This document shows, one piece after another, positions 1 to 64,000 of a DNA stretch of 64,000 nucleotides (the stretch's first letter is position 1; every line of letters starts with the position of its first letter). A program made the translations under genes and the position numbers. A model generated the notes under the pieces. That model saw nothing but the letters and a program-made list of their open reading frames with translations. It made no database searches and was not told the DNA's origin. The stretch lies in NCBI GenBank assembly GCA_900450595.1, contig UGGS01000001.1, positions 1,302,001 to 1,366,000 on the forward strand. Direction: 5' to 3'. The DNA is from [Flavobacterium] thermophilum. GTDB taxonomy: Bacteria > Bacillota > Bacilli > Bacillales > Anoxybacillaceae.

Positions 1-975
1 AAAGCGGCCAACGCCTTTTTGATCACCCGAGGCCCTTCGTCGCTTCGGATCGTGAAACGGGCATTAGCGGAGGCCGATTCGCCTCACATCCCGTGGAGCG
101 AACCCTTTACGCTGGCGGAGAGAAACGGCGCCACGTATCGGGTATGGGAAACATCCTCCACCTATGAAGGCCACCCCGTTCGGCTGATCGTCGTCGAATC
201 GAGTGCGCTCGATCAGCGAAAAGGAAAGACGCTCGAAAAAGAACGAACCAAAGAAGCGGAGCTTCTTCGCGAGGAACAAGCCCATTGGGAGCGCCACCCT
301 TTCTCGTGCCGGGAAGACGCTGAACAAGCCTTGGCGTCCCTCAAGGCGTCCCTTCGCCCCCGGTTTCATCGGGTTGAGGCCGCGGTCGAAGAGATCGTAC
401 GCCCGAAAAAACGGCGCGGACGGCCGAAAAAAGGGGCGGAACCCGAGGTGGAGACGCTGTATTTCTTGCACCTTGACGTCGAATTCGACCAAAACGCGTG
501 GGAACAGGCAAGACGGAAAGCGTCCCGGTTTGTCCTCGTCACGACCGTTCCGGAGGAATGGAAGGGCCAACAAATGGATGCCCAAGAGATCTTGAAGCTG
601 TATAAAGGGCAGATCTCGGTGGAAATGAACTTCGCTTTTTTGAAAGACCCTTTTTTCACGGATGAGATCTATGTCAAAAAGCCAGAACGAGTTGCGGTAT
701 TGGGCTATTTGTTTCTCTTGGCCTTGGCGATTTACCGCGTTTTTCAGCGCCGAGTGCGTCAGTTTATTACTCCAGAACACCCGTTGAAGGGTCCTGGAGG
801 CCGCAAGCTGACCCGGCCGACGGGACAGGCGATTTTCCAGCTGTTTCAATATGTGAACGTCGTCCTGTTCAAGCTGCCGGATGGGCGCATCCAACGCTCA
901 CTGGATCGCTCCCTTACCCCTGATCAGCGAAGGATTCTGCAGGGATTGGGCATGGATGAGAGCATTTACGTGTAA
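1..975 (+). CDS. IS1634-type (IS4-like) transposase, 3' part, cut by window edge
   Basis: The reading frame is open to base 1, so the N-terminus lies outside the window; a TTG at 19 is an in-frame codon, not the likely start. The C-terminal half carries an IS4-type signature Y-x2-Q-x3-E-x6-K (Tyr codon at 601), which holds the third acidic residue of the DDE triad, followed by a hydrophobic stretch and the conserved C-terminal segment typical of IS1634-group transposases. The first Asp residues are not certain in the visible part. It would catalyse DNA cleavage and strand transfer of its own element. The frame is intact to its stop, so the copy may be functional. Confidence 0.8.
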   Translation, partial: KAANAFLITRGPSSLRIVKRALAEADSPHIPWSEPFTLAERNGATYRVWETSSTYEGHPVRLIVVESSALDQRKGKTLEKERTKEAELLREEQAHWERHPFSCREDAEQALASLKASLRPRFHRVEAAVEEIVRPKKRRGRPKKGAEPEVETLYFLHLDVEFDQNAWEQARRKASRFVLVTTVPEEWKGQQMDAQEILKLYKGQISVEMNFAFLKDPFFTDEIYVKKPERVAVLGYLFLLALAIYRVFQRRVRQFITPEHPLKGPGGRKLTRPTGQAIFQLFQYVNVVLFKLPDGRIQRSLDRSLTPDQRRILQGLGMDESIYV

Positions 976-986
976 CGTCATACGGA

Positions 987-1028
987 ACGACCAGCGATGG
1001 TAAAAAAAGGATAGCCATCGCTCGTCGT
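987..1028. terminator. Hairpin just after the transposase stop
   Basis: AGCGATGG at 993-1000 pairs with CCATCGCT at 1015-1022, and ACGAC/GTCGT can extend the stem. There is no strong T-run after it. It may be a transcription terminator or part of the IS end. A further short inverted repeat, GGTCAAAA (1032-1039) with TTTTGACC (1074-1081), follows it. Confidence 0.4.
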
Positions 1029-1199
1029 GTTGGTCAAAAAGTTATTCTGAAAAACTAAATAAAAAATCCTTTGTTTTGACCTTGTTAGGGTGCGAAATGT
1101 GAGGTGTAAATTAAAAATTTCCAATAATGATTTATAATTGTACATGTAACAGATAGCAATGAAATCTATACCAACGCGGCTGCTCTACCCCGTTAATCT

Positions 1200-1364
1200 T
1201 TAATTGATCAAATACCCATTCAACGCATTATGGAGATCAAACAGACACTTTTCAAATCCAGTTTTCAAGAAGACAGCAATCACATAACCATAGGCACCTT
1301 TTGTTTCTCCACTATTCCAGCGGTTAATCGAGAAAACAAAAAGAATTCTCACTTGTTCAACCGT
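1200..1364 (-). pseudogene. Coding-like remnant, C-terminal fragment
   Basis: The minus strand holds about 54 codons that read like protein (aromatic and charged residues, ending in NALNGYLIN then stop) but have no start and an in-frame stop just upstream. I do not recognise the family. It looks like debris left by insertions in this IS-rich flank. Confidence 0.25.
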
Positions 1365-1464
1365 TCTTTATACCTTTAAACTAGTAATACCGAGTTGAAA
1401 TGACCCATTTTGTTTGGAGATCATACTACAAGAATGTTTCAAAGGGCCGTACCATCCACCATGA

Positions 1465-1665
1465 TCACTTTCAGAGATTAAACACATACATCGTTTAAGA
1501 GATGATGATGAACATCAGAAAATTCTTACTTTTGAAAGCATCGGCTGGTCCTTGAAAAGGTGGACAGATGAGAGACTCATAAATACATCAAAAATAGCAA
1601 AAACAGCGGAAGATGTTCATCAACTGCTACAAAGAATCGATCGTAAAGCACGTTTTCCAAAATAA
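1465..1665 (+). pseudogene. Coding-like remnant, no start codon
   Basis: The plus strand from 1465 encodes 66 residues with protein-like composition (for example ILTFESIGWSLKRWTDE) ending at TAA 1663-1665. It is preceded by an in-frame TGA at 1462 and no usable start or ribosome site. Probably the 3' end of a decayed gene. The whole 976-1685 stretch otherwise shows only AT-rich sequence and fragments. Confidence 0.3.
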
Positions 1666-1685
1666 ACATTTAATCAATTGCCTTT

Positions 1686-1892
1686 TTAGACACCTGTGGT
1701 CTTCCCGCCACATAAGGTATTTCCAGAAAAAAGTTGATCGATGCATCGAAATAAAGCCTCTAAAAGAGGATCGATTTCATCGGTGTATTCGATCAAAGAA
1801 TTGGAACTCTTGATAGTGTCACCCCTTTGAAGTTTTTTAGTAACTGTATATGATTCCCAATAAGAGTGGATTTTTTGTGTCCCTTTATTCAT
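1686..1892 (-). CDS. Short hypothetical protein, possibly truncated
   Basis: A 68-residue frame starts 3 bases after the stop of the upstream acetyltransferase gene, so it could be cotranscribed. The protein is polar (IHSYWESYTVTKKL, EIDPLLEALFRCIDQLF) and ends in a Gly/Thr-rich tail that does not look native. I do not recognise it. It may be the start of a gene cut short by rearrangement. Confidence 0.3.
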   Translation of the reverse strand: MNKGTQKIHSYWESYTVTKKLQRGDTIKSSNSLIEYTDEIDPLLEALFRCIDQLFSGNTLCGGKTTGV

Positions 1893-1895
1893 CCG

Positions 1896-2492
1896 TTATG
1901 CGTTTTGCAACCCGTTCCTTGATTTAAAATAATCTCGTTTTAGAATAGAGTATATAGCCATATCCCTAAATTTACCTTTAATATACCAATGTTCTCTCAT
2001 AACCCCTTCAAATTGCATCCCTAACTTTTGTAAAACTCTTAAAGATTGAACATTTTCAATCATAGCAAATGCCTCAATTCTGTTTAATTCCATCTTGTCA
2101 AAACCAAATTCAATGATTTTATTAGCCGCTTCAACTGCTAATCCCTTCCCCCAATACTTATACGATAAAACAAAACCTATCTCAGCTTTATGATGATTGG
2201 GTAACCATTTAACTATATCAATTGTCCCGATCATTTTATTGTCTGCTTTTGAAACGATTCCCCACGGAGCTAAACTACCTTCTTTATAAGACTTAATTAC
2301 AAATTCTAAAAATTGAATTGAATCTTCAATGGTATGATGAGGTCTCCAAGGTAAATATTTGCAGTTTTCCGGATTTGACGCATAATCAAATAAATCATAT
2401 GCATCATCTAACGTTAATTTTCTTAATATTAAACGTTCAGTAGTAAGTGTAGGCAAATCCCCAAATACATCTTTAATCTTCAAATTCCTCAA
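1896..2492 (-). CDS. GNAT N-acetyltransferase, RimJ/RimL-like
   Basis: 198 residues with the RimJ/RimL layout: N-terminal LTTERLILRKLTLDDA, a central IGTIDIVKW beta strand, then the acetyl-CoA region YKYWGKGLAVEAANKIIEFGF and C-terminal ENVQSLRVLQKLGMQFEG. Such enzymes move acetyl groups from acetyl-CoA to amino groups of proteins or small molecules; the substrate cannot be told here. The gene is markedly AT-rich compared with the host core and sits beside truncated IS982, both suggesting acquisition. The IS remnant lies directly upstream and its last codons overlap this start, so native promoter sequence was probably lost. Confidence 0.8.
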   Translation of the reverse strand: MRNLKIKDVFGDLPTLTTERLILRKLTLDDAYDLFDYASNPENCKYLPWRPHHTIEDSIQFLEFVIKSYKEGSLAPWGIVSKADNKMIGTIDIVKWLPNHHKAEIGFVLSYKYWGKGLAVEAANKIIEFGFDKMELNRIEAFAMIENVQSLRVLQKLGMQFEGVMREHWYIKGKFRDMAIYSILKRDYFKSRNGLQNA

Positions 2493-3244
2493 CCCTTTCT
2501 ATACCTATATTTTAATATTCCTTTCATCCATTGTTTCCATGCATCCGATTGGCGAATTCGCTGATTGTTTCGGACGGGCGTCCAAAACGCGACTCGGTGC
2601 TCTTCGTACAGCTTCTTTCGCAGCGTTTGGCTGATATACCCTTTGTCACCGAAGTTATACGGATGTGGAATTTGCGTCATGACGGTTTCAGCGGCCACCC
2701 GGTCGTGACAAGACGCTTCGGTGACAACATATCCCATCGGCAGCCCTTGATCAGTCACTTGAAGGTGCAGCTTCAATCCGTAGTACCATTGCTTTTTGGA
2801 AGCGCAATATCCGATGTCTGCCATCTCTTGAAATTGTTTGACGCGATGCATTCTTGCCGTATGGCACAACGGGAGCGGCAAGCTGTCAACGACGGCATAG
2901 GCATGATGTTGACCGCGTTTTGCCAGCTCATGACGGATCCATTTGATGGCGAAACCAAGCGCCCGGCAACGGCGGTTGTATCGGGAGCGTTCAAGAAACG
3001 AGCCGTTTGTGAACAAATTTCCCGTGACAAAACGATGCCATGCCCGTTCGGATGTAAAACCGAGCAGCTTTCCTAAAAGATGAATGGCGATGATGACAGC
3101 GTCCTCTTGCTTTACCAAATGGCGATTTCGACGGTGAAGATGCACCTGAATGCATGAAAGTTGGGCAGAAACAAAAACGAAAATGGCGGCATATTGCTTT
3201 TGAATCTTGGCTCGATCTGTAGTAAAATGAAAGTGCTCTTGCAT
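2489..3244 (-). pseudogene. IS982-family transposase, C-terminally truncated
   Basis: 251 residues resembling IS982 transposases: AIHLLGKLLGFTSERAWHRF, then VVDSLPLPLC with the first catalytic Asp (D120) and FGDKGYISQTLRKKL with the second (D200). The family normally continues about 40 residues with the third acidic residue. Here homology stops near KQWMK (about base 2520) and runs into unrelated codons that overlap the acetyltransferase start. Lacking the last catalytic residue, it should be inactive. Confidence 0.8.
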
Positions 3245-3346
3245 GGGGATTCTCCTTTCGAATGGCAGGTCGCACTTTCATTCTACAGGAGATCCGCCAG
3301 CAAGGGCTATTTTTATGCTTGCTCAAGTTTATCTAGCACCACGGGT
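2520..3346 (-). mobile_element. Truncated IS982-family element
   Basis: The transposase-side end is marked by AACCCGTGGTGCTAG read on the minus strand (3332-3346), which resembles an IS982 terminal repeat. The other end is missing, removed with the transposase C-terminus near 2520. Boundaries are inferred from the coding break and this one end. Confidence 0.5.
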
Positions 3347-3404
3347 TAAGGAAAGATACCTCGCCTCTGGCACGGCGTCTTTCCCCGATACAACCTTCAT
3401 CTCG

Positions 3405-4019
3405 TCACTGTTGAATATATTTGTCAAACACAAAGCCAAAATCTTTGACTGTATAGTTCTTTTTCGCTTCCGTCAGCCAGCGAAAAGCGTATTCATTCAT
3501 GGCTTGAAAATCCGCCGACACATTGGCGCCGTCACCGCGCATGTTGGCCAACACCTTGGCCGCCAGTTCCAAACTCCGCTCCGCATAGTTGAACTTCGTT
3601 TCGTTTTCATGGCAAATGTCCGCGATCGCCAGCAGCGATTTATACAAATCTTTCAGTTCCTCAATATGCTTTTTATGCACATCAATGGAGTAGGAATGTG
3701 ATCCAATTTTAAATTTAATTTCCGCGTCCAAATCGACCGTCCCGGCCGTCTCAAGCGACACGTCGGAAATCGGATGCTTGTAGTAATCGTAGCGGCGCAG
3801 CGTCCGTTTTTTGCTCGCGGCGCTCGTGCCGTCCAAATGAATGAGCGCGCGGTTGGTGAAGCAATACTCATCCGATTTTGATTTGATAAGAAAATAGATT
3901 TTCTCCCCATCCTCGTGCATCACATAATCATCGGCATCGACTTTGTCATAGTCTTTCGGCTGAATGACCGCACCGATGTCGCTTAACCCAAGCACATCGG
4001 CGGCGACTTTTCCAAACAT
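3405..4019 (-). CDS. YvbH-like PH-domain protein
   Basis: 204 residues starting MFGKVAADVLGL. I chose ATG at 4019 because a GGAGG lies 8 bases before it; the frame upstream is Arg-rich and not native. The first ~125 residues fit a bacterial pleckstrin-homology fold (KIYFLIKSKSDEYCFTNRALIHLDG), and the helical rest fits the YvbH C-terminal extension. The function of the B. subtilis homologue is not established. The gene stands alone between the truncated IS982 element and the permease gene. Confidence 0.7.
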   Translation of the reverse strand: MFGKVAADVLGLSDIGAVIQPKDYDKVDADDYVMHEDGEKIYFLIKSKSDEYCFTNRALIHLDGTSAASKKRTLRRYDYYKHPISDVSLETAGTVDLDAEIKFKIGSHSYSIDVHKKHIEELKDLYKSLLAIADICHENETKFNYAERSLELAAKVLANMRGDGANVSADFQAMNEYAFRWLTEAKKNYTVKDFGFVFDKYIQQ

Positions 4020-4171
4020 GCTCATGTTCCTCCGGCTCCTTCCACGTTTTATCGGCGCTCGCCTATTGGCGGATGAACGGCGTTTTGCCTTAACAAGGCG
4101 CCGTAATCTCATACCTTTCATCTATGTAATACGTCGAGATCGGAAAAACGTTTCATCGCCTCTAAAAATCA

Positions 4172-4194
4172 AAGACCCAACGCCTTTTATGACG
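4172..4194 (-). terminator. Weak terminator after permease gene
   Basis: On the minus strand ACGCC and GGCGT form a short stem, followed shortly by GGGTCTTTGATTTTT. It sits about 20 bases beyond the permease stop. Confidence 0.35.
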
Positions 4195-4214
4195 GCGTCA
4201 GGCCTTACAAGCGA

Positions 4215-5579
4215 CTACAGTTCCCCGCTTAGACGGGAGTCTTTGTTCGTGAGCCGCAAAAAGATCAGGTAAACGAGTCCAATCGCGATCCAAATCAATC
4301 CGAGCTTTTTGCTGAGCGGGTCAAGATTGACCCACACATAACCGATGATGATAAAGCCGATGAGCGGGAACAAGAAATGATTGATGTAATCGTTGCTCTT
4401 TTGTTTGCGCAAAAAATAATTTATCACTGACACATGCAAAAAGAGGAAAGCCGTCAAGGCGCCAAAGTTGACAAGCGAAGCGAGCTTATCAATTTGCGAG
4501 GCGAACACCGTCGTGACAATGAGCGAAATCACAGCGACAAGCAATGTGCTGACGTATGGAGTTTGAAATTTCGGATGCACTTTGGCTAGCACACTGGGCA
4601 GTTTACGGTCGCGACCCATGCTGTACAAAATGCGAGAGATGGCTGCCTGGGCGACGAGCGCGTTTGCGATCCCCCACGAAAGCGCGGTAGCGACGATCGT
4701 TGTCCATTTTAACCATGGTCCGCCTGCCAGCTCCGCAATCTGATAAAACGCCACGTCCGCATTTTTAAACGTCGTATAATCAGGCCAAATGAGAGCAGCG
4801 ACCCATGTTTGCACGATGAAAAGCGCACCGACAACGAGCAAAGCAAAAATGATCGCTTTGCCGATCGATGATTTCCCGTCCCTTGTTTCCTCAGCCAACG
4901 TCGACACCGCATCAAAACCAAGGAAGCTCAAGACGGCCACCGACACCGCCCCCATCACCGTCCCCATGCTGAAATGGTTCGGATCGTACAACGGTTTGAA
5001 CGTAAACTGTGCTCCATTGACGCCTTTTATAATCGCAATCATTCCTGTGATCACAAACACTGCAAGAACGATCAGCTCTAAAACAACAATCACTTTGTTC
5101 GCTTTGGCTGTCATCTCGATTCCGAGAATATTAATGATCGTATTCATGCCAATGAACAGAATGAGCCACACGGAAATCGGCACTTGCGGCACAATGTCGG
5201 CTAAGGCAGCAGCGCTGACCAAATAGAGAAGAGCCGGAACGAAAATGTAATCAAGCAAAATGACCCACCCTGCCATAAAACCGACATATTCATTCATTCC
5301 CCTCTGGGCGTAGGAATACACGGAACCAGCGATTGGAAACGCTTCGGCCATTCTAGCGTAGCTCAGGGCAGTGAAAATCATCCCCACCATTCCGATTAAG
5401 TATGCTAAGGCGACCATCCCTTTTGACCCTTGCGCTACATACCCGTAAATGCCAAAAGGGGCGATCGGCACCATAAACACCATCCCGTAAATCAACAAAT
5501 CAACAAATGTGAGCGACCGTTTTAACTCCTGTTTATAACCGAGCGACTCGACCGATGTGTTCGTTTCAAGTTGCGCCAT
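4215..5579 (-). CDS. APC-family amino acid/polyamine permease
   Basis: 454 residues starting MAQLETNTSVESLGYKQELKRSL, with GAGGAGG before the ATG at 5579. About twelve hydrophobic segments follow the APC pattern: TM1 LLIYGMVFMVPIAPFGIYG, the substrate-binding region near GSVYSYAQRG, and FLGFDAVSTLAEETRDG before TM7. It is an inner-membrane secondary transporter for amino acids, polyamines or related amines. It follows the acetamidase-family gene with a 13-base gap, so the two probably form an operon and the permease may import that enzyme's substrate or a relative. The exact substrate is unknown. Confidence 0.85.
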   Translation of the reverse strand: MAQLETNTSVESLGYKQELKRSLTFVDLLIYGMVFMVPIAPFGIYGYVAQGSKGMVALAYLIGMVGMIFTALSYARMAEAFPIAGSVYSYAQRGMNEYVGFMAGWVILLDYIFVPALLYLVSAAALADIVPQVPISVWLILFIGMNTIINILGIEMTAKANKVIVVLELIVLAVFVITGMIAIIKGVNGAQFTFKPLYDPNHFSMGTVMGAVSVAVLSFLGFDAVSTLAEETRDGKSSIGKAIIFALLVVGALFIVQTWVAALIWPDYTTFKNADVAFYQIAELAGGPWLKWTTIVATALSWGIANALVAQAAISRILYSMGRDRKLPSVLAKVHPKFQTPYVSTLLVAVISLIVTTVFASQIDKLASLVNFGALTAFLFLHVSVINYFLRKQKSNDYINHFLFPLIGFIIIGYVWVNLDPLSKKLGLIWIAIGLVYLIFLRLTNKDSRLSGEL

Positions 5580-5592
5580 CGCCGTTCCCTCC

Positions 5593-6498
5593 TCAATCCT
5601 CAAACAGGCGGATGCCATACGCTTCAAGCACAAATCGCGGTACAAAGAAACGCGCTGTAACAAGTGGGTCAACGACTTGGCTGATTTGTGTCTGACCGGC
5701 AGCGCTGAGCACCATCGTCAAATGGTTCAGCGTCAACGGAGTATGCGGCAACAGCAAATCAACCATTTCCGTAACCGACTGTTTGACCGCTTCATCCAAT
5801 GTTTTGGCCGAGACGATCGTCGCAATGCCATCATCGTTTTGCAACAGTGGATGGTTGAGCGAATATCCTTTCATCACCCGGACGGTAACCGTCACTTCCC
5901 CTGGAATTTCAATTCCAGACACACCGATTTCGCCGTCCCCCATCGCCGCATGCAAGTCACCCAATGCAAACAATGCACCTTTTACAAATACAGGAAAATA
6001 AACGGTTGCTCCTGTTGTAATGAGCTTTGTATCCATATTGCCTCCATGCGGCCCGGGCGTCCCGCACGACACATCCTCACCGCTCGGCGCTACCCCGATG
6101 ACGCCAATCATTGGATTTAATGGAATAGAAAGATGCTCGTCAAATATAGCCCGGTTTTCTTCTACTGGAATCATTTTTGCCTCAAACTGCGGAATCCGGT
6201 CTCCAAGCACCCCGAGCCCTGGTCCGACAGCCATGACCCCCTGTCCTTTGAGGCGAATCTGTTCAATTTTTACCGCTAAAATGTCACCCGGTTCCGCCCC
6301 TTCAATATAGATCGGTCCGGTCGCCGGATTGATATGATTCCAATCGATCGAGTCAAACGGCGTTTCGCTTGAAGTAATTTGATTTTGGAAACAGTCGTAC
6401 GTTTCGATGACAAACGTTTCCCCTGACTGGACTGTTCGAACCGGTTGGTGGTTTTTGCTAAATGCATAAATGGCAGTCGTGCACGGAACAAATGACAT
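5593..6498 (-). CDS. Acetamidase/formamidase family protein
   Basis: 301 residues starting MSFVPCTTAIYAF, with AGGGAGGAAA upstream of ATG 6498; codons further up have no ribosome site. Family hallmarks are NPATGPIYIEGAEPGD near residue 60, GTPGPHGGNMDTK near 150 and ALGDLHAAMGDGE near 185. Members hydrolyse short aliphatic amides such as formamide or acetamide to ammonia and the acid, in the cytoplasm. Pairing with the permease suggests uptake and deamidation of a nitrogen source. Substrate not determinable. Confidence 0.85.
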   Translation of the reverse strand: MSFVPCTTAIYAFSKNHQPVRTVQSGETFVIETYDCFQNQITSSETPFDSIDWNHINPATGPIYIEGAEPGDILAVKIEQIRLKGQGVMAVGPGLGVLGDRIPQFEAKMIPVEENRAIFDEHLSIPLNPMIGVIGVAPSGEDVSCGTPGPHGGNMDTKLITTGATVYFPVFVKGALFALGDLHAAMGDGEIGVSGIEIPGEVTVTVRVMKGYSLNHPLLQNDDGIATIVSAKTLDEAVKQSVTEMVDLLLPHTPLTLNHLTMVLSAAGQTQISQVVDPLVTARFFVPRFVLEAYGIRLFED

Positions 6499-6579
6499 GT
6501 TCGCTTTCCTCCCTTTCGTTTTTGTCTCATTATAACAGGGAGCAAACAAACGTTTTTGCATTTTTTTAATTCATTTTTG

Positions 6580-7869
6580 TTAATTATTTATTTTTTGAAT
6601 TAATAGATAAATATGAGTAAACAAGAAAACGCCAATCCCATTCCATGCTATGGCCTCCAGCACGTTATGGCGCATTCCCCATCGCCAGGCGATCACAAAC
6701 AAACATCCCCATCCGATCATGCCTATAACCCCCATCGGTTTCTCTCCTGTCCGTAAAGCAGCCAACCCAAAACACGAGGAGGCAAGCAAGGCGGTCGAAA
6801 ACATGACCATCCGCATCGGAAGAAGAGGAGCAATAAAAAAGAGGGCTAGTACAAGCAAAAAAGAGATAACATATGTCCATGAGAGATGCCTACTCCACCT
6901 GCGCCAAAAAAAATGCATAACGGAATGCAAGGAAAGGGATAAGCTGAGTGACAACGCCGCCAGCAAGGCAATAGTAAGCGGCCAAGCAATCCAGACAGAA
7001 GAATGAAGCAGCCACCGTTTCAGTATGGAGGCAGTCGAAGCGGCCGCCGCATACGGGACGCATAAGGCTGCAACGGCCAACGGGAGCGGAGCAAGGCAAA
7101 ACGCAGCCATAAAAAACGTCAGCGCAACGCGTTCTTTTTTCAATATTGATGCAATATCCCATACATACTCGTCAGCCAACCATTGCCCGGCAGCTGCCGC
7201 CAGCACAGCCCAAAACAACACGAACAACGAAACTATGTTCACATCGAGGGAAGCTGGGACAGTGCGTATAATCGTCTCATATTGCCGCGCTACACCACCC
7301 GTTAGATAATAGGCAAACGGAACCATTCCCATCACTATATAAACTATGTATAGCAGAACCGTTCCGATTTTTCGCATCCCCAACCAACCGGCGAGCACGG
7401 TAAACACATACACATAGACGAACCAAATGAATAAAAAAGTCGGAGAAAAACGAAAGAGTTGCTGCAACAAATACGCACATAACCCGACAACGATAAGCAG
7501 CCGGCCGATCGAAAGAAGGCGAACAAAAAACCGGAAGAAAAACAAAGCCCGCGCCGTAAAACAGCAGCCCGGCCAGCGATCCCCTTCCTCTGTTAGGGAA
7601 CGATAGCGTCCGGCTGCTGCTGAACGCCAAAGCACAAAAACGGCAGTCCATACCGCCATAGCCGTCACCACTCCCGCCGCCACTCCACCTCGAATAAAAG
7701 CATAACATCCAAACAACAGCAGCTCCCCGGATGCGAAACGCAACAACAGAGCATTGACCCCTTTGCTTAATCCAAGCGCCTCCGCTCCGATAAAACTGGA
7801 GCGACCAATATGCGGCACGGCAGCAAGCAGCAGTACGCATGCCATGAATAAAAGCATATACCAGTCCAT
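6580..7869 (-). CDS. Polytopic membrane protein, unknown function
   Basis: 429 residues with about 11 predicted membrane helices and short loops. I recognise no family with confidence; the overall layout (EYVWDIASILKKERVAL loop between helices) faintly recalls sodium:solute symporters, but this is only an impression. The start codon overlaps the stop of the response-regulator gene (TAATG), so the three-gene cassette kinase-regulator-membrane protein is translationally coupled. It may be a transporter or sensor partner of that two-component system. Confidence 0.6.
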   Translation of the reverse strand: MDWYMLLFMACVLLLAAVPHIGRSSFIGAEALGLSKGVNALLLRFASGELLLFGCYAFIRGGVAAGVVTAMAVWTAVFVLWRSAAAGRYRSLTEEGDRWPGCCFTARALFFFRFFVRLLSIGRLLIVVGLCAYLLQQLFRFSPTFLFIWFVYVYVFTVLAGWLGMRKIGTVLLYIVYIVMGMVPFAYYLTGGVARQYETIIRTVPASLDVNIVSLFVLFWAVLAAAAGQWLADEYVWDIASILKKERVALTFFMAAFCLAPLPLAVAALCVPYAAAASTASILKRWLLHSSVWIAWPLTIALLAALSLSLSLSLHSVMHFFWRRWSRHLSWTYVISFLLVLALFFIAPLLPMRMVMFSTALLASSCFGLAALRTGEKPMGVIGMIGWGCLFVIAWRWGMRHNVLEAIAWNGIGVFLFTHIYLLIQKINN

Positions 7870-8570
7870 TATCCATTGTTCTCCTTATACTTCGTAGGTG
7901 AGATGCCGACATATTTTCGAAACAAATGGCTGAAATGATGTTGGCTGGAAAACCCCGTCTCCTCAGCAATGCGTGCCATGGACCAATCCGGCTTTTTGGT
8001 CAACAGCTCTTTCGCCTTTTCAATCCGATATCGATTGACGTAATCCTTAAAATGGATGCCGATCTCCTCAACAAACAACCTGCTCAAATAGGCTGGATGT
8101 ACATGCACGGCAGCGGCTACCTCGGTTAAGCTGATTTTTTGTGCATAATGACAGTGCACATATTCGAGCGCCGCACGGATGAGCGGGGACGAGACAAGCG
8201 CTTCTGGATGCTTTTGTTCAAATTTCGACAACGCTTGATCAAACTCGCTCTCGATGAGCGGCTTCACCAAGTAGTCGAGCACTTCAAGCTGAATCGCCCG
8301 TTTGGCATAAGCAAAATCTTGGTAGGCTGTGATAATGATCAAGGCAAGATCGGGCTGTTTTTGTTTGAGCTCATAGGCCAAATCCAACCCGGACTGTCCA
8401 GGAAGGTGGATATCGATCAGCGCCAGCCGGAAGCGATGGGATGCGGCCAACCGTTTCGCCTCTGCGGCATCCTCCGCCGGCCATACTTCCCAATGCGGAT
8501 ATTTCCGCTTCACCAAATACGTGAGTTGTTCCAATTCCAAATATTCATCATCGACAATCAGCACCTTCAT
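7869..8570 (-). CDS. Response regulator, YesN/AraC type
   Basis: 233 residues. The receiver domain (1-120) has the acidic pair in VLIVDDEYLELEQL, phospho-acceptor Asp in LALIDIHLPGQSG and Lys in DYLVKPL. Residues ~130-233 form an AraC double helix-turn-helix (SLTEVAAAVHVHPAYLSRLF and MARIAEETGFSSQHHFSHLF). It binds DNA after phosphorylation by the kinase encoded 3 bases upstream. Target genes are unknown; the linked membrane protein gene or the upstream direct repeats at 9357-9404 are candidates. Confidence 0.85.
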   Translation of the reverse strand: MKVLIVDDEYLELEQLTYLVKRKYPHWEVWPAEDAAEAKRLAASHRFRLALIDIHLPGQSGLDLAYELKQKQPDLALIIITAYQDFAYAKRAIQLEVLDYLVKPLIESEFDQALSKFEQKHPEALVSSPLIRAALEYVHCHYAQKISLTEVAAAVHVHPAYLSRLFVEEIGIHFKDYVNRYRIEKAKELLTKKPDWSMARIAEETGFSSQHHFSHLFRKYVGISPTKYKENNG

Positions 8571-8573
8571 CGT

Positions 8574-9323
8574 TTATCCCTCATCCCCTGGAACATACGG
8601 CCAAACGACAAGCGCCTCTGTCCAGCCGCGTTCATCTTTTTGCAACACAAGCTGAGTTGGCAAATCAAACAAAAGAGCAAACCGCTTGCGCAAATTATCC
8701 AAGCCGACACCTTCATTCGTGATGGATAACTCCTTCCCTTCATTGCCATTATCGCAGACACGCAAATATACCCAGTTGCCTTGGCGTCGAAAATCGATCG
8801 CCAAACATTTTTCACCCGCTTTTTTCTCAAGGCCATGTTTGAATGCGTTTTCCACCAGCGTTTGCAACGTATAAGAAGGAATGAGCGCACGCTCTCCATC
8901 CGGATCCATTTGCACCGACACCGACAGCCGTGAACCGAAGCGAAGCTGCTGCACCGCTAGATAGTTGCTTGTATGCGCCCATTCTTGTTTGAACGGAATA
9001 AGCGGCTGTTTCGTCTCATAGCTATCACGCAAAAACAGCGCAAAATGCTCCATTCCCCGAATCATTTCTTCATTTTTTCCTAAGCGTGCCAAGGATAAGA
9101 AAGCATTCAACGCATTGAAAAAGAAATGCGGTCGGATTTGTTGATGGAGCTGCATATACTTGCTTTCTTGAAGTTCTTTTTCCAGTCGAAGGCGCGCATG
9201 TTCCAACTGCCAATAATCCACTTCTTTTTCCGCTACTCCCAACAGCGCCAACACTGTTAACGATATAAGCGGCAACAATACGCTGAAAATGAGAATGAGA
9301 TGAAATAATGGCTCGGCAATCAT
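8574..9323 (-). CDS. LytS/YesM-type sensor histidine kinase
   Basis: 249 residues. Start taken at ATG 9323, 6 bases after GGGGAG; ATG 9326 and GTG 9344 are alternatives. One N-terminal membrane segment (HLILIFSVLLPLISLTVLAL) is followed by a coiled stretch, the His_kinase motif LHQQIRPHFFFNALNAFLSL with phospho-His, and a HATPase domain (LVENAFKHGLE, VCDNGNEG, GVGLDNLRKRF). There is no large extracellular sensor domain, so it may sense through the membrane or a partner such as the co-encoded membrane protein. Confidence 0.8.
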   Translation of the reverse strand: MIAEPLFHLILIFSVLLPLISLTVLALLGVAEKEVDYWQLEHARLRLEKELQESKYMQLHQQIRPHFFFNALNAFLSLARLGKNEEMIRGMEHFALFLRDSYETKQPLIPFKQEWAHTSNYLAVQQLRFGSRLSVSVQMDPDGERALIPSYTLQTLVENAFKHGLEKKAGEKCLAIDFRRQGNWVYLRVCDNGNEGKELSITNEGVGLDNLRKRFALLFDLPTQLVLQKDERGWTEALVVWPYVPGDEG

Positions 9324-9356
9324 CATATTCTCCCCGCCACTCACGATGCTTTTCCA

Positions 9357-9404
9357 TTTGTTCTTTCATTTTATCACAAATTTGTTCTTTCATTTGATCA
9401 CAAA
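9357..9404. repeat. Tandem 24-bp direct repeat upstream of kinase
   Basis: Two adjacent 24-base copies (9357-9380 and 9381-9404) differ at one base; each reads TTTGTTCTTTCATTT then TATCACAAA or GATCACAAA. They sit 34 bases upstream of the kinase start, where tandem sites for an AraC-type regulator would be expected. Confidence 0.6.
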
Positions 9405-9499
9405 ATAAATAGAGGCGGCGGTACAAGGCAAATGTTTCCCACATCTGCAAACGTATTTTCCATCATCTTGGTTCCCATTCTACCTGCTGCCGACAAAAA

Positions 9500-9541
9500 A
9501 CGGGGCTAACCCAAACACGAGTGTGTTTCGGGTCAGCCCCT
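9500..9541 (-). terminator. Rho-independent terminator
   Basis: GGGGCTAACCC...AAACAC pairs with GTGTTT...GGGTCAGCCCC; on the minus strand the stem is followed by TTTTTTG. It ends transcription of the broken nagE/TIM-barrel region. Confidence 0.75.
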
Positions 9542-9559
9542 GACTGATCATATTCCACT

Positions 9560-10415
9560 TTATCTCAACGGCGATCTTGCCATGCGAATATACGTATGGC
9601 GTCTGCCGCGAATCGCGATCGAATACGCCATAATGTTCTCTGGAACAGCGATGCCATGATAGCCAGCGTCGCCGATATGGTGCAGATCCGCCCCAGCCAT
9701 TTTGCCGGCGAGCGCGATTTGACGGATTGTGTGTTCATCGGCTCCTTCTTGGCTCGTACCGATCGTTAACATCACAAGCGCCCCATGTTCATGGGCCACC
9801 CGAACAAGCTGCTCCGTTTTGGCTAACGTCACTCCCGGCACCGTTCCAGGGGCCGGCATCAAAACGACATCCGCCCCGGCGTGAATAAACCGGACAACGA
9901 CTTCTTCAGATATAATGCCTCCTCCTGCTTCATTGGCTACACCAGCTGCGTGCATTTTCCCGGCAATAATCAGAACATCGTCGCCTAAAACGGAGCGCGC
10001 CGTTTCGATCGCTTTTATAATCCCCTCATTTGTCACGCCTGTTTTCGGGTTCCCCGTTAAGCAAACAAAGTCAATTCCCAAGCGCCCCGCCTGTTGCAAT
10101 GATTCGTTCGTTGCCATCCTTCCTTTCGGCAGCACCGTCAACTGTTCGAGCTGTTCTGCGTTTGGATCCACCGGCTCTAAATTGATGCCGATGGGGCGCC
10201 CTGTCAATTGTTTTAAACGTTCCACGATTTGATTCGGTTCATTCACATCCAACCCGTTCACAACTGGCTGGAATACATCGAACAGATTCAACAACAGCAA
10301 ATCCGCCCCAAACGCCGTGGCCAGTTCGGCGTTGGTGACCGCCGGATACAGCGGCGCAAATTCCCCGACGACTTCCGCGACGATCACCCTGCCTTCTGAC
10401 GCTTGAATCGATTGT
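9560..10415 (-). pseudogene. TIM-barrel (phosphoenolpyruvate mutase-like) gene, 5' end replaced
   Basis: The minus strand encodes about 285 residues of a TIM-barrel family found beside sugar PTS genes, running from KQSIQASEGRVIVAEVVG to IAIRGRRHTYIRMARSPLR. Conserved stretches include ADLLLLNLFD, IGINLEPVD, FVCLTGNPKTGVTN and LIIAGKMHAAG. The first ~20 native residues and any start codon are missing: the frame continues upstream directly into nagE codons (LLIPVGLHHVLK). Enzyme activity of the family is not established to my knowledge. As it lacks its own start it is probably not expressed normally. Confidence 0.65.
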
Positions 10416-10668
10416 TTTAACACATGGTGCAATCCGACTGGAATGAGCAGCCGGTTGAGGAACCCGAAAATGCCGACGCCAACCGCCCGGCGCCGACGAT
10501 CCAATGGCCGACCGCGTTGATGCCGTCTTGAATCGGCGGCCATACATAGCCAAAAATCAAGGCAAGCACGAGCATGACAAGCGATGTCACGATCGGCACA
10601 AACCGCCGGCCGCCGAAGAAGCCTAGCCAGTCGGGCAACTTGATATCATGGTAACGGTTGTGTGAACT
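10415..10668 (-). pseudogene. nagE: nagE fragment, middle of EIIC domain, frameshifted
   Basis: The minus strand from 10668 reads HNRYHDIKLPDWLGFFGG...FGYVWPPIQDGINAVGHW, matching residues ~110-165 of the GlcNAc PTS permease NagE/NagP. Near 10485 one base is missing, and the match resumes in another frame as VGVGIFGFLNRLLIPVGLHHVL, after which it fuses to the TIM-barrel gene near 10415. The rest of EIIC and all of EIIB are absent here. A second, N-terminal piece lies at 12529-12636. Confidence 0.85.
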
Positions 10669-10729
10669 ACCCCCACTTAATTTTCTAGCGAAAATTTGAA
10701 GTGGGGGCTTCCAAAGAAGTTTGACTGCT

Positions 10730-11090
10730 TCAAGCAATCCTTATTCTTTGAGGCGTGTCCACTTCGCCGCTAGAGCATAAGACACTCAGGTCTACAGCTT
10801 TACTTTTCTTTAAGATGTTTAATGCGCCATTGACATCAGCATTAATTAGTTTGCCAGACTTTGTTCGATACAAGCCGCGCTTAATACGTTTGCCGCTGAA
10901 CTTATATTCTTTTGGATTGTCGGCATTATATTCAGGAATCTCATCGCCGTCAAAAAAGCTGGCTTGAGACGTATATGATTCTTCCTGTTTCAAGAATTCA
11001 ATGCCGTAAAATTCACAAAGATATTCTAGTTTTTCTTTTATGTTACCGAGAGGAATATTGACAAAGTTTTGATTTGTCTTTTTTCCTATA
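10730..11090 (-). pseudogene. TnpB C-terminal fragment
   Basis: Reads RKKTNQNFVNIPLGNIKEKL, then EESYTSQASFFDGDEIP and RGLYRTKSGKLINADVNGAL, the RuvC-like and C-terminal part of an IS605/IS1341 TnpB. It is cut at 11090 by the IS630 element and continues on the far side at 12231 as NMNLY. Confidence 0.85.
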
Positions 11091-12230
11091 TAAGTTGAAT
11101 TAAAGATTTACAACTGAACACACAAACGATCGATCGTTTGTTCTGGTTTCTGGTTGATTCGCTGAATAAAGGCTTGGACATTCTTTCTAATTTCTTGCAC
11201 ACTCGAATAGAACACGTTGTAAATCACGTCTGATTTCAGCCATTTCCATAGCCCTTCAATCAAGTTCAATTGCGGACTGTATGGTGGCAAAAAGACGAGC
11301 TCTAACCGATCTTCGTGTTCTTTTAAAAATGGCTGAATGAGTTTGGCATGGTGAATTCGAGCGTTATCTAAAATCATCACTATTTTGCCTGTAGGATAGC
11401 GTTCTAACACAAGTTGAAGAAATCGAAGAAATGTTTCCGCGTCATAGCGTTCTTCTTCGATGCAAAACACTTCCCCTGTTTCGTAGTTCAATGTGCCAAT
11501 CAGCTTCAGCCCTTGATGTTTTCCAAACGTCGGAATGATTCGTTGTTTTCCTTTGACAAACCATGTTTTTTGAATCGCTTGGTAATCACGAATCATCGAC
11601 TCATCTTGAAAGAGGACATGGGCGATGTTCCCATCTACCAGTTTTTTTTTTACTTCAGGGAAGGTGATTTCGACGAATTCTTTTTGTTTCTCTTCATCGG
11701 CATTGGCTAGTGTATAGGTCGGTTTCGTATAGCTTAGCCCTAACCGATGCAGAATGTCACTTGTTCCGCGAAGCGTGTATGTTGGCCCCCACTTTTGTTG
11801 AATGAGTTCAGCGATTATCGCAAGCGTCCAATTATATTTTGCTTCGAATCCCACATCTACGGGGAGCTGATGTTCAATGATCAAAGCCAGCTCTTTTTCC
11901 TGCTCAGGGGTCAATCGACGTGGGGCGCCAGGTGAGTATTTCATCTCCAGTCCATCAAGACCGCGCTGGGCGTAGGCATGAATATAGTTATAAATAGTTT
12001 TCTTGGATCGACCAATAATCGTTGCGATTTCTCCTTTGGTATATCCCTGCAAATGAAGATAAATCGCTTGGTAGCGTTCATATGCTCGTTTACTTTTTGC
12101 TTCTTTCATGGCAGTGGACAACTTTTCGATCTCGTCTTTGTGATTTGGCATCATAGTTTTCTCTCCGTTCCCCTATTTTCTCTTTGTATTTATTCGCCGT
12201 GGAACGGGAGAAAACCTTTATTTCAATTTA
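11091..12230 (-). mobile_element. IS630-family insertion sequence, complete
   Basis: Ends TAAGTTGAATTAAAG (11091 inward) and TAAATTGAAATAAAG (12230 inward) form an imperfect inverted repeat. A TA duplication flanks it (11089-11090 and 12231-12232), the IS630 hallmark. Removing the 1140 bp and one TA restores a continuous TnpB frame NMNLYRKKTNQNF, which fixes the boundaries. Confidence 0.85.
11108..12154 (-). CDS. IS630-family transposase
   Basis: 348 residues, full length. The N-terminal half has a helix-turn-helix (GYTKGEIATIIGRSKKTIYNYI) and linker; the DDE catalytic core shows HVLFQDESMI (first Asp), IVMILDNARIHHA (second Asp) and LPPYSPQLNLIEGLWKWLK (Glu). It catalyses transposition into TA sites. 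No frameshift or missing catalytic residue is seen, so the element may be active. Confidence 0.9.
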   Translation of the reverse strand: MMPNHKDEIEKLSTAMKEAKSKRAYERYQAIYLHLQGYTKGEIATIIGRSKKTIYNYIHAYAQRGLDGLEMKYSPGAPRRLTPEQEKELALIIEHQLPVDVGFEAKYNWTLAIIAELIQQKWGPTYTLRGTSDILHRLGLSYTKPTYTLANADEEKQKEFVEITFPEVKKKLVDGNIAHVLFQDESMIRDYQAIQKTWFVKGKQRIIPTFGKHQGLKLIGTLNYETGEVFCIEEERYDAETFLRFLQLVLERYPTGKIVMILDNARIHHAKLIQPFLKEHEDRLELVFLPPYSPQLNLIEGLWKWLKSDVIYNVFYSSVQEIRKNVQAFIQRINQKPEQTIDRLCVQL

Positions 12231-12391
12231 TATAGATTCATATTGCGTTGCCATGTTTCCGCATAGCCAATGACAAGTTTGCCAATTTACAATCCGACGT
12301 TGTACATGTTCTTGGCAATATGGCACAGTTCTCGAAGAGTCAAGTATTCTTCTTTGGTCAAACCATTTAGCTGTTGTTTGATACAAAAATA
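12231..12391 (-). pseudogene. TnpB N-terminal fragment with internal deletion
   Basis: Starts MYFCIKQQLNGLTKEEYLTL at 12391, continues to KNMYNVGL and stops (TAA). After that the frame resumes as IGKLVIGYAETWQRNMNLY, which belongs near residue 250 of TnpB. About 200 central codons are therefore missing. The element could move only with TnpA/TnpB supplied elsewhere. Confidence 0.75.
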
Positions 12392-12479
12392 CATTTTTTC
12401 ACCTCCCATCTAACTATATTATACCATATTTTACTGAATCTATCCTATTTTCAGCAAAATATAGTTAAGGCGATTCATC

Positions 12480-12513
12480 TCCCACTTACTCCGCTTCGCT
12501 TCGTTGAAGTGGG
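12480..12513. repeat. IS1341/IS605-type subterminal hairpin
   Basis: CTCCCACTT and AAGTGGGAG form a stem around a GC-rich loop. Together with the hairpin at 10670-10707 it marks the ends of the deleted element and would be the recognition structure for TnpA. Confidence 0.6.
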
Positions 12514-12528
12514 AGTCTTCTCGCCTAA

Positions 12529-12636
12529 TTAAGATAAATCAGGCTGACCGAGCCGAAGCAGCAATCCCGCCGCCGGCAATACGGCAATCGGCAGCATTAA
12601 CGCTTTTCCTAGCCGCTGCAAAAACCCTAACATCAT
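12529..12636 (-). pseudogene. nagE: nagE N-terminal fragment
   Basis: Starting ATGATG at 12636/12633, overlapping the nagR stop, it encodes MLGFLQRLGKALMLPIAVLP and about 14 more residues, the first membrane helix of the N-acetylglucosamine PTS permease, then a stop created by the IS1341-type insertion. Residues ~36-110 are absent from the window. The original order was nagA-nagB-nagR-nagE with coupled translation. Confidence 0.85.
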
Positions 12637-13364
12637 GATCCTCCCCTTTTCATCTCAATCATAAATTTGTACCGGTCGCCGCGGTACACCGATTTGACGA
12701 CTTCAAGCGGCCGGCCGTCGACAAGTTGCGTGCGGCGCTCAAGCAGCAGCACCGGCGCTCCTTCTTTCATCTTCAGATGCTCCGCCTCCACCTGGCGGGC
12801 GACCGAGGCTTCCAATGTTTGAACTGCAGAGCCGATGACCAGACCTTTTTCTTTTTCGATAAATTCATAGACGGAACCGCTTACAACATCACGCGTCAGT
12901 TCCGGAACAAGACAGACAGGGATATAGAGCGTCTCGAGCGCCATCGGCAAGCCGTCGGCCAACCGAAGGCGGCGGACTTCGTAAAGGTCATCGCCTTCCG
13001 CGACGCCAAGTCCTTCAGCGAGCTTCTCGGAAGCCGGAACCGTCTCAAAGCTAAGGACGATCGTGCCGGGCTCCATGCCGCGCGCCCGCATATCTTCGGA
13101 AAAGCTCGTCAGCCCTTTCAGCGGCTGCTCGATTTTTTGGGCGGCGACAAACGTCCCCTTCCCGCGCCGGCGGATGAGATAGCCATCGTTCACTAAATTG
13201 TTGACCGCCTGCCGAACGGTCATTCGGCTGATGTCATACATTTCCGCCAACTCGCGCTCAGACGGGATTATCTCGCCCGGCTGCCATTCTCCTTTTTCAA
13301 TCTTTTCTTTTATATATTGCTCGAGCTGATAGTAAATCGGAATCGGCGACTGTTTATCGATCAC
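12633..13364 (-). CDS. nagR: GntR-family repressor of GlcNAc use
   Basis: 243 residues. The N-terminal winged helix (MYDISRMTVRQAVNNLVNDG, RRRGKGTFVA) is followed by a UTRA effector domain from ~residue 90. The B. subtilis homologue NagR (YvoA) represses the nag genes and is released by glucosamine-6-phosphate or GlcNAc-6-phosphate. The gene overlaps nagB by 4 bases. A matching operator lies before nagA at 15361-15376, implying autoregulation of the operon. Confidence 0.9.
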   Translation of the reverse strand: MIDKQSPIPIYYQLEQYIKEKIEKGEWQPGEIIPSERELAEMYDISRMTVRQAVNNLVNDGYLIRRRGKGTFVAAQKIEQPLKGLTSFSEDMRARGMEPGTIVLSFETVPASEKLAEGLGVAEGDDLYEVRRLRLADGLPMALETLYIPVCLVPELTRDVVSGSVYEFIEKEKGLVIGSAVQTLEASVARQVEAEHLKMKEGAPVLLLERRTQLVDGRPLEVVKSVYRGDRYKFMIEMKRGGS

Positions 13365-14122
13365 GGCGCATCCACCCGCCGCTTTTCCTTCGGAATGAGC
13401 GAGAGCGCCTCCCGGTCGGCAATGATCGTCACGTCCGGATGAAGGTGAAGCGCGGAAGCCGGCAAGTCCGGGGTGACAACGCCTTCTAAAAGCCGAGCCA
13501 TGGCCTCTGCTTTTTCTCGTCCCGACGCCAACAGCACGAGGCGGCGGCTGCGCAAAATGGTCGCAATCCCCATCGTAATGGCACGGCGCGGCACGTCATC
13601 CAACGACCCAAAAAAGCGGGCGTTTGCCTTGCGCGTAGATTCGGCAAGCTCGACGACATGGGTCGGCGATGAAAACGGCGTCCCTGGTTCGTTAAAGCCG
13701 ATATGGCCGTTGCGGCCGATGCCCAAGAGCTGCAAATCGATGCCGCCCAATTCATCGATGAGCCGTTCGTAGCGGCGGCATTCTTCGTCAAGATCAGCGG
13801 CCAAGCCGTTCGGCACATGCGTCTCGTGAAGCGGGATGTCAAGCTTTGAAAACAAATGCTCATTCATATAATGGCGATAGCTGTTCGGATGATCCGGACC
13901 AAGGCCGACATATTCATCCAAATTGACCGTGCGCACAAGCCGATACGATGTCCCATGCTGCCGATGATCGGCGGCCAATTCGCGGTACACGCCGAGCATC
14001 GTCGAGCCGGTCGCCAAGCCGAGAACGGCGTTCGGCTTTTCCTTGACTTGTTTGATGATGATGTCCGCCGCTTGGCGGCTCATCTCTGCGTAGTCAGCAG
14101 CTTTCAAAAGCTTCAAAGCCAT
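13361..14122 (-). CDS. nagB: Glucosamine-6-phosphate deaminase
   Basis: 253 residues, the usual length for the short Bacillus type. Motifs: GLATGSTMLG for phosphate binding, VNLDEYVGLGPDHPNSY with the catalytic Asp, and LLGIGRNGHIGFNEPG with the general-base His. It converts glucosamine-6-phosphate to fructose-6-phosphate plus ammonia in the cytoplasm. It overlaps nagA by 10 bases upstream and nagR by 4 bases downstream, indicating one coupled operon. Confidence 0.95.
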   Translation of the reverse strand: MALKLLKAADYAEMSRQAADIIIKQVKEKPNAVLGLATGSTMLGVYRELAADHRQHGTSYRLVRTVNLDEYVGLGPDHPNSYRHYMNEHLFSKLDIPLHETHVPNGLAADLDEECRRYERLIDELGGIDLQLLGIGRNGHIGFNEPGTPFSSPTHVVELAESTRKANARFFGSLDDVPRRAITMGIATILRSRRLVLLASGREKAEAMARLLEGVVTPDLPASALHLHPDVTIIADREALSLIPKEKRRVDAP

Positions 14123-15315
14123 CGCTCTTCACCCCTTTCATCCTGCTTGCGATAGGCAAGGGCGCCGCGGCAAAACGTCATCATGACTTCATATCGTTCA
14201 TTCAACACGACGACATCGGCGTCTTTGCCGGGCCGCAAGCTGCCTTTCCGATCAAGCACGCCAAGCTGTTTCGCCGGATTCCAGCTCGCCATGCGGATCA
14301 CCTCTTCCAACGTGCAACCCGTATAGTCGAGCACACGGCGGATGGCCTCGCCAAGCTTGAGCACGCTTCCCGCCAGCGTTCCGTCGGCAAGCCGCGCCTC
14401 CCCACCGCAGACTTCCACCTCTTGGCCGCCGAGATCATACTTCCCATCGCCGAGACATTTCGCCCGCATGGCGTCGGTGATTAAGATAAGCCCCTCGCTT
14501 CCTTTATTCCGGTAAGCGAAGCGGACCATCGGCGGCGCGACGTGCAGCCCATCGGCGATCAGCTCGCACATGACTTCTTCAAACATAAGCACCGCACCGG
14601 CGACACCCGGTTCACGGTGATGGATGCCGCGCATCCCATTGAACAGGTGGGTCGCATGCGTCACCCCTGCATGGACCGCCGCTTTTACTTCGTCGTAAAC
14701 GGCATCGGAATGGCCGATCGAAGCGATCACACCCGTCTGTTTCAAGTAGGAGGCAAGTTCCAGCCCCCCGTTCCGCTCCGGGGCAAGCGTGACAAGGCGG
14801 ATGTGGCCGCCTGCCGCCTTTTGCCAGTGCTGGAACAGTGAGATGTCCGGATCGGCGAGATGGCGCGGGTGCTGCGCCCCGGCGCGCTTCGGCGACAAAA
14901 ACGGTCCTTCCAGATGAACACCGAGCACTTCGGCGGCTCCCGGCCTGTTCGCCTCCGCCATATAGCGAGCGACGTTGCGAAGCGCGGCTTCGATTTGTTC
15001 GCTTGGCGCTGTCATCGTCGTCGCCAAAAAGCTCGTCGTCCCTTCCGCCGGCAAGGCGTTGGCCATCTTGTCAAGCGCCTCCGGGGTCGCATCCATGACA
15101 TCCGCCCCAGCCGCCCCATGAATATGGACATCGATGAATCCCGGCGCGATGGAAAACCGTGAGGAAAGCTCGATCACTTCCGCCCCTGCATCAGTTGGGC
15201 ACGACGACATCGGCCCGATCGCGGCCACTTTTTCCCCTTCGATCAGCACATACCCTTGTTCAATGTTTCCTGTTTCTGCATACACCGCGGCATTTTTCAA
15301 TATCCACCGCTTCAT
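14113..15315 (-). CDS. nagA: N-acetylglucosamine-6-phosphate deacetylase
   Basis: 400 residues from ATG 15315, with GGGGA 8 bases upstream. An amidohydrolase with metal-site motifs GFIDVHIHGAAG, GVHLEGPFLSPKRAGAQ, ASIGHSDA, THATHLFNGM and the catalytic Asp in LILITDAM. It removes acetate from GlcNAc-6-phosphate, feeding NagB. First gene of nagA-nagB-nagR-(nagE). Confidence 0.95.
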   Translation of the reverse strand: MKRWILKNAAVYAETGNIEQGYVLIEGEKVAAIGPMSSCPTDAGAEVIELSSRFSIAPGFIDVHIHGAAGADVMDATPEALDKMANALPAEGTTSFLATTMTAPSEQIEAALRNVARYMAEANRPGAAEVLGVHLEGPFLSPKRAGAQHPRHLADPDISLFQHWQKAAGGHIRLVTLAPERNGGLELASYLKQTGVIASIGHSDAVYDEVKAAVHAGVTHATHLFNGMRGIHHREPGVAGAVLMFEEVMCELIADGLHVAPPMVRFAYRNKGSEGLILITDAMRAKCLGDGKYDLGGQEVEVCGGEARLADGTLAGSVLKLGEAIRRVLDYTGCTLEEVIRMASWNPAKQLGVLDRKGSLRPGKDADVVVLNERYEVMMTFCRGALAYRKQDERGEERWL

Positions 15316-15340
15316 CGCGATTCCCCACTTTCTGTCTCTC

Positions 15341-15369
15341 ATTATAACATTATATATTCTAGTTGTCTA
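15341..15369 (-). promoter_or_regulatory. Sigma-A promoter of the nag operon
   Basis: On the minus strand TAGACA (15364-15369) and TATAAT (15341-15346) are separated by exactly 17 bases. The -10 lies about 26 bases before the nagA start. Confidence 0.75.
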
Positions 15370-15376
15370 TACCACT
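15361..15376 (-). promoter_or_regulatory. NagR operator (dre-like site)
   Basis: AGTGGTATAGACAACT on the minus strand is close to the palindromic site bound by NagR in B. subtilis (GGTATAGACC core). It covers the -35 box, so bound repressor would block the promoter. Confidence 0.7.
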
Positions 15377-15419
15377 AAAACAAATCCGTCAACCAGCTCG
15401 CTTCAGTATGAAAGAAGCA

Positions 15420-15437
15420 GGGAAGCCGTGGCTTCCC
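15420..15437 (-). terminator. Hairpin after resE
   Basis: GGGAAGCC (15420-15427) and GGCTTCCC (15430-15437) form a perfect short stem 18 bases past the resE stop. The T-rich tail on the minus strand is weak. Confidence 0.5.
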
Positions 15438-15454
15438 CGTTCTTCCAAACGGCG

Positions 15455-17248
15455 CTACGCTCCTTTCGGCCCGCGGGCCGGCAAATAAAACGAAAACGTC
15501 GTTCCTTCGTTCAGTTTGCTGTGGACGGTGATGAGCCCTTTATGCGCTTCGACGATGTTTTTGGCGATGGCAAGGCCCAATCCCGTTCCGGAACGGCCGC
15601 GCGTGCGCGCTTTATCCGCTTTGTAAAACCGCTCGAACACAAACGGCAAGTCTTCTTCCGGGATGCCGGAGCCCGAATCTTGGACATGGATCGTCACGCC
15701 GTCGCCGCTTCGTTCAGCGATCAAGCGGACCGCGCCGCCTGATTCTGTATGACGGATGGCGTTATCGATCAAGTTGGTCAGCACTTGCTCAATCCGATCG
15801 GGATCAAACGCGATGTCCATGTCGCCATCGCGGAATTCGGCCTCCAGCTCGATCCCTTTTTCTCTCGCCAGCCCGTGAAACTTGCGGATCACCCGCTCAA
15901 TATACGGAGCGAGCTTCACCTGTTCATAGTGCAGCTCGATATGCCCGGCTTCCATGCGCGCCAAATCAAGCAAATCATTCACTAGGCGGCCCATGCGCAG
16001 CGACTCGTCATAAATGACTTTCGCCATCTCTTTTTTCTCGTCTTCGCTTGCCGCGATATCGTCGATGATCGCCTCGCTGTAGCCTTGAAGCATGGCAATC
16101 GGCGTGCGCAATTCGTGCGAAACGTTGGCGATAAAGTCTTTGCGCAGCTTGTCAAGCCGCCGCTCTTCCGTCATGTCGCGCAAAACAGCCACCGCGCCGC
16201 GCACCATCGTTTTGCCGTACAGCGGCGTCATTAAAATGACCCACGTCCGCCCCTGCAGCGTCACTTCGGTCGATTGCTCCTTCTCCTCGCGAACGACGCG
16301 GGCGAACAGCTCTTTCACTTGCGGCGGCAACGGCGCCATCGCTTCCGCGTCGTTTCCTTGCTCAAAATACCACGCCTGCAAAAACCGCTCAGCCGGCGGG
16401 TTCGTAATCAAGATTTCCCCGTCGCGGTTAAACGTCAAGACGCCGTCGGCCATGCTGCTTAAAATGCTGGCGAGCTGTTCTTTTTCCTGGTTTAAGGCGT
16501 TGATGTTAAACTGCAGACGCCGTCCCATTTGGTTGAACGCCATCGCCAGCCCACCGATCTCATCGTTCGTTAAAATCGGCACTTTCATATCGAAATGGCC
16601 CCGCGCCATTTCGAACGCGGCTTGCCGCATTTTCCGGAGCGGAGCGGTGATGCGCGTCGACAAGAAAAAGGCAAAAAACGTCGTCATGACAATGGCGATA
16701 AACGCGGCGAGAAAAATTAACTCTTTCGTCCGCTCCGTCGCGTCGGCGATCGCCTCGAGCGACTGATAGATAAACACAGCTCCTCGGCTGCCATCCGGCA
16801 TCGACATCGGCACGCCGACAATGATCATATCACGGGGCAGCTTTTCTTTTGGATACCGCTCCAGCATATACAAACGCTTTTTCACCGTTTTCCCATCTGT
16901 CAGCACACGCCGCAAGTCCCGATCTTGGCGGATCGACGACAGCGGCATATTGTCCAAACCAGCATCGCCAGGCGAATACCAATAGTGCGACTCATCGGCG
17001 ACGATGACGGCTTTCGTTCGATTGTCCACAAGCGTCCAAGCGATCGAGCGGGCAAGCTGCTCATCGCGGTAATCGTGCATCACCTCGGCCACTTTTGTCG
17101 CCAGGCGGGTCAAGTCGTTTTCCGCTTCCTGCACATAATAATCTTCCAAAAATTTAATAAGCAAAATGCTTAAAATAAACAGCACGCACGAAACGAGCAA
17201 CAAAATCGTAAACCATAGCTTGCCGACGACGCTGCGAAACAGCCACAT
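15455..17248 (-). CDS. resE: Sensor histidine kinase ResE
   Basis: 597 residues: TM1 at ~10-32, extracytoplasmic sensor region to ~172, TM2 ([20 protein letters not shown]), HAMP, a PAS segment ([20 protein letters not shown]), HisKA with phospho-His in [16 protein letters not shown], and HATPase boxes ([45 protein letters not shown]). In Bacillus, ResE phosphorylates ResD in response to oxygen limitation and nitric oxide. Start codon overlaps the resD stop by one base. Confidence 0.92.
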
Positions 17249-17973
17249 CAGTCGTTCACTGCCTCAAACTTGTAGCCGACGCCCCAGACGGTGACGATCA
17301 TTTTTCCCGCCTGCGGCGACGCTTTATTCAACTTTTCGCGCAACCGTTTAATGTGGGTGTCGACCGTGCGCAAGTCGCCGAAAAATTCGTAATGCCATAC
17401 TTCCTTCAACAGCTGTTCGCGGTCGAACACTTTGTCGGGCGAGCGGGCCAGAAAGAGAAGCAGCTCATATTCTTTCGGCGTTAAGCTGACTTCCTTGCCG
17501 TCGACCGTCACCCGGTGGGCATCGTTGTCAATCGTCAAATGCGGAAACACAAGCACGTCTTTCGCCGTCGTCTCCACCGGCGCGTAGGGGGCGTTCGCCG
17601 CGCGGCGCAACAGCGCTTTTACGCGCAGCACGACTTCGCGCGGACTGAACGGCTTGACGATGTAATCATCCGTGCCGACTTCAAACCCTTGCACGCGGTT
17701 GGATTCTTCGCCTTTTGCCGTCAACATGATGATCGGCGTCGTTTTTTGCTCGCGGATTTCTTTGCACACCTCAATTCCATCTTTGCCCGGCAGCATCAGA
17801 TCGAGCAAAATGACGTCATAATCATTCGTCAACGCCTTCTCCAACGCTTCATTGCCGTCGCCGGCCTCATCGATCACATAGTTTTCCCGCTCCAAATACA
17901 TTTTCAAGAGCCGCCGGATGCGCTCTTCATCGTCAACCACTAAAATACGGATGGTTTTTTCTTGTTTTTCCAA
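17248..17973 (-). CDS. resD: Response regulator ResD (OmpR family)
   Basis: 241 residues from a TTG at 17973, preceded by AGGAGG about 10 bases away; no ATG fits as well. The receiver domain shows [15 protein letters not shown], phospho-Asp in [13 protein letters not shown] and Lys in DYIVKPFSP. The winged-helix output domain ends [16 protein letters not shown]. It activates cytochrome biogenesis and anaerobic respiration genes. It is separated from resC by a terminator and so can be transcribed on its own with resE. Confidence 0.92.
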
Positions 17974-18031
17974 TGCTTTGCACCCTCCTATCATCAATGG
18001 AAACACTCCCTATTTTCTAGTTTACCGAAAA

Positions 18032-18060
18032 ACCGGATGCTCGCCAACAGAGCATCCGGT
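18032..18060 (-). terminator. Terminator between resC and resD
   Basis: ACCGGATGCT and AGCATCCGGT pair perfectly (18032-18041 with 18051-18060). On the minus strand the stem is followed by TTTTTC. It separates the resABC unit from resDE. Confidence 0.8.
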
Positions 18061-18069
18061 TGTTTTCCA

Positions 18070-19263
18070 TTATGTTCCGGCGTACGAGTGCAATCCCGCA
18101 ATGACGAGGTTGACCGCCACTAAGTTAAACATAATAATGGCAAAGCCGATGACGGCGAGCCATGCCGACTTTTCACCATGCCAGCCTTTTGACAAACGAA
18201 GGTGCAAAAAGGCAGCGTAAAACAGCCAAGTGATCAGCGCCCATACTTCTTTCGGGTCCCAGCCCCAAAAACGCGTCCAGGCGATTTGCGCCCAAATCAT
18301 GGCAAAAATGAGCGCCCCGAGCGTAAACACCGGGAATCCGATCGCTACAGCTCGATAGCAAATTTCATCGGTTAAATCCAAATTGACGTTTTTCACAAGC
18401 GGCTTGAGCGCGGCGGCGATGCGCTTGCGCAATGCGAGGCGAAGCGCGATGTACAAGACCGCCCCCGCCATCAACGACCAAATGACGGTATTCAACTTTT
18501 TCGCGTTAATGATCGCCGGCATCTCAACAAGCGGCTCCATGCGGCCGGCGCTTTCTTTCATAAGCTCCCCTTTGTGCGGCCCGACAAGCGCCGGCATATG
18601 GTACTCGACTTCGGCTGCCTGGCCGTTTTTATCAACCCAAGCGAACTTCGCCTCGTACCCGGAAAGCCCAAACGCCGTTGAGACGATGACAAAGCCGAGC
18701 GTCGCCACAAGGCAAAACATGACGACTTCCAGCCAAAACGTGCGCTTGGACGGCTTCGACTGATCGACGACGCGAATCAAGTAAATCAAACCAGCGACAA
18801 AGCTGATCGCCAAAATCGCCTCCCCGGCGGCCGCCGTTGTCACGTGAATGTGCAGCCAGTCGCTTTGCAAAGCGGGGATGAGCGGCGAAATTTCCCGCGG
18901 AAACATGCTCGCATAGGCGATGATCAGCAACGCGACCGGAAGCGCAAACAGGCCGAGCACGCTCAACCGGTAAATGAAATAAACAATGATAAAAGCAGCG
19001 ACAAGCATCATGCCGAAAAACGTTGTAAACTCGAACAAATTGCTCACCGGAGCATGCCCGGCAGCGATCCAGCGCGTGATGAAATACCCGACCTGGGTGA
19101 GAAAACCGATGATCGTCACGGCAATGCCAAGCTGCGACCAACGATCCTTTCCTTGCCGCTCCTTCCGTTTGTCGCGAATGGCGCCGCCAAAAAAAAACGT
19201 GCCGATCAAATATAACACAAACGAAATATAGAGCAATGTGCTGCTAAGCTGTGCCATGTCCAT
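18070..19263 (-). CDS. resC: Cytochrome c biogenesis protein ResC (CcsA)
   Basis: 397 residues with eight or more membrane helices. The tryptophan-rich heme-handling WWD segment is visible as [17 protein letters not shown]. Together with ResB it forms the system II heme exporter/lyase that attaches heme to apocytochrome c outside the membrane. It overlaps resB by 20 bases. Confidence 0.93.
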
Positions 19264-20908
19264 GAGCTTGCCCCCCTTGTCCGGCCTGTTTCCCTTCTTC
19301 GAGCTGATCGGCCGGCATATTCACACCAGTGCCGTCAAGCAAACGGCGCAGCTCGTTTTTCAAGCCGAACCAATTTTTATTCGTGTGCGCGGCGATCCAT
19401 AGCTCGCCGTTGACCCGTTGCACCCAAATGCGGCGGTGGTTCCAATACATCCCTTGGATGAGCCCGATCATGAAAATCGCGCCGCCTACCCCTAAAATCC
19501 AAAGCGTGAAATCGCGGCGGACGGTCAAACCGGAGACATTGCGGGTTTGAAGCCCGGCAAACGCCATTTTGTATTTGTTGTCCCCAAACGGTTCGATCGT
19601 TTGCCGGATGGCGACGAAACTGACTTCCCCTTTCGGTCGGTCCGGCGCATACATTTTAAAGACGAACGCCGGATTGTTCGGCACGCGCGATTTCGTCGAC
19701 GGATTGCCGTCTTCATCAAACTCAAAATCAGGAAAATAGCTTAATAGCTCAACGCGATACCCATGTCCGAGATTGTACGACTCTTTCGGATCATACAAAT
19801 CGACCGTCACCGTGCCGAACGTTTTCCCCGACTGCTTGTCCGCCAACTGAAATGACATCGCTTTCGGCTCATTCAAGCGGAAATCGACTTGATAGAGCGC
19901 ATAATGGTCGAACTCCAGCGGCTCGTTGACGCGAATCGGATACTCCTTCACTTTTTCAAGCTTCGGCTTGGCGCCGGGGATCACAGGACCGACGCGCTTA
20001 TACAACACGACGTTTGTTTGATAGTTTTTGGCGATCATCCCGTTGCCGACGCGGTCGATGGCGGCGTTAAACGCCTCGTTGTCCTCGCCTTTTTTATAGG
20101 TTTCAAAAATAAATTTTTCGCTCTTTAAAAAATATTGGCCATTCGTGCCCGGAATTTCTTTCGTCTCCCCTTCGCGGATCCACATCACTTCATCAATGTA
20201 CATGCCCGGCACCGAGCGGAGCATCGCCCCGATGAGGAAAATGATCAGACCGATATGGTTGACATACGGCCCCCAACGCGAAAACCGCCCTTTTTCGGCA
20301 AGCAGGTGGCCGCCTTCCTCACGGACGTGATAGCGCCGCTCAACAAGCCGCTCTTTCAGGGCGGCCATCGCCTTGTCCACATCGTTGACGCGCGAGACGC
20401 CAAACAGCCGCTGCCGCTCCAAGAAATGCGGATGGCGCTTCACCCCTTGCCGCTTCAAGGCGCGGTAAAGCGGAACGACCCGGTCCAAGCTGCAAATGAC
20501 AAGCGAAACGCCGATTAAGGCGATGAGCAAAATGTACCACCATGAGCCGTACAAATTGTTAAAGCCGAGCTCATAATACAGCTTCCCTGCCCAGCCGTAC
20601 TGCTGCTTATAATACTCCGCCGGATCAACGTTCGGCGGAATATACATTTGCTGAGGGAAAATCGTGCCGATCGCCGAAGCGATGAGCGTGATGACGATGA
20701 GCGCCACTCCGACTTTGACCGACGAGAAAAACGCCCAAATTTGATCGATGAATGTTCGTTTGTACGTTTGCGACCGGCGGGCGCTTCCTTCGTAGCGCAT
20801 GTCCAAAAGCGTTTTCCCCGCCCGCTCCTCGAGCGGTTTGCCGCATGATTCGCAAAACGCCGTGCCATGCGGGTTGACGTGCCCGCATTCGCATTTGACT
20901 TGTTTCAT
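19244..20908 (-). CDS. resB: Cytochrome c biogenesis protein ResB (Ccs1)
   Basis: 554 residues. An N-terminal zinc-ribbon-like segment ([20 protein letters not shown]) is followed by three N-terminal helices, a large extracytoplasmic domain (~240-480) and a last helix ([20 protein letters not shown]). It works with ResC in heme delivery. The Cys4 N-terminus is an extension compared with the minimal family domain. The gene begins 13 bases after resA. Confidence 0.92.
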
Positions 20909-20921
20909 GATGCAAAACTCC

Positions 20922-21446
20922 TTACGGTTTGATGCTTTCCAAATGGCGCTGAATGTCTGCTTTTGTCATCGTACCGGTGATGATTTTCTTCACTTCGCCG
21001 TTTTTGTCGATCAAAAACGTGGTCGGCAGCGGGCCGACGTTGTACGCGTTCAACACTTGGTCTTGGCGGTCGATGACGATCGGAAACTGCAGCCCAAACC
21101 GCTCCGCAAATTTCTCGACGCTCAGCTTCGGTTCGCCGACATTGACCGCCAAAATTTCGACACCTTGCTTTTGATAGACCGGGTACAGTTCGTTCATATA
21201 CGGCATTTCCCGCTCACACGGTTTGCACCACGTTCCCCAAAAATTCAAAAAGACGCCTTTGCCGCGATAGTCTGAGAGGCGGTGCTCCCGGCCTTTCAGG
21301 TCGGTCAGCACAAAATCAGGCGCCGTCGTTCCAACGGCGACTGCCTGTTTCTCGGTAAAAAAGTTGGCGTAAATCGTATAGCCGACCGCCGCCAAAAGCA
21401 CGAGCAAAATAACCGTTCTCATCACTAGGCGCTGTTGTTTTTTCAT
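20922..21446 (-). CDS. resA: Membrane-anchored thioredoxin ResA
   Basis: 174 residues with an uncleaved N-terminal anchor (TVILLVLLAAVGYTIYANFF), then a TlpA/ResA thioredoxin domain with active site GTWCKPCEREMPYM and cis-Pro region GPLPTTFLIDKNG. It reduces the disulfide of the CxxCH motif in apocytochrome c before heme attachment. First gene of resA-resB-resC. Confidence 0.94.
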   Translation of the reverse strand: MKKQQRLVMRTVILLVLLAAVGYTIYANFFTEKQAVAVGTTAPDFVLTDLKGREHRLSDYRGKGVFLNFWGTWCKPCEREMPYMNELYPVYQKQGVEILAVNVGEPKLSVEKFAERFGLQFPIVIDRQDQVLNAYNVGPLPTTFLIDKNGEVKKIITGTMTKADIQRHLESIKP

Positions 21447-21466
21447 CGTTCAAACCCCTTTGGCTT

Positions 21467-21515
21467 CGCGCCGGCCTCTGCGGCCCTAAACCGCAAAGGC
21501 CGCACGCGGCGCTTC
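21467..21515 (-). other. Strong GC-rich hairpin in the resA leader
   Basis: GCGCCGGCCTCTGCGG at about 21470 pairs, with small interruptions, with CCGCAAAGGCCGCACGCGGCGC downstream. It lies between the resA promoter and its start codon, so it would form in the 5' untranslated RNA and may affect stability or translation. Confidence 0.45.
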
Positions 21516-21532
21516 ACAATATCCCATTTTCC

Positions 21533-21538
21533 ATTATA
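21533..21538 (-). promoter_or_regulatory. Extended -10 promoter for resA
   Basis: TGCTATAAT on the minus strand gives a perfect -10 with the extended TGn. No good -35 at 17 bases is seen, which would suit an activator-dependent (ResD) promoter. Confidence 0.5.
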
Positions 21539-21594
21539 GCAAAGTTTTATTCAGCTTGCTGTGCAAGGATATGAACGTTATGTGACAATCTTCG

Positions 21595-22326
21595 TCATTT
21601 TCGCCCGCCAGATTGGGCGATCGCACGCAGCAGCTTCACTTCATGCGGCGACAGCTCACGGTATTCGCCGGGACGAAGCCCTTTTAAATCAAGAAACGCA
21701 TACCGTTCGCGCTTCAGTTTCAGCACTTCACAGCCGATCGCCTCAAACATGCGGCGCACTTGCCGGTTCCGCCCTTCATGGATGCGGATTTCGACAATCG
21801 CCGTCCGCTTTTTTCGGTCAGCGGAGAGCAGTTTCACCTTCGCCGGCGCCGTCATGCCGTCTTCCAGCATCACCCCTTGCTCGAGCTGCTTCAGCTGCTC
21901 GCGCGTCGGGATGCCTTTCACTTTCGCGACGTATACCTTCTCGATTTCATAGCGCGGATGCATGAGCAAGTTGGCGAAATCGCCGTCGTTCGTCAGCAAA
22001 AGCAGCCCGGACGTATCATAGTCGAGCCGCCCGACTGGGTAAATGCGTTTGTCCAAATCCTTGAAAAAATCCGTCACCACTTTGCGCCCTTTGTCATCTT
22101 TGACGCTCGAGATGACGCCGCGCGGCTTGTACAGCAAATAATACACCGGCTCCTCGCGCTCGACCGGAATGCCGTCGACTTCGATCTCATCGCGCGGCCC
22201 GACTTTGACGCCAAGCTCCGTGACAACGCGGCCGTTGACTTTCACCCGCCCTTGCAAAATCATTTCCTCCGCCTTGCGCCTTGACGCAAAACCAGCGCGG
22301 GCAATCACTTTTTGCAGCCGTTCCAT
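21595..22326 (-). CDS. rluB: 23S rRNA pseudouridine synthase RluB family
   Basis: 243 residues: N-terminal S4 domain (RLQKVIARAGFASRRKAEEM) and a RsuA-type pseudouridine synthase domain with catalytic Asp in PVGRLDYDTSGLLLLTNDG and HEGRNRQVRRMFEA. It isomerises a uridine near the peptidyl-transferase centre of 23S rRNA. It lies between spmB and resA as in B. subtilis (ypuL). Confidence 0.92.
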   Translation of the reverse strand: MERLQKVIARAGFASRRKAEEMILQGRVKVNGRVVTELGVKVGPRDEIEVDGIPVEREEPVYYLLYKPRGVISSVKDDKGRKVVTDFFKDLDKRIYPVGRLDYDTSGLLLLTNDGDFANLLMHPRYEIEKVYVAKVKGIPTREQLKQLEQGVMLEDGMTAPAKVKLLSADRKKRTAIVEIRIHEGRNRQVRRMFEAIGCEVLKLKRERYAFLDLKGLRPGEYRELSPHEVKLLRAIAQSGGRK

Positions 22327-22424
22327 TCTCTCTCACCTCTTTCATCATCTTACCCTTTCCGTCTACCAGATACAAGCGCGGCACTTTTATTTTTCACCTT
22401 TCCCGCTCCCTTTGCAAACAAAAA

Positions 22425-22440
22425 CCCGCCGAACGGCGGG
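22425..22440 (-). terminator. Terminator of the dacB-spmA-spmB operon
   Basis: CCCGCCG and CGGCGGG form a tight hairpin; on the minus strand TTTTTG follows, shortly after the spmB stop at 22458. Confidence 0.8.
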
Positions 22441-22457
22441 AACAAAAAAAGGCGCCA

Positions 22458-22991
22458 TCAGCGCCCGAATACAAGCATAACGATCAAAACGGAAACGACG
22501 AAACTGAGGATGTCCGCTAAAACGCCGACTTTTAACGCATCGCCCATTTTTTTGACGCCCACGGCGCCAAAATAGACGGTAAGCACGTAAAGCGTCGTTT
22601 CGGTGCTGCCTTGAATGGTGGAGGCAAGGCGGCCGATGAACGAGTCGGGGCCGTATGCAGCAATCAAATCAGTCGTCATGCCGAGCGCCGCTGTGCCGGA
22701 AATCGTACGAAGGGCGGCAAGCGGAATGACTTCCGCCGGCAGCCCGACGGCGGCTGCAAGCGGCTTGATCGCCTCCATCAGCGCCTCAAGCGCTCCTGAA
22801 GCGCGGAAGATGGCGACGGAAACAAGCATGCCGACCAAATAGGGAATGAGCGAAAAGGCGATGTTGATCCCTTCCTTGCCGCCTTCGACAAACGTCTCAT
22901 ACGTCGGCACTTTTTTGGCTGTGCCATAAAGCAAAATAAACGCGATTAACGCTGGGATGAGCCAAATCGACAACAGCTGGACGATGACCAT
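22458..22991 (-). CDS. spmB: Spore maturation protein SpmB
   Basis: 177 residues from ATG 22991, which overlaps the spmA stop (TAATG). Several membrane helices; conserved SLIPYLVGMLVSVAIFRASG and a C-terminal gate-like pair of helices as in nucleoside-transporter folds. In B. subtilis SpmA and SpmB are needed for full spore-core dehydration. Coexpressed with dacB. Confidence 0.92.
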   Translation of the reverse strand: MVIVQLLSIWLIPALIAFILLYGTAKKVPTYETFVEGGKEGINIAFSLIPYLVGMLVSVAIFRASGALEALMEAIKPLAAAVGLPAEVIPLAALRTISGTAALGMTTDLIAAYGPDSFIGRLASTIQGSTETTLYVLTVYFGAVGVKKMGDALKVGVLADILSFVVSVLIVMLVFGR

Positions 22992-23587
22992 TATGACTTC
23001 CTGCCTTTCCGCATCCGTTTCCAATAATAATATCGGTCAATCAATACGGCTCCGATCGTGGAGATGGCCGAGGCAACAACGGTCGTGCCGATAATCTCGC
23101 CCGGCGACGCCGATCCGTACGTCATGCGGATCGAAATGACGGTCGTCGGAATGAGTGTAATGCTTGATGTATTGATGGCTAAAAACGTCACCATCGATCG
23201 GCTTGCTTCGTCGCGGCCGCCGTTAAGCCTTTTCAGCTGCTCCATCGCCTTAATGCCCATCGGCGTCGCCGCATTGCCAAGGCCGAACATGTTGGCGACC
23301 ATGTTGGAAACGATATACCCGAGCGCCGGATGATCGGGCGGCACTTCTGGAAACAGGCGGCGCACAAGCGGCAGAAACAGGCGCGCAACGTTAGCAAGCA
23401 AGCCGGACCGCTCGGCAATCGCCATCAACCCGAGCCAAAAGACTAAAATGCTGATCATGCCGATGCTGATCGTCACCGCCTCTTTCGCGCTTTCAAACAC
23501 CGCCTTGTTCACTTCGTCCATCGTGCCGTTGACGGCCGCAAAGGCGATGCCAATCACCGCCATCATCACCCAAATGATGTTAACCAT
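22991..23587 (-). CDS. spmA: Spore maturation protein SpmA
   Basis: 198 residues, membrane protein with conserved GLMAIAERSG and NMFGLGNAATPMGIKAMEQL and a C-terminal NTSSITLIPTTVISIR. Partner of SpmB. Its start overlaps the dacB end by 8 bases, so the three genes are coupled. Confidence 0.93.
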   Translation of the reverse strand: MVNIIWVMMAVIGIAFAAVNGTMDEVNKAVFESAKEAVTISIGMISILVFWLGLMAIAERSGLLANVARLFLPLVRRLFPEVPPDHPALGYIVSNMVANMFGLGNAATPMGIKAMEQLKRLNGGRDEASRSMVTFLAINTSSITLIPTTVISIRMTYGSASPGEIIGTTVVASAISTIGAVLIDRYYYWKRMRKGRKS

Positions 23588-24725
23588 CGACTCTCACACC
23601 TAACAACCGAAGCAAGTGGAAAAAAAATCCGTGGCTGCTTTCCTTTCGCTCCGGCTCGTAGAAAAGCGGCACAACATCGACCGCCTTCTTGCGCAAGTAA
23701 AGCACCGCCTTTCCGACCTCCTCCGGGGCGCGGGACGGATCATCTTTCCATTCGTCGCGCGGCTTCAGCAAATACACTTTCACTCGCAGCCCGTCCATCT
23801 CCTTTTCGGTCACCGGATATTGCAAATCGCGGGCTGCACGCAGCCGCCCTTTGTAAAACGGATCGGCAATCTTCTTCACCACCCGCTCGCCGCTCACTTT
23901 CGCGATGCGGTAATGGGCAAATCCATATTCGTACATGGCGATATGGTCGTTCCAGTCGTCCGGCGCATCCAAGGTGACGGCGATCAAATCGACTCCATCT
24001 TTGGACGCCGTCGTGACGAGCGTGCGGTGCGCCCGTTTCGTATAGCCGGTTTTGCCGCCGGTGCAATATTCGTAAAGGCTTGTCAGCAGCTTGTTTTTAT
24101 TCCGCCATACGCGCGCGCCGTCCTCACCGGGCGGGGCGGGGGCGCGGTACACTTTCGTTCCGGAAATGCGGCGAAACTCTTCGTTTTTCATCGCGTATTG
24201 CATGAGCAACGCCATATCATAGGCCGTTGAGTAATGGTTTTCCGCATCGTCCAATCCGTGCGGATTGGCAAACTCTGTGTCGCGCATCCCGATTTCAGCC
24301 GCCTTTTTGTTCATTAAAAACACAAACCCCTCGACGCTGCCGCCGACATGCTCTGCGATGGCAACCGCGGCGTCATTGCCGGAACGAAGCATCAGTCCGT
24401 ACACTAAGTCGCGCAGCTTGATTTTCTCTCCTTCGCGCAAATAAATCGATGATCCTTCCGTCCGAACGGCGCGGGCGCTGACGGTCACCATGTCGTCAAG
24501 CTTCCCGGACTCGATGGCCAAAATGGCGGTCATAATTTTCGTGATGCTGGCAATGCGCCGCTTCGTATAGGCGTCTTTCGCAAACAAAATCCGTCCGGAA
24601 TGCTGTTCTATTAAAATGGCGCTTTTCGCGCTCACCCCGTCCATGGCGTTCGTCTGCCGTGGAACGCATGACATCATCCCTGCAGCGAGGACCATAAGGC
24701 AAATGAGCCGCTTCCACCTTTTCAT
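23580..24725 (-). CDS. dacB: Sporulation D-alanyl-D-alanine carboxypeptidase DacB
   Basis: 381 residues from ATG 24725 (MKRWKRLICLMVLAAGMMSC, signal sequence). The spacing to the GGAGGGGG upstream is long, so the start is uncertain. Penicillin-binding motifs: SITK (SxxK), SGN in LRSGNDAAVAIAEHVGG and KTG in GGKTGYTKRAH. It trims the terminal D-Ala of cortex peptidoglycan during spore formation, lowering cross-linking. Operon with spmA and spmB. Confidence 0.9.
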   Translation of the reverse strand: MKRWKRLICLMVLAAGMMSCVPRQTNAMDGVSAKSAILIEQHSGRILFAKDAYTKRRIASITKIMTAILAIESGKLDDMVTVSARAVRTEGSSIYLREGEKIKLRDLVYGLMLRSGNDAAVAIAEHVGGSVEGFVFLMNKKAAEIGMRDTEFANPHGLDDAENHYSTAYDMALLMQYAMKNEEFRRISGTKVYRAPAPPGEDGARVWRNKNKLLTSLYEYCTGGKTGYTKRAHRTLVTTASKDGVDLIAVTLDAPDDWNDHIAMYEYGFAHYRIAKVSGERVVKKIADPFYKGRLRAARDLQYPVTEKEMDGLRVKVYLLKPRDEWKDDPSRAPEEVGKAVLYLRKKAVDVVPLFYEPERKESSHGFFFHLLRLLGVRVDG

Positions 24726-24977
24726 CCGATACCGGCGAGGATCCCCCTCCTTCGGCAAGCAGGGAGGAATCGCCTGTTCCTCCTTTCCATTCAACCTGAA
24801 ATGAGCGCAATAGAGGGAAGATCGCGACACACCAAGGCCATGTTCTGTACAAGTGTATGCGCCGGTGGGACAAATATGATGAAAAATTGCGGCAAAACCT
24901 ACCGGGGCGGCGCTTCCGGCGAACTGCCCCCGAAACGGCCTTCATCCGAAAAAAGAGGCGGGGTCTTCCCCGCCCGG

Positions 24978-26234
24978 TTAAAACGGCTGCCAGCGCAGCT
25001 TCCGCGCCTCATGAAAACGCGCTTCGACATCGCGCCAATTGACGACGTTCCACCAATGTTCGATGTACGCCGCCCGATCATTTTTGTATTGCAAATAGTA
25101 GGCATGCTCCCACACATCGAGCACAAGAAGCGGAATCACATCCCATTGCGCCATGAGCTGGTGTTTTTCCGCCTGCAAAATCTCGAGCCGATGCGCCCTC
25201 GGCGCCCAAACGAGCAGCGCCCAGCCGACCCCTTCGGCGCTTTTGGCCGCTTCGGTAAAATGGCGCCGGAACGCGGCAAAACTGCCAAAATCGCGTTCCA
25301 GTTGCGCCCGCAGCTCTCCGCGCGGTTCGCCGCCGCCTTCCGGATGCATATTATACCAAAAAATGGTATGCAAATAATGCCCCGAACCGTGGAACGCCGC
25401 TTCCCGCTCCCAATGCTTCAGCAGTTCAAAATTGTTCGTCCGGCGCGCTTCGGCCATCATGCGCTCCGCCTTGTTCAGGCCGTCGACGTAGCTTTGATGA
25501 TGCTTCGTATGGTGAAGGCGCATAATTTCTTCGGAAATATGGGGTTCAAGCGCATCATAGCTGTACGGCAAAGGCGGCAGCACATGCCTGCCGGGCGGGA
25601 TCGGCTGTTGCCGCTCTTCGTCATGAAGGTCCGAAGGGAGCGACGAAGCCGGTTCTGCCTGTGCTGTTGCCGAATCAAAAGGCTGCTCCGACTCTTCCTC
25701 CCGCTTCCCCTCTTCGCCGACGTCCAGCCGTTCTTCCTCGCCGTCTTCGCCAACACCGCCCGATTCAACCAGCGGCGCTTCCTCTTCCAGAAACAGCGCC
25801 TCTTCGTCTTTTTCGGCGGCCGAAAAGTCCGCAAGACGGACGGCCCGGTTGTACACGTCGTCAACAAGACGCTGGAGTTCGGAAACCGCTTCCTCTGTCC
25901 ACGCACCGTTCCGTTCGTCAATATACGCCAACAAGGAAGAAAGGCCAACATCCTCAGCTGCCCCGCGCACGGACAAGGCATGCTCCACCTGCCTTCCCCA
26001 TTCGGCCGCCTCTTCGGCATAGCGGCAAAGCGCGGCGGCGTATACGTCATCAACAAGGCGCTGAAGCTCGCGAATCGCTTCCTCCGTCCACTGGCCGTCA
26101 TGCGCGGCAATGAACCCGCATAGCGACGAAGCGCCATCCGTGCTGGCTCCGCGCAACGCCAACGCTTTCTCAACTTGTCTTGCCCATTCGTTCACCTCAG
26201 CGGCATACTGGGCGAACTTCTCTTGATCGTTCAT
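24978..26234 (-). CDS. sodF: Fe/Mn superoxide dismutase with duplicated N-terminal module
   Basis: 418 residues from ATG 26234 (GGAGGAGG upstream; an upstream ATG at 26333 lacks one). Residues ~10-71 and ~72-134 are a tandem repeat, each with EWxRQVExALxxRGA, then a WTEEAxxELQRLVDDVY ending. An acidic linker (~145-210) follows. The C-terminal ~200 residues are an Fe/Mn dismutase with metal ligands in LHHTKHHQSY, FHGSGHYLH and DVWEHAYYLQY. It disproportionates superoxide. B. subtilis SodF is smaller; the doubled module is the notable feature. It sits between dacB and the scp genes. Confidence 0.85.
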   Translation of the reverse strand: MNDQEKFAQYAAEVNEWARQVEKALALRGASTDGASSLCGFIAAHDGQWTEEAIRELQRLVDDVYAAALCRYAEEAAEWGRQVEHALSVRGAAEDVGLSSLLAYIDERNGAWTEEAVSELQRLVDDVYNRAVRLADFSAAEKDEEALFLEEEAPLVESGGVGEDGEEERLDVGEEGKREEESEQPFDSATAQAEPASSLPSDLHDEERQQPIPPGRHVLPPLPYSYDALEPHISEEIMRLHHTKHHQSYVDGLNKAERMMAEARRTNNFELLKHWEREAAFHGSGHYLHTIFWYNMHPEGGGEPRGELRAQLERDFGSFAAFRRHFTEAAKSAEGVGWALLVWAPRAHRLEILQAEKHQLMAQWDVIPLLVLDVWEHAYYLQYKNDRAAYIEHWWNVVNWRDVEARFHEARKLRWQPF

Positions 26235-26337
26235 TTGGTAAAAACCTCCTCCTGCTTTTTTCGCCATATCGTATGCCTGCTTGCGGAAATCGTTCTTGTC
26301 CGCATTCACCCAAATTTTTGGCTGCTCATACATATAG

Positions 26338-26526
26338 GAGCGAGGCCATACTCAGCTGAAAAAACAGAAGGAGGGGAAAAGCATCTATTACGTCCAAGGC
26401 ATGCAGTCGCCGCTGATGGCCGACCATATGGCGCGCGAAGAATGTTACTACTTGCAAAAGCTGGCGGAAACGACCGGCGAAGTGAAAGCTCTAGCCTGCG
26501 ATCCGACCAAGCCGCGCACACAATAG
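26338..26526 (+). pseudogene. DUF2935-like C-terminal remnant
   Basis: The plus strand after an in-frame TAG encodes about 62 residues including GMQSPLMADHMAREECYYLQ and ending PRTQ. The Asp-His-x-Ala-Arg-Glu-Glu stretch resembles the C-terminus of hemerythrin-like DUF2935 proteins. No start codon or suitable ribosome site exists, so this is probably the tail of a gene otherwise lost. Confidence 0.45.
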
Positions 26527-26535
26527 TCCATAAGG

Positions 26536-26568
26536 AAAAAAGCGGTTCGCTCGAAGGAACCGCTTTTT
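26536..26568. terminator. Bidirectional terminator
   Basis: GCGGTTC and GAACCGC pair, flanked by AAAAA on one side and TTTTTC on the other, so it can work on both strands. It lies between the DUF2935 remnant (plus) and the 134-residue gene (minus). Confidence 0.8.
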
Positions 26569-26625
26569 CTTGCCCGTATAGCCGTTTTGCCGGCCCCGCC
26601 AAGCACGGAACACACGGCTTTTGTT

Positions 26626-27030
26626 TCACTGCGGCGCGCGCTCTGGCAGGCGGCATGCGCCGGTTTCGGCCCATTCGCCGACAAGCGCCTCCAGCGCCTC
26701 GGTGTCAAGAGCGGCAAAATAGCGGCGCAATTCGCCTTCGTCATGAATATAGACGCGCCGGCGCTGTCGGTATTCCGGATTTTTCCATAAGCAAACGAGG
26801 GCGACGATGTCGCGCAAATAGATGTCGCGCCCGTTGACAGCAAACAGCGGATCGCCTTCATATGGCAGCAGCTCAAGCAATGCTGTCTCAAAATGGCGCA
26901 AATACAAAACAGACAGCGTCCGCTCTTCGCCGCCGTCGCGGTACGTGACTTCCGATCGGTTGAAGTAGTCCTCAAACGTATTCGACTGCGATTTTTGCAA
27001 TTCTTCGCCGTGCAGGCGGCAAATGTTCAT
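26626..27030 (-). CDS. Conserved hypothetical protein downstream of scpB
   Basis: 134 residues, charged, no membrane segment; central LYLRHFETALLELLPYEG and a tyrosine/arginine-rich NPEYRQRRRVYIHDEGELRR. A clear AAGGGGGG precedes ATG 27030. It occupies the position of ypuI in B. subtilis (between scpB and dacB), but I cannot confirm homology by eye. Function unknown. Confidence 0.6.
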   Translation of the reverse strand: MNICRLHGEELQKSQSNTFEDYFNRSEVTYRDGGEERTLSVLYLRHFETALLELLPYEGDPLFAVNGRDIYLRDIVALVCLWKNPEYRQRRRVYIHDEGELRRYFAALDTEALEALVGEWAETGACRLPERAPQ

Positions 27031-27076
27031 GAGCGCCCCCCTTCCCGGTCAGCCGTTTTTTCTTTAGTTTACCATA

Positions 27077-27706
27077 TTACGGCTGTCCGTCGCTCAAATT
27101 TTCCGCCAATTTTCCGAAAAACAAGTCAGCTTCCCGCTCAACCTCGCCATCGTCCGTCCATTCTGGCAGCGGCGGCAGTTCTTCAATCGTTTTCAGGCCG
27201 AAATAGTCGAGAAATTCGGCCGTCGTCCCGTATAAAATCGGCCGCCCGGTCCCTTCGGCGCGGCCGACTTCTTTAATGAGCGCCCGCGCCATGAGTGTCT
27301 GCAGTGGCTTGTCGCTTTTCACGCCGCGGATTTCCTCGATTTCAGCGCGCGTAATCGGCTGGCGGTAGGCGATAATGGCGAGCGTCTCGAGCGCCGCCTG
27401 CGACAGCGGCGACGCTCCCGGCGCTTCGACCAGCTTTTTCAAATACGGAGCATACTCTTTCTTCGTCGCCAATAAAAACACGCCGCCCAGCTCGACCAGC
27501 TGAATGCCGCGTTCTTCGCGGCAGCAGTCTTCCTGGAGCGCCGCCATCACTGCTTTCGCCTCCGGCTCGCCAATATCCAAAACAGCGGCAATTTGGGCAA
27601 GCGACAGCCCCTCGTCGCCAGCGGCAAACAACAGCGCTTCCACGATCGCTTTGAATGGAGCCGGCGCACCAGCAGCGCTGTTTGTTTTCATTTCCTTTTG
27701 GTCCAT
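27077..27706 (-). CDS. scpB: Segregation and condensation protein B
   Basis: 209 residues from ATG 27706 (AGGGGAG 8 bases upstream). Two winged-helix domains: [20 protein letters not shown] and [20 protein letters not shown], the latter with the conserved [20 protein letters not shown]. It forms the kleisin complex with ScpA on SMC, organising and segregating the chromosome. Unlike most Bacillus, where scpA and scpB nearly touch, about 310 bp with repeats separates them here. Confidence 0.95.
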
Positions 27707-27773
27707 TCTCCCTTCTCCCCTTTCCTTTTTCACCGTTTTGATCGCAACTGCAGCCATCTTGCGGCTTCCCGGC

Positions 27774-27927
27774 ATTTTCCGCGAAAATGCAGGACTGGCG
27801 CGTGATTTTCATCCCCGGGTGAAGGGCAAAACGTTGCCCATGAGACTTTTTCGTGAAGATGCGCATGCCTTGAGCAGACATTTTCACGCCTGGGCGAAGA
27901 GCAAAACTTGCTCATGAGCCTTTTCCG
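27774..27927. repeat. Repeat-rich spacer between scpA and scpB
   Basis: A 49/48-base direct repeat (27805-27853 and 27880-27927) begins ATTTTCA and ends CATGAGnCTTTTnCG. Each copy contains its own hairpin, GGGCAA-TTGCCC (27824-27839) and GAGCAA-TTGCTC (27899-27913); the paired bases have changed together. A 19-base palindrome GCATTTTCCGCGAAAATGC lies just beside it. No protein is convincing here. Confidence 0.65.
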
Positions 27928-28017
27928 AATCAGCAGCTGTCCGTCTCGCCTTCGCACCGGCCATCAGCCGATGGGCCCAGCAGGCAAAAGGAAAGCGGTC
28001 CGCCATCGCGAACCGCC

Positions 28018-28779
28018 TCAACCGGCCAGATGATTGGCGGCGAGAAACAAATCGCTGAAATTCCGCTCTTGCTCAACGATGATTTTATTTTGTTTCATTA
28101 ATTCCAAAATAGCCAAAAAAGTGACAACGATATACGAACGGTCGCAGGACGGAAATAACTCATAAAAGTTTTTCCGTTCTTTCGCCTGCCGCAGTTCATG
28201 CAAAATTTCCGCCATCCGCTTTTCAACGGAAATATCTTGGCGGGCAATTTTCGTCCGCATCGGTTTTTGCAGTTTTTTGCGGCGCAACAGTTTTGACAGG
28301 GCGCCGAGCATATCGTAGACGTTGACATCAAGCGGCGCGGACGCTTTTTTTTCATCGGCGTACGCGCTCAAGTCACTCGGGGGCTTCGTAAACAGAAGCG
28401 CCCGTTCTTCTTCGCGCCGCTTCAGCTCGCGTGCAGCTTCCTTAAACTTTTTGTACTCAAGAAGCCGCTGCATCAGCTCTTCGCGCGGATCGTCCGCCTC
28501 GGCGAATTCCAAGCTGTCATCTTCGGCGTGTTCGTCGGACACCGGCAGCAGCATTTTGCTTTTCATCGCCAACAGCGTAGCCGCCATAACCAAATATTCG
28601 CTGGCGATATCAAGCTCAAGCTCTTGCATGGCGTGAATGTACGCCATATACTGTTCCGTAATTTGCGCCACCGGAATGTTGTAAATATCGATCTCATAGC
28701 GGTTGATTAAATGCAAAAGCAAGTCAAGCGGCCCTTCAAACGCTTCAATTTTGACGTTATACAGCACTTGCACATCCAT
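28018..28779 (-). CDS. scpA: Segregation and condensation protein A (kleisin)
   Basis: 253 residues with the kleisin N-terminus FEGPLDLLLHLINRYEIDIY, the linker, and a C-terminal winged helix (VTFLAILELMKQNKIIVEQE). It bridges SMC heads together with ScpB. Divergent from the DUF309 gene; about 240 bp between them should hold both promoters. Confidence 0.95.
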   Translation of the reverse strand: MDVQVLYNVKIEAFEGPLDLLLHLINRYEIDIYNIPVAQITEQYMAYIHAMQELELDIASEYLVMAATLLAMKSKMLLPVSDEHAEDDSLEFAEADDPREELMQRLLEYKKFKEAARELKRREEERALLFTKPPSDLSAYADEKKASAPLDVNVYDMLGALSKLLRRKKLQKPMRTKIARQDISVEKRMAEILHELRQAKERKNFYELFPSCDRSYIVVTFLAILELMKQNKIIVEQERNFSDLFLAANHLAG

Positions 28780-29022
28780 CCCACCATTTTTCCGCAGCCG
28801 TTCCCCGCGCCGATGCGCACATTGGAGAACCTTGCTGGCAATATACTTATTGTATCATAATTCCGCGGCGAAGCGAACGGAAATGAGACGGTTTTTGCCT
28901 CGAACGCCATGAAAACGTATAATACGAGGAGAGCCCTGCCGCAGCGCCGGCAGCTGCACGGCTTTGCCTGGCAACAAGGCCGCCTACCGCTAAACACGCC
29001 TCGGCGAAAGGAACGATGGCCC

Positions 29023-29535
29023 ATGTATCCAAAAGCATATATCGACTATTTAGTCCATTTCCATGGCGACCGCGATTATTTCGAATGTCATGAGATTTTA
29101 GAAGAACAATGGAAGCGCGACGGACGGAAACGGGAATGGCTCATTCTCATCCAAATTGCCGTCGCCTTTTACCACTACCGGCGCGGCAACAGTTCCGGCG
29201 CGCTCCGCCTCATCAAACGGGCGCGGACGCTGCTTGAGGAGGCGCGCGGGATGATCCGCCGGCTCGGCCTTGACGAGAAGGAGTTGGCCGTGCTGCTTGA
29301 AAAGGCCGCCGAGCGGATTGCCCGCGGCGAACCGTATGAAAGCATTGAGCTGCCGATTCGCGACCGCTCCCTGTACGAACAGTGCCAAGCCGCCTGCGCC
29401 GAGCGGCAGCTTGTTTGGGGGCAGGCGAGCGATCTCACTGATATCGACCTTGTAGACAAACACCGGCGGCGCGACCGTTCGGACGTCATCGCCGCCCGCG
29501 AACAAAAAAAGCGGGCGAAAGCAGAAGGGACATAA
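29023..29535 (+). CDS. DUF309 family protein (YpuF-like)
   Basis: 170 residues from ATG 29023 (MYPKAYIDYLVHFHGDRDYF). The family signature HGDRDYFECHEILEEQWK near residue 12 and LIQIAVAFYHYRRGN are present; the rest is helical with a charged C-terminus. It is soluble and its biochemical role is unknown. Only plus-strand gene of this stretch, divergent from scpA as ypuF in B. subtilis. Confidence 0.85.
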   Translation: MYPKAYIDYLVHFHGDRDYFECHEILEEQWKRDGRKREWLILIQIAVAFYHYRRGNSSGALRLIKRARTLLEEARGMIRRLGLDEKELAVLLEKAAERIARGEPYESIELPIRDRSLYEQCQAACAERQLVWGQASDLTDIDLVDKHRRRDRSDVIAAREQKKRAKAEGT

Positions 29536-29586
29536 CCCCTCTGCCGCCCGCAACAGCGCGGCGTTGCGCCGATTTGTCTCGTTGGG

Positions 29587-29946
<360 letters not shown>

Positions 29947-30048
29947 TCATTATCGACAAACGCTTTTCCGAAAAGGAAAACACGTTGTCATTTTCTCTAT
30001 ACGTATTATAAACATTCTCACCGATATTGTGAACCATTTCATGTCTTT

Positions 30049-30513
30049 TTACACAAATGTCCGCAAAACGTTCGCCATCTCAATGGCCGAAACGGCCGCT
30101 TCCCAGCCTTTATTGCCCGCCTTTGTGCCGGCCCGTTCAATGGCTTGCTCGATCGTATCGGTCGTCAATACGCCGAAAATGACTGGGACGCCGCTTGAGA
30201 GCGCGGCGTGGGAGACGCCTTTGGCCGCCTCGCTGCACACGTAGTCAAAATGGCTCGTCGCCCCGCGGATGACGGCGCCGAGCGCAATGACGGCATCAAA
30301 CTGCTTCGATTCCGCCATTTTTTTCGCGAGGAGCGGAATTTCAAATGCGCCCGGCACCCAGGCGACCGTGATGTCATTGTCGCTGACGCCATGGCGCGTC
30401 AAACCGTCGATCGCCCCTGACAAAAGCTTGCCCGTAATGAATTCATTAAAACGAGAAACGACGATGCCGATTTTCAACCCGGTGCCGACTAAATTTCCCT
30501 CAAGAACCCGCAT
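30049..30513 (-). CDS. ribH: Lumazine synthase
   Basis: 154 residues. Motifs: [37 protein letters not shown], and the catalytic [18 protein letters not shown]. It condenses 5-amino-6-ribitylaminouracil with dihydroxybutanone phosphate to 6,7-dimethyl-8-ribityllumazine, and forms 60-mer capsids, usually enclosing riboflavin synthase. Confidence 0.96.
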
Positions 30514-30532
30514 GTTTTTTCTCCTCCTGTTT

Positions 30533-31726
30533 TCAAAAATGAAGCATATGCCCTAGTTTTTCATATTTCGTGCGCAAGTATTTTTCATTTTCTTTTTTCG
30601 CTGGCATTTGAAGCGGCACCCGTTCGACAACTTCAAGCCCGTGCCCTTTCAAGCCGGCGATTTTGCGCGGATTGTTCGTGAGCAGACGCATTTTCGTGAC
30701 GCCAAGGTCTTTTAAAATTTGCGCGCCAATGCCGTAGTCGCGCAAATCGGCCGGGAAGCCGAGCTTTTCGTTCGCCTCGACCGTATCGTAGCCTTGCTCT
30801 TGCAGCTTATAGGCGCGCAGTTTGTTCATCAGGCCGATGCCGCGCCCCTCTTGACGCATGTAAAGCAACACCCCACGCCCCTCGGCTTCGATTTGCCGCA
30901 GCGCCGCATGCAGCTGCGGACCGCAGTCGCACCGATACGAGCCGAATACATCGCCGGTTAAACACTCGGAGTGGACGCGCACAAGAATCGGTTCATCGGG
31001 AATGATGTCTCCCTTGACGAGCGCCACATGCTCCTTGCCATCAAGCACGTTCGTGTAGCCGACGGCGCGAAACTCGCCGAACTCAGTCGGCAGCCAAATG
31101 TCGACCTCGCGCTTCACTAGTTTTTCCCGCTGGCTCCGATAGGCGATCAAATCTTTGATCGTGATCATTTTCAATCCGAATTGGTCGGCGATTTGCCGCA
31201 AATCCGGAACGCGCGCCATCGTTCCGTCTTCTTTTATGATTTCGCAAATGACGCCAGCCGGCTTCGCCCCGCACAAACGGGCCAAATCGACCGCCGCTTC
31301 CGTATGGCCGGCGCGCCGCAAGACGCCCCCCTTTTTTGCAATCAACGGAAAAACGTGGCCAGGCCGTTTAAAATCACTCGCTTTCACATTTGGATCGAGC
31401 AGCGCCTGAATGGTCGCCGCCCGCTCGTAGGCGCTGATTCCGGTCGTCGTCGTCTTATAGTCGATGCTGACGGTAAACGCCGTCCCATGAGCGTCGGTGT
31501 TATGCGCGACCATCGGCTCGAGCCCGAGCCGCGCCGCCAACTCTTCCGTAATCGGCACGCATACAAGCCCGCGGCCATGGGTGATCATAAAATTAACGAC
31601 ATCCGGCGTCGCTTTTTCAGCCAATGCGACAAAATCGCCCTCATTTTCCCGGTCTTCGTCGTCGCAGACGATGATCACTTCGCCGTTTTTCAGCGCGTCC
31701 AGTGCCGCTTCAATCGTGTCAAACAT
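30533..31726 (-). CDS. ribBA: Bifunctional DHBP synthase / GTP cyclohydrolase II
   Basis: 397 residues from ATG 31726 (AGGGGG 9 bases before). The N-terminal ~200 residues form the 3,4-dihydroxy-2-butanone-4-phosphate synthase ([27 protein letters not shown]). The C-terminal part is GTP cyclohydrolase II with zinc cysteines in [18 protein letters not shown] and [20 protein letters not shown]. It supplies both precursors of riboflavin. It follows ribE after 22 bases. Confidence 0.95.
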
Positions 31727-31748
31727 CTGAAGTTGCCCCCTATCCCGT

Positions 31749-32393
31749 TTATTTATAGCCATGCCGCTCCAAAAATTCGCTCGTCAATCCGGAAGGCAGC
31801 TCCTCTTTCGCGGCAAGAAAAGCAGCGACGTATTTGCCGATCATATCGCACTCGATATTGACGAGGTCGCCCGGCTGCTTTTCGCCTAAAATCGTCGCTT
31901 CACGCGTATGCGGAATGAGCGAAATGGTGAACGTGCGCTCGCTCAGGCCGAAAATCGTCAAGCTCGTCCCATCGACGGCGACCGATCCTTTATAAATCAT
32001 GTACGGGCGAAGCGGGGGAGGCGCTTCAATTTCATAGTAGACGGCGTTCGCCTTCGGCCATCGGCGGACGATGCGCCCGACGCCGTCCACATGCCCGGTG
32101 ACGAAATGGCCGCCAAACCGCCCGCCAGCCGCCATCGCCCGCTCTAAGTTCACTTTCGATCCCGGCTTCAATGTTTTGAGCGCCGTCGCCTTGACGGTCT
32201 CCGGCATGACATCGACGGTAAACCGCCGGTCAGTAAACGACGTGACGGTCAGGCAGACGCCGTTGACGGCGATGCTGTCGCCGAGGCGAACGTCTTCGAG
32301 CACCCGGCGGGCGCCAATCGCCATCACGATGGCGTCGCCCGTTTGCCTCATTTGTTCAACCGTGCCGACCTCTTCAATAATACCGGTAAACAT
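31749..32393 (-). CDS. ribE: Riboflavin synthase alpha subunit
   Basis: 214 residues made of two lumazine-binding repeats, starting [15 protein letters not shown]; the second repeat begins [17 protein letters not shown]. It dismutates two lumazines to riboflavin plus the pyrimidine precursor. Two bases after ribD. Confidence 0.95.
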
Positions 32394-32395
32394 CC

Positions 32396-33493
32396 TTACT
32401 CCCCCCTCCTTTTCACCGCAGCAACGACTTTTATATCCGGGCCGACCATCTCCAACTGCCGGATGTCAAGCTCCATCGCCTCTTCAAGACGCGAGAAGCC
32501 GAGGCCGCCGACCGGCGTCGGCGCTTCGCGGCCGCCGATCAGCTTCGGGGCGATGTAGGCGACCACTTCATTGACCGCCCCTGCCCGGAGGAAGCTGTCA
32601 TGAACGCGCGAGCCGCCTTCCACAAACAGCGACGTAATGCGCTGCTCACCGAGCAGCCGGAGCACGTCGCGCACATGAATGTGCGCAGCCGGCATCGGGA
32701 TGATGCGCACCCCGAGGCGCTCGTATGCCTCGGCCTTTTCCCAGCTGATGCCGCTCCCGGTGATGATCCACGTTTCCGCCTCCCGGTCGGTGACGACATG
32801 GGCGTCAAGCGGCGTATGCAAGTTTGTATCCAAAATGATGCGGAGCGGATTTTTCCGTTGCTCCCCGATGCGGACCGTCAACTTCGGATTGTCCGCCAAC
32901 ACGGTGTTGACGCCGACCAAAATGGCGTCATGCTGGGCGCGAAGGCGGTGCACATCTTGGCGCGCCGCCTCGGACGTAATCCATTTGCTTTCCCCGGTCG
33001 CCGTCGCAATTTTCCCATCGAGGCTGCACGCGTATTTTAACGTCACAAACGGCGTTTTTGCCGCGATATAGTGAAAAAACACCCGGTTGAGCTCATCCGC
33101 CTCTTCTTTCAGCAGCCCGACATCGACCTCAATGCCCGCCCGTCGCAGCTTGTCGATCCCTTTCCCGGCGACGAGCGGATTCGGGTCGGTTGTCGCGATG
33201 ACGACGCGGCGGACGCCGGCTTGAATGAGCAAATCCGCGCATGGAGGCGTTTTGCCGTAATGGCTGCACGGCTCAAGCGTCACGTACACCGTTGCCCCGC
33301 GCGCCTTCTCGCCGGCCATGCGGATCGCATGCACTTCCGCATGCAGCTCTCCCGCTTTTAAATGGGCGCCAAGCCCGACGACCGCTCCGCCATTGACCAC
33401 AACAGCACCGACGACAGGATTGGGGGACGTTTGCCCGATTCCGGCTTTCGCGACATCGAGCGCAAGCCGCATATAATGTTCATCGCGATACAC
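32396..33493 (-). CDS. ribD: Bifunctional riboflavin deaminase-reductase
   Basis: 365 residues from a GTG at 33493 (VYRDEHYMRLALDVAKAG), with GGGGGG upstream; the adjacent GTG 33496 is an alternative. The deaminase domain has zinc ligands in GELHAEVHAIRMAG and LEPCSHYGKTPPC. The reductase domain follows from ~residue 145 (ATATGESKWITSEAARQD, FVEGGSRVHDSFL). First enzyme gene of the operon, under control of the FMN riboswitch. Confidence 0.94.
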   Translation of the reverse strand: MYRDEHYMRLALDVAKAGIGQTSPNPVVGAVVVNGGAVVGLGAHLKAGELHAEVHAIRMAGEKARGATVYVTLEPCSHYGKTPPCADLLIQAGVRRVVIATTDPNPLVAGKGIDKLRRAGIEVDVGLLKEEADELNRVFFHYIAAKTPFVTLKYACSLDGKIATATGESKWITSEAARQDVHRLRAQHDAILVGVNTVLADNPKLTVRIGEQRKNPLRIILDTNLHTPLDAHVVTDREAETWIITGSGISWEKAEAYERLGVRIIPMPAAHIHVRDVLRLLGEQRITSLFVEGGSRVHDSFLRAGAVNEVVAYIAPKLIGGREAPTPVGGLGFSRLEEAMELDIRQLEMVGPDIKVVAAVKRRGE

Positions 33494-33517
33494 CACACTC
33501 CCCCCTTTTTTTCTAAA

Positions 33518-33547
33518 AAATAAACCCCCGGAACTTCCCCGGGGGTT
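33518..33547 (-). terminator. Riboswitch-controlled terminator
   Basis: On the minus strand AACCCCCGG and CCGGGGGTT form a strong stem followed by TATTTTTT, 25 bases before the ribD start. It is the expression platform of the FMN riboswitch. Confidence 0.85.
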
Positions 33548-33701
33548 CGTTGATGAGAGAATGAACCATGATGTGCAGCCAAACAAACAAGAACATTTGT
33601 TCGTTAACTATGTCATACCGACCGACACAAAGCGGCCGCCGCTACACCAAACCGGCGCTGGCCGTCCAGGCCGGCCGAAAACAGCCGTGCGCACATCGCC
33701 A

Positions 33702-33832
33702 TCCTTCTCCCATCCAGACTATACTGTCGGCTCCGGAATCACACCGGATCGTGCCGATACGGCTCGCGGGCTGAGAGGCATAGCGCCTCATCACCGCCGG
33801 TCGGGAATTTCACCCTGCCCCGAAGGAGGCTT
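33702..33832 (-). promoter_or_regulatory. FMN riboswitch (RFN element)
   Basis: On the minus strand the conserved RFN segments appear in order: CCTTCGGGGCAGGGTGAAAT, CCCGACCGGCGGT, AGCCCGCGAGCC, GATCCGGTGTGATTCCGGAG, CCGACAGTATAGTCTGGATG and GGGAGAAGGATG. FMN binding should favour the terminator at 33518-33547 and shut off rib expression. Confidence 0.95.
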
Positions 33833-33850
33833 CACTATATTATTAGGTTT

Positions 33851-33856
33851 ATTATA
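33851..33856 (-). promoter_or_regulatory. -10 box of the rib operon promoter
   Basis: TATAAT preceded by GG lies about 19 bases before the riboswitch. A -35 at the right distance is poor (ATGATT). Confidence 0.5.
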
Positions 33857-33878
33857 CCACAAGAGCGGCCGGAAATCA

Positions 33879-34007
33879 TCATTGTACGACCCAAAACCAG
33901 TACGCCGCTCCCCACAATAGGCTCATCCCCAGCAAAATGAAAAACAAAAGCCAATTGTTCCGGCTTGTCCGCTCCTCGTCTTCCGTTCGTTGCTTACGGT
34001 TCGTCAA
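33879..34007 (-). CDS. Small single-pass membrane protein overlapping ppiB
   Basis: 42 residues from a TTG at 34007 that lies inside the last codons of ppiB in the +1 frame; AGGAAGTG precedes it by about 8 bases. A charged N-terminus ([19 protein letters not shown]) is followed by one hydrophobic helix ending [11 protein letters not shown]. This looks like a real small membrane protein translationally coupled to ppiB. Function unknown. It ends just upstream of the rib promoter. Confidence 0.5.
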
Positions 34008-34434
34008 ACACTTTCACTTCCTTCATCACGTCGCCGTTTTTCATCGTCTTCACGACGTCCATGCCCGATGTCACTTGGCCAAAGACGGTGTGCACCCCAT
34101 CCAAGTGCGGCTGCGGCTCATGGACGATGAAAAACTGGCAGCTGCCGGTGTCGCGGCCGCGGTGCGCCATTGACATCGCGCCGGTGACATGTCGGTGTGG
34201 ATTGTTGTCCGTCTCGCACGGGATCGTATAGCCGGCATCGCCCGTTCCATTGCCGCGTGGACATCCTCCTTGGCTGACAAATCCAGGGATGACGCGGTGG
34301 AACGTCAACCCGTTATAAAAGCCTTCGTTTGCGAGCTTCTCAAAATTGGCCACCGTCACCGGCGCTTCGTTAGGGAACAGTTCAAACTCGATTTTCCCAC
34401 CGTTTTCCATCAAAATATATCCTTTTTTCGCCAT
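33994..34434 (-). CDS. ppiB: Peptidyl-prolyl cis-trans isomerase (cyclophilin) PpiB
   Basis: 146 residues with cyclophilin motifs [13 protein letters not shown] (catalytic Arg), [17 protein letters not shown] and [14 protein letters not shown] cytoplasmic protein-folding helper. Divergently placed relative to ypuA; same neighbour order as B. subtilis. Confidence 0.95.
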
Positions 34435-34588
34435 GGTACTTCAGCTCCTTTTTTGCGCTTCAACCGCTTTTATCATATCATGATTCGAAAGGGAAAGAAA
34501 GCCAAAATGCCGCCTCGTCGAACTGTTCATTGTTTTTTATATGGAATCGGAATGGGTACACTAGTGATGAATGATAGACGTAGCAAAA

Positions 34589-34833
34589 CTATATAGATGC
34601 AACAAAGAAGTTTAACATATCCTTGACAGAAAAGTGGTTTGCCCATTTTCGACTGTCGAAGGCAAGCGTGTGGCTTGCCTCCGTCACGCCTTAGCGTGAC
34701 GGAAGACCGAACAACGACTCGCTTCACAGACCCATTCATGGGTCTTTAAGCGGCGTTGTTCGGTCACTCGACAGTCGGATGCAATGACCGGCAAAGACGA
34801 AAAATGTTAAAGCTTTAAATTGCATCTATATAG
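34589..34833. repeat. 245-bp nested inverted-repeat element with cloverleaf fold
   Basis: Terminal repeats CTATATAGATGCAA (34589-34602) and TTGCATCTATATAG (34820-34833) are perfect. Inside, CGACTGTCGA (34650-34659) pairs with TCGACAGTCG (34768-34777) and encloses three stems: GGCAAGC/GCTTGCC (34661-34679), CCGTCACGC/GCGTGACGG (34681-34702), and GACCGAACAACG/CGTTGTTCGGTC (34705-34765), the last holding GACCCAT/ATGGGTC (34729-34744). No protein is encoded. It could be a miniature transposable element or a structured RNA gene. The rest of the 34435-35027 gap shows nothing else clear. Confidence 0.75.
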
Positions 34834-35027
34834 CAAGGGGGCGTCCGACGGTGTTGTTGATGGCGGTTATTCAGCCGCCTTATATCCGCTTCTGTTTCTG
34901 ATTTTGCTTTGGCATTTGTTGTTCGTGCGCCGCTTGGCGGCGAAGGCAAAGCGCCGTTCCGAATAGAAATTCACGCCGGCGTACGTTATAATGGTAGTGC
35001 ATGGTTGGTAGATAGGAGGCGAGCAAT

Positions 35028-35906
35028 GTGAAACGAACGATCGCTTCATCGCTGCTTTGGGCGACGCTGCTGGCGTTTCCGGCCATCGCAGCTGCCGATG
35101 CCGCGCCGGGTGATGTCATCGTCACGCTTGGTGAAAATTTGACCGCTGAACAAAAACAAAAAGTGCTGGAAGAAATGAAAGCGCCGGACGGAGCGCAGAC
35201 AATCACGGTCTCGAACGCCGAGGAGCATAAATATTTGGATGGACTCATCCCGAAGGCGCAAATCGGCACACGCGCCATCTCATCGTCCATGATCACCATC
35301 GGTGAACCGGGCTCAGGGCTTCACGTTGAGACGCACAACATCACATGGGTGACGAAAGAGATGTATACAAACGCCTTGATCACCGCTGGGGTGAAAGATG
35401 CCGATATTTATATCACGGCTCCGTTTCCGGTTTCCGGCACCGCAGCGCTGACGGGGCTGATGAAGGCGTACGAAATTTCGTCCGACAAGGCGATTCCAGA
35501 TGACGTAAAAAAGGTAGCCAACGAGGAAATGGTGCAAACGGCCAAGCTCGCTGATTCGATCGGCGCGGACAAAGCGGTCGCCTTGCTGGCGAAAATCAAA
35601 GAGGAAATCGCCAACAACCCGCCGCAAACGGACGCTGACTTGCGCGCCTTGATTGAAAAAATCGCCAATGATCTTGGCATCACATTAAGCGCTGATGAAA
35701 TCAACGCTCTCGTCTCCCTTTTTCACAAAATGCAAAACGCCGACATCAATTGGGACCAAGTGAACGACCAGCTGAGCAAGGCGAAAGAGCAGCTGTCTGC
35801 GTTTTTGCAGTCAGAAGAAGGGAAAACATTCATCCAAAATTTGATCGACATCCTCAAAGAAATTTGGAATGCCATCAAATCGGCCTTTTCCGCCAACCAA
35901 CAATGA
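35028..35906 (+). CDS. ypuA: DUF1002 secreted protein YpuA
   Basis: 292 residues from a GTG at 35028 (AGGAGG upstream). A signal peptide (MKRTIASSLLWATLLAFPAI) leads into the DUF1002 domain: VIVTLGENLTAEQKQKVLEE, GSGLHVETHNITWVTKEMY, TAPFPVSGTAALTGLMKAYE. Probably exported. In B. subtilis its role is not defined. Next to ppiB and lysA as in relatives. Confidence 0.9.
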   Translation: MKRTIASSLLWATLLAFPAIAAADAAPGDVIVTLGENLTAEQKQKVLEEMKAPDGAQTITVSNAEEHKYLDGLIPKAQIGTRAISSSMITIGEPGSGLHVETHNITWVTKEMYTNALITAGVKDADIYITAPFPVSGTAALTGLMKAYEISSDKAIPDDVKKVANEEMVQTAKLADSIGADKAVALLAKIKEEIANNPPQTDADLRALIEKIANDLGITLSADEINALVSLFHKMQNADINWDQVNDQLSKAKEQLSAFLQSEEGKTFIQNLIDILKEIWNAIKSAFSANQQ

Positions 35907-35940
35907 GAGAAGGCGCCCTGCTGCATTAGGGCGCCTTCTC
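35907..35940. terminator. Convergent terminator between ypuA and lysA
   Basis: GAGAAGGCGCCCT and AGGGCGCCTTCTC pair perfectly over 13 bases, starting right after the ypuA stop; pyrimidine-rich sequence follows. It can serve the two converging genes. Confidence 0.85.
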
Positions 35941-35975
35941 TTCTTGGCGGCGGCCGTTCTTTTCCAGGGCCGCCT

Positions 35976-37301
35976 TCATTGGTTGACTTTCGCCTTCAAC
36001 GGCAAGTCATATTGGATCAAGTCTTCATACGTTTCCCGTTTGACGACGAGCTGGGCGTCGCCGTTTTCGACGAATACGACCGCCGGACGCGGCAGACGGT
36101 TGTAGTTGTTCGCCATCGAATAGCCGTAAGCACCGGTGCAAAAGACGGCTAAATAATCACCCGGTTTCGCTTCCGGAAGTGCGATGTCCCAAATGAGCAT
36201 GTCGCCTGATTCACAACACTTCCCTGCAATGGACACAACTTCCATCCGATCGCCCAGCACCCGGTTGGCCAGCACCGCTTCGTATTTCGCTCCATACAGC
36301 GCCGGGCGGATGTTGTCGCTCATGCCGCCGTCAACGGCGATATAGGTGCGGACGTTCGGCACCTCTTTGCGCGAGCCGATCGTATAAATCGTCGTTCCGG
36401 CATCCCCCACGAGCGAGCGGCCGGGCTCAATCCAAATTTCCGGCAACGGAAGTTGATGCACTTCCGCCTGTGTTTTCACCTCATCCACGATGCAGTCGAC
36501 ATACGCTGACACCGGAATCGGGTCGTCTTCATCCGTATAGCGGATGCCAAAGCCGCCGCCAAGGTTGACGACCGCAGGAACGAACCCACACGTTTTGTGC
36601 CATTCGGCCAGCTTGGCAAACATTTTTCGTGCGGCGAGCACAAAGCCGGTCGTTTCAAAAATTTGCGATCCGATATGGCAATGGACGCCGAGCAGTTGAA
36701 ACGCAGCCGACGCCATGACGCGCCGGAACGCTTCATCCGCTTGACCGTTATTCAAATCAAAGCCGAACTTCGAGTCTTCCTGTCCGGTTAAAATGTAATC
36801 GTGCGTATGCGCCTCAACCCCTGGCGTCACGCGAAGCAAAACCGGAACCGCTCGGCCGGATGACCCCGCCAATTGTTCAATCAGCTCGAGCTCGTAAAAG
36901 TTGTCGGCCACGATGCAGCCGATCCCGTGTTCAAGCGCCATCGCCAGTTCATCCCGGCTTTTGTTGTTGCCATGGAAATGGATGCGCTCCGGCGGGAACC
37001 CGGCGGCCAAAGCCGTATACAGCTCCCCGCCTGAGACGACATCGAGCGACAATTGTTCCTCAGCGGCCAGCTGCACCATGGCAACTGAAGAAAACGCCTT
37101 GCTGGCGTAGGCGACTTGCGCCCGCACGCCATGGCGGCGGAACGCTTCCTTAAACGCGCGCGCCCGCGCGCGGATCAAGGCAACGTCATAAATATAAAGC
37201 GGCGTTCCATACGTTTTCGCCAACTCGACCGTATCGACGCCGCCGATTTCCAAGTGCCCTTTTTCATTGACGCGGCTCGTTCCATTTCCATGAAAAAACA
37301 T
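35976..37301 (-). CDS. lysA: Diaminopimelate decarboxylase
   Basis: 441 residues, PLP-dependent fold III. The PLP lysine lies in QVAYASKAFSSVAM; VNLGGGFGIRY and the active-site Cys motif GKCCESGDMLIWD are present, and it ends in the usual NYNRLPRPAVVFVENG region. It makes L-lysine from meso-diaminopimelate. Lies downstream of spoVAF as in Bacillus, but with about 330 bp and a hairpin between them. Confidence 0.95.
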   Translation of the reverse strand: MFFHGNGTSRVNEKGHLEIGGVDTVELAKTYGTPLYIYDVALIRARARAFKEAFRRHGVRAQVAYASKAFSSVAMVQLAAEEQLSLDVVSGGELYTALAAGFPPERIHFHGNNKSRDELAMALEHGIGCIVADNFYELELIEQLAGSSGRAVPVLLRVTPGVEAHTHDYILTGQEDSKFGFDLNNGQADEAFRRVMASAAFQLLGVHCHIGSQIFETTGFVLAARKMFAKLAEWHKTCGFVPAVVNLGGGFGIRYTDEDDPIPVSAYVDCIVDEVKTQAEVHQLPLPEIWIEPGRSLVGDAGTTIYTIGSRKEVPNVRTYIAVDGGMSDNIRPALYGAKYEAVLANRVLGDRMEVVSIAGKCCESGDMLIWDIALPEAKPGDYLAVFCTGAYGYSMANNYNRLPRPAVVFVENGDAQLVVKRETYEDLIQYDLPLKAKVNQ

Positions 37302-37579
37302 TGAAATCCCTCATTCCTCATCAAAGTGGCGCAAACATGCATACCAAAAGCAAAAAAGACAGTTTCGCAACCGGCGCCTGCCTTGAAAAAAACAAAGCCG
37401 CAGAGCAATCAGCCCCGCCGCATGGCAGGCTGTCATGCAGCCGCGTGCGCCCTCTGCCTCGAGCGCCCGCCCTCCTTAGGCGGACGGACGACTTGCCAAT
37501 GGCGCTTGCAAAGGTGCGAAACGTCAAGTATAACGTATCATAATTATAAAAAAGTTTCAATAGCGCCAAAAGGGAGAAA

Positions 37580-37613
37580 GCGGCCGTCCATATATGCCAA
37601 TGGAAACGGCCGC
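37580..37613 (-). terminator. Terminator after spoVAF
   Basis: GCGGCCGT and ACGGCCGC form a stem with an 18-base loop; on the minus strand TTTCTCCCTTTT follows. The remainder of 37302-37633 holds small GC-rich inverted repeats but no gene. Confidence 0.55.
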
Positions 37614-37633
37614 TTGTGCGATGACGATCTGCG

Positions 37634-39112
37634 TCATGTCGGTTGCTTTCGCACGTCCTGCGGATGAACGATGCTCGGACGCACTTTCGCCCCGGCCGCC
37701 GAGCGGCGGACGACAATTTGCATAAATGCCGCCGGGTCAAACGGAATGAACGGCCATAAGTACGGCGTGTTGAGGGAACGGATGCTGGCGAGCCAAAGCA
37801 AATAAACGGTCGTGCCAATGACGAGCCCGGGCACTTTAAACAAGGCGACCAATATGACAAGCGCCAAGCGGGAAATCTTATTGGCTATACTGAGCTCATA
37901 GCTCGGTGTCGCAAATGAGCCAATCGCCGCCACCGAAATGTACAAGATCACTTCCGGCACAAACAGCCCGACATCGATGGCGATTTGTCCGATCAAGACG
38001 GCGGCAATCAAACCCATCGCGGTTGATAGCGGCGTCGGGGTATGAATGGCTGCCATCCGCAAAAACTCAATCCCAAAATCAGCGAGCAAAATTTGCACAA
38101 TGATCGGGATGTTCGTTTGTTTGTTCGGCCCAATAAACGCCCACGATTCGGGCAGCAACGACGGTTCAAGGACGAACAGCACCCACAGCGGCAGCAAAAA
38201 CAGCGACGACAAAATGCCTAAAAAGCGCACCCAACGGACGAACGTCCCGACGCCCGGCGATTGCCGGTATTCCTCGGCATGCTGGACGTGGTGGAAAAAT
38301 GTTGTCGGCGTGATGATGACGCTTGGCGATGTATCAACCATAATGAGCACGTGCCCTTCAAGCAGGTGCGTCGCTGCTACATCCGGCCTCTCGGTATAAC
38401 GGACGAGCGGGTACGGGTTGTACCCTTGCTTCACCAAAAACTCCTCAACGGTTTTGTCCCCCATCGTCAGCCCGTCGATGTTGATTTGCTGCAGCTCTTT
38501 TTTGACGAGCTCGACGAGTCCGGGGTCGGCGACGTCTTTAATATAGGCGATGCATACGTCCGTTTTTGACCGCTCGCCGACTTGCAAAATTTCAAAGCGC
38601 AGCCGCTCGTCGCGGATGCGGCGGCGGGTGAGCGCCGTGTTGACAATGATGTTCTCGACGTAGCCGTCGCGGGCGCCGCGCACGACTTTTTCTGTATCCG
38701 GCTCCTGCGGCTGCCGGCCCGGATAGCTGCGGACATCAACGGCAAACCCGGTTGATTCCCCTTCAATCAAGACGATGATTAAGCCGGACAACAGCTTGTC
38801 GACCGCCTCGTCAAGGCTTGTGACTGGGCTGACTTGTTGGTGGACGAGCCTGTTTTCGATAATTTGCCACGCTTGCGCCGCCTGGCGTTCATCGTCGTTG
38901 ACGCGCACGATTTGCTTCAACAGTTCGATAATGTATTGCGTATCGCATAAACCGTTGCAGTAGTAAATATGTACTTCCCGGTTTAGCACATGAACCTTCC
39001 GCACGCCCAAATCAAAACTCGTGCCGACGCCGATCCGCTGTTGCAAAAACTTCGCGTTGTCAACGAGCCGCTTCGCGATCGGCGCTTTCGGTTTCTTTTC
39101 TTTTTCCGGCAT
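37634..39112 (-). CDS. spoVAF: Stage V sporulation protein AF
   Basis: 492 residues from ATG 39112, 8 bases after GGAG. GerA-family membrane protein: a soluble N-terminal domain (to ~290), then several membrane helices ([20 protein letters not shown] onwards). In Bacillus spores it is found with SpoVA and germinant receptors. Its start lies 50 bases inside spoVAEA. Confidence 0.92.
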
Positions 39113-39671
39113 GGCCACCACTCCTTTCGAGAATCAACTCAACCGCCTTGCGCGTAATCAGCGCCCCGTTTTTGGCGTGGTCGCGGCATCCCATTTTGCC
39201 GATGTCGCCAATGCCAACGACGATCGGAATATTCAGCTGATCGAGGCAGTAGACGGTGTCGCCGTTAATGCGCCCGATCTCGAGATCGCGAATCCCCTCT
39301 TTGTCGACTCCGTACTCTGTCAGACATCCGTCGCGGTCGACGCTCACATCGACTTTTGTCCATTCGTGTTGGTGCGTGTTGGAAGCGACCGCCAGCGCCC
39401 CGAGCACTTCGATTTGTTCATGGCCCGCCACATAGCGAAGCGCCTGTTCTCCGGCCCCTTCGCCGACGGCGCCGCAATCGTCAAACATGACGAACACTGG
39501 GTCGTGCGGCGTTTGCAAAATCAGTTCCACAAGCTGCTCGCCGCTTAATTTTGTCGGATTGCCTTGCGAACGGGAGATGCAACGGCCGCCGATCTCGGCG
39601 GCAACCCGCTCAATCGCCCGGCAGGCGAACTCGTCCCCATCGGTTACTAAAATCACCCGTCTTTTTTTCAT
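39060..39671 (-). CDS. spoVAEA: Stage V sporulation protein AEA
   Basis: 203 residues, soluble: starts [20 protein letters not shown] with a Rossmann-like [14 protein letters not shown] and [18 protein letters not shown]. It is part of the SpoVA complex in the spore inner membrane, probably at its surface. Last 53 bases overlap spoVAF. Confidence 0.92.
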
Positions 39672-39676
39672 AATCC

Positions 39677-40027
39677 CTACCCTTTCGGTTTACAAATGAG
39701 CGCAGCGACGAACGACCCGGCCACCATGACAGCGACCAAGGCGCCGACCAAGCGGAACACCGCCGCACCGGTCTCCATCAGCCCTCTCGGCTGCGGTTCG
39801 CTCACCACGCCTTTGGCCAAAAAGTAGCCAAACCCACTCAGCGGCATCGTCGCCCCAGCGCCGGCCCAGGCGGCGAACCGGTCGTATGCGCCGCTGAAGC
39901 CGAGGAACACGCCGAGAACAACAAGCGTGACCGCGACGCCAGCCGGCGTCCACTTGCCGCGGTCAACGGCGAGCTGGGCAAGCGCGCACAGCAGCCCCCC
40001 GGCGACAAACGCACGCACATACTCCAT
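39677..40027 (-). CDS. spoVAEB: Stage V sporulation protein AEB (SpoVAE)
   Basis: 116 residues from ATG 40027 (GGAGGGGGA 7 bases upstream). Four hydrophobic segments with conserved [20 protein letters not shown], shared with SpoVAC. Membrane component of the dipicolinic acid channel. Confidence 0.92.
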
Positions 40028-40066
40028 ATCCCATTCCCCCTCCATGGTTCCGAAATGGAAGATGTT

Positions 40067-41101
40067 CTACGGCGATGAATGAGGCTCCGGCTCGGCCGCT
40101 TCAATGACGACGCCGTGGGCGATGGCCGGAATCGATTGTTTTTGCTGCACCATCGTTTGGCTGAGAAGCGCCCCGGTGGCGACGACCAACAGGCGGCGAA
40201 ATGTTCCTTCGGCAAGCGTCTTCAGCAAATAGCCGTATGTGACAACAGCCGAACAGGCGCAGCCGCTGCCGCCGGCGAACACATCTTGGTCAGGGCGGTA
40301 AATCATGAGCCCGCAGTCATTATAGACGTCACTGACGTCAAAGCCTGCTTCAGCGAGCAGCTCGCGAGCAATGACGCTGCCGACGCGCGACAGATCGCCG
40401 GTGACGATCAAGTCATAATCGTCAGGAGACGTCCCCAAGTCGCGGAAATGCTGCTCGATCGTATCCGCCGCCGCCGGTGCCATCGCCGCCCCCATATCGA
40501 GCGGATTTTTCAGCCCGGCATCGATCACTTTGCCGATCGTCGCCGCCCGGAGGCGCCAGCGCCCCGGGGTTCGGCCGACGAGCGCAGCGCCGGCGCCTGT
40601 GACTGTAAACGTCGCCGTTTTTGGCTTTTGCACCCCGAGTTCAGTCGGATAACGAAATTGCCGCTCGGCCGTCGCGTTATGGCTGCTTGTGGCGACAAGC
40701 GCCCGATCGGCCAGCCCTCCAGCAACGAGAGCAGCCGCCGCCGCCAGCGTCTGCATCGAGGTGGAGCAAGCGCCGAACAGGCATAAAAACGGAATCGGCA
40801 GCTCGCGGGCGACATAGTTGGACGTCGCACTTTGGTTTAACAAATCGCCGGCCAAAAACAGATCGACTTCTTCGGCCGACACGCCCGCCTTTTGCAAACA
40901 GTGCGCCACCGCCTCCCGCATCAGCCGACGCTCCGCCAACTCCCACGTTTTTTCCCCGCAATACAAATCGCGATGGCAAACGTCGAAATAACGGCCAAGC
41001 GGCCCGTCAGCCTCAAGCGGCCCGACAGCCGCAGCGGCAGCTTGAATATAGACGCCTTCATCAAACACCCACGTCTGCTTCCCGGTCCGCCTCATCGCCA
41101 C
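40067..41101 (-). CDS. spoVAD: Stage V sporulation protein AD
   Basis: 344 residues with a thiolase-like fold: LFLAGDLLNQSATSNYVARE, GACSTSMQTLAAAAALVAGG and GGSGCACSAVVTYGYLLKTL. In B. subtilis SpoVAD binds dipicolinic acid directly, handing it to the SpoVA channel for uptake into the forespore. Confidence 0.94.
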   Translation of the reverse strand: MAMRRTGKQTWVFDEGVYIQAAAAAVGPLEADGPLGRYFDVCHRDLYCGEKTWELAERRLMREAVAHCLQKAGVSAEEVDLFLAGDLLNQSATSNYVARELPIPFLCLFGACSTSMQTLAAAAALVAGGLADRALVATSSHNATAERQFRYPTELGVQKPKTATFTVTGAGAALVGRTPGRWRLRAATIGKVIDAGLKNPLDMGAAMAPAAADTIEQHFRDLGTSPDDYDLIVTGDLSRVGSVIARELLAEAGFDVSDVYNDCGLMIYRPDQDVFAGGSGCACSAVVTYGYLLKTLAEGTFRRLLVVATGALLSQTMVQQKQSIPAIAHGVVIEAAEPEPHSSP

Positions 41102-41110
41102 CCCTCTTTT

Positions 41111-41545
41111 CTACAGCCAGAGCCAACAGAGGCCGAGCGCATAGGCTGCAATGATGCCATAAATGATCGCCGCGCCGCCGACTTTCAACATCTGTCCGGC
41201 CACCCCCGCCGTCCATCCTTCGCTCCTATGCTCGATGGCGGCGCTTGCAAGCGCGTTTGCCAACCCGGTAATGAGCATCGTCGCGCCGGCCCCGGCGAAC
41301 TGGCTGAAATCGTCGTACTTTCCGACAGCCGTCAGCGCGATGGCCAGCCCGGCCATCACGGCCGCCGCCCATAATTGGGCGGCCAGCGGCGAAGCAACAA
41401 CCAATCGGCCGTGCCATTCGGCCAACCATTGCGCCAAGGCGCAAAGCGCTCCACCGGCCAAAAACGCCTTGGCCGCATTGGCCGCATATGGGGGAGAAGG
41501 CTGAAACGCCTTCACCTCGCGGAGATAATCGGTTCTCAATCCCAC
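41111..41545 (-). CDS. spoVAC: Stage V sporulation protein AC
   Basis: 144 residues from a GTG at 41545 (GGGGGGAG just upstream); the frame above it is not family-like. Membrane helices with PPYAANAAKAFLAGGALCAL and FAGAGATMLITGLANALASA. In B. subtilis SpoVAC is a mechanosensitive channel subunit for dipicolinate. Confidence 0.92.
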   Translation of the reverse strand: MGLRTDYLREVKAFQPSPPYAANAAKAFLAGGALCALAQWLAEWHGRLVVASPLAAQLWAAAVMAGLAIALTAVGKYDDFSQFAGAGATMLITGLANALASAAIEHRSEGWTAGVAGQMLKVGGAAIIYGIIAAYALGLCWLWL

Positions 41546-41561
41546 GTTTTCTCCCCCCTTT

Positions 41562-41993
41562 TCAGCGAAAATAATCGACAAAATAAAGCCAATGAAACAA
41601 CGCCCCCGCTACTTTGCCAAAGGCAATGGCCATCAACAAGGCGACGATTTTATCATCGACTCCGATCCGCTTCGCCAAAATCGGCCAAACGTTCAACACT
41701 TCCGTCAACGCCGCGGCGAGCATGCCGATAAAGACGCCATGCAACAGCCCGATCGGCACAAGCCAATATTTGGATAAATGCCACACCGAATGGCGCAGGC
41801 TCATCCAGCCGCCGACAATGGCACCCGCGACAGCACTCCACTCATAGGCGTGAATGCGCTTCGTCGTTTTCGTCAGCTGCGTCAAGCGCGGAATGACGCC
41901 AAGCACAACCAAAAAGGCGACAAACCCGGTTCCGACCGCCAGCCCTCCAGCAAAGCCGACGAACACTACCAGCAACACCTTAAGCGTCGTCAA
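41562..41993 (-). CDS. spoVAB: Stage V sporulation protein AB
   Basis: 143 residues with four or five membrane helices (LLVVFVGFAGGLAVGTGFVA, GLLHGVFIGMLAAALTEVLN). Required component of the SpoVA system. It overlaps spoVAA by 14 bases. Confidence 0.92.
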   Translation of the reverse strand: MTTLKVLLVVFVGFAGGLAVGTGFVAFLVVLGVIPRLTQLTKTTKRIHAYEWSAVAGAIVGGWMSLRHSVWHLSKYWLVPIGLLHGVFIGMLAAALTEVLNVWPILAKRIGVDDKIVALLMAIAFGKVAGALFHWLYFVDYFR

Positions 41994-42603
41994 GATGCCT
42001 CATGCTTTCTTTGTTTTCGTGCAAAATGACGTATTGATCGATCGCCTGCTGGTAGTTGAACATCTCGACCTCGAGAGGGCTAGGCTCCTCATTGATTCGT
42101 TTGCGGAACCAATGGTTGAAAAATAGCACCATCCCGATGCCAAGCCCAAGCGAATACGGAATTTGTAAAAGCAGCGGTTTGTCGACCGATTGGCCGGTCA
42201 TCATCTCGTAAAGATGGCGATGCACTTGCTGCATGCTCACATCTTCGTGGAAATTCATGATCGCCATGGCTGAACCGACGAACAAAAGAAGCCAAACGAG
42301 AAGAAAAGAAGCCATTGAAAACCGCCGTTTTTCGTACACAACTTCCACGATCGTCTGTGAGGGGCCGACCATCTGCACATCGAGCGACGGGTCGGCATCA
42401 AGCACAGCCCGAACAATGTGCATCATATCGATAATGACGATGTTCTTGTCGCTCGGCTGGATGCGGTAGAGCGGAATCGCCTTCAGCCGGCGAATCAGCC
42501 CGCCATCTCCTCCCGTCATTTGGGCCACTTCTCCGAGCGTGACGACCGCTCCCGGTTTCACTTGCACGCGATGGCGCGGCTTAATAAACACAGTGGTTGC
42601 CAT
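41980..42603 (-). CDS. spoVAA: Stage V sporulation protein AA
   Basis: 207 residues from ATG 42603 (AGGTG 8 bases upstream). The soluble N-terminal half (TVFIKPRHRVQVKPGAVVTL) is followed by two membrane helices (ASFLLVWLLLFVGSAMAIMN, SLGLGIGMVLFFNHWF). First gene of the spoVA operon, which is sigma-G dependent in B. subtilis; I did not find a convincing sigma-G site by eye. Confidence 0.92.
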   Translation of the reverse strand: MATTVFIKPRHRVQVKPGAVVTLGEVAQMTGGDGGLIRRLKAIPLYRIQPSDKNIVIIDMMHIVRAVLDADPSLDVQMVGPSQTIVEVVYEKRRFSMASFLLVWLLLFVGSAMAIMNFHEDVSMQQVHRHLYEMMTGQSVDKPLLLQIPYSLGLGIGMVLFFNHWFRKRINEEPSPLEVEMFNYQQAIDQYVILHENKESMRHLDDA

Positions 42604-42704
42604 CTGCTTCACACCTTTATCCCCATTTTGTTTTTCTTTAGTTTGTTTGGCGGAAAGAAGGATCATACAGCTTGCCGCCATTCGCCATCGATTTCATAAA
42701 AGTA

Positions 42705-42738
42705 GAAAAGAATGGGCTGAAAAGCGCCCATTCTTTTG
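42705..42738. terminator. Strong terminator between sigF and spoVAA
   Basis: AAAAGAATGGGC and GCCCATTCTTTT pair perfectly and carry A/T runs on both sides. It separates spoIIA from spoVA transcription, as expected for genes under different sigma factors. Confidence 0.85.
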
Positions 42739-42805
42739 GAACATGATGATCAAATTAGGATTTTTTTCCTCCATCCGCCGCGAGGAGCAAAAAAAAGGCG
42801 GAACT

Positions 42806-42889
42806 CCGCCCCATGCGGAAAAAACGGACTCACCCGTCCATTTTTTCCCGCCCCATGCGGAAAAAACGGACTCACCCGTCCATTTTTTC
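42806..42889. repeat. Exact 42-bp tandem duplication at the sigF 3' end
   Basis: Copies at 42806-42847 and 42848-42889 are identical. Each contains the last sigF codons with their stop and a CGGAC/GTCC hairpin bordered by A- and T-runs. The sigF stop lies in the second copy; the first copy is left as an extra terminator-like hairpin. Confidence 0.85.
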
Positions 42890-43624
42890 CTTTATGTGCT
42901 GCAATATTTTCTTTTCCAGCCGGGATACTTGCACTTGAGAGATGCCGAGTCTAGATGCCACTTCAGACTGGGTTTGGTCTTTGTAGTAGCGCAAGTAAAC
43001 GATCAGCCTCTCGCGCTCGTTGAGTTCTTCGATTGCTTTTTTTAAGGCGATTTTGTCAAACCATGACGCTTCGTCGTCATCGGCGATTTGATCGAGCAGT
43101 GTGATTGGGTCGCCGTCGTTTTCGTATACTGTTTCGTGAATCGACGCCGGCGAGCGAACCGCCTCTTGGGCGAGGACGACTTCCTCCGGGGAAATGCCTA
43201 GATGGTCGGCGATTTCGGTGACAGTCGGCGCCCGTCCGCGCGTTTTCGACAGCTCGTCTTTCGCCTTGCGGATTTTATTGCCCATTTCTTTGAGAGAACG
43301 GCTGACTTTCACCGTGCCGTCGTCGCGGAGAAACCGTTGGATTTCTCCGATAATCATCGGCACGGCGTACGTGGAAAACTTGACGTCATACGACAAGTCA
43401 AACTTATCGACCGACTTCAGCAAGCCGATGCAGCCGATTTGGAACAAGTCGTCCGGCTCGTAACCGCGGTTTAAAAAGCGCTGGACGACCGACCAGACGA
43501 GACGCATATTTTTTTCAATAATTTCGTCGCGCGCTTCCTGGTCGCCCTCCTGGCTGCGGCGAATCAGCTCCTTCATCTCCTGGTCTTTGATCGGCGACTG
43601 ATCTTGCTTGACATCGACATCCAT
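42872..43624 (-). CDS. sigF: Forespore sigma factor F
   Basis: 250 residues from ATG 43624 (MDVDVKQDQSPIKDQ), 8 bases after GGGAG. Regions 2 (NMRLVWSVVQRFLNRGYEPD, FQIGCIGLLKSVDKFD), 3 (RAPTVTEIADHLGIS) and 4 (RLIVYLRYYKDQTQSEVASR) are complete. It directs the first forespore transcription programme and is held inactive by SpoIIAB until SpoIIAA is dephosphorylated. Confidence 0.96.
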   Translation of the reverse strand: MDVDVKQDQSPIKDQEMKELIRRSQEGDQEARDEIIEKNMRLVWSVVQRFLNRGYEPDDLFQIGCIGLLKSVDKFDLSYDVKFSTYAVPMIIGEIQRFLRDDGTVKVSRSLKEMGNKIRKAKDELSKTRGRAPTVTEIADHLGISPEEVVLAQEAVRSPASIHETVYENDGDPITLLDQIADDDEASWFDKIALKKAIEELNERERLIVYLRYYKDQTQSEVASRLGISQVQVSRLEKKILQHIKEKMDG

Positions 43625-43637
43625 AAGCATGTCTCCC

Positions 43638-44078
43638 TCAGTTACATAACGCTTTGCTTTTCGCAATATGCTTTTTCAAATACACAGTCGTCCCTTTGTT
43701 CACTTCCGATTCGACGATGACTTCATCCATGAAATTTTCCATAATCGTAAACCCCATCCCTGACCGCTCAAGCTCGGGCTTTGTCGTAAACAACGGCTGG
43801 CGCGCTTCTTCGATGTCAGAAATGCCGACTCCTTCGTCTCTCACCGTCAAATGGACGACACCGTCTTCAATGATGACCGAAATGGAGACGATGCCGTTCG
43901 GATCGTTGTTGTAACCGTGAATGATGGCGTTCGTCACCGCCTCCGAGACGACCGTTTTAATTTCTGTCAGCTCATCCATCGTCGGGTCGAGCTGGGCGAC
44001 AAACGCCGCCACCGTCACGCGGGCGAACGACTCGTTTTCACTGCGGGCGGAAAATTGGAGGTGCATCTCGTTGCGCAT
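43638..44078 (-). CDS. spoIIAB: Anti-sigma F factor SpoIIAB
   Basis: 146 residues, GHKL kinase fold: [35 protein letters not shown] and [16 protein letters not shown]. It binds SigF and phosphorylates SpoIIAA. It starts directly after the spoIIAA stop (TAAATG). Confidence 0.96.
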
Positions 44079-44429
44079 TTATGCCACCCCCAATGCCTGC
44101 AACGCAAATTGTTCATCCGCCTCAAAGCGAATGATTTTAAACAGTCCCGACATGTCAAACAAGCGCTTGACCGTCGGCGACACAGCGCAGACGACCATCT
44201 GTCCGCCGACGTTTTTAATTTGCTTATAGCGCCCTAAAATGACGCCGAGACCGGAACTGTCCATAAACGTCAGCTGTCTTAAATTGAGCACGATATGGCG
44301 GATGCCCCGGTTTTCGAGCACATCCGTCACCTGCTCGCGCAATTCTTCCGCTGTATGATGGTCAAGCTCTCCGGAAAGGCGAACGATGAGCACGTCTTGC
44401 TTCACTTCCAAGTCGATCGCGAGACTCAC
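44079..44429 (-). CDS. spoIIAA: Anti-anti-sigma factor SpoIIAA
   Basis: 116 residues from a GTG at 44429 (GGAGG 8 bases upstream); the 13 codons before it are not family-like. STAS domain with the phosphorylated Ser in [18 protein letters not shown]. Unphosphorylated SpoIIAA frees SigF by binding SpoIIAB; SpoIIE dephosphorylates it after septation. Confidence 0.95.
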
Positions 44430-44465
44430 AGCGTGTTCCTCCTTGTCCATTTCAGGATACGGAGA

Positions 44466-44495
44466 CATTTCGCTGCCGCTCGCCGGAAATCCTGC
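44466..44495 (-). promoter_or_regulatory. Sigma-H-type promoter of spoIIA
   Basis: On the minus strand GCAGGATTT (44487-44495), 12 bases, then AGCGAAATG (44466-44474) fits RnAGGAwww-N11/12-RnnGAATww with one mismatch. It lies 37 bases before spoIIAA, between dacF and spoIIAA, matching the sigma-H promoter known in B. subtilis. Confidence 0.65.
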
Positions 44496-44554
44496 CGCCC
44501 GACAAAACTAGTGGTTGTTCGCCAAAGATAGGGAAAAGGCCGCAAAAATTGACA

Positions 44555-45730
44555 TTATCCCGCTTGGACGAAACGGCTGAACACCCGTTTAAACAAGTCC
44601 CAAAAGCTGGCCTCCGCCACCGTTTGCTTCGCGACGATCGGGCTGCGCAAAATTTCTTTTCCATCCTGCTTCAAAATGAGGACGCCGAGCTCATCGCCTT
44701 TGCGAACCGGGGCCTTCACATCGTCTTTCACTTTGATCACTTTTTCAATTTGTTTGGTTGATTGTCCTTTTTTCGTCAACACTGACACCGGCTCAGACGT
44801 CACCGCCGCCACCGATTTTTGCTTTCCTTTGCTGACGTTGACATGGGCGACGGTTTCATTCCGCTCGTATACCGGAAGGGTTTGGTATTGAGCAAACGCG
44901 TAATCAAGCATTTTTGTAATTTGAGCGTTGCGCGATTTCGGCGTCGGCGCTCCGAACACGACGGCAATGACGCGCATGCCGTTTCGTTCCGCTGTTGCGG
45001 TCAAGCAATATTTCGCCTCGCCCGTATATCCTGTTTTTAACCCGTCAACACCCGGATAAAATTTGACAAGACGGTTTGTATTGACGAGCCAAAACTTCTT
45101 GTCCGTATTTTCGCGCAAATAGTCTTCGTATTTGCTTGTATATTTCGTAATGTCTTCATATTTCAACAGTTCGCGCGCCATAGCGGCCATGTCATGGGCG
45201 CTGCTGTAGTGATCTTCCGCCGGCAGGCCGGTTGCGTTGGCGAAATGGGTGTCTTTTAAGCCGAGCTGTTTCGCTTTTTCATTCATCATCTCAACAAACG
45301 CCTTTTCTGATCCGGCGATCCGCTCAGCCATGGCAACGGAAGCGTCATTCGCCGAACCGATGGCGATGGCGCGCAACAGCTCATCAACGGTCATTTCCTC
45401 GCCCGGCTCAAGGAAAATTTGCGACCCGCCCATCGAAGCTGCGTATTCGCTTGCCCGCACTTTTTCGTCGTAGGAGAGCTTGCCTTCGTCGATCGCTTCC
45501 ATAATCAACAACATCGTCATAATTTTCGTCATGCTCGCCGGCGGCAGTTTTTCATGGGCGTTTTTTTCATAAAGCACGGTGCCGGTGTCGCGCTCAATCA
45601 AGATCGCCGACTTCGCTTCATCGGCCAGCTCCACCTTTGCCGCCTTCTTTTCGTGTGACTCGGCATGCACGGAAAGAGGAAGGAACAGAAGAATCGGCAA
45701 TACAAGCAGACGGATGACTGTCGTTTTCAT
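44555..45730 (-). CDS. dacF: D-alanyl-D-alanine carboxypeptidase DacF
   Basis: 391 residues from ATG 45730 (GGAGG 8 bases upstream). A signal peptide (MKTTVIRLLVLPILLFLPLS) precedes the PBP5-type domain with SMTK, SAN-type motif in IGSANDASVAMAERIAG and KTG in DGLKTGYTGEAK. It trims spore peptidoglycan from the forespore side; in B. subtilis it is SigF-dependent and can be read through into spoIIA. Confidence 0.93.
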   Translation of the reverse strand: MKTTVIRLLVLPILLFLPLSVHAESHEKKAAKVELADEAKSAILIERDTGTVLYEKNAHEKLPPASMTKIMTMLLIMEAIDEGKLSYDEKVRASEYAASMGGSQIFLEPGEEMTVDELLRAIAIGSANDASVAMAERIAGSEKAFVEMMNEKAKQLGLKDTHFANATGLPAEDHYSSAHDMAAMARELLKYEDITKYTSKYEDYLRENTDKKFWLVNTNRLVKFYPGVDGLKTGYTGEAKYCLTATAERNGMRVIAVVFGAPTPKSRNAQITKMLDYAFAQYQTLPVYERNETVAHVNVSKGKQKSVAAVTSEPVSVLTKKGQSTKQIEKVIKVKDDVKAPVRKGDELGVLILKQDGKEILRSPIVAKQTVAEASFWDLFKRVFSRFVQAG

Positions 45731-45800
45731 CTCCCAAACCTCCATTCTTTATACATGCCATTTTTTCCAGCAAAGATATTTTTATACAAAAAAACAAAAA

Positions 45801-45828
45801 AACGCCCGAAACATTTGTTTCGAGCGTT
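45801..45828 (-). terminator. Terminator after pdp
   Basis: AACGCCCGAAAC and GTTTCGAGCGTT form a stem with one G-T pair; on the minus strand it is followed by TTTTTTTG. Confidence 0.85.
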
Positions 45829-45871
45829 TTCTTCCTTGCACCGCCCCTTGTTCTGTTGGCTCGGCCGGCGC

Positions 45872-46921
45872 TCAAACGATCGTCTCGTACACGAGCGGCG
45901 GCGGAGTGACAGGTTTAGGCGAAAGCCGGATGGCTGAGGACAGCGTTTCCTCCACCTCGCGCACGTCCGGCCGGTTGCTGTGGATCGTGGCCAACGTTTC
46001 TCCCTTTTGCACACGGTCACCGATTTTTTTATGAAGCACGACGCCAACAGCCAAGTCGATCGCGTCCTCTTTTTTCGCCCGACCGGCGCCAAGCCGCATG
46101 GCGGCTGTGCCGACTTCATCGGCGGCAATCTCGGCGACATAGCCGTCTTCCTTGGCGGCAACCGGGAAGGTGTACGCCGCTTTCGGCAAGTTGTCCGGGT
46201 TGTCGACCACCAACGGATCACCACCTTGCGCGGCTAAAAATGTTTTGAACGCTGCGATGGCAGAACCGTCGCGGAGCGCCCGTTCAAGCAGGCGCCGCGC
46301 CTCCCCAAGTGTCGATGCCCGTTCCGCCAGGCATACCATATGGCTGCCGAGCGTCAAACAAAGTTCGGTCAAATCGCGCGGCCCGTTTCCTTTCAGGGTG
46401 TCAATCGCCTCTTTCACTTCCAGGGCGTTGCCGACGGCATAACCGAGCGGCTGGCTCATATCAGAAATAATGGCCAACGTTCGGCGGCCGACGCGCTTGC
46501 CGATGTCGACCATCGCCTGGGCGAGCTGGCGCGCCCCGTCGAGTTCTTTCATAAACGCCCCCGCGCCCGTTTTGACGTCGAGCACGATGGCATCAGCGCC
46601 AGCGGCGATTTTTTTGCTCATGATCGATGAGGCAATGAGCGGGATGCTGTTGACCGTCGCGGTCACATCGCGGAGCGCGTACAGCTTTTTGTCAGCAGGC
46701 GTCAAATCGCTTGTTTGGCCGATAATGGCGATCTTGTTTTCGTTGACGAGCCGAATGAACTCCTCTTTGCTTATTTCGACATGAAACCCGGGCACCGACT
46801 CAAGTTTGTCGATCGTGCCCCCTGTATGGCCAAGGCCGCGCCCGGACATTTTCGCTACCGGCACGCCGACGGCGGCGACGAGCGGGCCTAACACGAGTGT
46901 CGTCGTATCGCCGACGCCGCC
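45872..46921 (-). pseudogene. pdp: pdp (pyrimidine-nucleoside phosphorylase), 5' end displaced by integration
   Basis: 349 codons matching residues 85 to the end of the 433-residue B. subtilis Pdp ([40 protein letters not shown]). The first ~84 residues, including the conserved Lys-His-Ser before GGVGD that helps bind phosphate, are replaced by recombinase sequence. The enzyme, which splits uridine, thymidine and deoxyuridine with phosphate, should be inactive in this state. Precise excision would rebuild it. Confidence 0.9.
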
Positions 46922-48565
46922 AAAAGAAATAAAAGAAATTTTACCTCCCACATTTTTTTGCTCTTCTTTTGGAGACAAAGGAATCGAAAAATATAACTTA
47001 ACGTCACCATCTTTATCAATTTCAATTTTTTCAATAATTTTATCAATCATTACTTTTTTCATATGATAAGGAACATAGTGTATATTTTTAGAAAAGTCTC
47101 GTATTTCTTCAATAATGGATTGAATAACATTATCTTGATCGGATTGCATATTTAACTGATTTTCTAATTCTTGTTTTGTTTTCTTTGCTTCATTCAATTT
47201 TTTTAATATTTCAGCCTGATCGCTTTGATAACTCTCTTTCAGTAATTCATAATTTTCATCATTTTCATCTAAATCAAGTAATAATCGTCTAATAGCAGCA
47301 TAATCTTTATTTAAACGTTCAATTTTTTTATTCGTTTCTTCTAATGCAGTCTTTAGTTTTTGGTCAGATTCATTTAAACTTTCTTGTATTTTTTGTATTT
47401 CACTATCTAAATTTACATTAGAAATATATTCAATAATTTTTTGTAAAATAAATTCTTCTAACAATTCTTTTTTGAATTGTTTTGATGGACACGGATCTTT
47501 CCCAATATGTGTTATCCCACTTTTCCCACCACATACATAATAGCTATATCTTTTTCTGTTTTGTGTAGAGTTCCTTCCGTAAAATTTATTTCCGCATTCA
47601 CTACAATACAATAGTCCTGTTAATAAAAAAGAAGTAGTGTATCGTCTTGGTTCAGAAATTTCATTTTCTCTTCTCCTTTTTTCCCTTAAAATCTGTTCAT
47701 GTCTTTCTGGTGTTCGACAAGGTTCATGATTTCCTTTTGCACGAATAATTAAAGAATCATCATCTACTGAACGCTTATTGCCCGATGTACTGTATTCTAT
47801 AACACCTGTGTAAAAAGGATTAAATAATATTGTGCTGATTACCTCTTTTGTCCAATATTCAGAAGAATTTTTATGCTGTTTTCTGCGATGCGCTCTCCCT
47901 TCTGGACGATATCCTAAGTTATTTACTTTTTCTCCATTTAACCATTTTGCAATAGAATATAACCCATAGCCTGCTAAATATAAATCTTCAATTTCTTCAA
48001 TAATCTTTACTTCTTCTGGAACTAATACAATTTTTTTATCTTTTAATACATAACCATATGGAAGATTTCCACCAGTGAATTCTCCTTTTTTTGCTTTATT
48101 TTTTAATGTGTCTGATACGCGAACAGAAATAGTAGCCGATTCAATTTCAGCAATAGAAGCTTTAATCGCTTCTAACATTTTTCCGTATGGATCATTCATC
48201 ATGGCTTGCATTTCGCCTGTGGCTGAAAATATCAATTCACAATTAGCTTTTTTTAAAATATCCCATATTGCCATTGCATCTTCTAACTTTCTTGCTAAAC
48301 GGTCACGTTTATAAACAATTAATTTATTAAATAATCCATTTTTAGCATCGTTTAAACATTCCATTAATACTTCACGGTTTTTTAGTTCTGTTTTACTTGC
48401 CGATACAGCAGGCTCAATATAGGTGCGATAATGAATGCCATTATTTTCTTTAATAATTTGCATCCCTAACGCTTCTTGCATTTCAATAGAGTCTCCATGT
48501 TCAGCTTGCCGTTCAGTTGATACACGAATATAAATAGCATAAATGTCTTGTTTTTTATTTGACAC
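45872..48565 (-). CDS. Large serine recombinase fused in frame to the C-terminal part of Pdp
   Basis: 897 residues. Residues 1-548 are a large serine integrase: catalytic Ser16 in [31 protein letters not shown], a recombinase domain ([20 protein letters not shown]), a zinc ribbon ([10 protein letters not shown] ... CGG ... CPSKQ) and a coiled coil. From residue 549 ([17 protein letters not shown]) to the end it is Pdp. Base composition switches from AT-rich to GC-rich at 46921, the att site. A ribosome site GGTGGGAG precedes ATG 48565. The recombinase's own C-terminus would differ in the excised form. It should integrate and excise the element. Confidence 0.9.
46911..46921. other. Attachment site (attL/attR junction) in pdp
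   Basis: GC-rich host codons for GGVGD (GGCGGCGTCGG on the minus strand) meet AT-rich phage sequence at 46921/46922. The crossover dinucleotide for a serine integrase lies at or next to this point; its exact bases need the other junction. Confidence 0.75.
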
Positions 48566-48642
48566 ATTTCTCCCACCTTTTTATTATCTTTGTCGATAAA
48601 TTTTATTATCTATGTAAATATTAGTCTAAAAAAAGAAGAATG

Positions 48643-48676
48643 ACAAGATTATTTGTCATTCTTTGTTTTTTTAGAT
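48643..48676. terminator. Bidirectional terminator upstream of the integrase gene
   Basis: GAATGACAA and TTGTCATTC pair, with long A and T runs on both sides. It covers the stop of the 48-residue gene and isolates the integrase gene from the rest of the element's transcription. Confidence 0.8.
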
Positions 48677-48795
48677 TTTAAGTTATGTATAATCATTTGA
48701 GATAAGATATGTTTTAATTCTTGTATTTCTTGTAAATCGCAATAATTTTTTGTGTAGATGATAGAAATTTGATTAGGCGTATTTTTTCTTCCCAT
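48649..48795 (-). CDS. Small protein next to integrase, possible excision factor
   Basis: 48 residues (MGRKNTPNQISIIYTKNYCD, then a helical LQEIQELKHILSQMI and a Lys-rich tail), with AGGGGTG before ATG 48795. It is small and basic and lies directly beside the serine integrase gene, like the SprB directionality factor of SPbeta. I see no sequence evidence for that role; it is an inference from position and size. Confidence 0.5.
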   Translation of the reverse strand: MGRKNTPNQISIIYTKNYCDLQEIQELKHILSQMIIHNLKSKKTKNDK

Positions 48796-48799
48796 GCAG

Positions 48800-49387
48800 T
48801 CACCCCTTTTTCTTTTTATATTCTTTACAATTTAATTTCTCATCAATCTCTTTCTGTATCCGTCCTTCTTTAGCTTTTTTAAGTATCGAACAATTGTTTT
48901 TATATCTCCTACACGTTCTACATCTTTCCTCGAACTGTCGCATTTGTTCTTCATTATCAAAAATCCCTCTAAATGGTACTTGACTAATGATTAATTCCAC
49001 TCTTGGATTTTCACTGTCAATTAAGATTCTTTGTGTACGAGTTAGAACTCTCGAATCATTATCATAAACAACCTTTTCTAAGCTATCATTCAATAATTTA
49101 AAGATATTATTGTCGTCACGCCCAGCACGGTTCATATATATGTAACAGTCTTGATATATGTAATTAGTTTTAGTCCACTCATAATCCCATTCTTGAGATT
49201 GTAATTGTTTAATAGTTTCTAATTGAATTTGTTCTTTAAGTTTTTTACCTTCTTCACTCATGATTCGTTTGCCAGTTGGTATCCATTTTTTTGTTTTTGG
49301 ATCGTATACATATTGATTTATGTATAGTTTATTGATTGAAATGGGTAATGGTATAATGAGTTTTATTTTAAGAAGTTTTTCAGGCAA
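48800..49387 (-). CDS. RusA-family Holliday junction resolvase
   Basis: 195 residues. RusA signature GRDDNNIFKLLNDSLEKVVY followed by DNDSRV, giving the catalytic Asp cluster; the N-terminus IIPLPISINKLY is also typical. It resolves four-way junctions during phage recombination/replication. A Cys-rich, Lys-rich C-terminal tail (CRTCRRYKNNC) is longer than in E. coli RusA and may bind zinc. ATG/TTG start region: the frame begins at 49387 with a weak ribosome site. Confidence 0.8.
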   Translation of the reverse strand: MPEKLLKIKLIIPLPISINKLYINQYVYDPKTKKWIPTGKRIMSEEGKKLKEQIQLETIKQLQSQEWDYEWTKTNYIYQDCYIYMNRAGRDDNNIFKLLNDSLEKVVYDNDSRVLTRTQRILIDSENPRVELIISQVPFRGIFDNEEQMRQFEERCRTCRRYKNNCSILKKAKEGRIQKEIDEKLNCKEYKKKKG

Positions 49388-49423
49388 CTTATCACAACCT
49401 TTATATTTTTATAATTTGTTTAT

Positions 49424-49453
49424 AAGGAGCAGGAGAAGTAAGTCCTGCTCCTT
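49424..49453. terminator. Hairpin before the rusA-like gene
   Basis: AAGGAGCAGGA and TCCTGCTCCTT pair perfectly with a short loop, just after the stop of the 227-residue gene. T-run on the minus strand is weak; it may be a processing or attenuation structure. Confidence 0.5.
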
Positions 49454-49461
49454 CATATAAT

Positions 49462-50145
49462 TTAATCCCAGTTATAAATATTAATTTCTTTTAAATTGCT
49501 TATTAGTTCTTGGTGGTTATTAAGTGGATAAATTCCACGAATTATCTGTATCAGCAAAGTCAAAGTTGGTAAATGAAATTTCCCGATAATACTTTCTAAG
49601 AATTCCATTCTTTTATCTTTGTCAATATTTTCATATTGATAATAAAGATCTGCCAACGAGTAAATTCCCTGTCTTACCATATTATGTTTCAATCTTTCAA
49701 AGAATAAATCAATTTGTTGTTCGGATAAATGGCTATGTAAAATTAATTTTTCTTTTAATGATTTTAAAGCATTTTCTTTTGCATCTTGTTTAAGTTTTTC
49801 TTCAAGTAGTTGTTTTTTCTTATTTAACAATTCAATTTCTCTGTTTAACAATTCTTGATATTCATTTGATCCAAAATCGCACTTTTGTTGCTTATCAATA
49901 ACTTCCTTTAATTGAATATTTAATTTCTCTAATTTATTATCAACAGTTTTTTGCGACCAATGTTTTAATTCCATATTATTATTCTCCTTTATTTTTATAA
50001 TTTCATTAATACTTCTCAACTTAACATTTGAGGGCTTAAGAAGTTCACGAAATTGTTCGATGTTTTTCTTATTTAAAACTAATTCATTTTTTTCTAAAAT
50101 AGCAAACTGTCCATCTTTTGACATCTGACCATAAAACATCTTCAT
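49462..50145 (-). CDS. Phage protein, coiled-coil, unknown
   Basis: 227 residues. Residues ~60-125 form a long coiled coil (NKLEKLNIQLKEVIDKQQKC, LNREIELLNKKKQLLEEKLK); the rest is helical with a hydrophobic TLTLLIQIIRGIYPL near the C-terminus. I recognise no family. It lies between two small genes in the same direction. Confidence 0.55.
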   Translation of the reverse strand: MKMFYGQMSKDGQFAILEKNELVLNKKNIEQFRELLKPSNVKLRSINEIIKIKENNNMELKHWSQKTVDNKLEKLNIQLKEVIDKQQKCDFGSNEYQELLNREIELLNKKKQLLEEKLKQDAKENALKSLKEKLILHSHLSEQQIDLFFERLKHNMVRQGIYSLADLYYQYENIDKDKRMEFLESIIGKFHLPTLTLLIQIIRGIYPLNNHQELISNLKEINIYNWD

Positions 50146-50151
50146 TTTTAT

Positions 50152-50370
50152 TCACTCCAACCCAAAATACTCCTTAACTTCATCAACAAGGAAATGCCCA
50201 ATGTTAATTTTAAGATCGCTTCCCTTATCGCTTTCACCTAAGAAGATTTTCATGTTGATTTCTTTTGGTAGCTGGTGTAATGCTTCATGAAATTGAATTA
50301 ATTTTGTTTCCAATTCTTCATCATGTTCTAATTTTGCTTGCAATTTGATTGATGGTAGCTGTTTATTCAT
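50152..50370 (-). CDS. Small phage protein, unknown
   Basis: 72 residues from ATG 50370 (GGAGG 7 bases upstream; a GTG at 50379 is less likely). Acidic and soluble (KLEHDEELETKLIQFHEALH, FLVDEVKEYFGLE). No family recognised. Six bases before the next gene. Confidence 0.6.
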   Translation of the reverse strand: MNKQLPSIKLQAKLEHDEELETKLIQFHEALHQLPKEINMKIFLGESDKGSDLKINIGHFLVDEVKEYFGLE

Positions 50371-50409
50371 TTTTATCACCTCCTTTCAGTAATATTTTTA
50401 TAATTATCT

Positions 50410-52104
50410 TTATATTGCTTGACTTATGTATTTTTCATGTGACCAATCTGGATGATTGACAAAGAATTTATGTACTAATTGTTCATCTACATCTTGTTTG
50501 TCAATTAATTTGAAGTAGCCTAAAACATGTTCTAGGATTGTTTCGATGTTATTATATTCCCAATCTGGAATTCGAATAAGAGGAATATTATTTTTTATAC
50601 AATACTGGTTTTTAATAATATCTCTTTCGATATTAATTTTTAATTGTTCTACACCTCCCCAGTAATCTATTGCCTTAAAATGTTGAAGACCGTCATATTC
50701 GATTATTAATTGATTATCACGTATAACAAAGTCAAAATACAATTTATTTTTATAAACACATCCCTCTAAATTGTGATTTATTTTATAGCCAATATTTTTA
50801 TGATTAAGCCATGTTTTAATTTTTTGTACACCTTTAGAATTATGAACATCAGAACAATATTTACATCTATTTCCTTTTCTAAAATCATTCCAAGTCATTT
50901 CAAAAGAGTGATTATTTGGACATGTAAAAGTTATCGGTGTTTTATTGTTTATGTAATTTGAAGTATCAACTTTAAATCCTGCTTCATTTACAAATTTATT
51001 AATCTTTTCCATCATATATTTTCTTATTTTTTCAATTCTTAAATTATGTTCAATTTCTCTACATTTTTTACATCTTACTCCCTGTAAAAAATGACTAAAT
51101 TTTATAATACTTACATGATTGTTTTGACATTTTAACTCAAATTTAATATTTGAATTAATTTTTTTATTTTTAGTAATAATTGGGCGAATTACAGAATATC
51201 CTAGTTTTTCAATATAACTTTTCATTGAATCAATATCCCAACAGTGTATTTTCTTTAATACATCTTTATAATCTAATCCACAAGATTCAATAGCATTTTT
51301 CCACGAACCAAAAATATTACAAGCTGCATTATATAAACTTCCATAAAATTTTTGGATGTAATTGGAATTTAGGTTTTTATTATTTTTATATTGTATAATT
51401 ATAAATTTCTTTATTTTTTCTTCGGTGTAATAACCATTTGGTTTACATTTTATTATTTTTGAATAATCGAAACCACAATGTTCAACTGCATTTTTCCATG
51501 TGATAAAATGTTTTCTTGCTATGTTATATAATCCACTGTAATTTCGACTGACAAATGAATCGCTTAAATCATTATGCAAGTAATAAATCCTTTTAATTTC
51601 GTTTACTATATCATTTTTATTTTCCCATGTTTTTCGTATTTTTATGAAATTTTTTCCTGATTCTTTAATTGCATTTTCAACACTACCAAATTCTCTTATA
51701 CAAGCATTAAAAAGACTGCGATTTAAGTTGTAAATATCATTCGAACAAATACTGTCTCTATTTTTAAATGAAATTTTTATTTGATTTATTATATTTTCTT
51801 TACACCATTTTGTTTCCTTTTTAACTAAATTATTTCTATAGCATTCTGAACATACATCTTTTTTCATTTTATAATAAGATTGATAAGTTGTCTCTATCAC
51901 GTTTCCACAATTGTCACATTGATATTTTATTTTTTGATGGCTATTAACTGGTAAATCATGTGTATTCACTTTTATTGTAGCACTTGTATCAAATACTAAT
52001 TTCCCTTTTTTGTTCATAATTTTCGGTATTTGATAACCTTTATTAAGATAATATTGTATATGTTTACTATTTACTTTTACTTCAACTTCTTTAGTTAATA
52101 ACAT
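50410..52104 (-). CDS. Homing-endonuclease-like protein with repeats, zinc fingers and a nuclease domain
   Basis: 564 residues. Three copies of a homing-endonuclease-associated repeat are visible (LFNACIREFGSVENAIKESG, LYNIARKHFITWKNAVEHCG, LYNAACNIFGSWKNAIESCG). Cys-rich fingers occur at ~65-90 (CDNCGNVIE, CSECYRN), ~330-360 (CQNNHVS, CKKC) and ~395-425 (CPNNHSF, CKYC). The C-terminus has a Vsr/PD-(D/E)xK-like core: FDFVIRDNQLIIEYDGLQHF. Such selfish genes cut a specific site to copy themselves. AGGAGG is replaced by GAGGGG before ATG 52104. Confidence 0.75.
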   Translation of the reverse strand: MLLTKEVEVKVNSKHIQYYLNKGYQIPKIMNKKGKLVFDTSATIKVNTHDLPVNSHQKIKYQCDNCGNVIETTYQSYYKMKKDVCSECYRNNLVKKETKWCKENIINQIKISFKNRDSICSNDIYNLNRSLFNACIREFGSVENAIKESGKNFIKIRKTWENKNDIVNEIKRIYYLHNDLSDSFVSRNYSGLYNIARKHFITWKNAVEHCGFDYSKIIKCKPNGYYTEEKIKKFIIIQYKNNKNLNSNYIQKFYGSLYNAACNIFGSWKNAIESCGLDYKDVLKKIHCWDIDSMKSYIEKLGYSVIRPIITKNKKINSNIKFELKCQNNHVSIIKFSHFLQGVRCKKCREIEHNLRIEKIRKYMMEKINKFVNEAGFKVDTSNYINNKTPITFTCPNNHSFEMTWNDFRKGNRCKYCSDVHNSKGVQKIKTWLNHKNIGYKINHNLEGCVYKNKLYFDFVIRDNQLIIEYDGLQHFKAIDYWGGVEQLKINIERDIIKNQYCIKNNIPLIRIPDWEYNNIETILEHVLGYFKLIDKQDVDEQLVHKFFVNHPDWSHEKYISQAI

Positions 52105-52197
52105 CTTTTTCCCCTCTTTTCATCAGGAGGCGTTGCAACGCATTTATATAGCCGGCTATCTCCGTTTTATTATATTTTGATAAAGTTGACCTTTTAT

Positions 52198-53022
52198 TTA
52201 ATTTTTTATGTATAAACTTTCTTTAACATATTCTTGCGCTTTATGTAATTTCTTAAATCCACTTATACCACTATATAAATATATATGTTTATCATAGATG
52301 TCTTTTGGTACATCGTATGTATTATCATCATTACCACTAATACCATCAAAACTTAATAAATAACCACATTTTAAACTCCGTATCCAATCCCAAAATTCAT
52401 CATAATTCAATTTTCCATAATACATCGGATCAGTATTTGCATATGGTGGATCTAAATACATAAAATCATTTTTATTCGGTGAAACATTTTTATAATCTTG
52501 AATAATAAACTGCACATCATATTCATTTAATTTTTTTGACCAATATACTACAATCTTTTCTAATCTCTTTGGATCTATTCCTTTTCGACTAAAGTGAAAT
52601 GGCGAATTAAATTCACCTTTTGAATTATAACGAATTAATCCATTTACACATGTTCTAGTTAAGAAATAAAAATCAAATATATCTTTTGTATTATTATATT
52701 TCTCTCTAACCTTATAATAATATTTTTTCTTTCTGTTTAAATCATCATCTTTATTTAATTCCAACCATCTGACAGTATAATTTTCTAACAATGTAGATGG
52801 TGATTGTTTAATGATATTCCACAATTTAATTAATTCTTCATTGATATCACTACAAACATACTTCTTTACTCTTACATCGCTATGTAGCAATTGAAACAAT
52901 ACACTTGCGCCACCAACAAAAGGATCATAATATGTATCGATTTCTTTTGGGAAATAAGATACAATTTGTTCTGCTTGACTTCGTTTACTACCTGACCATT
53001 TAATAACAGGTTGAAATATCAT
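52198..53022 (-). CDS. DNA adenine methylase, D12/Dam class
   Basis: 274 residues. The AdoMet motif appears as KWSGSKRSQAEQI and YYDPFVGGASVLFQL; the catalytic DPPY motif lies in DFMYLDPPYANTDPMYY, followed by GYLLSFDGISG. It transfers methyl groups to N6 of adenine, most simply to shield phage DNA from host restriction. No restriction enzyme partner is next to it, so it is an orphan methylase. Confidence 0.88.
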   Translation of the reverse strand: MIFQPVIKWSGSKRSQAEQIVSYFPKEIDTYYDPFVGGASVLFQLLHSDVRVKKYVCSDINEELIKLWNIIKQSPSTLLENYTVRWLELNKDDDLNRKKKYYYKVREKYNNTKDIFDFYFLTRTCVNGLIRYNSKGEFNSPFHFSRKGIDPKRLEKIVVYWSKKLNEYDVQFIIQDYKNVSPNKNDFMYLDPPYANTDPMYYGKLNYDEFWDWIRSLKCGYLLSFDGISGNDDNTYDVPKDIYDKHIYLYSGISGFKKLHKAQEYVKESLYIKN

Positions 53023-53070
53023 TTCATCACTCCTTTTATATTTCTAATAAAGTGTAGATTTTAAAGAAAA

Positions 53071-53649
53071 TTAATATTTATATTCAACCACTTCATCATT
53101 TTTTGTATTAAGAATATAAAACGGCGGCTCTACTCCAATTGCAAATTTAGATGCTGCCTGTAAAGCTAACCTAATTCTTTTATATGGACTTAAATTTGTA
53201 TTTTCTGTGGTCATCAAAGAACCTAATGCAAATGCTTCTCCATTACCACAAGCCATGTAATTGTCAATGGATTCACTAACCTGATAATCTGATTCAATTT
53301 TAAATAATTTATCTTTATAACCTAATAAGAATGTACCGCCTTCCTTTTCACCTGAATGATCTTTTGAAAATCCACCATTTTCAAATAATTCGATTACTTT
53401 TGGAATAAATTTCTTTACTATATACTCATGATTAATAGGTTTATCTTTTGGATTAATTAATCCTGTTGCATACATGAGCAATTGCCCCATTCTATATGAT
53501 GTAGTAAAACCGATAACTGCGCTTGGAGTATCTTTTAATTTGAACACTTTCTTATCTTTTCTTACTGTTTTCATGTAGCTATTGGAAGCTAAAGAATCTG
53601 CGCCTATGTATGTGACACCGTTATGTACTAATCCTACAATACAAGTCAT
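53071..53649 (-). CDS. Proteasome/HslV-like Ntn hydrolase
   Basis: 192 residues beginning MTCIVGLVHNGVTYIGADSL: removal of Met would expose Thr2 as the N-terminal nucleophile, and GADS is the usual next motif of the proteasome beta family. Further features are KKVFKLKD, GFTTSYRMG and the strand ACGNGEAFALGSLMTT. No ATPase partner is adjacent. Target and role in the phage are unknown. Confidence 0.7.
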   Translation of the reverse strand: MTCIVGLVHNGVTYIGADSLASNSYMKTVRKDKKVFKLKDTPSAVIGFTTSYRMGQLLMYATGLINPKDKPINHEYIVKKFIPKVIELFENGGFSKDHSGEKEGGTFLLGYKDKLFKIESDYQVSESIDNYMACGNGEAFALGSLMTTENTNLSPYKRIRLALQAASKFAIGVEPPFYILNTKNDEVVEYKY

Positions 53650-53695
53650 TCAATCATCCTTTCTCTATAAAACTTCTCTTTTATATTATTATATT

Positions 53696-53878
53696 TTACT
53701 TATTTTCTTTTAAATCCTCAATTCGATATGTAATCACTTCACCGTTCATGTTTTCATATGTATCAAAATCGCTTGGGAACACCACATTGCCCACTTTAAA
53801 GTCATAATAACTTTCCTCATCTCTAAAAACAAACGACGAAGCACGATAATTGTGATCGCCTAAATATTGTTTCATCAT
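53696..53878 (-). CDS. Small acidic phage protein, unknown
   Basis: 60 residues from ATG 53878, 5 bases after GGAGG (the neighbouring ATG 53875 is equally possible). Rich in Asp, Glu and Tyr (FRDEESYYDFKVGNVVFPSD). No family recognised. A perfect palindrome lies just upstream. Confidence 0.55.
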   Translation of the reverse strand: MMKQYLGDHNYRASSFVFRDEESYYDFKVGNVVFPSDFDTYENMNGEVITYRIEDLKENK

Positions 53879-53894
53879 TGTCACCTCCTTTGTT

Positions 53895-53921
53895 GGTACA
53901 AGGTTAAATTAACCTTGTACC
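53895..53921. promoter_or_regulatory. Perfect 27-bp palindrome
   Basis: GGTACAAGGTTAA (53895-53907), one central base, then TTAACCTTGTACC (53909-53921). It lies between the dihydrofolate reductase gene and the next start, so it could be an operator for a dimeric repressor or an mRNA hairpin. On the plus strand a T-rich run follows. Confidence 0.6.
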
Positions 53922-53972
53922 TTTATTATATTTTTATATTTTATTTAAGTCAATATAATTTTTATAATTTAT

Positions 53973-54476
53973 TTAACTTTTTTCATAGATTCTAAAATAA
54001 TGGTCATATGGGTTGTTTTCATCTGCTGGATTGTATTGTTCTGATACCACTTTCCACTCATTTGTGATTTCAGGAAAATATGAATCAGCCTTTTCAAATT
54101 CATGGTCAATCAATGTAATGTAGAGGCGGTCTGCGTAAGGCATGAATTGATTATATATGGTTTGACCGCCAATGATCCATAAATTAGGTTTACATTCACC
54201 ATAGTTTTTGTATTGTTTTAATACATCTTCAACAGAGTGATATACAAATACACCTCTACAATGAAAATCTTTGTCTTTAGTTAACACTATATTGATGCGT
54301 TGTGGTAAAGGTTTTCCAATTGATTGAAATGTCTTACGTCCCATTACAACAATGTTGTGATCGCCTGATGTGGTGATTTGTTTAAAATATCTTAGGTCAT
54401 TAGGTAAATGACAGAGTAGCTTATTTTGATAACCAAGTTGATTGGTACGTGAAATTGCTGCGACTAGTGAAATCAT
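53973..54476 (-). CDS. dfrA: Dihydrofolate reductase
   Basis: 167 residues: MISLVAAISRTNQLGYQNKL, LPNDLRYFKQIT with the catalytic Asp, VVMGRKTFQSIGKPLP and WIIGGQTIYNQFMPYADRLY. It regenerates tetrahydrofolate from the dihydrofolate that thymidylate synthase makes. The gene starts directly at the end of the thymidylate synthase gene, so the pair is cotranslated. Confidence 0.95.
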   Translation of the reverse strand: MISLVAAISRTNQLGYQNKLLCHLPNDLRYFKQITTSGDHNIVVMGRKTFQSIGKPLPQRINIVLTKDKDFHCRGVFVYHSVEDVLKQYKNYGECKPNLWIIGGQTIYNQFMPYADRLYITLIDHEFEKADSYFPEITNEWKVVSEQYNPADENNPYDHYFRIYEKS

Positions 54477-55289
54477 TTACACTGCCACCTCAAATCTTTC
54501 AACTTGCGGATGGTGTTTATAATTAATTAATTCAAAATCATCTACAGTAAAGTCAAAAAAGTTCTTTTTATCTGGATTAATAACTAATTTAGGTGCTTCA
54601 TACCCTTCTCTAGATAATAATTCATAAGCCTGTTTTTGATGTTTATTGTAAATATGACAATCTTGAATGAAATGAGTTAAAATACCGACCTCCAAATTAC
54701 AATGAATTGCTATCATATGCATTAAAATAGCATATTGTACTAAATTCCAGTTATTGGCAACTAAAAAGTCGTTTGATCTTTGAATTAATGTCATATGTAA
54801 TTTACCATTTTTAACACTAAAATGAGTAGCATAAGCACATTCAATTAGGTTCTTTTCAGGCATATCTTTCACATCAAACATATTCATCATGATTCTTCGA
54901 GAAGTAGGATTAGTTTTAATTGTCTCTAATACATAATGTACTTGTGAAGGATAACCTAGCATAGGTTTTCTAATTTGATAAGCATACGCTTTCCCGATAA
55001 ATCCTTGTTCATCAGCCCAAGAATTCCATATCTTACTGTTTAAGTCTTTAATATTGTTTGATTGTCTTTGATAAATCCACAAAATTTCGTCAATCGCTGC
55101 TTTAAAATTGATTGGTCTAAGTGTTAAAATAGGAAATTCTTTAGATAAATCATATTTATTTACAACTTGTAAAATACGTTTTGTCATAACAGGCGAGCCA
55201 TCAGCCCATCTTGCACGATTATCAACTTCCCATTCTTGTTCAAGAATTTCTTTTAAATTTTGTTTAAAGACTTTATCTGCATAACTCAT
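54477..55289 (-). CDS. thyA: Thymidylate synthase (ThyA, phage phi3T/SPbeta type)
   Basis: 270 residues. The nucleophile Cys lies in LIECAYATHFSVKNGKLHM (most ThyA have Pro-Cys-His); IQRSNDFLVANNWN gives the dUMP-binding Arg-Ser-x-Asp, and DCHIYNKH is conserved. The C-terminus FEVAV matches the phage type. It makes dTMP from dUMP with methylene-tetrahydrofolate. AAAAGGAGTG precedes ATG 55289. Confidence 0.92.
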   Translation of the reverse strand: MSYADKVFKQNLKEILEQEWEVDNRARWADGSPVMTKRILQVVNKYDLSKEFPILTLRPINFKAAIDEILWIYQRQSNNIKDLNSKIWNSWADEQGFIGKAYAYQIRKPMLGYPSQVHYVLETIKTNPTSRRIMMNMFDVKDMPEKNLIECAYATHFSVKNGKLHMTLIQRSNDFLVANNWNLVQYAILMHMIAIHCNLEVGILTHFIQDCHIYNKHQKQAYELLSREGYEAPKLVINPDKKNFFDFTVDDFELINYKHHPQVERFEVAV

Positions 55290-55315
55290 ATAATTACACT
55301 CCTTTTATAATTCAT

Positions 55316-57445
55316 TTAAATAATATCTCCTTTTCTTAAATACTTCCCTACTGCTGCGCTTGATGTACGGTAATAATCAACATCTTGCAATTGGACATCC
55401 TCTAAACGTTTAATCAATTTTACTTTACTATCATTTTTAGATTTCATCACGGCAACACCTAATGTTGTTCTTGATGATTTAGCATTAATCATACTTGTAT
55501 TAAATACCAATACTTTATTGATTGTTGAAACAGCCACTAAATCAATATCTTGTTTAATTGTATCCCAGTAAATCGGATTTTCTTGGTCAGTATAGGCATT
55601 TTTTAACATGCTGCGATTTGATTTGTAACTAGATAATTCAATTTTCGCCACTTTGCCATTATTAAATCCAATAATCAAATATCCTTCATAATCTTCTGTC
55701 GCAGTAACATAAACAATATTCTCATCTTTCAATCCTAATGTTGAAGGTAAATATTCACCTAACACAGACGGTTTATGATCATCAATTTCATATGCTTTAA
55801 GTTTGTAGCAATTTTGTTTATCGGTAAAGATGAGTATATCCGATTTATTAGTCGCATCAAATTCATATGTAATCTCATCATCATCTTTTAGTTTCATATT
55901 GCTTGAACCACGTAATGATGTAAGTGGAATTTTCTTTAAGTAACCTTGTTTTGTTGCAACAATACGGATATTGTAATTTTCGATTTCAATTTCTTTTTCA
56001 TCGACAGATGGTAATTCATCTGCATAAATAATTTCTGTTTTACGTGGTTGTCCGTATGTTTTCTTGACATATTCAAGTTGGTCAATAATCATTTTTGCAA
56101 TTGTGATTTTGTCATTTAAGGCAAATTGTAATTGTTCGATATCTTTATCTAATTGCTCAATTTCATTAATTCGTTCAATTATGTATTCTTTATTAAGGTG
56201 TCTTAATTTAATTTCTGCAACATATTCAGCTTGAGTTTGGTCAATATTAAATGCTTGCATCAGATTAGCAATAACTTCATTATCACTTTTTGTTTCACGG
56301 ATAATTTGTATTGCTTTATCAATATCAAGTAGCACCTGTTTTAATCCTGCTAATAAATGTCGCTTATTTTTCTTTTTGTCTAAATCGTATTGAATACCAC
56401 GTTTAATACATTTTGCTCTAAATTTTAGCCATTCCCTAATAATTTCTTTTACCCCCAACACTCTTGGTCTGCCATCAACAATAACGTTAAAATTACAAGA
56501 GAATGTGTCTTCTAGTGGTGTCAATTTAAATAACTTCTGCATTAATAATTCTTTATTTGTATTGTTCTTAACAGTAATTTCAATACCTGATGAATTGACA
56601 CCATAAATATCATTTACATCAACAATTTCTTTTAGTTTACCTTCTTTAACTAAATCAACAATTCGATCAATGATAACTTCAATTTTGGTTGTGTAAGGAA
56701 TTTCTTTAATAATGATTGCATTATCAGTAAACTCATATTTTGCACGAATTTTAAAAGAACCCTTACCTGTTTCATAAATTTTTTCAAATTCCTTTTCATC
56801 ATAAACAATTACTCCGCCTGTTGGAAAGTCTGGAGCTTTAATATAATCAGAAACTTTAACAGAAGTGTTTTTAATGTAATTGATTGTAAAATCAATTAAT
56901 TCATTCAAGTTAAATGAACAAATATTGCTCGCCATTCCTACTGCTGTACCTTGTGTTGGATTAGCTAAAATCGTTGGAAATGTAACAGGAAGTAATCTTG
57001 GCTCTTTCATTGTATTGTCGTAGTTATCAACCATATCAACAACATTTTTTTCAATGTCTTTGAACAATTCTTGTGCAATCGCCTCTAGTCTCATTTCTGT
57101 ATATCGCATTGCAGCGTATTGCATGTCTCTTGAATAATACTTGCCAAAGTTACCTTTTGAATCGATATAAGGAATAAGTAATGCTTCATGATCTTTTGTT
57201 AAACGAATTGCTGTTTCATATAAACTCTGATCACCATGAGGATTTAATTTTAATCCTTGACCAACCACATTAGCTGATTTTGTACGATTACCTTTTAATA
57301 AGCCCATTTTATACATTATATAAAGTAGTTTACGTTGTGATGGTTTAAATCCGTCCAGCTCTGGTAAGGCACGATGTAAAATAACATGGGCTGAGTAAGG
57401 CATGTAGTTATTTTTTAAACTATCAGTGATTGTTTGTTTTATCAC
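55316..57445 (-). CDS. Phage type II topoisomerase, A subunit (GyrA/ParC-like)
   Basis: 709 residues. The winged-helix domain carries the active-site Tyr115 in YAAMRYTEMRL; GFKPSQRKLLYIMYKMG is the conserved N-terminal helix pair. A coiled-coil tower (~340-440) and a short C-terminal beta region follow, less than a full gyrase wrapping domain, closer to ParC. With the B subunit it passes DNA duplexes through one another. The N-terminal arm is shorter than host GyrA/ParC. Confidence 0.92.
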   Translation of the reverse strand: MIKQTITDSLKNNYMPYSAHVILHRALPELDGFKPSQRKLLYIMYKMGLLKGNRTKSANVVGQGLKLNPHGDQSLYETAIRLTKDHEALLIPYIDSKGNFGKYYSRDMQYAAMRYTEMRLEAIAQELFKDIEKNVVDMVDNYDNTMKEPRLLPVTFPTILANPTQGTAVGMASNICSFNLNELIDFTINYIKNTSVKVSDYIKAPDFPTGGVIVYDEKEFEKIYETGKGSFKIRAKYEFTDNAIIIKEIPYTTKIEVIIDRIVDLVKEGKLKEIVDVNDIYGVNSSGIEITVKNNTNKELLMQKLFKLTPLEDTFSCNFNVIVDGRPRVLGVKEIIREWLKFRAKCIKRGIQYDLDKKKNKRHLLAGLKQVLLDIDKAIQIIRETKSDNEVIANLMQAFNIDQTQAEYVAEIKLRHLNKEYIIERINEIEQLDKDIEQLQFALNDKITIAKMIIDQLEYVKKTYGQPRKTEIIYADELPSVDEKEIEIENYNIRIVATKQGYLKKIPLTSLRGSSNMKLKDDDEITYEFDATNKSDILIFTDKQNCYKLKAYEIDDHKPSVLGEYLPSTLGLKDENIVYVTATEDYEGYLIIGFNNGKVAKIELSSYKSNRSMLKNAYTDQENPIYWDTIKQDIDLVAVSTINKVLVFNTSMINAKSSRTTLGVAVMKSKNDSKVKLIKRLEDVQLQDVDYYRTSSAAVGKYLRKGDII

Positions 57446-57457
57446 TTTTTTACCCTC

Positions 57458-59416
57458 CTAATCTAAAACATTTTCAATATATTCATGTAAGTGTTCTTCA
57501 ATGTAGTCTTTACGTCCTTGTAAATCATCACCCAAAAATAATTCAAAGTATTTTTGCATTTTTTCTACATCATCAACCGTTATTTGAATTAATTTTCTTG
57601 TTTCTGGATTCATGGTTGTTTCCCACATCATTTCAGGTGTATTTTCACCCAATCCCTTAGAACGCTGAACAATGAATTTACCTTTTAGTTGTGAAATAAT
57701 TTCATCCTTTTCTTTATCAGAATAAGCAAAATATGATTTGTCGCCTTGCACAATTTCATATAAAGGCGATTCTGCAATATATACCTTACCCTCTTTGATT
57801 AGTGTTGGAGTTAAACGATAAAATAGCGTTAATAACAATGTGCGAATATGTGCACCATCGATGTCACCATCTGTCACGATAATGATTTTTGACCAACGTA
57901 AATTATTGATATCAAAACTGTTCAACTCTTTATTATGTTTTGATTTAATTTCAACACCACAACCAAGTATTTTTAGTAAATCTACAACAACATCATTTTT
58001 AAATATCTTGTCATATTCAGCTTTTAAACAATTAAGAATTTTTCCCCGTAAAGCATAGATAGCTTGAAATTCTGGATTGCGCCCTTGTTTTGTAGCTCCT
58101 AGTGATGATTTACCTTCTACAATAATCAATTCTGTTTTTGTGTTATCTTTTGAAGTACAGTTTACAAATCCATCTACACGATTGGTAATGTTATTGATAT
58201 TGCTTTGTAGTTTCTTTTTAATGCTTAAACGTGTCTGTTCTGCTTTTTCGCGACTGCGTTTGTTGATTAAGACTTGCCGCATAATTTTATCTGCTTCTAA
58301 TGGATTTTCAATGAAATAAATCTCAAGTTGTTGCTTTATATAATCAGTCATAAAATCACGAATGAATTTATTTGTAATTGCAAACTTCGTCTGATTCTCA
58401 TAACTTGTTTCCGTACTGTACGTGTTCGTAATTATAATCAGACTATCCCTTATATCATCAAACGTAATCTTCTTTTCACCTTTTTTGTACTCACCTTTTT
58501 TCTTAATTAACTGATCAATTGCATATGTAAATCCATTTTTAATCGCTTCATGTGGGCTTCCACCATGTTTTAAAAATGAACTATTATGGTATGATTCCAT
58601 TACATTAATTTCATTATTGAAACAGAAGGCAATTTGATATTTTGAACGATAATCTTTTTTATCTTCACGATCTCGTCCAATTGCTTCTGTTTCCCAATAC
58701 ACAACATCAGTAAAGTTTTTACCTTGATTGAGTTTATGGATATAATCAATAATTCCATTCTCGTAATAATATGTATATTTTTCATTTGTTTCTTCATTAT
58801 AAACTTCAACTGTAACGCCTTTATTTACAATCGCTTGTTCTTCTGCATATTTTTTAATCCATTCAAAAGGTATATCTGTCTCCGTGAATACGGATAAATC
58901 CGGCTTCCATTTAACAAATGTACCCGTTGAATTATAATTATATTTTTCTTTTTTAAGTCCACCAACAACTTCACCTTCTGCAATTTCAATTTCATATTTG
59001 TAACCGTCACGATATGAGCGAACTAGCATATGTTTACTTGAAAAAGCTGTTGCTGATGCTCCTAAACCATTCAATCCTTTTGCGAATGCATAAGCGTCAT
59101 CATCATTTTTTTCGTATTTTCCACCAGCGTATAATGTCTGGAAGATTAATTCATAATTGTATTTGTTCTCTACACTATTCCAATCCATCGGAACACCGCG
59201 ACCAAAATCTTCAACACTGTAATAATTATCTTTGTGTTTTGTGATAATGATCTTATTGCCATAACCACCTTTTGCTTCATCTATTGCGTTATCAGCAATC
59301 TCAATCAAACAATGGAAGCATCCGTTAATGTCATCTGATCCTAAAACATTTGCAGGTCTTAATCTCACCGCCTCTCTGTCAGATAAGCTTCTAATACTTT
59401 CATTTCCGTATGTCAT
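57458..59416 (-). CDS. Phage type II topoisomerase, B subunit (GyrB/ParE-like)
   Basis: 652 residues. ATPase motifs: catalytic Glu39 in IEIADNAIDEAKGG, DFGRGVPMDW and GLNGLGASATAFSSKH. The TOPRIM domain has LIIVEGKSSLGATKQGRNPE and IIVTDGDIDGAHIRTLLLTL; the C-terminus has QRSKGLGENTPEMMW. Its gene lies 12 bases upstream of the A subunit gene. Presumably relieves supercoils or unlinks daughters during phage replication. Confidence 0.93.
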   Translation of the reverse strand: MTYGNESIRSLSDREAVRLRPANVLGSDDINGCFHCLIEIADNAIDEAKGGYGNKIIITKHKDNYYSVEDFGRGVPMDWNSVENKYNYELIFQTLYAGGKYEKNDDDAYAFAKGLNGLGASATAFSSKHMLVRSYRDGYKYEIEIAEGEVVGGLKKEKYNYNSTGTFVKWKPDLSVFTETDIPFEWIKKYAEEQAIVNKGVTVEVYNEETNEKYTYYYENGIIDYIHKLNQGKNFTDVVYWETEAIGRDREDKKDYRSKYQIAFCFNNEINVMESYHNSSFLKHGGSPHEAIKNGFTYAIDQLIKKKGEYKKGEKKITFDDIRDSLIIITNTYSTETSYENQTKFAITNKFIRDFMTDYIKQQLEIYFIENPLEADKIMRQVLINKRSREKAEQTRLSIKKKLQSNINNITNRVDGFVNCTSKDNTKTELIIVEGKSSLGATKQGRNPEFQAIYALRGKILNCLKAEYDKIFKNDVVVDLLKILGCGVEIKSKHNKELNSFDINNLRWSKIIIVTDGDIDGAHIRTLLLTLFYRLTPTLIKEGKVYIAESPLYEIVQGDKSYFAYSDKEKDEIISQLKGKFIVQRSKGLGENTPEMMWETTMNPETRKLIQITVDDVEKMQKYFELFLGDDLQGRKDYIEEHLHEYIENVLD

Positions 59417-59436
59417 ATAATCACCTCACACAAAAT

Positions 59437-59462
59437 TTTAGTCGAGAACTACTGTCCTCGAC
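59437..59462. terminator. Hairpin upstream of the topoisomerase genes
   Basis: GTCGAG and CTCGAC with additional pairs form a stem in the leader of the B subunit gene, 20-45 bases before its start. It may be a terminator of the upstream genes or a leader structure. Confidence 0.45.
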
Positions 59463-59486
59463 TTTATTATAATTTATTTAATTCAT

Positions 59487-59657
59487 TCAGTCAACAAAAT
59501 ATTTTAATTCTTTTATAATTTGTTTTAAAAAATCTATATCGTATTGTTTTAAATATGTATCATCGACATTGTTTAATGCTCTATGTAAAGATATTGCTTC
59601 AATTGGTTCAAGTTTTAGAATAAGATACTCTCCTGTGTTTGTTAGCTTCACCTCCAT
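59487..59657 (-). CDS. Small phage protein, unknown
   Basis: 56 residues from ATG 59657 (AGGAGG 8 bases upstream), MEVKLTNTGEYLILKLEPIE then a helical C-terminus. The frame continues upstream without a ribosome site and overlaps the previous small gene. Function unknown. Confidence 0.55.
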   Translation of the reverse strand: MEVKLTNTGEYLILKLEPIEAISLHRALNNVDDTYLKQYDIDFLKQIIKELKYFVD

Positions 59658-59668
59658 AGCTGAGCCTC

Positions 59669-59848
59669 CTATTTGATACTTTGCTCCAATGTGGGTTCTA
59701 TTTGACAAACCAATTTCCCTGATTCCCATATTTCTACATATGTATCTCTGCCTTGTAATTGAAACTCTTCACTAATTGAAAAAGCTTTATTTGCACTTTC
59801 TCCGACATATTGAATAAGATCGTCTGCAATTGTGATATAAGTGACCAT
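59669..59848 (-). CDS. Small phage protein, unknown
   Basis: 59 residues from ATG 59848 with AGGAGGAT before it: MVTYITIADDLIQYVGESAN, then SEEFQLQGRDTYVEIWESGK and a short tail. Acidic, no membrane segment. The next gene starts 12 bases after its stop. Not recognised. Confidence 0.55.
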   Translation of the reverse strand: MVTYITIADDLIQYVGESANKAFSISEEFQLQGRDTYVEIWESGKLVCQIEPTLEQSIK

Positions 59849-59886
59849 AATTTTATCCTCCTTGTTTTTAAATATAATTTAGGTTT

Positions 59887-60057
59887 TTATTCAGATTTAC
59901 TTGTTCTACTAATAATTTCACAAACATCAAATTTTACATAAACTAAATTGCCAAGATCGTTTACAGCATAAACACCGTCATTATTTCTTGCAAGAAAAGT
60001 TGAAATTTCGCCACTTTTGTTTTAATATAACCCGTATACATTTACAACTGTTTTCAT
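59887..60057 (-). pseudogene. Small phage gene with an early in-frame stop
   Basis: From ATG 60057 the frame reads MKTVVNVYGLY, TAA, then continues NKSGEISTFLARNNDGVYAV to a natural-looking end at 59887 (56 coding positions). One base change explains the stop. Either a recent nonsense mutation or a sequencing error. Confidence 0.5.
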
Positions 60058-60120
60058 AAATGATTATCTCTCCTTTTTTAATTTTTATTTAAAAGAACTT
60101 TTTATTACATTATTTAATAA

Positions 60121-60390
60121 CTATCTTAAACACCCATCAATTAACAAAACCATCGATTTATCATTTTTAATATCTTTAATAACTTCAGAAATAAGAATAA
60201 ACTCTCCGTTCTCGGTTTTTGAAAATCGTCCATAAATAGCTAATGCATAATCACGTTCAACCTCTTCAATTTCTTTGTGTAATGAACCATTATCATCTGC
60301 AACACATTCTGTATATAATTGCATAGCCTCTTCCTTATCATTAGCTTTCAATAAAGCATAATATGGATAATGCACTTCAAAAAATTTCAT
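60121..60390 (-). CDS. Small phage protein, unknown
   Basis: 89 residues: MKFFEVHYPYYALLKANDKE, an acidic middle and a C-terminal FILISEVIKDIKNDKSMVLL. The start resembles small phage proteins that process environmental or mRNA signals, but no family is certain. GGAGAG precedes the ATG. Confidence 0.6.
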   Translation of the reverse strand: MKFFEVHYPYYALLKANDKEEAMQLYTECVADDNGSLHKEIEEVERDYALAIYGRFSKTENGEFILISEVIKDIKNDKSMVLLIDGCLR

Positions 60391-60407
60391 TGTAAAACAC
60401 TCTCCTT

Positions 60408-60566
60408 TTAATTATTTTTGATTTTAAATAACTTCTTTATAATTCTTTTAATATCCTGATATGGTTTATTAAATATTTCTTTAAATGCTGCAAAAAACAC
60501 AGCAACTACACCAACAAAAACGATAGCAAAGATCATATAATTCATTAATAATCCTAACAAATACAT
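60408..60566 (-). CDS. Small single-pass membrane protein
   Basis: 52 residues from ATG 60566 (GGAGGAG upstream): one long hydrophobic helix (YMIFAIVFVGVVAVFFAAF) and a Lys-rich cytoplasmic tail. It starts 1 base after the lipoprotein gene's stop codon, so the two are probably coexpressed at the envelope. Function unknown. Confidence 0.6.
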   Translation of the reverse strand: MYLLGLLMNYMIFAIVFVGVVAVFFAAFKEIFNKPYQDIKRIIKKLFKIKNN

Positions 60567-60567
60567 T

Positions 60568-60855
60568 TTATTTCTCCTCCACAATAATACTATGGAATTG
60601 AGAACGATAAATAATTACTACCTTGCCATTATTAATAAATTTTATTTGATTAGATTTTGATTCAATAGCAAATTTCCCTTCATATCGTTTAATAATGTTT
60701 CCGTTAGCATCATAAATTGTCAGAACTCGCTCTAATCCTCCACCATATTCTGATTCAAGATTTTTCTTTGTACGCTCCCATGACTCTCCACAACCTGTCA
60801 GTGTTGCTAATGATAATCCTGCTAACAAGATACCTGCTAAAAGTTTCTTTTTCAT
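60568..60855 (-). CDS. Phage-encoded lipoprotein (DUF5052-like)
   Basis: 95 residues with a lipoprotein signal (MKKKLLAGILLAGLSLATLT then GC, Cys at residue 22). The mature part (VLTIYDANGNIIKRYEGKFA, NQIKFINNGKVVIIYRSQ) resembles small prophage lipoproteins of the DUF5052 group. Lipoproteins expressed by prophages often alter adsorption or DNA entry of other phages; that role is only a possibility here. Confidence 0.65.
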   Translation of the reverse strand: MKKKLLAGILLAGLSLATLTGCGESWERTKKNLESEYGGGLERVLTIYDANGNIIKRYEGKFAIESKSNQIKFINNGKVVIIYRSQFHSIIVEEK

Positions 60856-60901
60856 TTTTCATACCTCCTAATAATATTTTTCTATCAAATAACTCTTTGA
60901 T

Positions 60902-61195
60902 TTAATCTTCTATACTTCCGTAATCCAACTCAGCTTTATAAACCACTAATTCCTCGCCAATAAATTTTTCTTCTTCTACTTCATTCCATAGATCCACATC
61001 ATCCTTGTATCTCCATTCCTCATCATTGAAAATAATAACGGTTTTAACAACGTTAATTAATGGAACATGATAGCCCCTTGTTTCTTTTACATACTTTGTC
61101 GCTTGTTCCAAAAAGTCTTTTTCATCTTTGAAATTTCTTACATCACTTAAAACTTCTTCTCCATCCCAATCTTCAAAAAATCCTTTGATACTCAT
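60902..61195 (-). CDS. Acidic phage protein, unknown
   Basis: 97 residues, very acidic (FFEDWDGEEVLSDVRNFKDE, DVDLWNEVEEEKFIGEELVV). No membrane helix. Could be a DNA mimic or a binding protein, but nothing specific supports it. Confidence 0.55.
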   Translation of the reverse strand: MSIKGFFEDWDGEEVLSDVRNFKDEKDFLEQATKYVKETRGYHVPLINVVKTVIIFNDEEWRYKDDVDLWNEVEEEKFIGEELVVYKAELDYGSIED

Positions 61196-61245
61196 TTTTA
61201 CACCCTTTCTTTATAATAATTTATTTCTATAAATTCCCCATTTTA

Positions 61246-61503
61246 TCATTCTTTATCAAATGTATCTGCTTGATAATATCCTTTGCTAACTCGAATGTCA
61301 TAATAATATTCGTCACTATAATCGTCATAATAAAACTTATGTACTGTAACTGTTGTATTCCCAGAGCTAATTGAAGAACAGTCACCGCCATTCGTTTCTA
61401 AGTCACTGATACATCTTTGAATCCATTCGTTAATTTCTTCATTGGAAATGTTTACACCATTATGAAAACTGTAAAAATCATCAGGGAATTTAGGAATATT
61501 CAC
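61246..61503 (-). CDS. Phage protein, unknown
   Basis: 85 residues: MNIPKFPDDFYSFHNGVNIS, then SDLETNGGDCSSISSGNTTV and a Tyr/Asp-rich FYYDDYSDEYYYDIRVSKGY. Probably a small beta-rich soluble protein. Start read as GTG with AAAGGAGATGG upstream. Not recognised. Confidence 0.5.
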   Translation of the reverse strand: MNIPKFPDDFYSFHNGVNISNEEINEWIQRCISDLETNGGDCSSISSGNTTVTVHKFYYDDYSDEYYYDIRVSKGYYQADTFDKE

Positions 61504-61531
61504 CTTACCATCTCCTTTTATAATTTATTTA

Positions 61532-61945
61532 TTAAAGAACAAATAAGTATTGATATACAAAATACAAAAGGTAAACACTGTTGATTAGCGTAATTAACTT
61601 TGAATACCATTTAACCTCTGGAACTTTTTTAGTTGATAGCATTTTTAACACATCCATAAAGGTTTTAATATTTACAACAACCATAATTGCTGACCATAGT
61701 AAGAATAATGGAGAATTTGGAATAATGCTTCCTGCTGAAATATAGAAACAAATATTTAAAAATGTAACAATAACGAATGTAATCATATAAATTAAAGAAG
61801 GATTTTTGCCTAGTAGCTTTTCAGATTCCTCATAAGATTTATTGAATTTTTCTTGTAAGTCTTTTGTTCTAATATTTATATTTTTCCATGCATTTAGATT
61901 TTGTAATAACATATACAACGTAAAGATAACCATTAACACCTTCAT
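61532..61945 (-). CDS. Phage membrane protein, unknown
   Basis: 137 residues with four hydrophobic segments (VLMVIFTLYMLLQNL, LIYMITFVIVTFLNICFYIS, PLFLLWSAIMVVVNIKTF, LITLINSVYLLYFVYQYLFV). No family recognised. Confidence 0.6.
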   Translation of the reverse strand: MKVLMVIFTLYMLLQNLNAWKNINIRTKDLQEKFNKSYEESEKLLGKNPSLIYMITFVIVTFLNICFYISAGSIIPNSPLFLLWSAIMVVVNIKTFMDVLKMLSTKKVPEVKWYSKLITLINSVYLLYFVYQYLFVL

Positions 61946-62017
61946 ATTTATCCTACCTCCATTTATATAAATGATTTATTTTAGATTTAGGGCAGCCGTA
62001 AAGACTTCCCTGTTTAA

Positions 62018-62758
62018 TTATTTAGATTGACGAATTTGACGCTCAATTTCAGCTTTTAATTTTGGCTCTGGAGCAAACTTCTCTTCCCAATGTGGCGGCT
62101 TAATAATCTTACCATCTTCTTCACGATAACGAGGTTTACCATCTTCCCATAACTTACCCATATTAGCTTCTTGCACAATTTTAAATAAATTGAATGGTTT
62201 TACACCTAGATGCACAAATGTTCCAAAGTTAAAATACATAATATCGGTTAATGCATCAGCTTGTGCAACTACAACATCTTCAATTTTTTCATTTTTATCT
62301 AAGATTTTTTGGCTTACTTTTTCCAATCCTTCTTTAAATTGATTAAATAACTCTAAGAATTTTTCTTTATCGCCTTTTACAGTTGAATATAGAAATTCAA
62401 CTAATTCCTCACCTGTCCATACAGCACGCTTCAATGCTAAATCGGATGGAATTGGAGTTGGTTTATCAGCTACATGATGACCAAATGCTTTGTGAAATTC
62501 ACGTACCATATAATACATTTCGTTTGGATTATATTTCTTGAATGTTTTAACTTTCTTTTTACGTTCGCGGTATTTCACAACATTTTTAATATCTGTTTCG
62601 ATTAATTTTGTTGTACGTTGACCCTTTTCTTTATCAAAATTAACAATCACTTCGACTACTGCTTTATTACCTTTTGTAGAATAGAGTCGTCCTTTTTGTT
62701 TTTCTTGTTTCATCCATACAAGCATGCCTTTTTGAAGTTTTTGTTGTTTGTTTGCCAT
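62018..62758 (-). CDS. MazG-like NTP pyrophosphohydrolase with N-terminal extension
   Basis: 246 residues. Residues ~85-215 have the all-alpha pyrophosphohydrolase pattern: REFHKAFGHHV, KRAVWTGEELVEFLYSTVKG with Glu-Glu, and VVAQADALTDIMYFNFGTFV with the Ala-Asp-Ala-x-x-Asp metal site, then EANMGKLWEDGKPRYREEDG. The first ~75 residues are basic and beta-rich (GMLVWMKQEKQKGRLYSTKG), perhaps nucleic-acid binding. It may hydrolyse specific nucleotides to support phage DNA synthesis. Confidence 0.7.
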   Translation of the reverse strand: MANKQQKLQKGMLVWMKQEKQKGRLYSTKGNKAVVEVIVNFDKEKGQRTTKLIETDIKNVVKYRERKKKVKTFKKYNPNEMYYMVREFHKAFGHHVADKPTPIPSDLALKRAVWTGEELVEFLYSTVKGDKEKFLELFNQFKEGLEKVSQKILDKNEKIEDVVVAQADALTDIMYFNFGTFVHLGVKPFNLFKIVQEANMGKLWEDGKPRYREEDGKIIKPPHWEEKFAPEPKLKAEIERQIRQSK

Positions 62759-62796
62759 ATCTATACCTCTCCTTTTATATTATATTTTTTATTTAG

Positions 62797-62814
62797 AGGG
62801 GGAGTAAATCCCCC
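62797..62814 (-). terminator. Terminator after the thioredoxin-like gene
   Basis: GGGGGA and TCCCCC pair around a 5-base loop just past the stop at 62823; on the minus strand TCTAAATAAAAAAT follows. Confidence 0.6.
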
Positions 62815-62822
62815 TTCTTAAC

Positions 62823-63068
62823 TTATTGCAATTTAGAAATCATTTTTTGAATTTCGTCAGGCTTAAAGCCAATCGAGCGTTGAATTTCATTACCTTCGTC
62901 ATCAAGAAGAATAGTGACTGGCGTTGACATGATTCCATATTTCACTGCAACGTCTGGATTTTCTAATACATTAATAGCTTCATGTTCTACATTGTGAGAC
63001 TCAAGAAATTGTGAAACCATTTGACAAGGACGGCATGAAGGTTGATACAGTTTTAATAAACGATACAT
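62823..63068 (-). CDS. Thioredoxin/glutaredoxin-like protein
   Basis: 81 residues from ATG 63068 (AGGAGATG 8 bases upstream). Active site LYQPSCRPCQMVSQFL (Cys12, Cys15) and cis-Pro region MSTPVTILLDDEGNE. It is the likely electron donor for the ribonucleotide reductase whose small subunit gene lies 24 bases upstream. Confidence 0.88.
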   Translation of the reverse strand: MYRLLKLYQPSCRPCQMVSQFLESHNVEHEAINVLENPDVAVKYGIMSTPVTILLDDEGNEIQRSIGFKPDEIQKMISKLQ

Positions 63069-63092
63069 AACAAACATCTCCTCTCCATATAA

Positions 63093-64000
63093 TTACAACT
63101 CATCAAAACCATTATCATCTGTTGTTTTTGCATATGATCTAGGTCTGTTTTCAAAAAAGTCAGTTTTACTCAAATTAATATTTTCATCGCTAAATACACG
63201 AATCCACGGCATCGAGTTTTCAGTTGCATCATATAAATCTTCAAGCCCCAACATTCGCAAGCGTTTATTGCCGAGATATTTAATGTATTCAGTCATTTCA
63301 TCCACATCAATACCATCAATATCTCTCAATACGTATCGTGACCATTCAATTTCATATTGAACCGCCTGATCGATATACTCATAAATCCATTTAGAAAATT
63401 CCCCATCTTCATCTACCTCTGGATTCTCCCCTAACACAGCTCGCAACAATTGTGAAATAAAATAGCTGTGACACAATTCATCTTTATTGATATAACTAAT
63501 CATTGTCGAAGTTTTTAACATTTTTTGATTCCGCGCTAAGTTGTAGAAAAATGCAAATCCCGAATAAAAGTTAATTCCTTCTAGCACAATTGAAGCTACT
63601 AGTGCTTTACAGAATGTATAAACATTAGGATTACTTCTAAATTCTTCATATACCTCAATTACATGCTTATTGCGTTCGTAAATTTGAGGTGTTGTACGAG
63701 CCATTTCAAATGCTCTGTTTTGTTCCGATAACTTTTCAATAGAAGCTAAAACATATGAATAAGATTGGTTATGAACTACTTCTTGTTGCTCAATAATGGA
63801 GAAATTAGCTTTTACACTTGGATCAGTAATATATTCTTTGATCACTCCAATGAAATTTGGTTGAACAGAATCCAAAATTGATAGCAATCCAATAATATGT
63901 AAAAATGCATCTCTCTCACGTTCAGATAATTTTTTCCATTGTTTAATATCATCAGACATATTAATTTCAAACGGTGTCCAGAAGTTCCCTAGCAACATTT
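63093..64000 (-). CDS. nrdF: Ribonucleotide reductase small subunit, partial
   Basis: About 302 residues are visible and the 5' end lies beyond base 64000; the ATG at 63998 is probably internal. Dimetal-site motifs: SIIEQQEVVHNQSYSYV, VLEGINFYSGFAFFYN and INKDELCHSYFISQLL. It carries the radical that lets the large subunit reduce NDPs to dNDPs. Class Ib (NrdF) is the best guess from the motif spacing; nrdE would be expected further right. Confidence 0.88.
   Translation of the reverse strand, partial: MLLGNFWTPFEINMSDDIKQWKKLSERERDAFLHIIGLLSILDSVQPNFIGVIKEYITDPSVKANFSIIEQQEVVHNQSYSYVLASIEKLSEQNRAFEMARTTPQIYERNKHVIEVYEEFRSNPNVYTFCKALVASIVLEGINFYSGFAFFYNLARNQKMLKTSTMISYINKDELCHSYFISQLLRAVLGENPEVDEDGEFSKWIYEYIDQAVQYEIEWSRYVLRDIDGIDVDEMTEYIKYLGNKRLRMLGLEDLYDATENSMPWIRVFSDENINLSKTDFFENRPRSYAKTTDDNGFDEL

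Follow-up and report, generated by a model that had tools for sequence, protein, structure and literature searches.

We consider it likely that the 64-kb stretch of DNA analysed here (G000:C1:1302001-1366000, hereafter the window) carries the attL end of a ~144-kb prophage resembling phage GVE3, whose int gene spans attP, so that the integrating crossover exchanges the 3' ends of int and of the host pyrimidine nucleoside phosphorylase gene pdp while the phage supplies a spare pdp. The host Pdp parts lying before and after the crossover are called PdpN and PdpC below. The features of the window on which this reading is built are as follows.

45872..48565, minus strand: integrase-PdpC fusion, the attL product (ORF list and Pfam)
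46923..48565, minus strand: large serine integrase part, ~548 codons before the core (Pfam; 92.4% identical to the GVE3 integrase over 548 aa)
46898..46922, minus strand: 25-bp core common to attL and attR, in the codons for an 11-residue stretch
45872..46897, minus strand: host pdp 3' part after the core, 349 codons counting the core (Pfam and junction comparison)

The minus-strand open reading frame 48565..45872 runs over 897 codons from a GTG start without any internal stop. Its residues 10-377 match the Pfam families Resolvase, Recombinase and Zn_ribbon_recom, and since all three domains are found, the integrase part is a large serine recombinase (serine integrase). Residues 547-881 match Glycos_transf_3 and PYNP_C, and the Pdp N-terminal domain is absent from the 897-aa ORF according to Pfam. 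A first-pass annotation of the same DNA had claimed that the recombinase frame stays open through an attachment site junction at 46921 and into the last 349 codons of pdp. All of this is borne out: the Pdp part counts 349 aa from GGVGD onward, and position 46921 falls inside the 25-bp core, which occurs once in the 64-kb window. Directly downstream of the fusion and on the same strand lie three ORFs (window 43638-45745) which we take to be dacF, spoIIAA and spoIIAB; read-through from int could reach this candidate sporulation operon.

The other end of the element emerged from a search of G000 with the Pdp N-terminal domain, which matches at three places: two 626 bp apart within G000:C1:1492181-1492992, and one near 1,248 kb. 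On this attR side (minus strand, L085), ORFs of 400 aa and 283 aa, presumably drm and pupG, are followed by a 209-codon ORF (counted from its first ATG) and then by a 432-aa Pdp. The 209-codon ORF consists of host Pdp codons 1 to ~92 and, in frame after an 11-residue stretch, a phage-derived tail of ~120 residues (PdpN-tail). The TGA of the tail overlaps the ATG of the complete phage pdp by 4 nt (ATGA). Promoter predictions around attR numbered 9, with 8.0 expected, and are uninformative. The right-hand junction that the first-pass annotation had proposed to seek is therefore this PdpN-tail ORF, 143,831 bp from attL and sharing with it the 25-bp core. The rebuilding of pdp upon excision, claimed in the same place, is supported by joining the host flanks at the core, which yields a 433-aa Pdp identical to that of G. 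thermodenitrificans at 383/433 residues (88.5%); the insertion at the junction is clean, because the joined flanks give an uninterrupted protein. In a phylogenetic tree, the rebuilt host Pdp part groups among Geobacillus Pdps. The prophage's own Pdp (432 aa) is 91.2% identical to GVE3 gp55 and shares 254/431 aligned residues with the host Pdp. This copy is full length, GVE3 gp55 shows all three Pdp domains in Pfam, and the phage copy is a predicted pyrimidine nucleoside phosphorylase. Two aspects had been overlooked at first pass: the complete phage pdp behind attR, in view of which the lysogen, judging from the predicted protein, need not lack Pdp, and the reciprocity of the exchange, the tail being transferred onto host PdpN.

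Phage GVE3 (Geobacillus virus E3) inserts in the pyrimidine nucleoside phosphorylase gene and carries pdp (PMC8303945, PMC8779076); a 23-bp duplicated site is reported and the lysogen was proposed to rely on the phage enzyme (PMC8303945). Its junctions are drawn in Figure 7 of PMC8779076, and PMC8880864 cites GVE3 in its reference list only. The present element has a size similar to that of GVE3 (143.8 kb vs 141.3 kb). From the junction onward, 60% of 17,080 bases of the window are covered by GVE3 at 89.0% identity, and the core of GVE3 attP is identical to that of attL/attR at 24/25 bases, with one mismatch. Integrase, att core, flank and size all agree, and the element is a GVE3-like prophage. 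The likeness extends to the same integrase family, the same target gene and a phage pdp behind the integrase. The passages on GVE3 in PMC8303945 and PMC8779076 make no mention of in-frame fusions at both ends, of a helix-turn-helix (HTH) tail or of relatives in other families.

The phage form of the integrase can be read directly from GVE3, where gp56 counts 675 codons, those after the core being the codons of the attR tail, and is followed by gp55, a complete Pdp, with the same ATGA overlap. A second phage-form integrase, P0001 (673 aa), is identical to the window integrase before the core at 536/548 residues (97.8%). A database search with the tail retrieved four proteins among 132 candidates, all of them integrases bearing the tail: P0001, P0002 (a fragment), P0003 and the distant P0004. 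The attP form, Int-tail, is present in GVE3, P0001, P0003 and P0004. Since the phage-form integrases bear the attR tail, Int-tail is what the free phage encodes, and integration produces the 897-aa ORF of the lysogen. With attP and the joined host site thus reconstructed, as the first-pass annotation had suggested, two more of its claims hold: attP lies inside the integrase coding region, gp56 and P0001 having a ~120-residue tail where PdpC stands in the window ORF, and the C-terminus of the integrase changes upon integration. A free phage besides GVE3 was looked for in two ways: the matches listed from IMG/VR were GVE3 or relatives at 23-25% identity, and the tail, compared with 50,697 phage records, matched two GVE3 records and no others.

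As the sequence shows, attP is situated between integrase codon ~548 and the in-frame ~120-codon tail, with the complete phage pdp behind. The crossover most likely takes place inside the host pdp codons for GGVGD[T/K], a motif present in 42/42 host Pdps examined (a subset of 80 pdp loci), and exchanges the 3' ends, converting Int-tail and Pdp into Int-PdpC and PdpN-tail; excision would return all proteins to their original form. The main gain would be that a strongly conserved gene becomes usable as a target without loss of Pdp function, and such Pdp replacement appears, from the predicted gene products, as the best-supported role of the arrangement. Host transcription and translation would be carried over to the phage pdp by the host start, by a PdpN-tail in frame with it and by the 4-nt overlap. 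Because the tail would itself be a working protein domain, the integrating Int-tail and the excising Int-PdpC would differ as proteins, and this difference may help to set the direction or the level of recombination. Excision by Int-PdpC is plausible because engineered C-terminal fusions of serine integrases to recombination directionality factors (RDFs), as described in PMC5737554, recombine, with reduced attP x attB activity. The idea that the phage pdp escapes self-insertion through a changed core holds in the present prophage and in GVE3; in one relative described below (G652), the 8-bp core occurs in the phage pdp as well, so the idea is not general.

The same organization recurs in distant genomes. 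A search with fusion residues 440-720 gave 1427 matches among 7993 candidates scored, and among the best 120 of these, three combine recombinase domains with a Pdp devoid of its N-terminal domain. These Int-PdpC fusions all belong to Paenibacillaceae: P0010 (919 aa), P0011 (Paenibacillus tianjinensis, 920 aa) and P0012 (899 aa). Within the window's family, a search of 41 genomes at E 1e-40 finds the window integrase once, in G000. P0001 is matched at E 1e-80 in 3/394 Paenibacillaceae genomes, one per species (G652, G604 and G680), and in all three a PdpN-tail ORF is followed by a complete Pdp. By eye, P0011 could be assigned to G652 and P0012 to G680. The two att ends share a contig in G652 and G680. 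In the draft genome G604 (G604:C45; L106 / L091) they fall on separate contigs, and the integrase there is broken into two overlapping frames a short way before att, its last part being in frame with PdpC. The attR layout of PdpN-tail and complete Pdp is common to G000, G652, G604 and G680, and is also found in G882 with one extra ORF between. The overlap between tail stop and pdp start, measured at five loci (G882 and G528 were left out), is 4 nt in four of them (GVE3, G000, G604, G680), G652 having a 5-nt gap; the phage pdp of G680 starts with TTG. Database entries for P0011, P0012 and the P0007 protein introduced below are named 'thymidine phosphorylase' or 'pyrimidine-nucleoside phosphorylase', which masks the fusions.

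Searching with a tail profile at E 1e-5 detected 3/397 genomes of the order (G000, G882, G1051) and 5/394 Paenibacillaceae genomes (G652, G604, G680, G528, G086). The G1051 and G086 matches (E 3e-6) were discarded as being, by eye, Cro/C1-type proteins without a Pdp part. Two pdp loci with long open frames among the matches listed, in G370 and G430, turned out on inspection to be ordinary host pdps. A further PdpN-tail, P0007 of Anoxybacillus flavithermus, was one of four matches among 25 candidates, the other three being the tail-only pieces P0005 and P0006 and the odd P0008 (156 aa), in which the first ~95 residues of the integrase are joined straight to the tail by an internal deletion or an assembly artefact. 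In sum, the layout is complete in three Paenibacillaceae genomes and partial in two others.

In G882 (L124, G882:C7:16000-28000, 2040-9322), a ~6-kb island at pdp retains att-type ends, with PdpN-tail, a second tail-like ORF and Pdp at one side and PdpC at the other. Instead of a phage, the ~4 kb between Pdp and PdpC encode LmuA, LmuC and LmuB of the Lamassu defence system (E 8e-48, 5e-7 and 3e-84). A relative of the integrase was not found in this genome at E 1e-30, and the island is possibly a defence cargo moved by the integrase of a helper phage. The spare Pdp of G882 is sister to the G882 host PdpC (support 100/99) and was thus acquired from, or homogenized with, a closely related gene of a host. 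In G528 (L125, G528:C9:2440000-2454000, 7884-9528), a tail remnant stands directly before a phage-type Pdp, adjoining a purine nucleoside phosphorylase-like ORF. This phage-type copy is the sole Pdp match of the genome at E 1e-30 and groups with the phage Pdps of G652 and G604 (support 82/73, modest). The spare phage pdp appears to have replaced the host gene in G528, and its being alone suggests that this Pdp works. A single old capture of the phage Pdps is unsupported, as the tree shows no single clade and the G680 phage Pdp (PH_G680) has a very long branch.

The tail itself is conserved as a protein. The five most divergent tails, those of the present prophage, P0004, G652, G604 and G680, are 22-38% identical, and all ten of their pairs exceed the shuffle mean by 12 to 46 SD; among the three Paenibacillaceae genomes and G000 the identity is 24-36%. 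Between the prophage and GVE3, 11.5 synonymous and 6.5 nonsynonymous differences over 117 codons give the tail a dN/dS of 0.125, with counts that are small; in the same comparison dN/dS is 0.076 for int and 0.162 for the phage pdp. The tail is under purifying selection. Its dS of 0.187 (L084:7663-8028 vs L085:7376-7741) is lower than those of int (0.464) and pdp (0.269), which is unexplained.

Several lines of comparison indicate that the tail is probably a Cro/C1-type helix-turn-helix domain. HTH_3 reaches 23.1 bits in the G680 tail, the sole one over the Pfam cut-off of 23, and falls below the cut-off in the tails of the present prophage, GVE3, P0005 and G604; the G882 fusion matches HTH_26 alone, also below cut-off, and the G652 and P0004 tails have no HTH match in Pfam at E 0.1. 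The second tail-like ORF of G882, outside the fusion, matches HTH_3 at E 2.1e-4 with 21.7 bits against the cut-off of 23. In an AlphaFold2 (AF2) model of P0007, the helical bundle of Pdp is followed by a low-confidence stretch at residues 68-107, where the att codons lie, and then by the tail, which is helical at 109-197 and has pLDDT 88-94 over residues 121-180. The tail of the divergent P0004 is also modelled as helical (pLDDT 67-89 over 581-670); over its full length this phage-form integrase is modelled poorly (mean pLDDT 55), and the tail region of the model alone was used. Foldseek retrieved the controller proteins C.BclI and C.Esp1396I (TM by target 0.70-0.71, E 0.3-0.5), the aligned range being presumed to be the tail. 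The 50 entries shown by VIA-align all fall on model residues 1-75, the Pdp part, and are silent on the HTH. Against PDB sequences the tail profile gave weak matches, the best at E 0.08 being a Cro/C1-type protein, and the PHROGs contained no family for the tail at E 0.01.

These properties bear on the alternatives. The tail might be a mere leader that keeps the frame open from host pdp to the start of the phage pdp for translational coupling, the Int fusion being an effectless by-product of the shared att codons, and we regard this as possible though rather doubtful. It would account for the 4-nt stop/start overlap in four of the five loci measured, for the retention of PdpN-tail and Pdp in G882, where an integrase relative was not found, and for the tail remnant directly before Pdp in G528. 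However, a leader need only be open, whereas the tail is conserved as a protein at 22-38% identity and under purifying selection, and G882 carries its second tail-like ORF outside the fusion, with an HTH_3 match that is under cut-off. G882 retains both PdpN-tail and the spare pdp while its genome yielded no integrase relative, and the tail may therefore be of use to the operon of the lysogen rather than to Int.

The N-terminal helical domain of Pdp is dimer-forming. The hypothesis of a 'genetic switch', advanced in the first-pass annotation along with a possible effect of integration on integrase stability or activity, can be given a more definite shape, which we hold only tentatively: the DNA-binding tail would be on Int solely before integration and afterwards on PdpN under the host operon, nucleoside metabolism could feed through PdpN-HTH into the regulation of the prophage or of int, and Int-PdpC would be an excision-only form. 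A role of the tail as RDF is disfavoured, as its presence on Int before integration corresponds to the wrong state.

It is unlikely that the in-frame fusion is a neutral by-product of having attB in a coding gene, with neither fusion protein mattering. A shared frame is weak evidence alone, because it is a 1-in-3 event given coding on the same strand, and once the frame is shared at one junction, the rest of pdp is necessarily open and the other junction is in frame, so that both fusions follow; the frame is moreover inherited among related phages, whose agreement is not independent. Against such a coincidence stand the selection on the tail and the recurrence of the whole cassette in diverged phages. 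What goes beyond chance is the recurrence of Int-PdpC fusions in Paenibacillaceae (P0010, P0011, P0012) together with the conserved displaced tail, and a 1-in-3 coincidence of frame could have begun the design by accident.

An integration-dependent immunity, in which the HTH is freed from Int, fused to PdpN, produced from the host operon and acts as a repressor in the manner of mycobacteriophage BPs, agrees with the HTH similarity of the tail (Foldseek, Pfam), with the PdpN helical bundle being retained in the model and with attP inside a repressor gene being a known arrangement (PMC4557955), but it is improbable, since GVE3 likely has another repressor system: gp146 (L128 10015-11016), annotated as integrase, is homologous to MrpR/YopR, the master repressor of SPbeta (E 2e-42), and further entries in the GVE3 record are an anti-repressor, an Arc-like repressor and a putative immunity protein. 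The tail as sole immunity repressor thus seems unlikely. Going by the MrpR homologue in GVE3, the prophage would be SPbeta-like. GVE3 gp148 had no PDB match at E 0.01.

The Int protein of myxophage Mx8 belongs to the tyrosine recombinases, and the new end that it acquires is short. Its attP lies within int, and integration generates a new int 3' end modifying specificity, in what was called a molecular switch (PMC6070905). The system favoured here, a crossover exchanging 3' ends with a spare pdp supplied, resembles Mx8 as described there in that attP is in the integrase coding sequence and integration alters the integrase C-terminus (gp56 and P0001 vs the window ORF); it differs in that a serine integrase acquires most of an enzyme as its new end, while the conserved domain that it gives up is moved onto a host protein. 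In BPs, attP is located in the repressor gene and integration shortens the repressor, which loses a degradation tag (PMC4557955). Going by that account, both systems have attP in a coding gene whose product changes C-terminus upon integration, but here integrase and host enzyme exchange ends, whereas the BPs repressor is shortened. The engineered fusions of PMC5737554 similarly place a large domain on a serine integrase C-terminus; unlike these permanent constructs, as they are presented there, the swap is natural and brought about by recombination itself, and the tail as RDF is unsupported. In open-licence PMC papers no account was found of a serine integrase with attP inside int, of a reciprocal swap with a host enzyme, of an HTH tail or of the occurrence in both Anoxybacillaceae and Paenibacillaceae; van Zyl 2015, the paper on GVE3 integration, may report some of it.

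A phage family would thus break a conserved metabolic gene, bring its own spare and, by the same crossover, give new ends to both the recombinase and the host enzyme. As the integrating and excising enzymes would differ by a whole domain, these phages may offer a natural system for asking why serine integrases are one-way.
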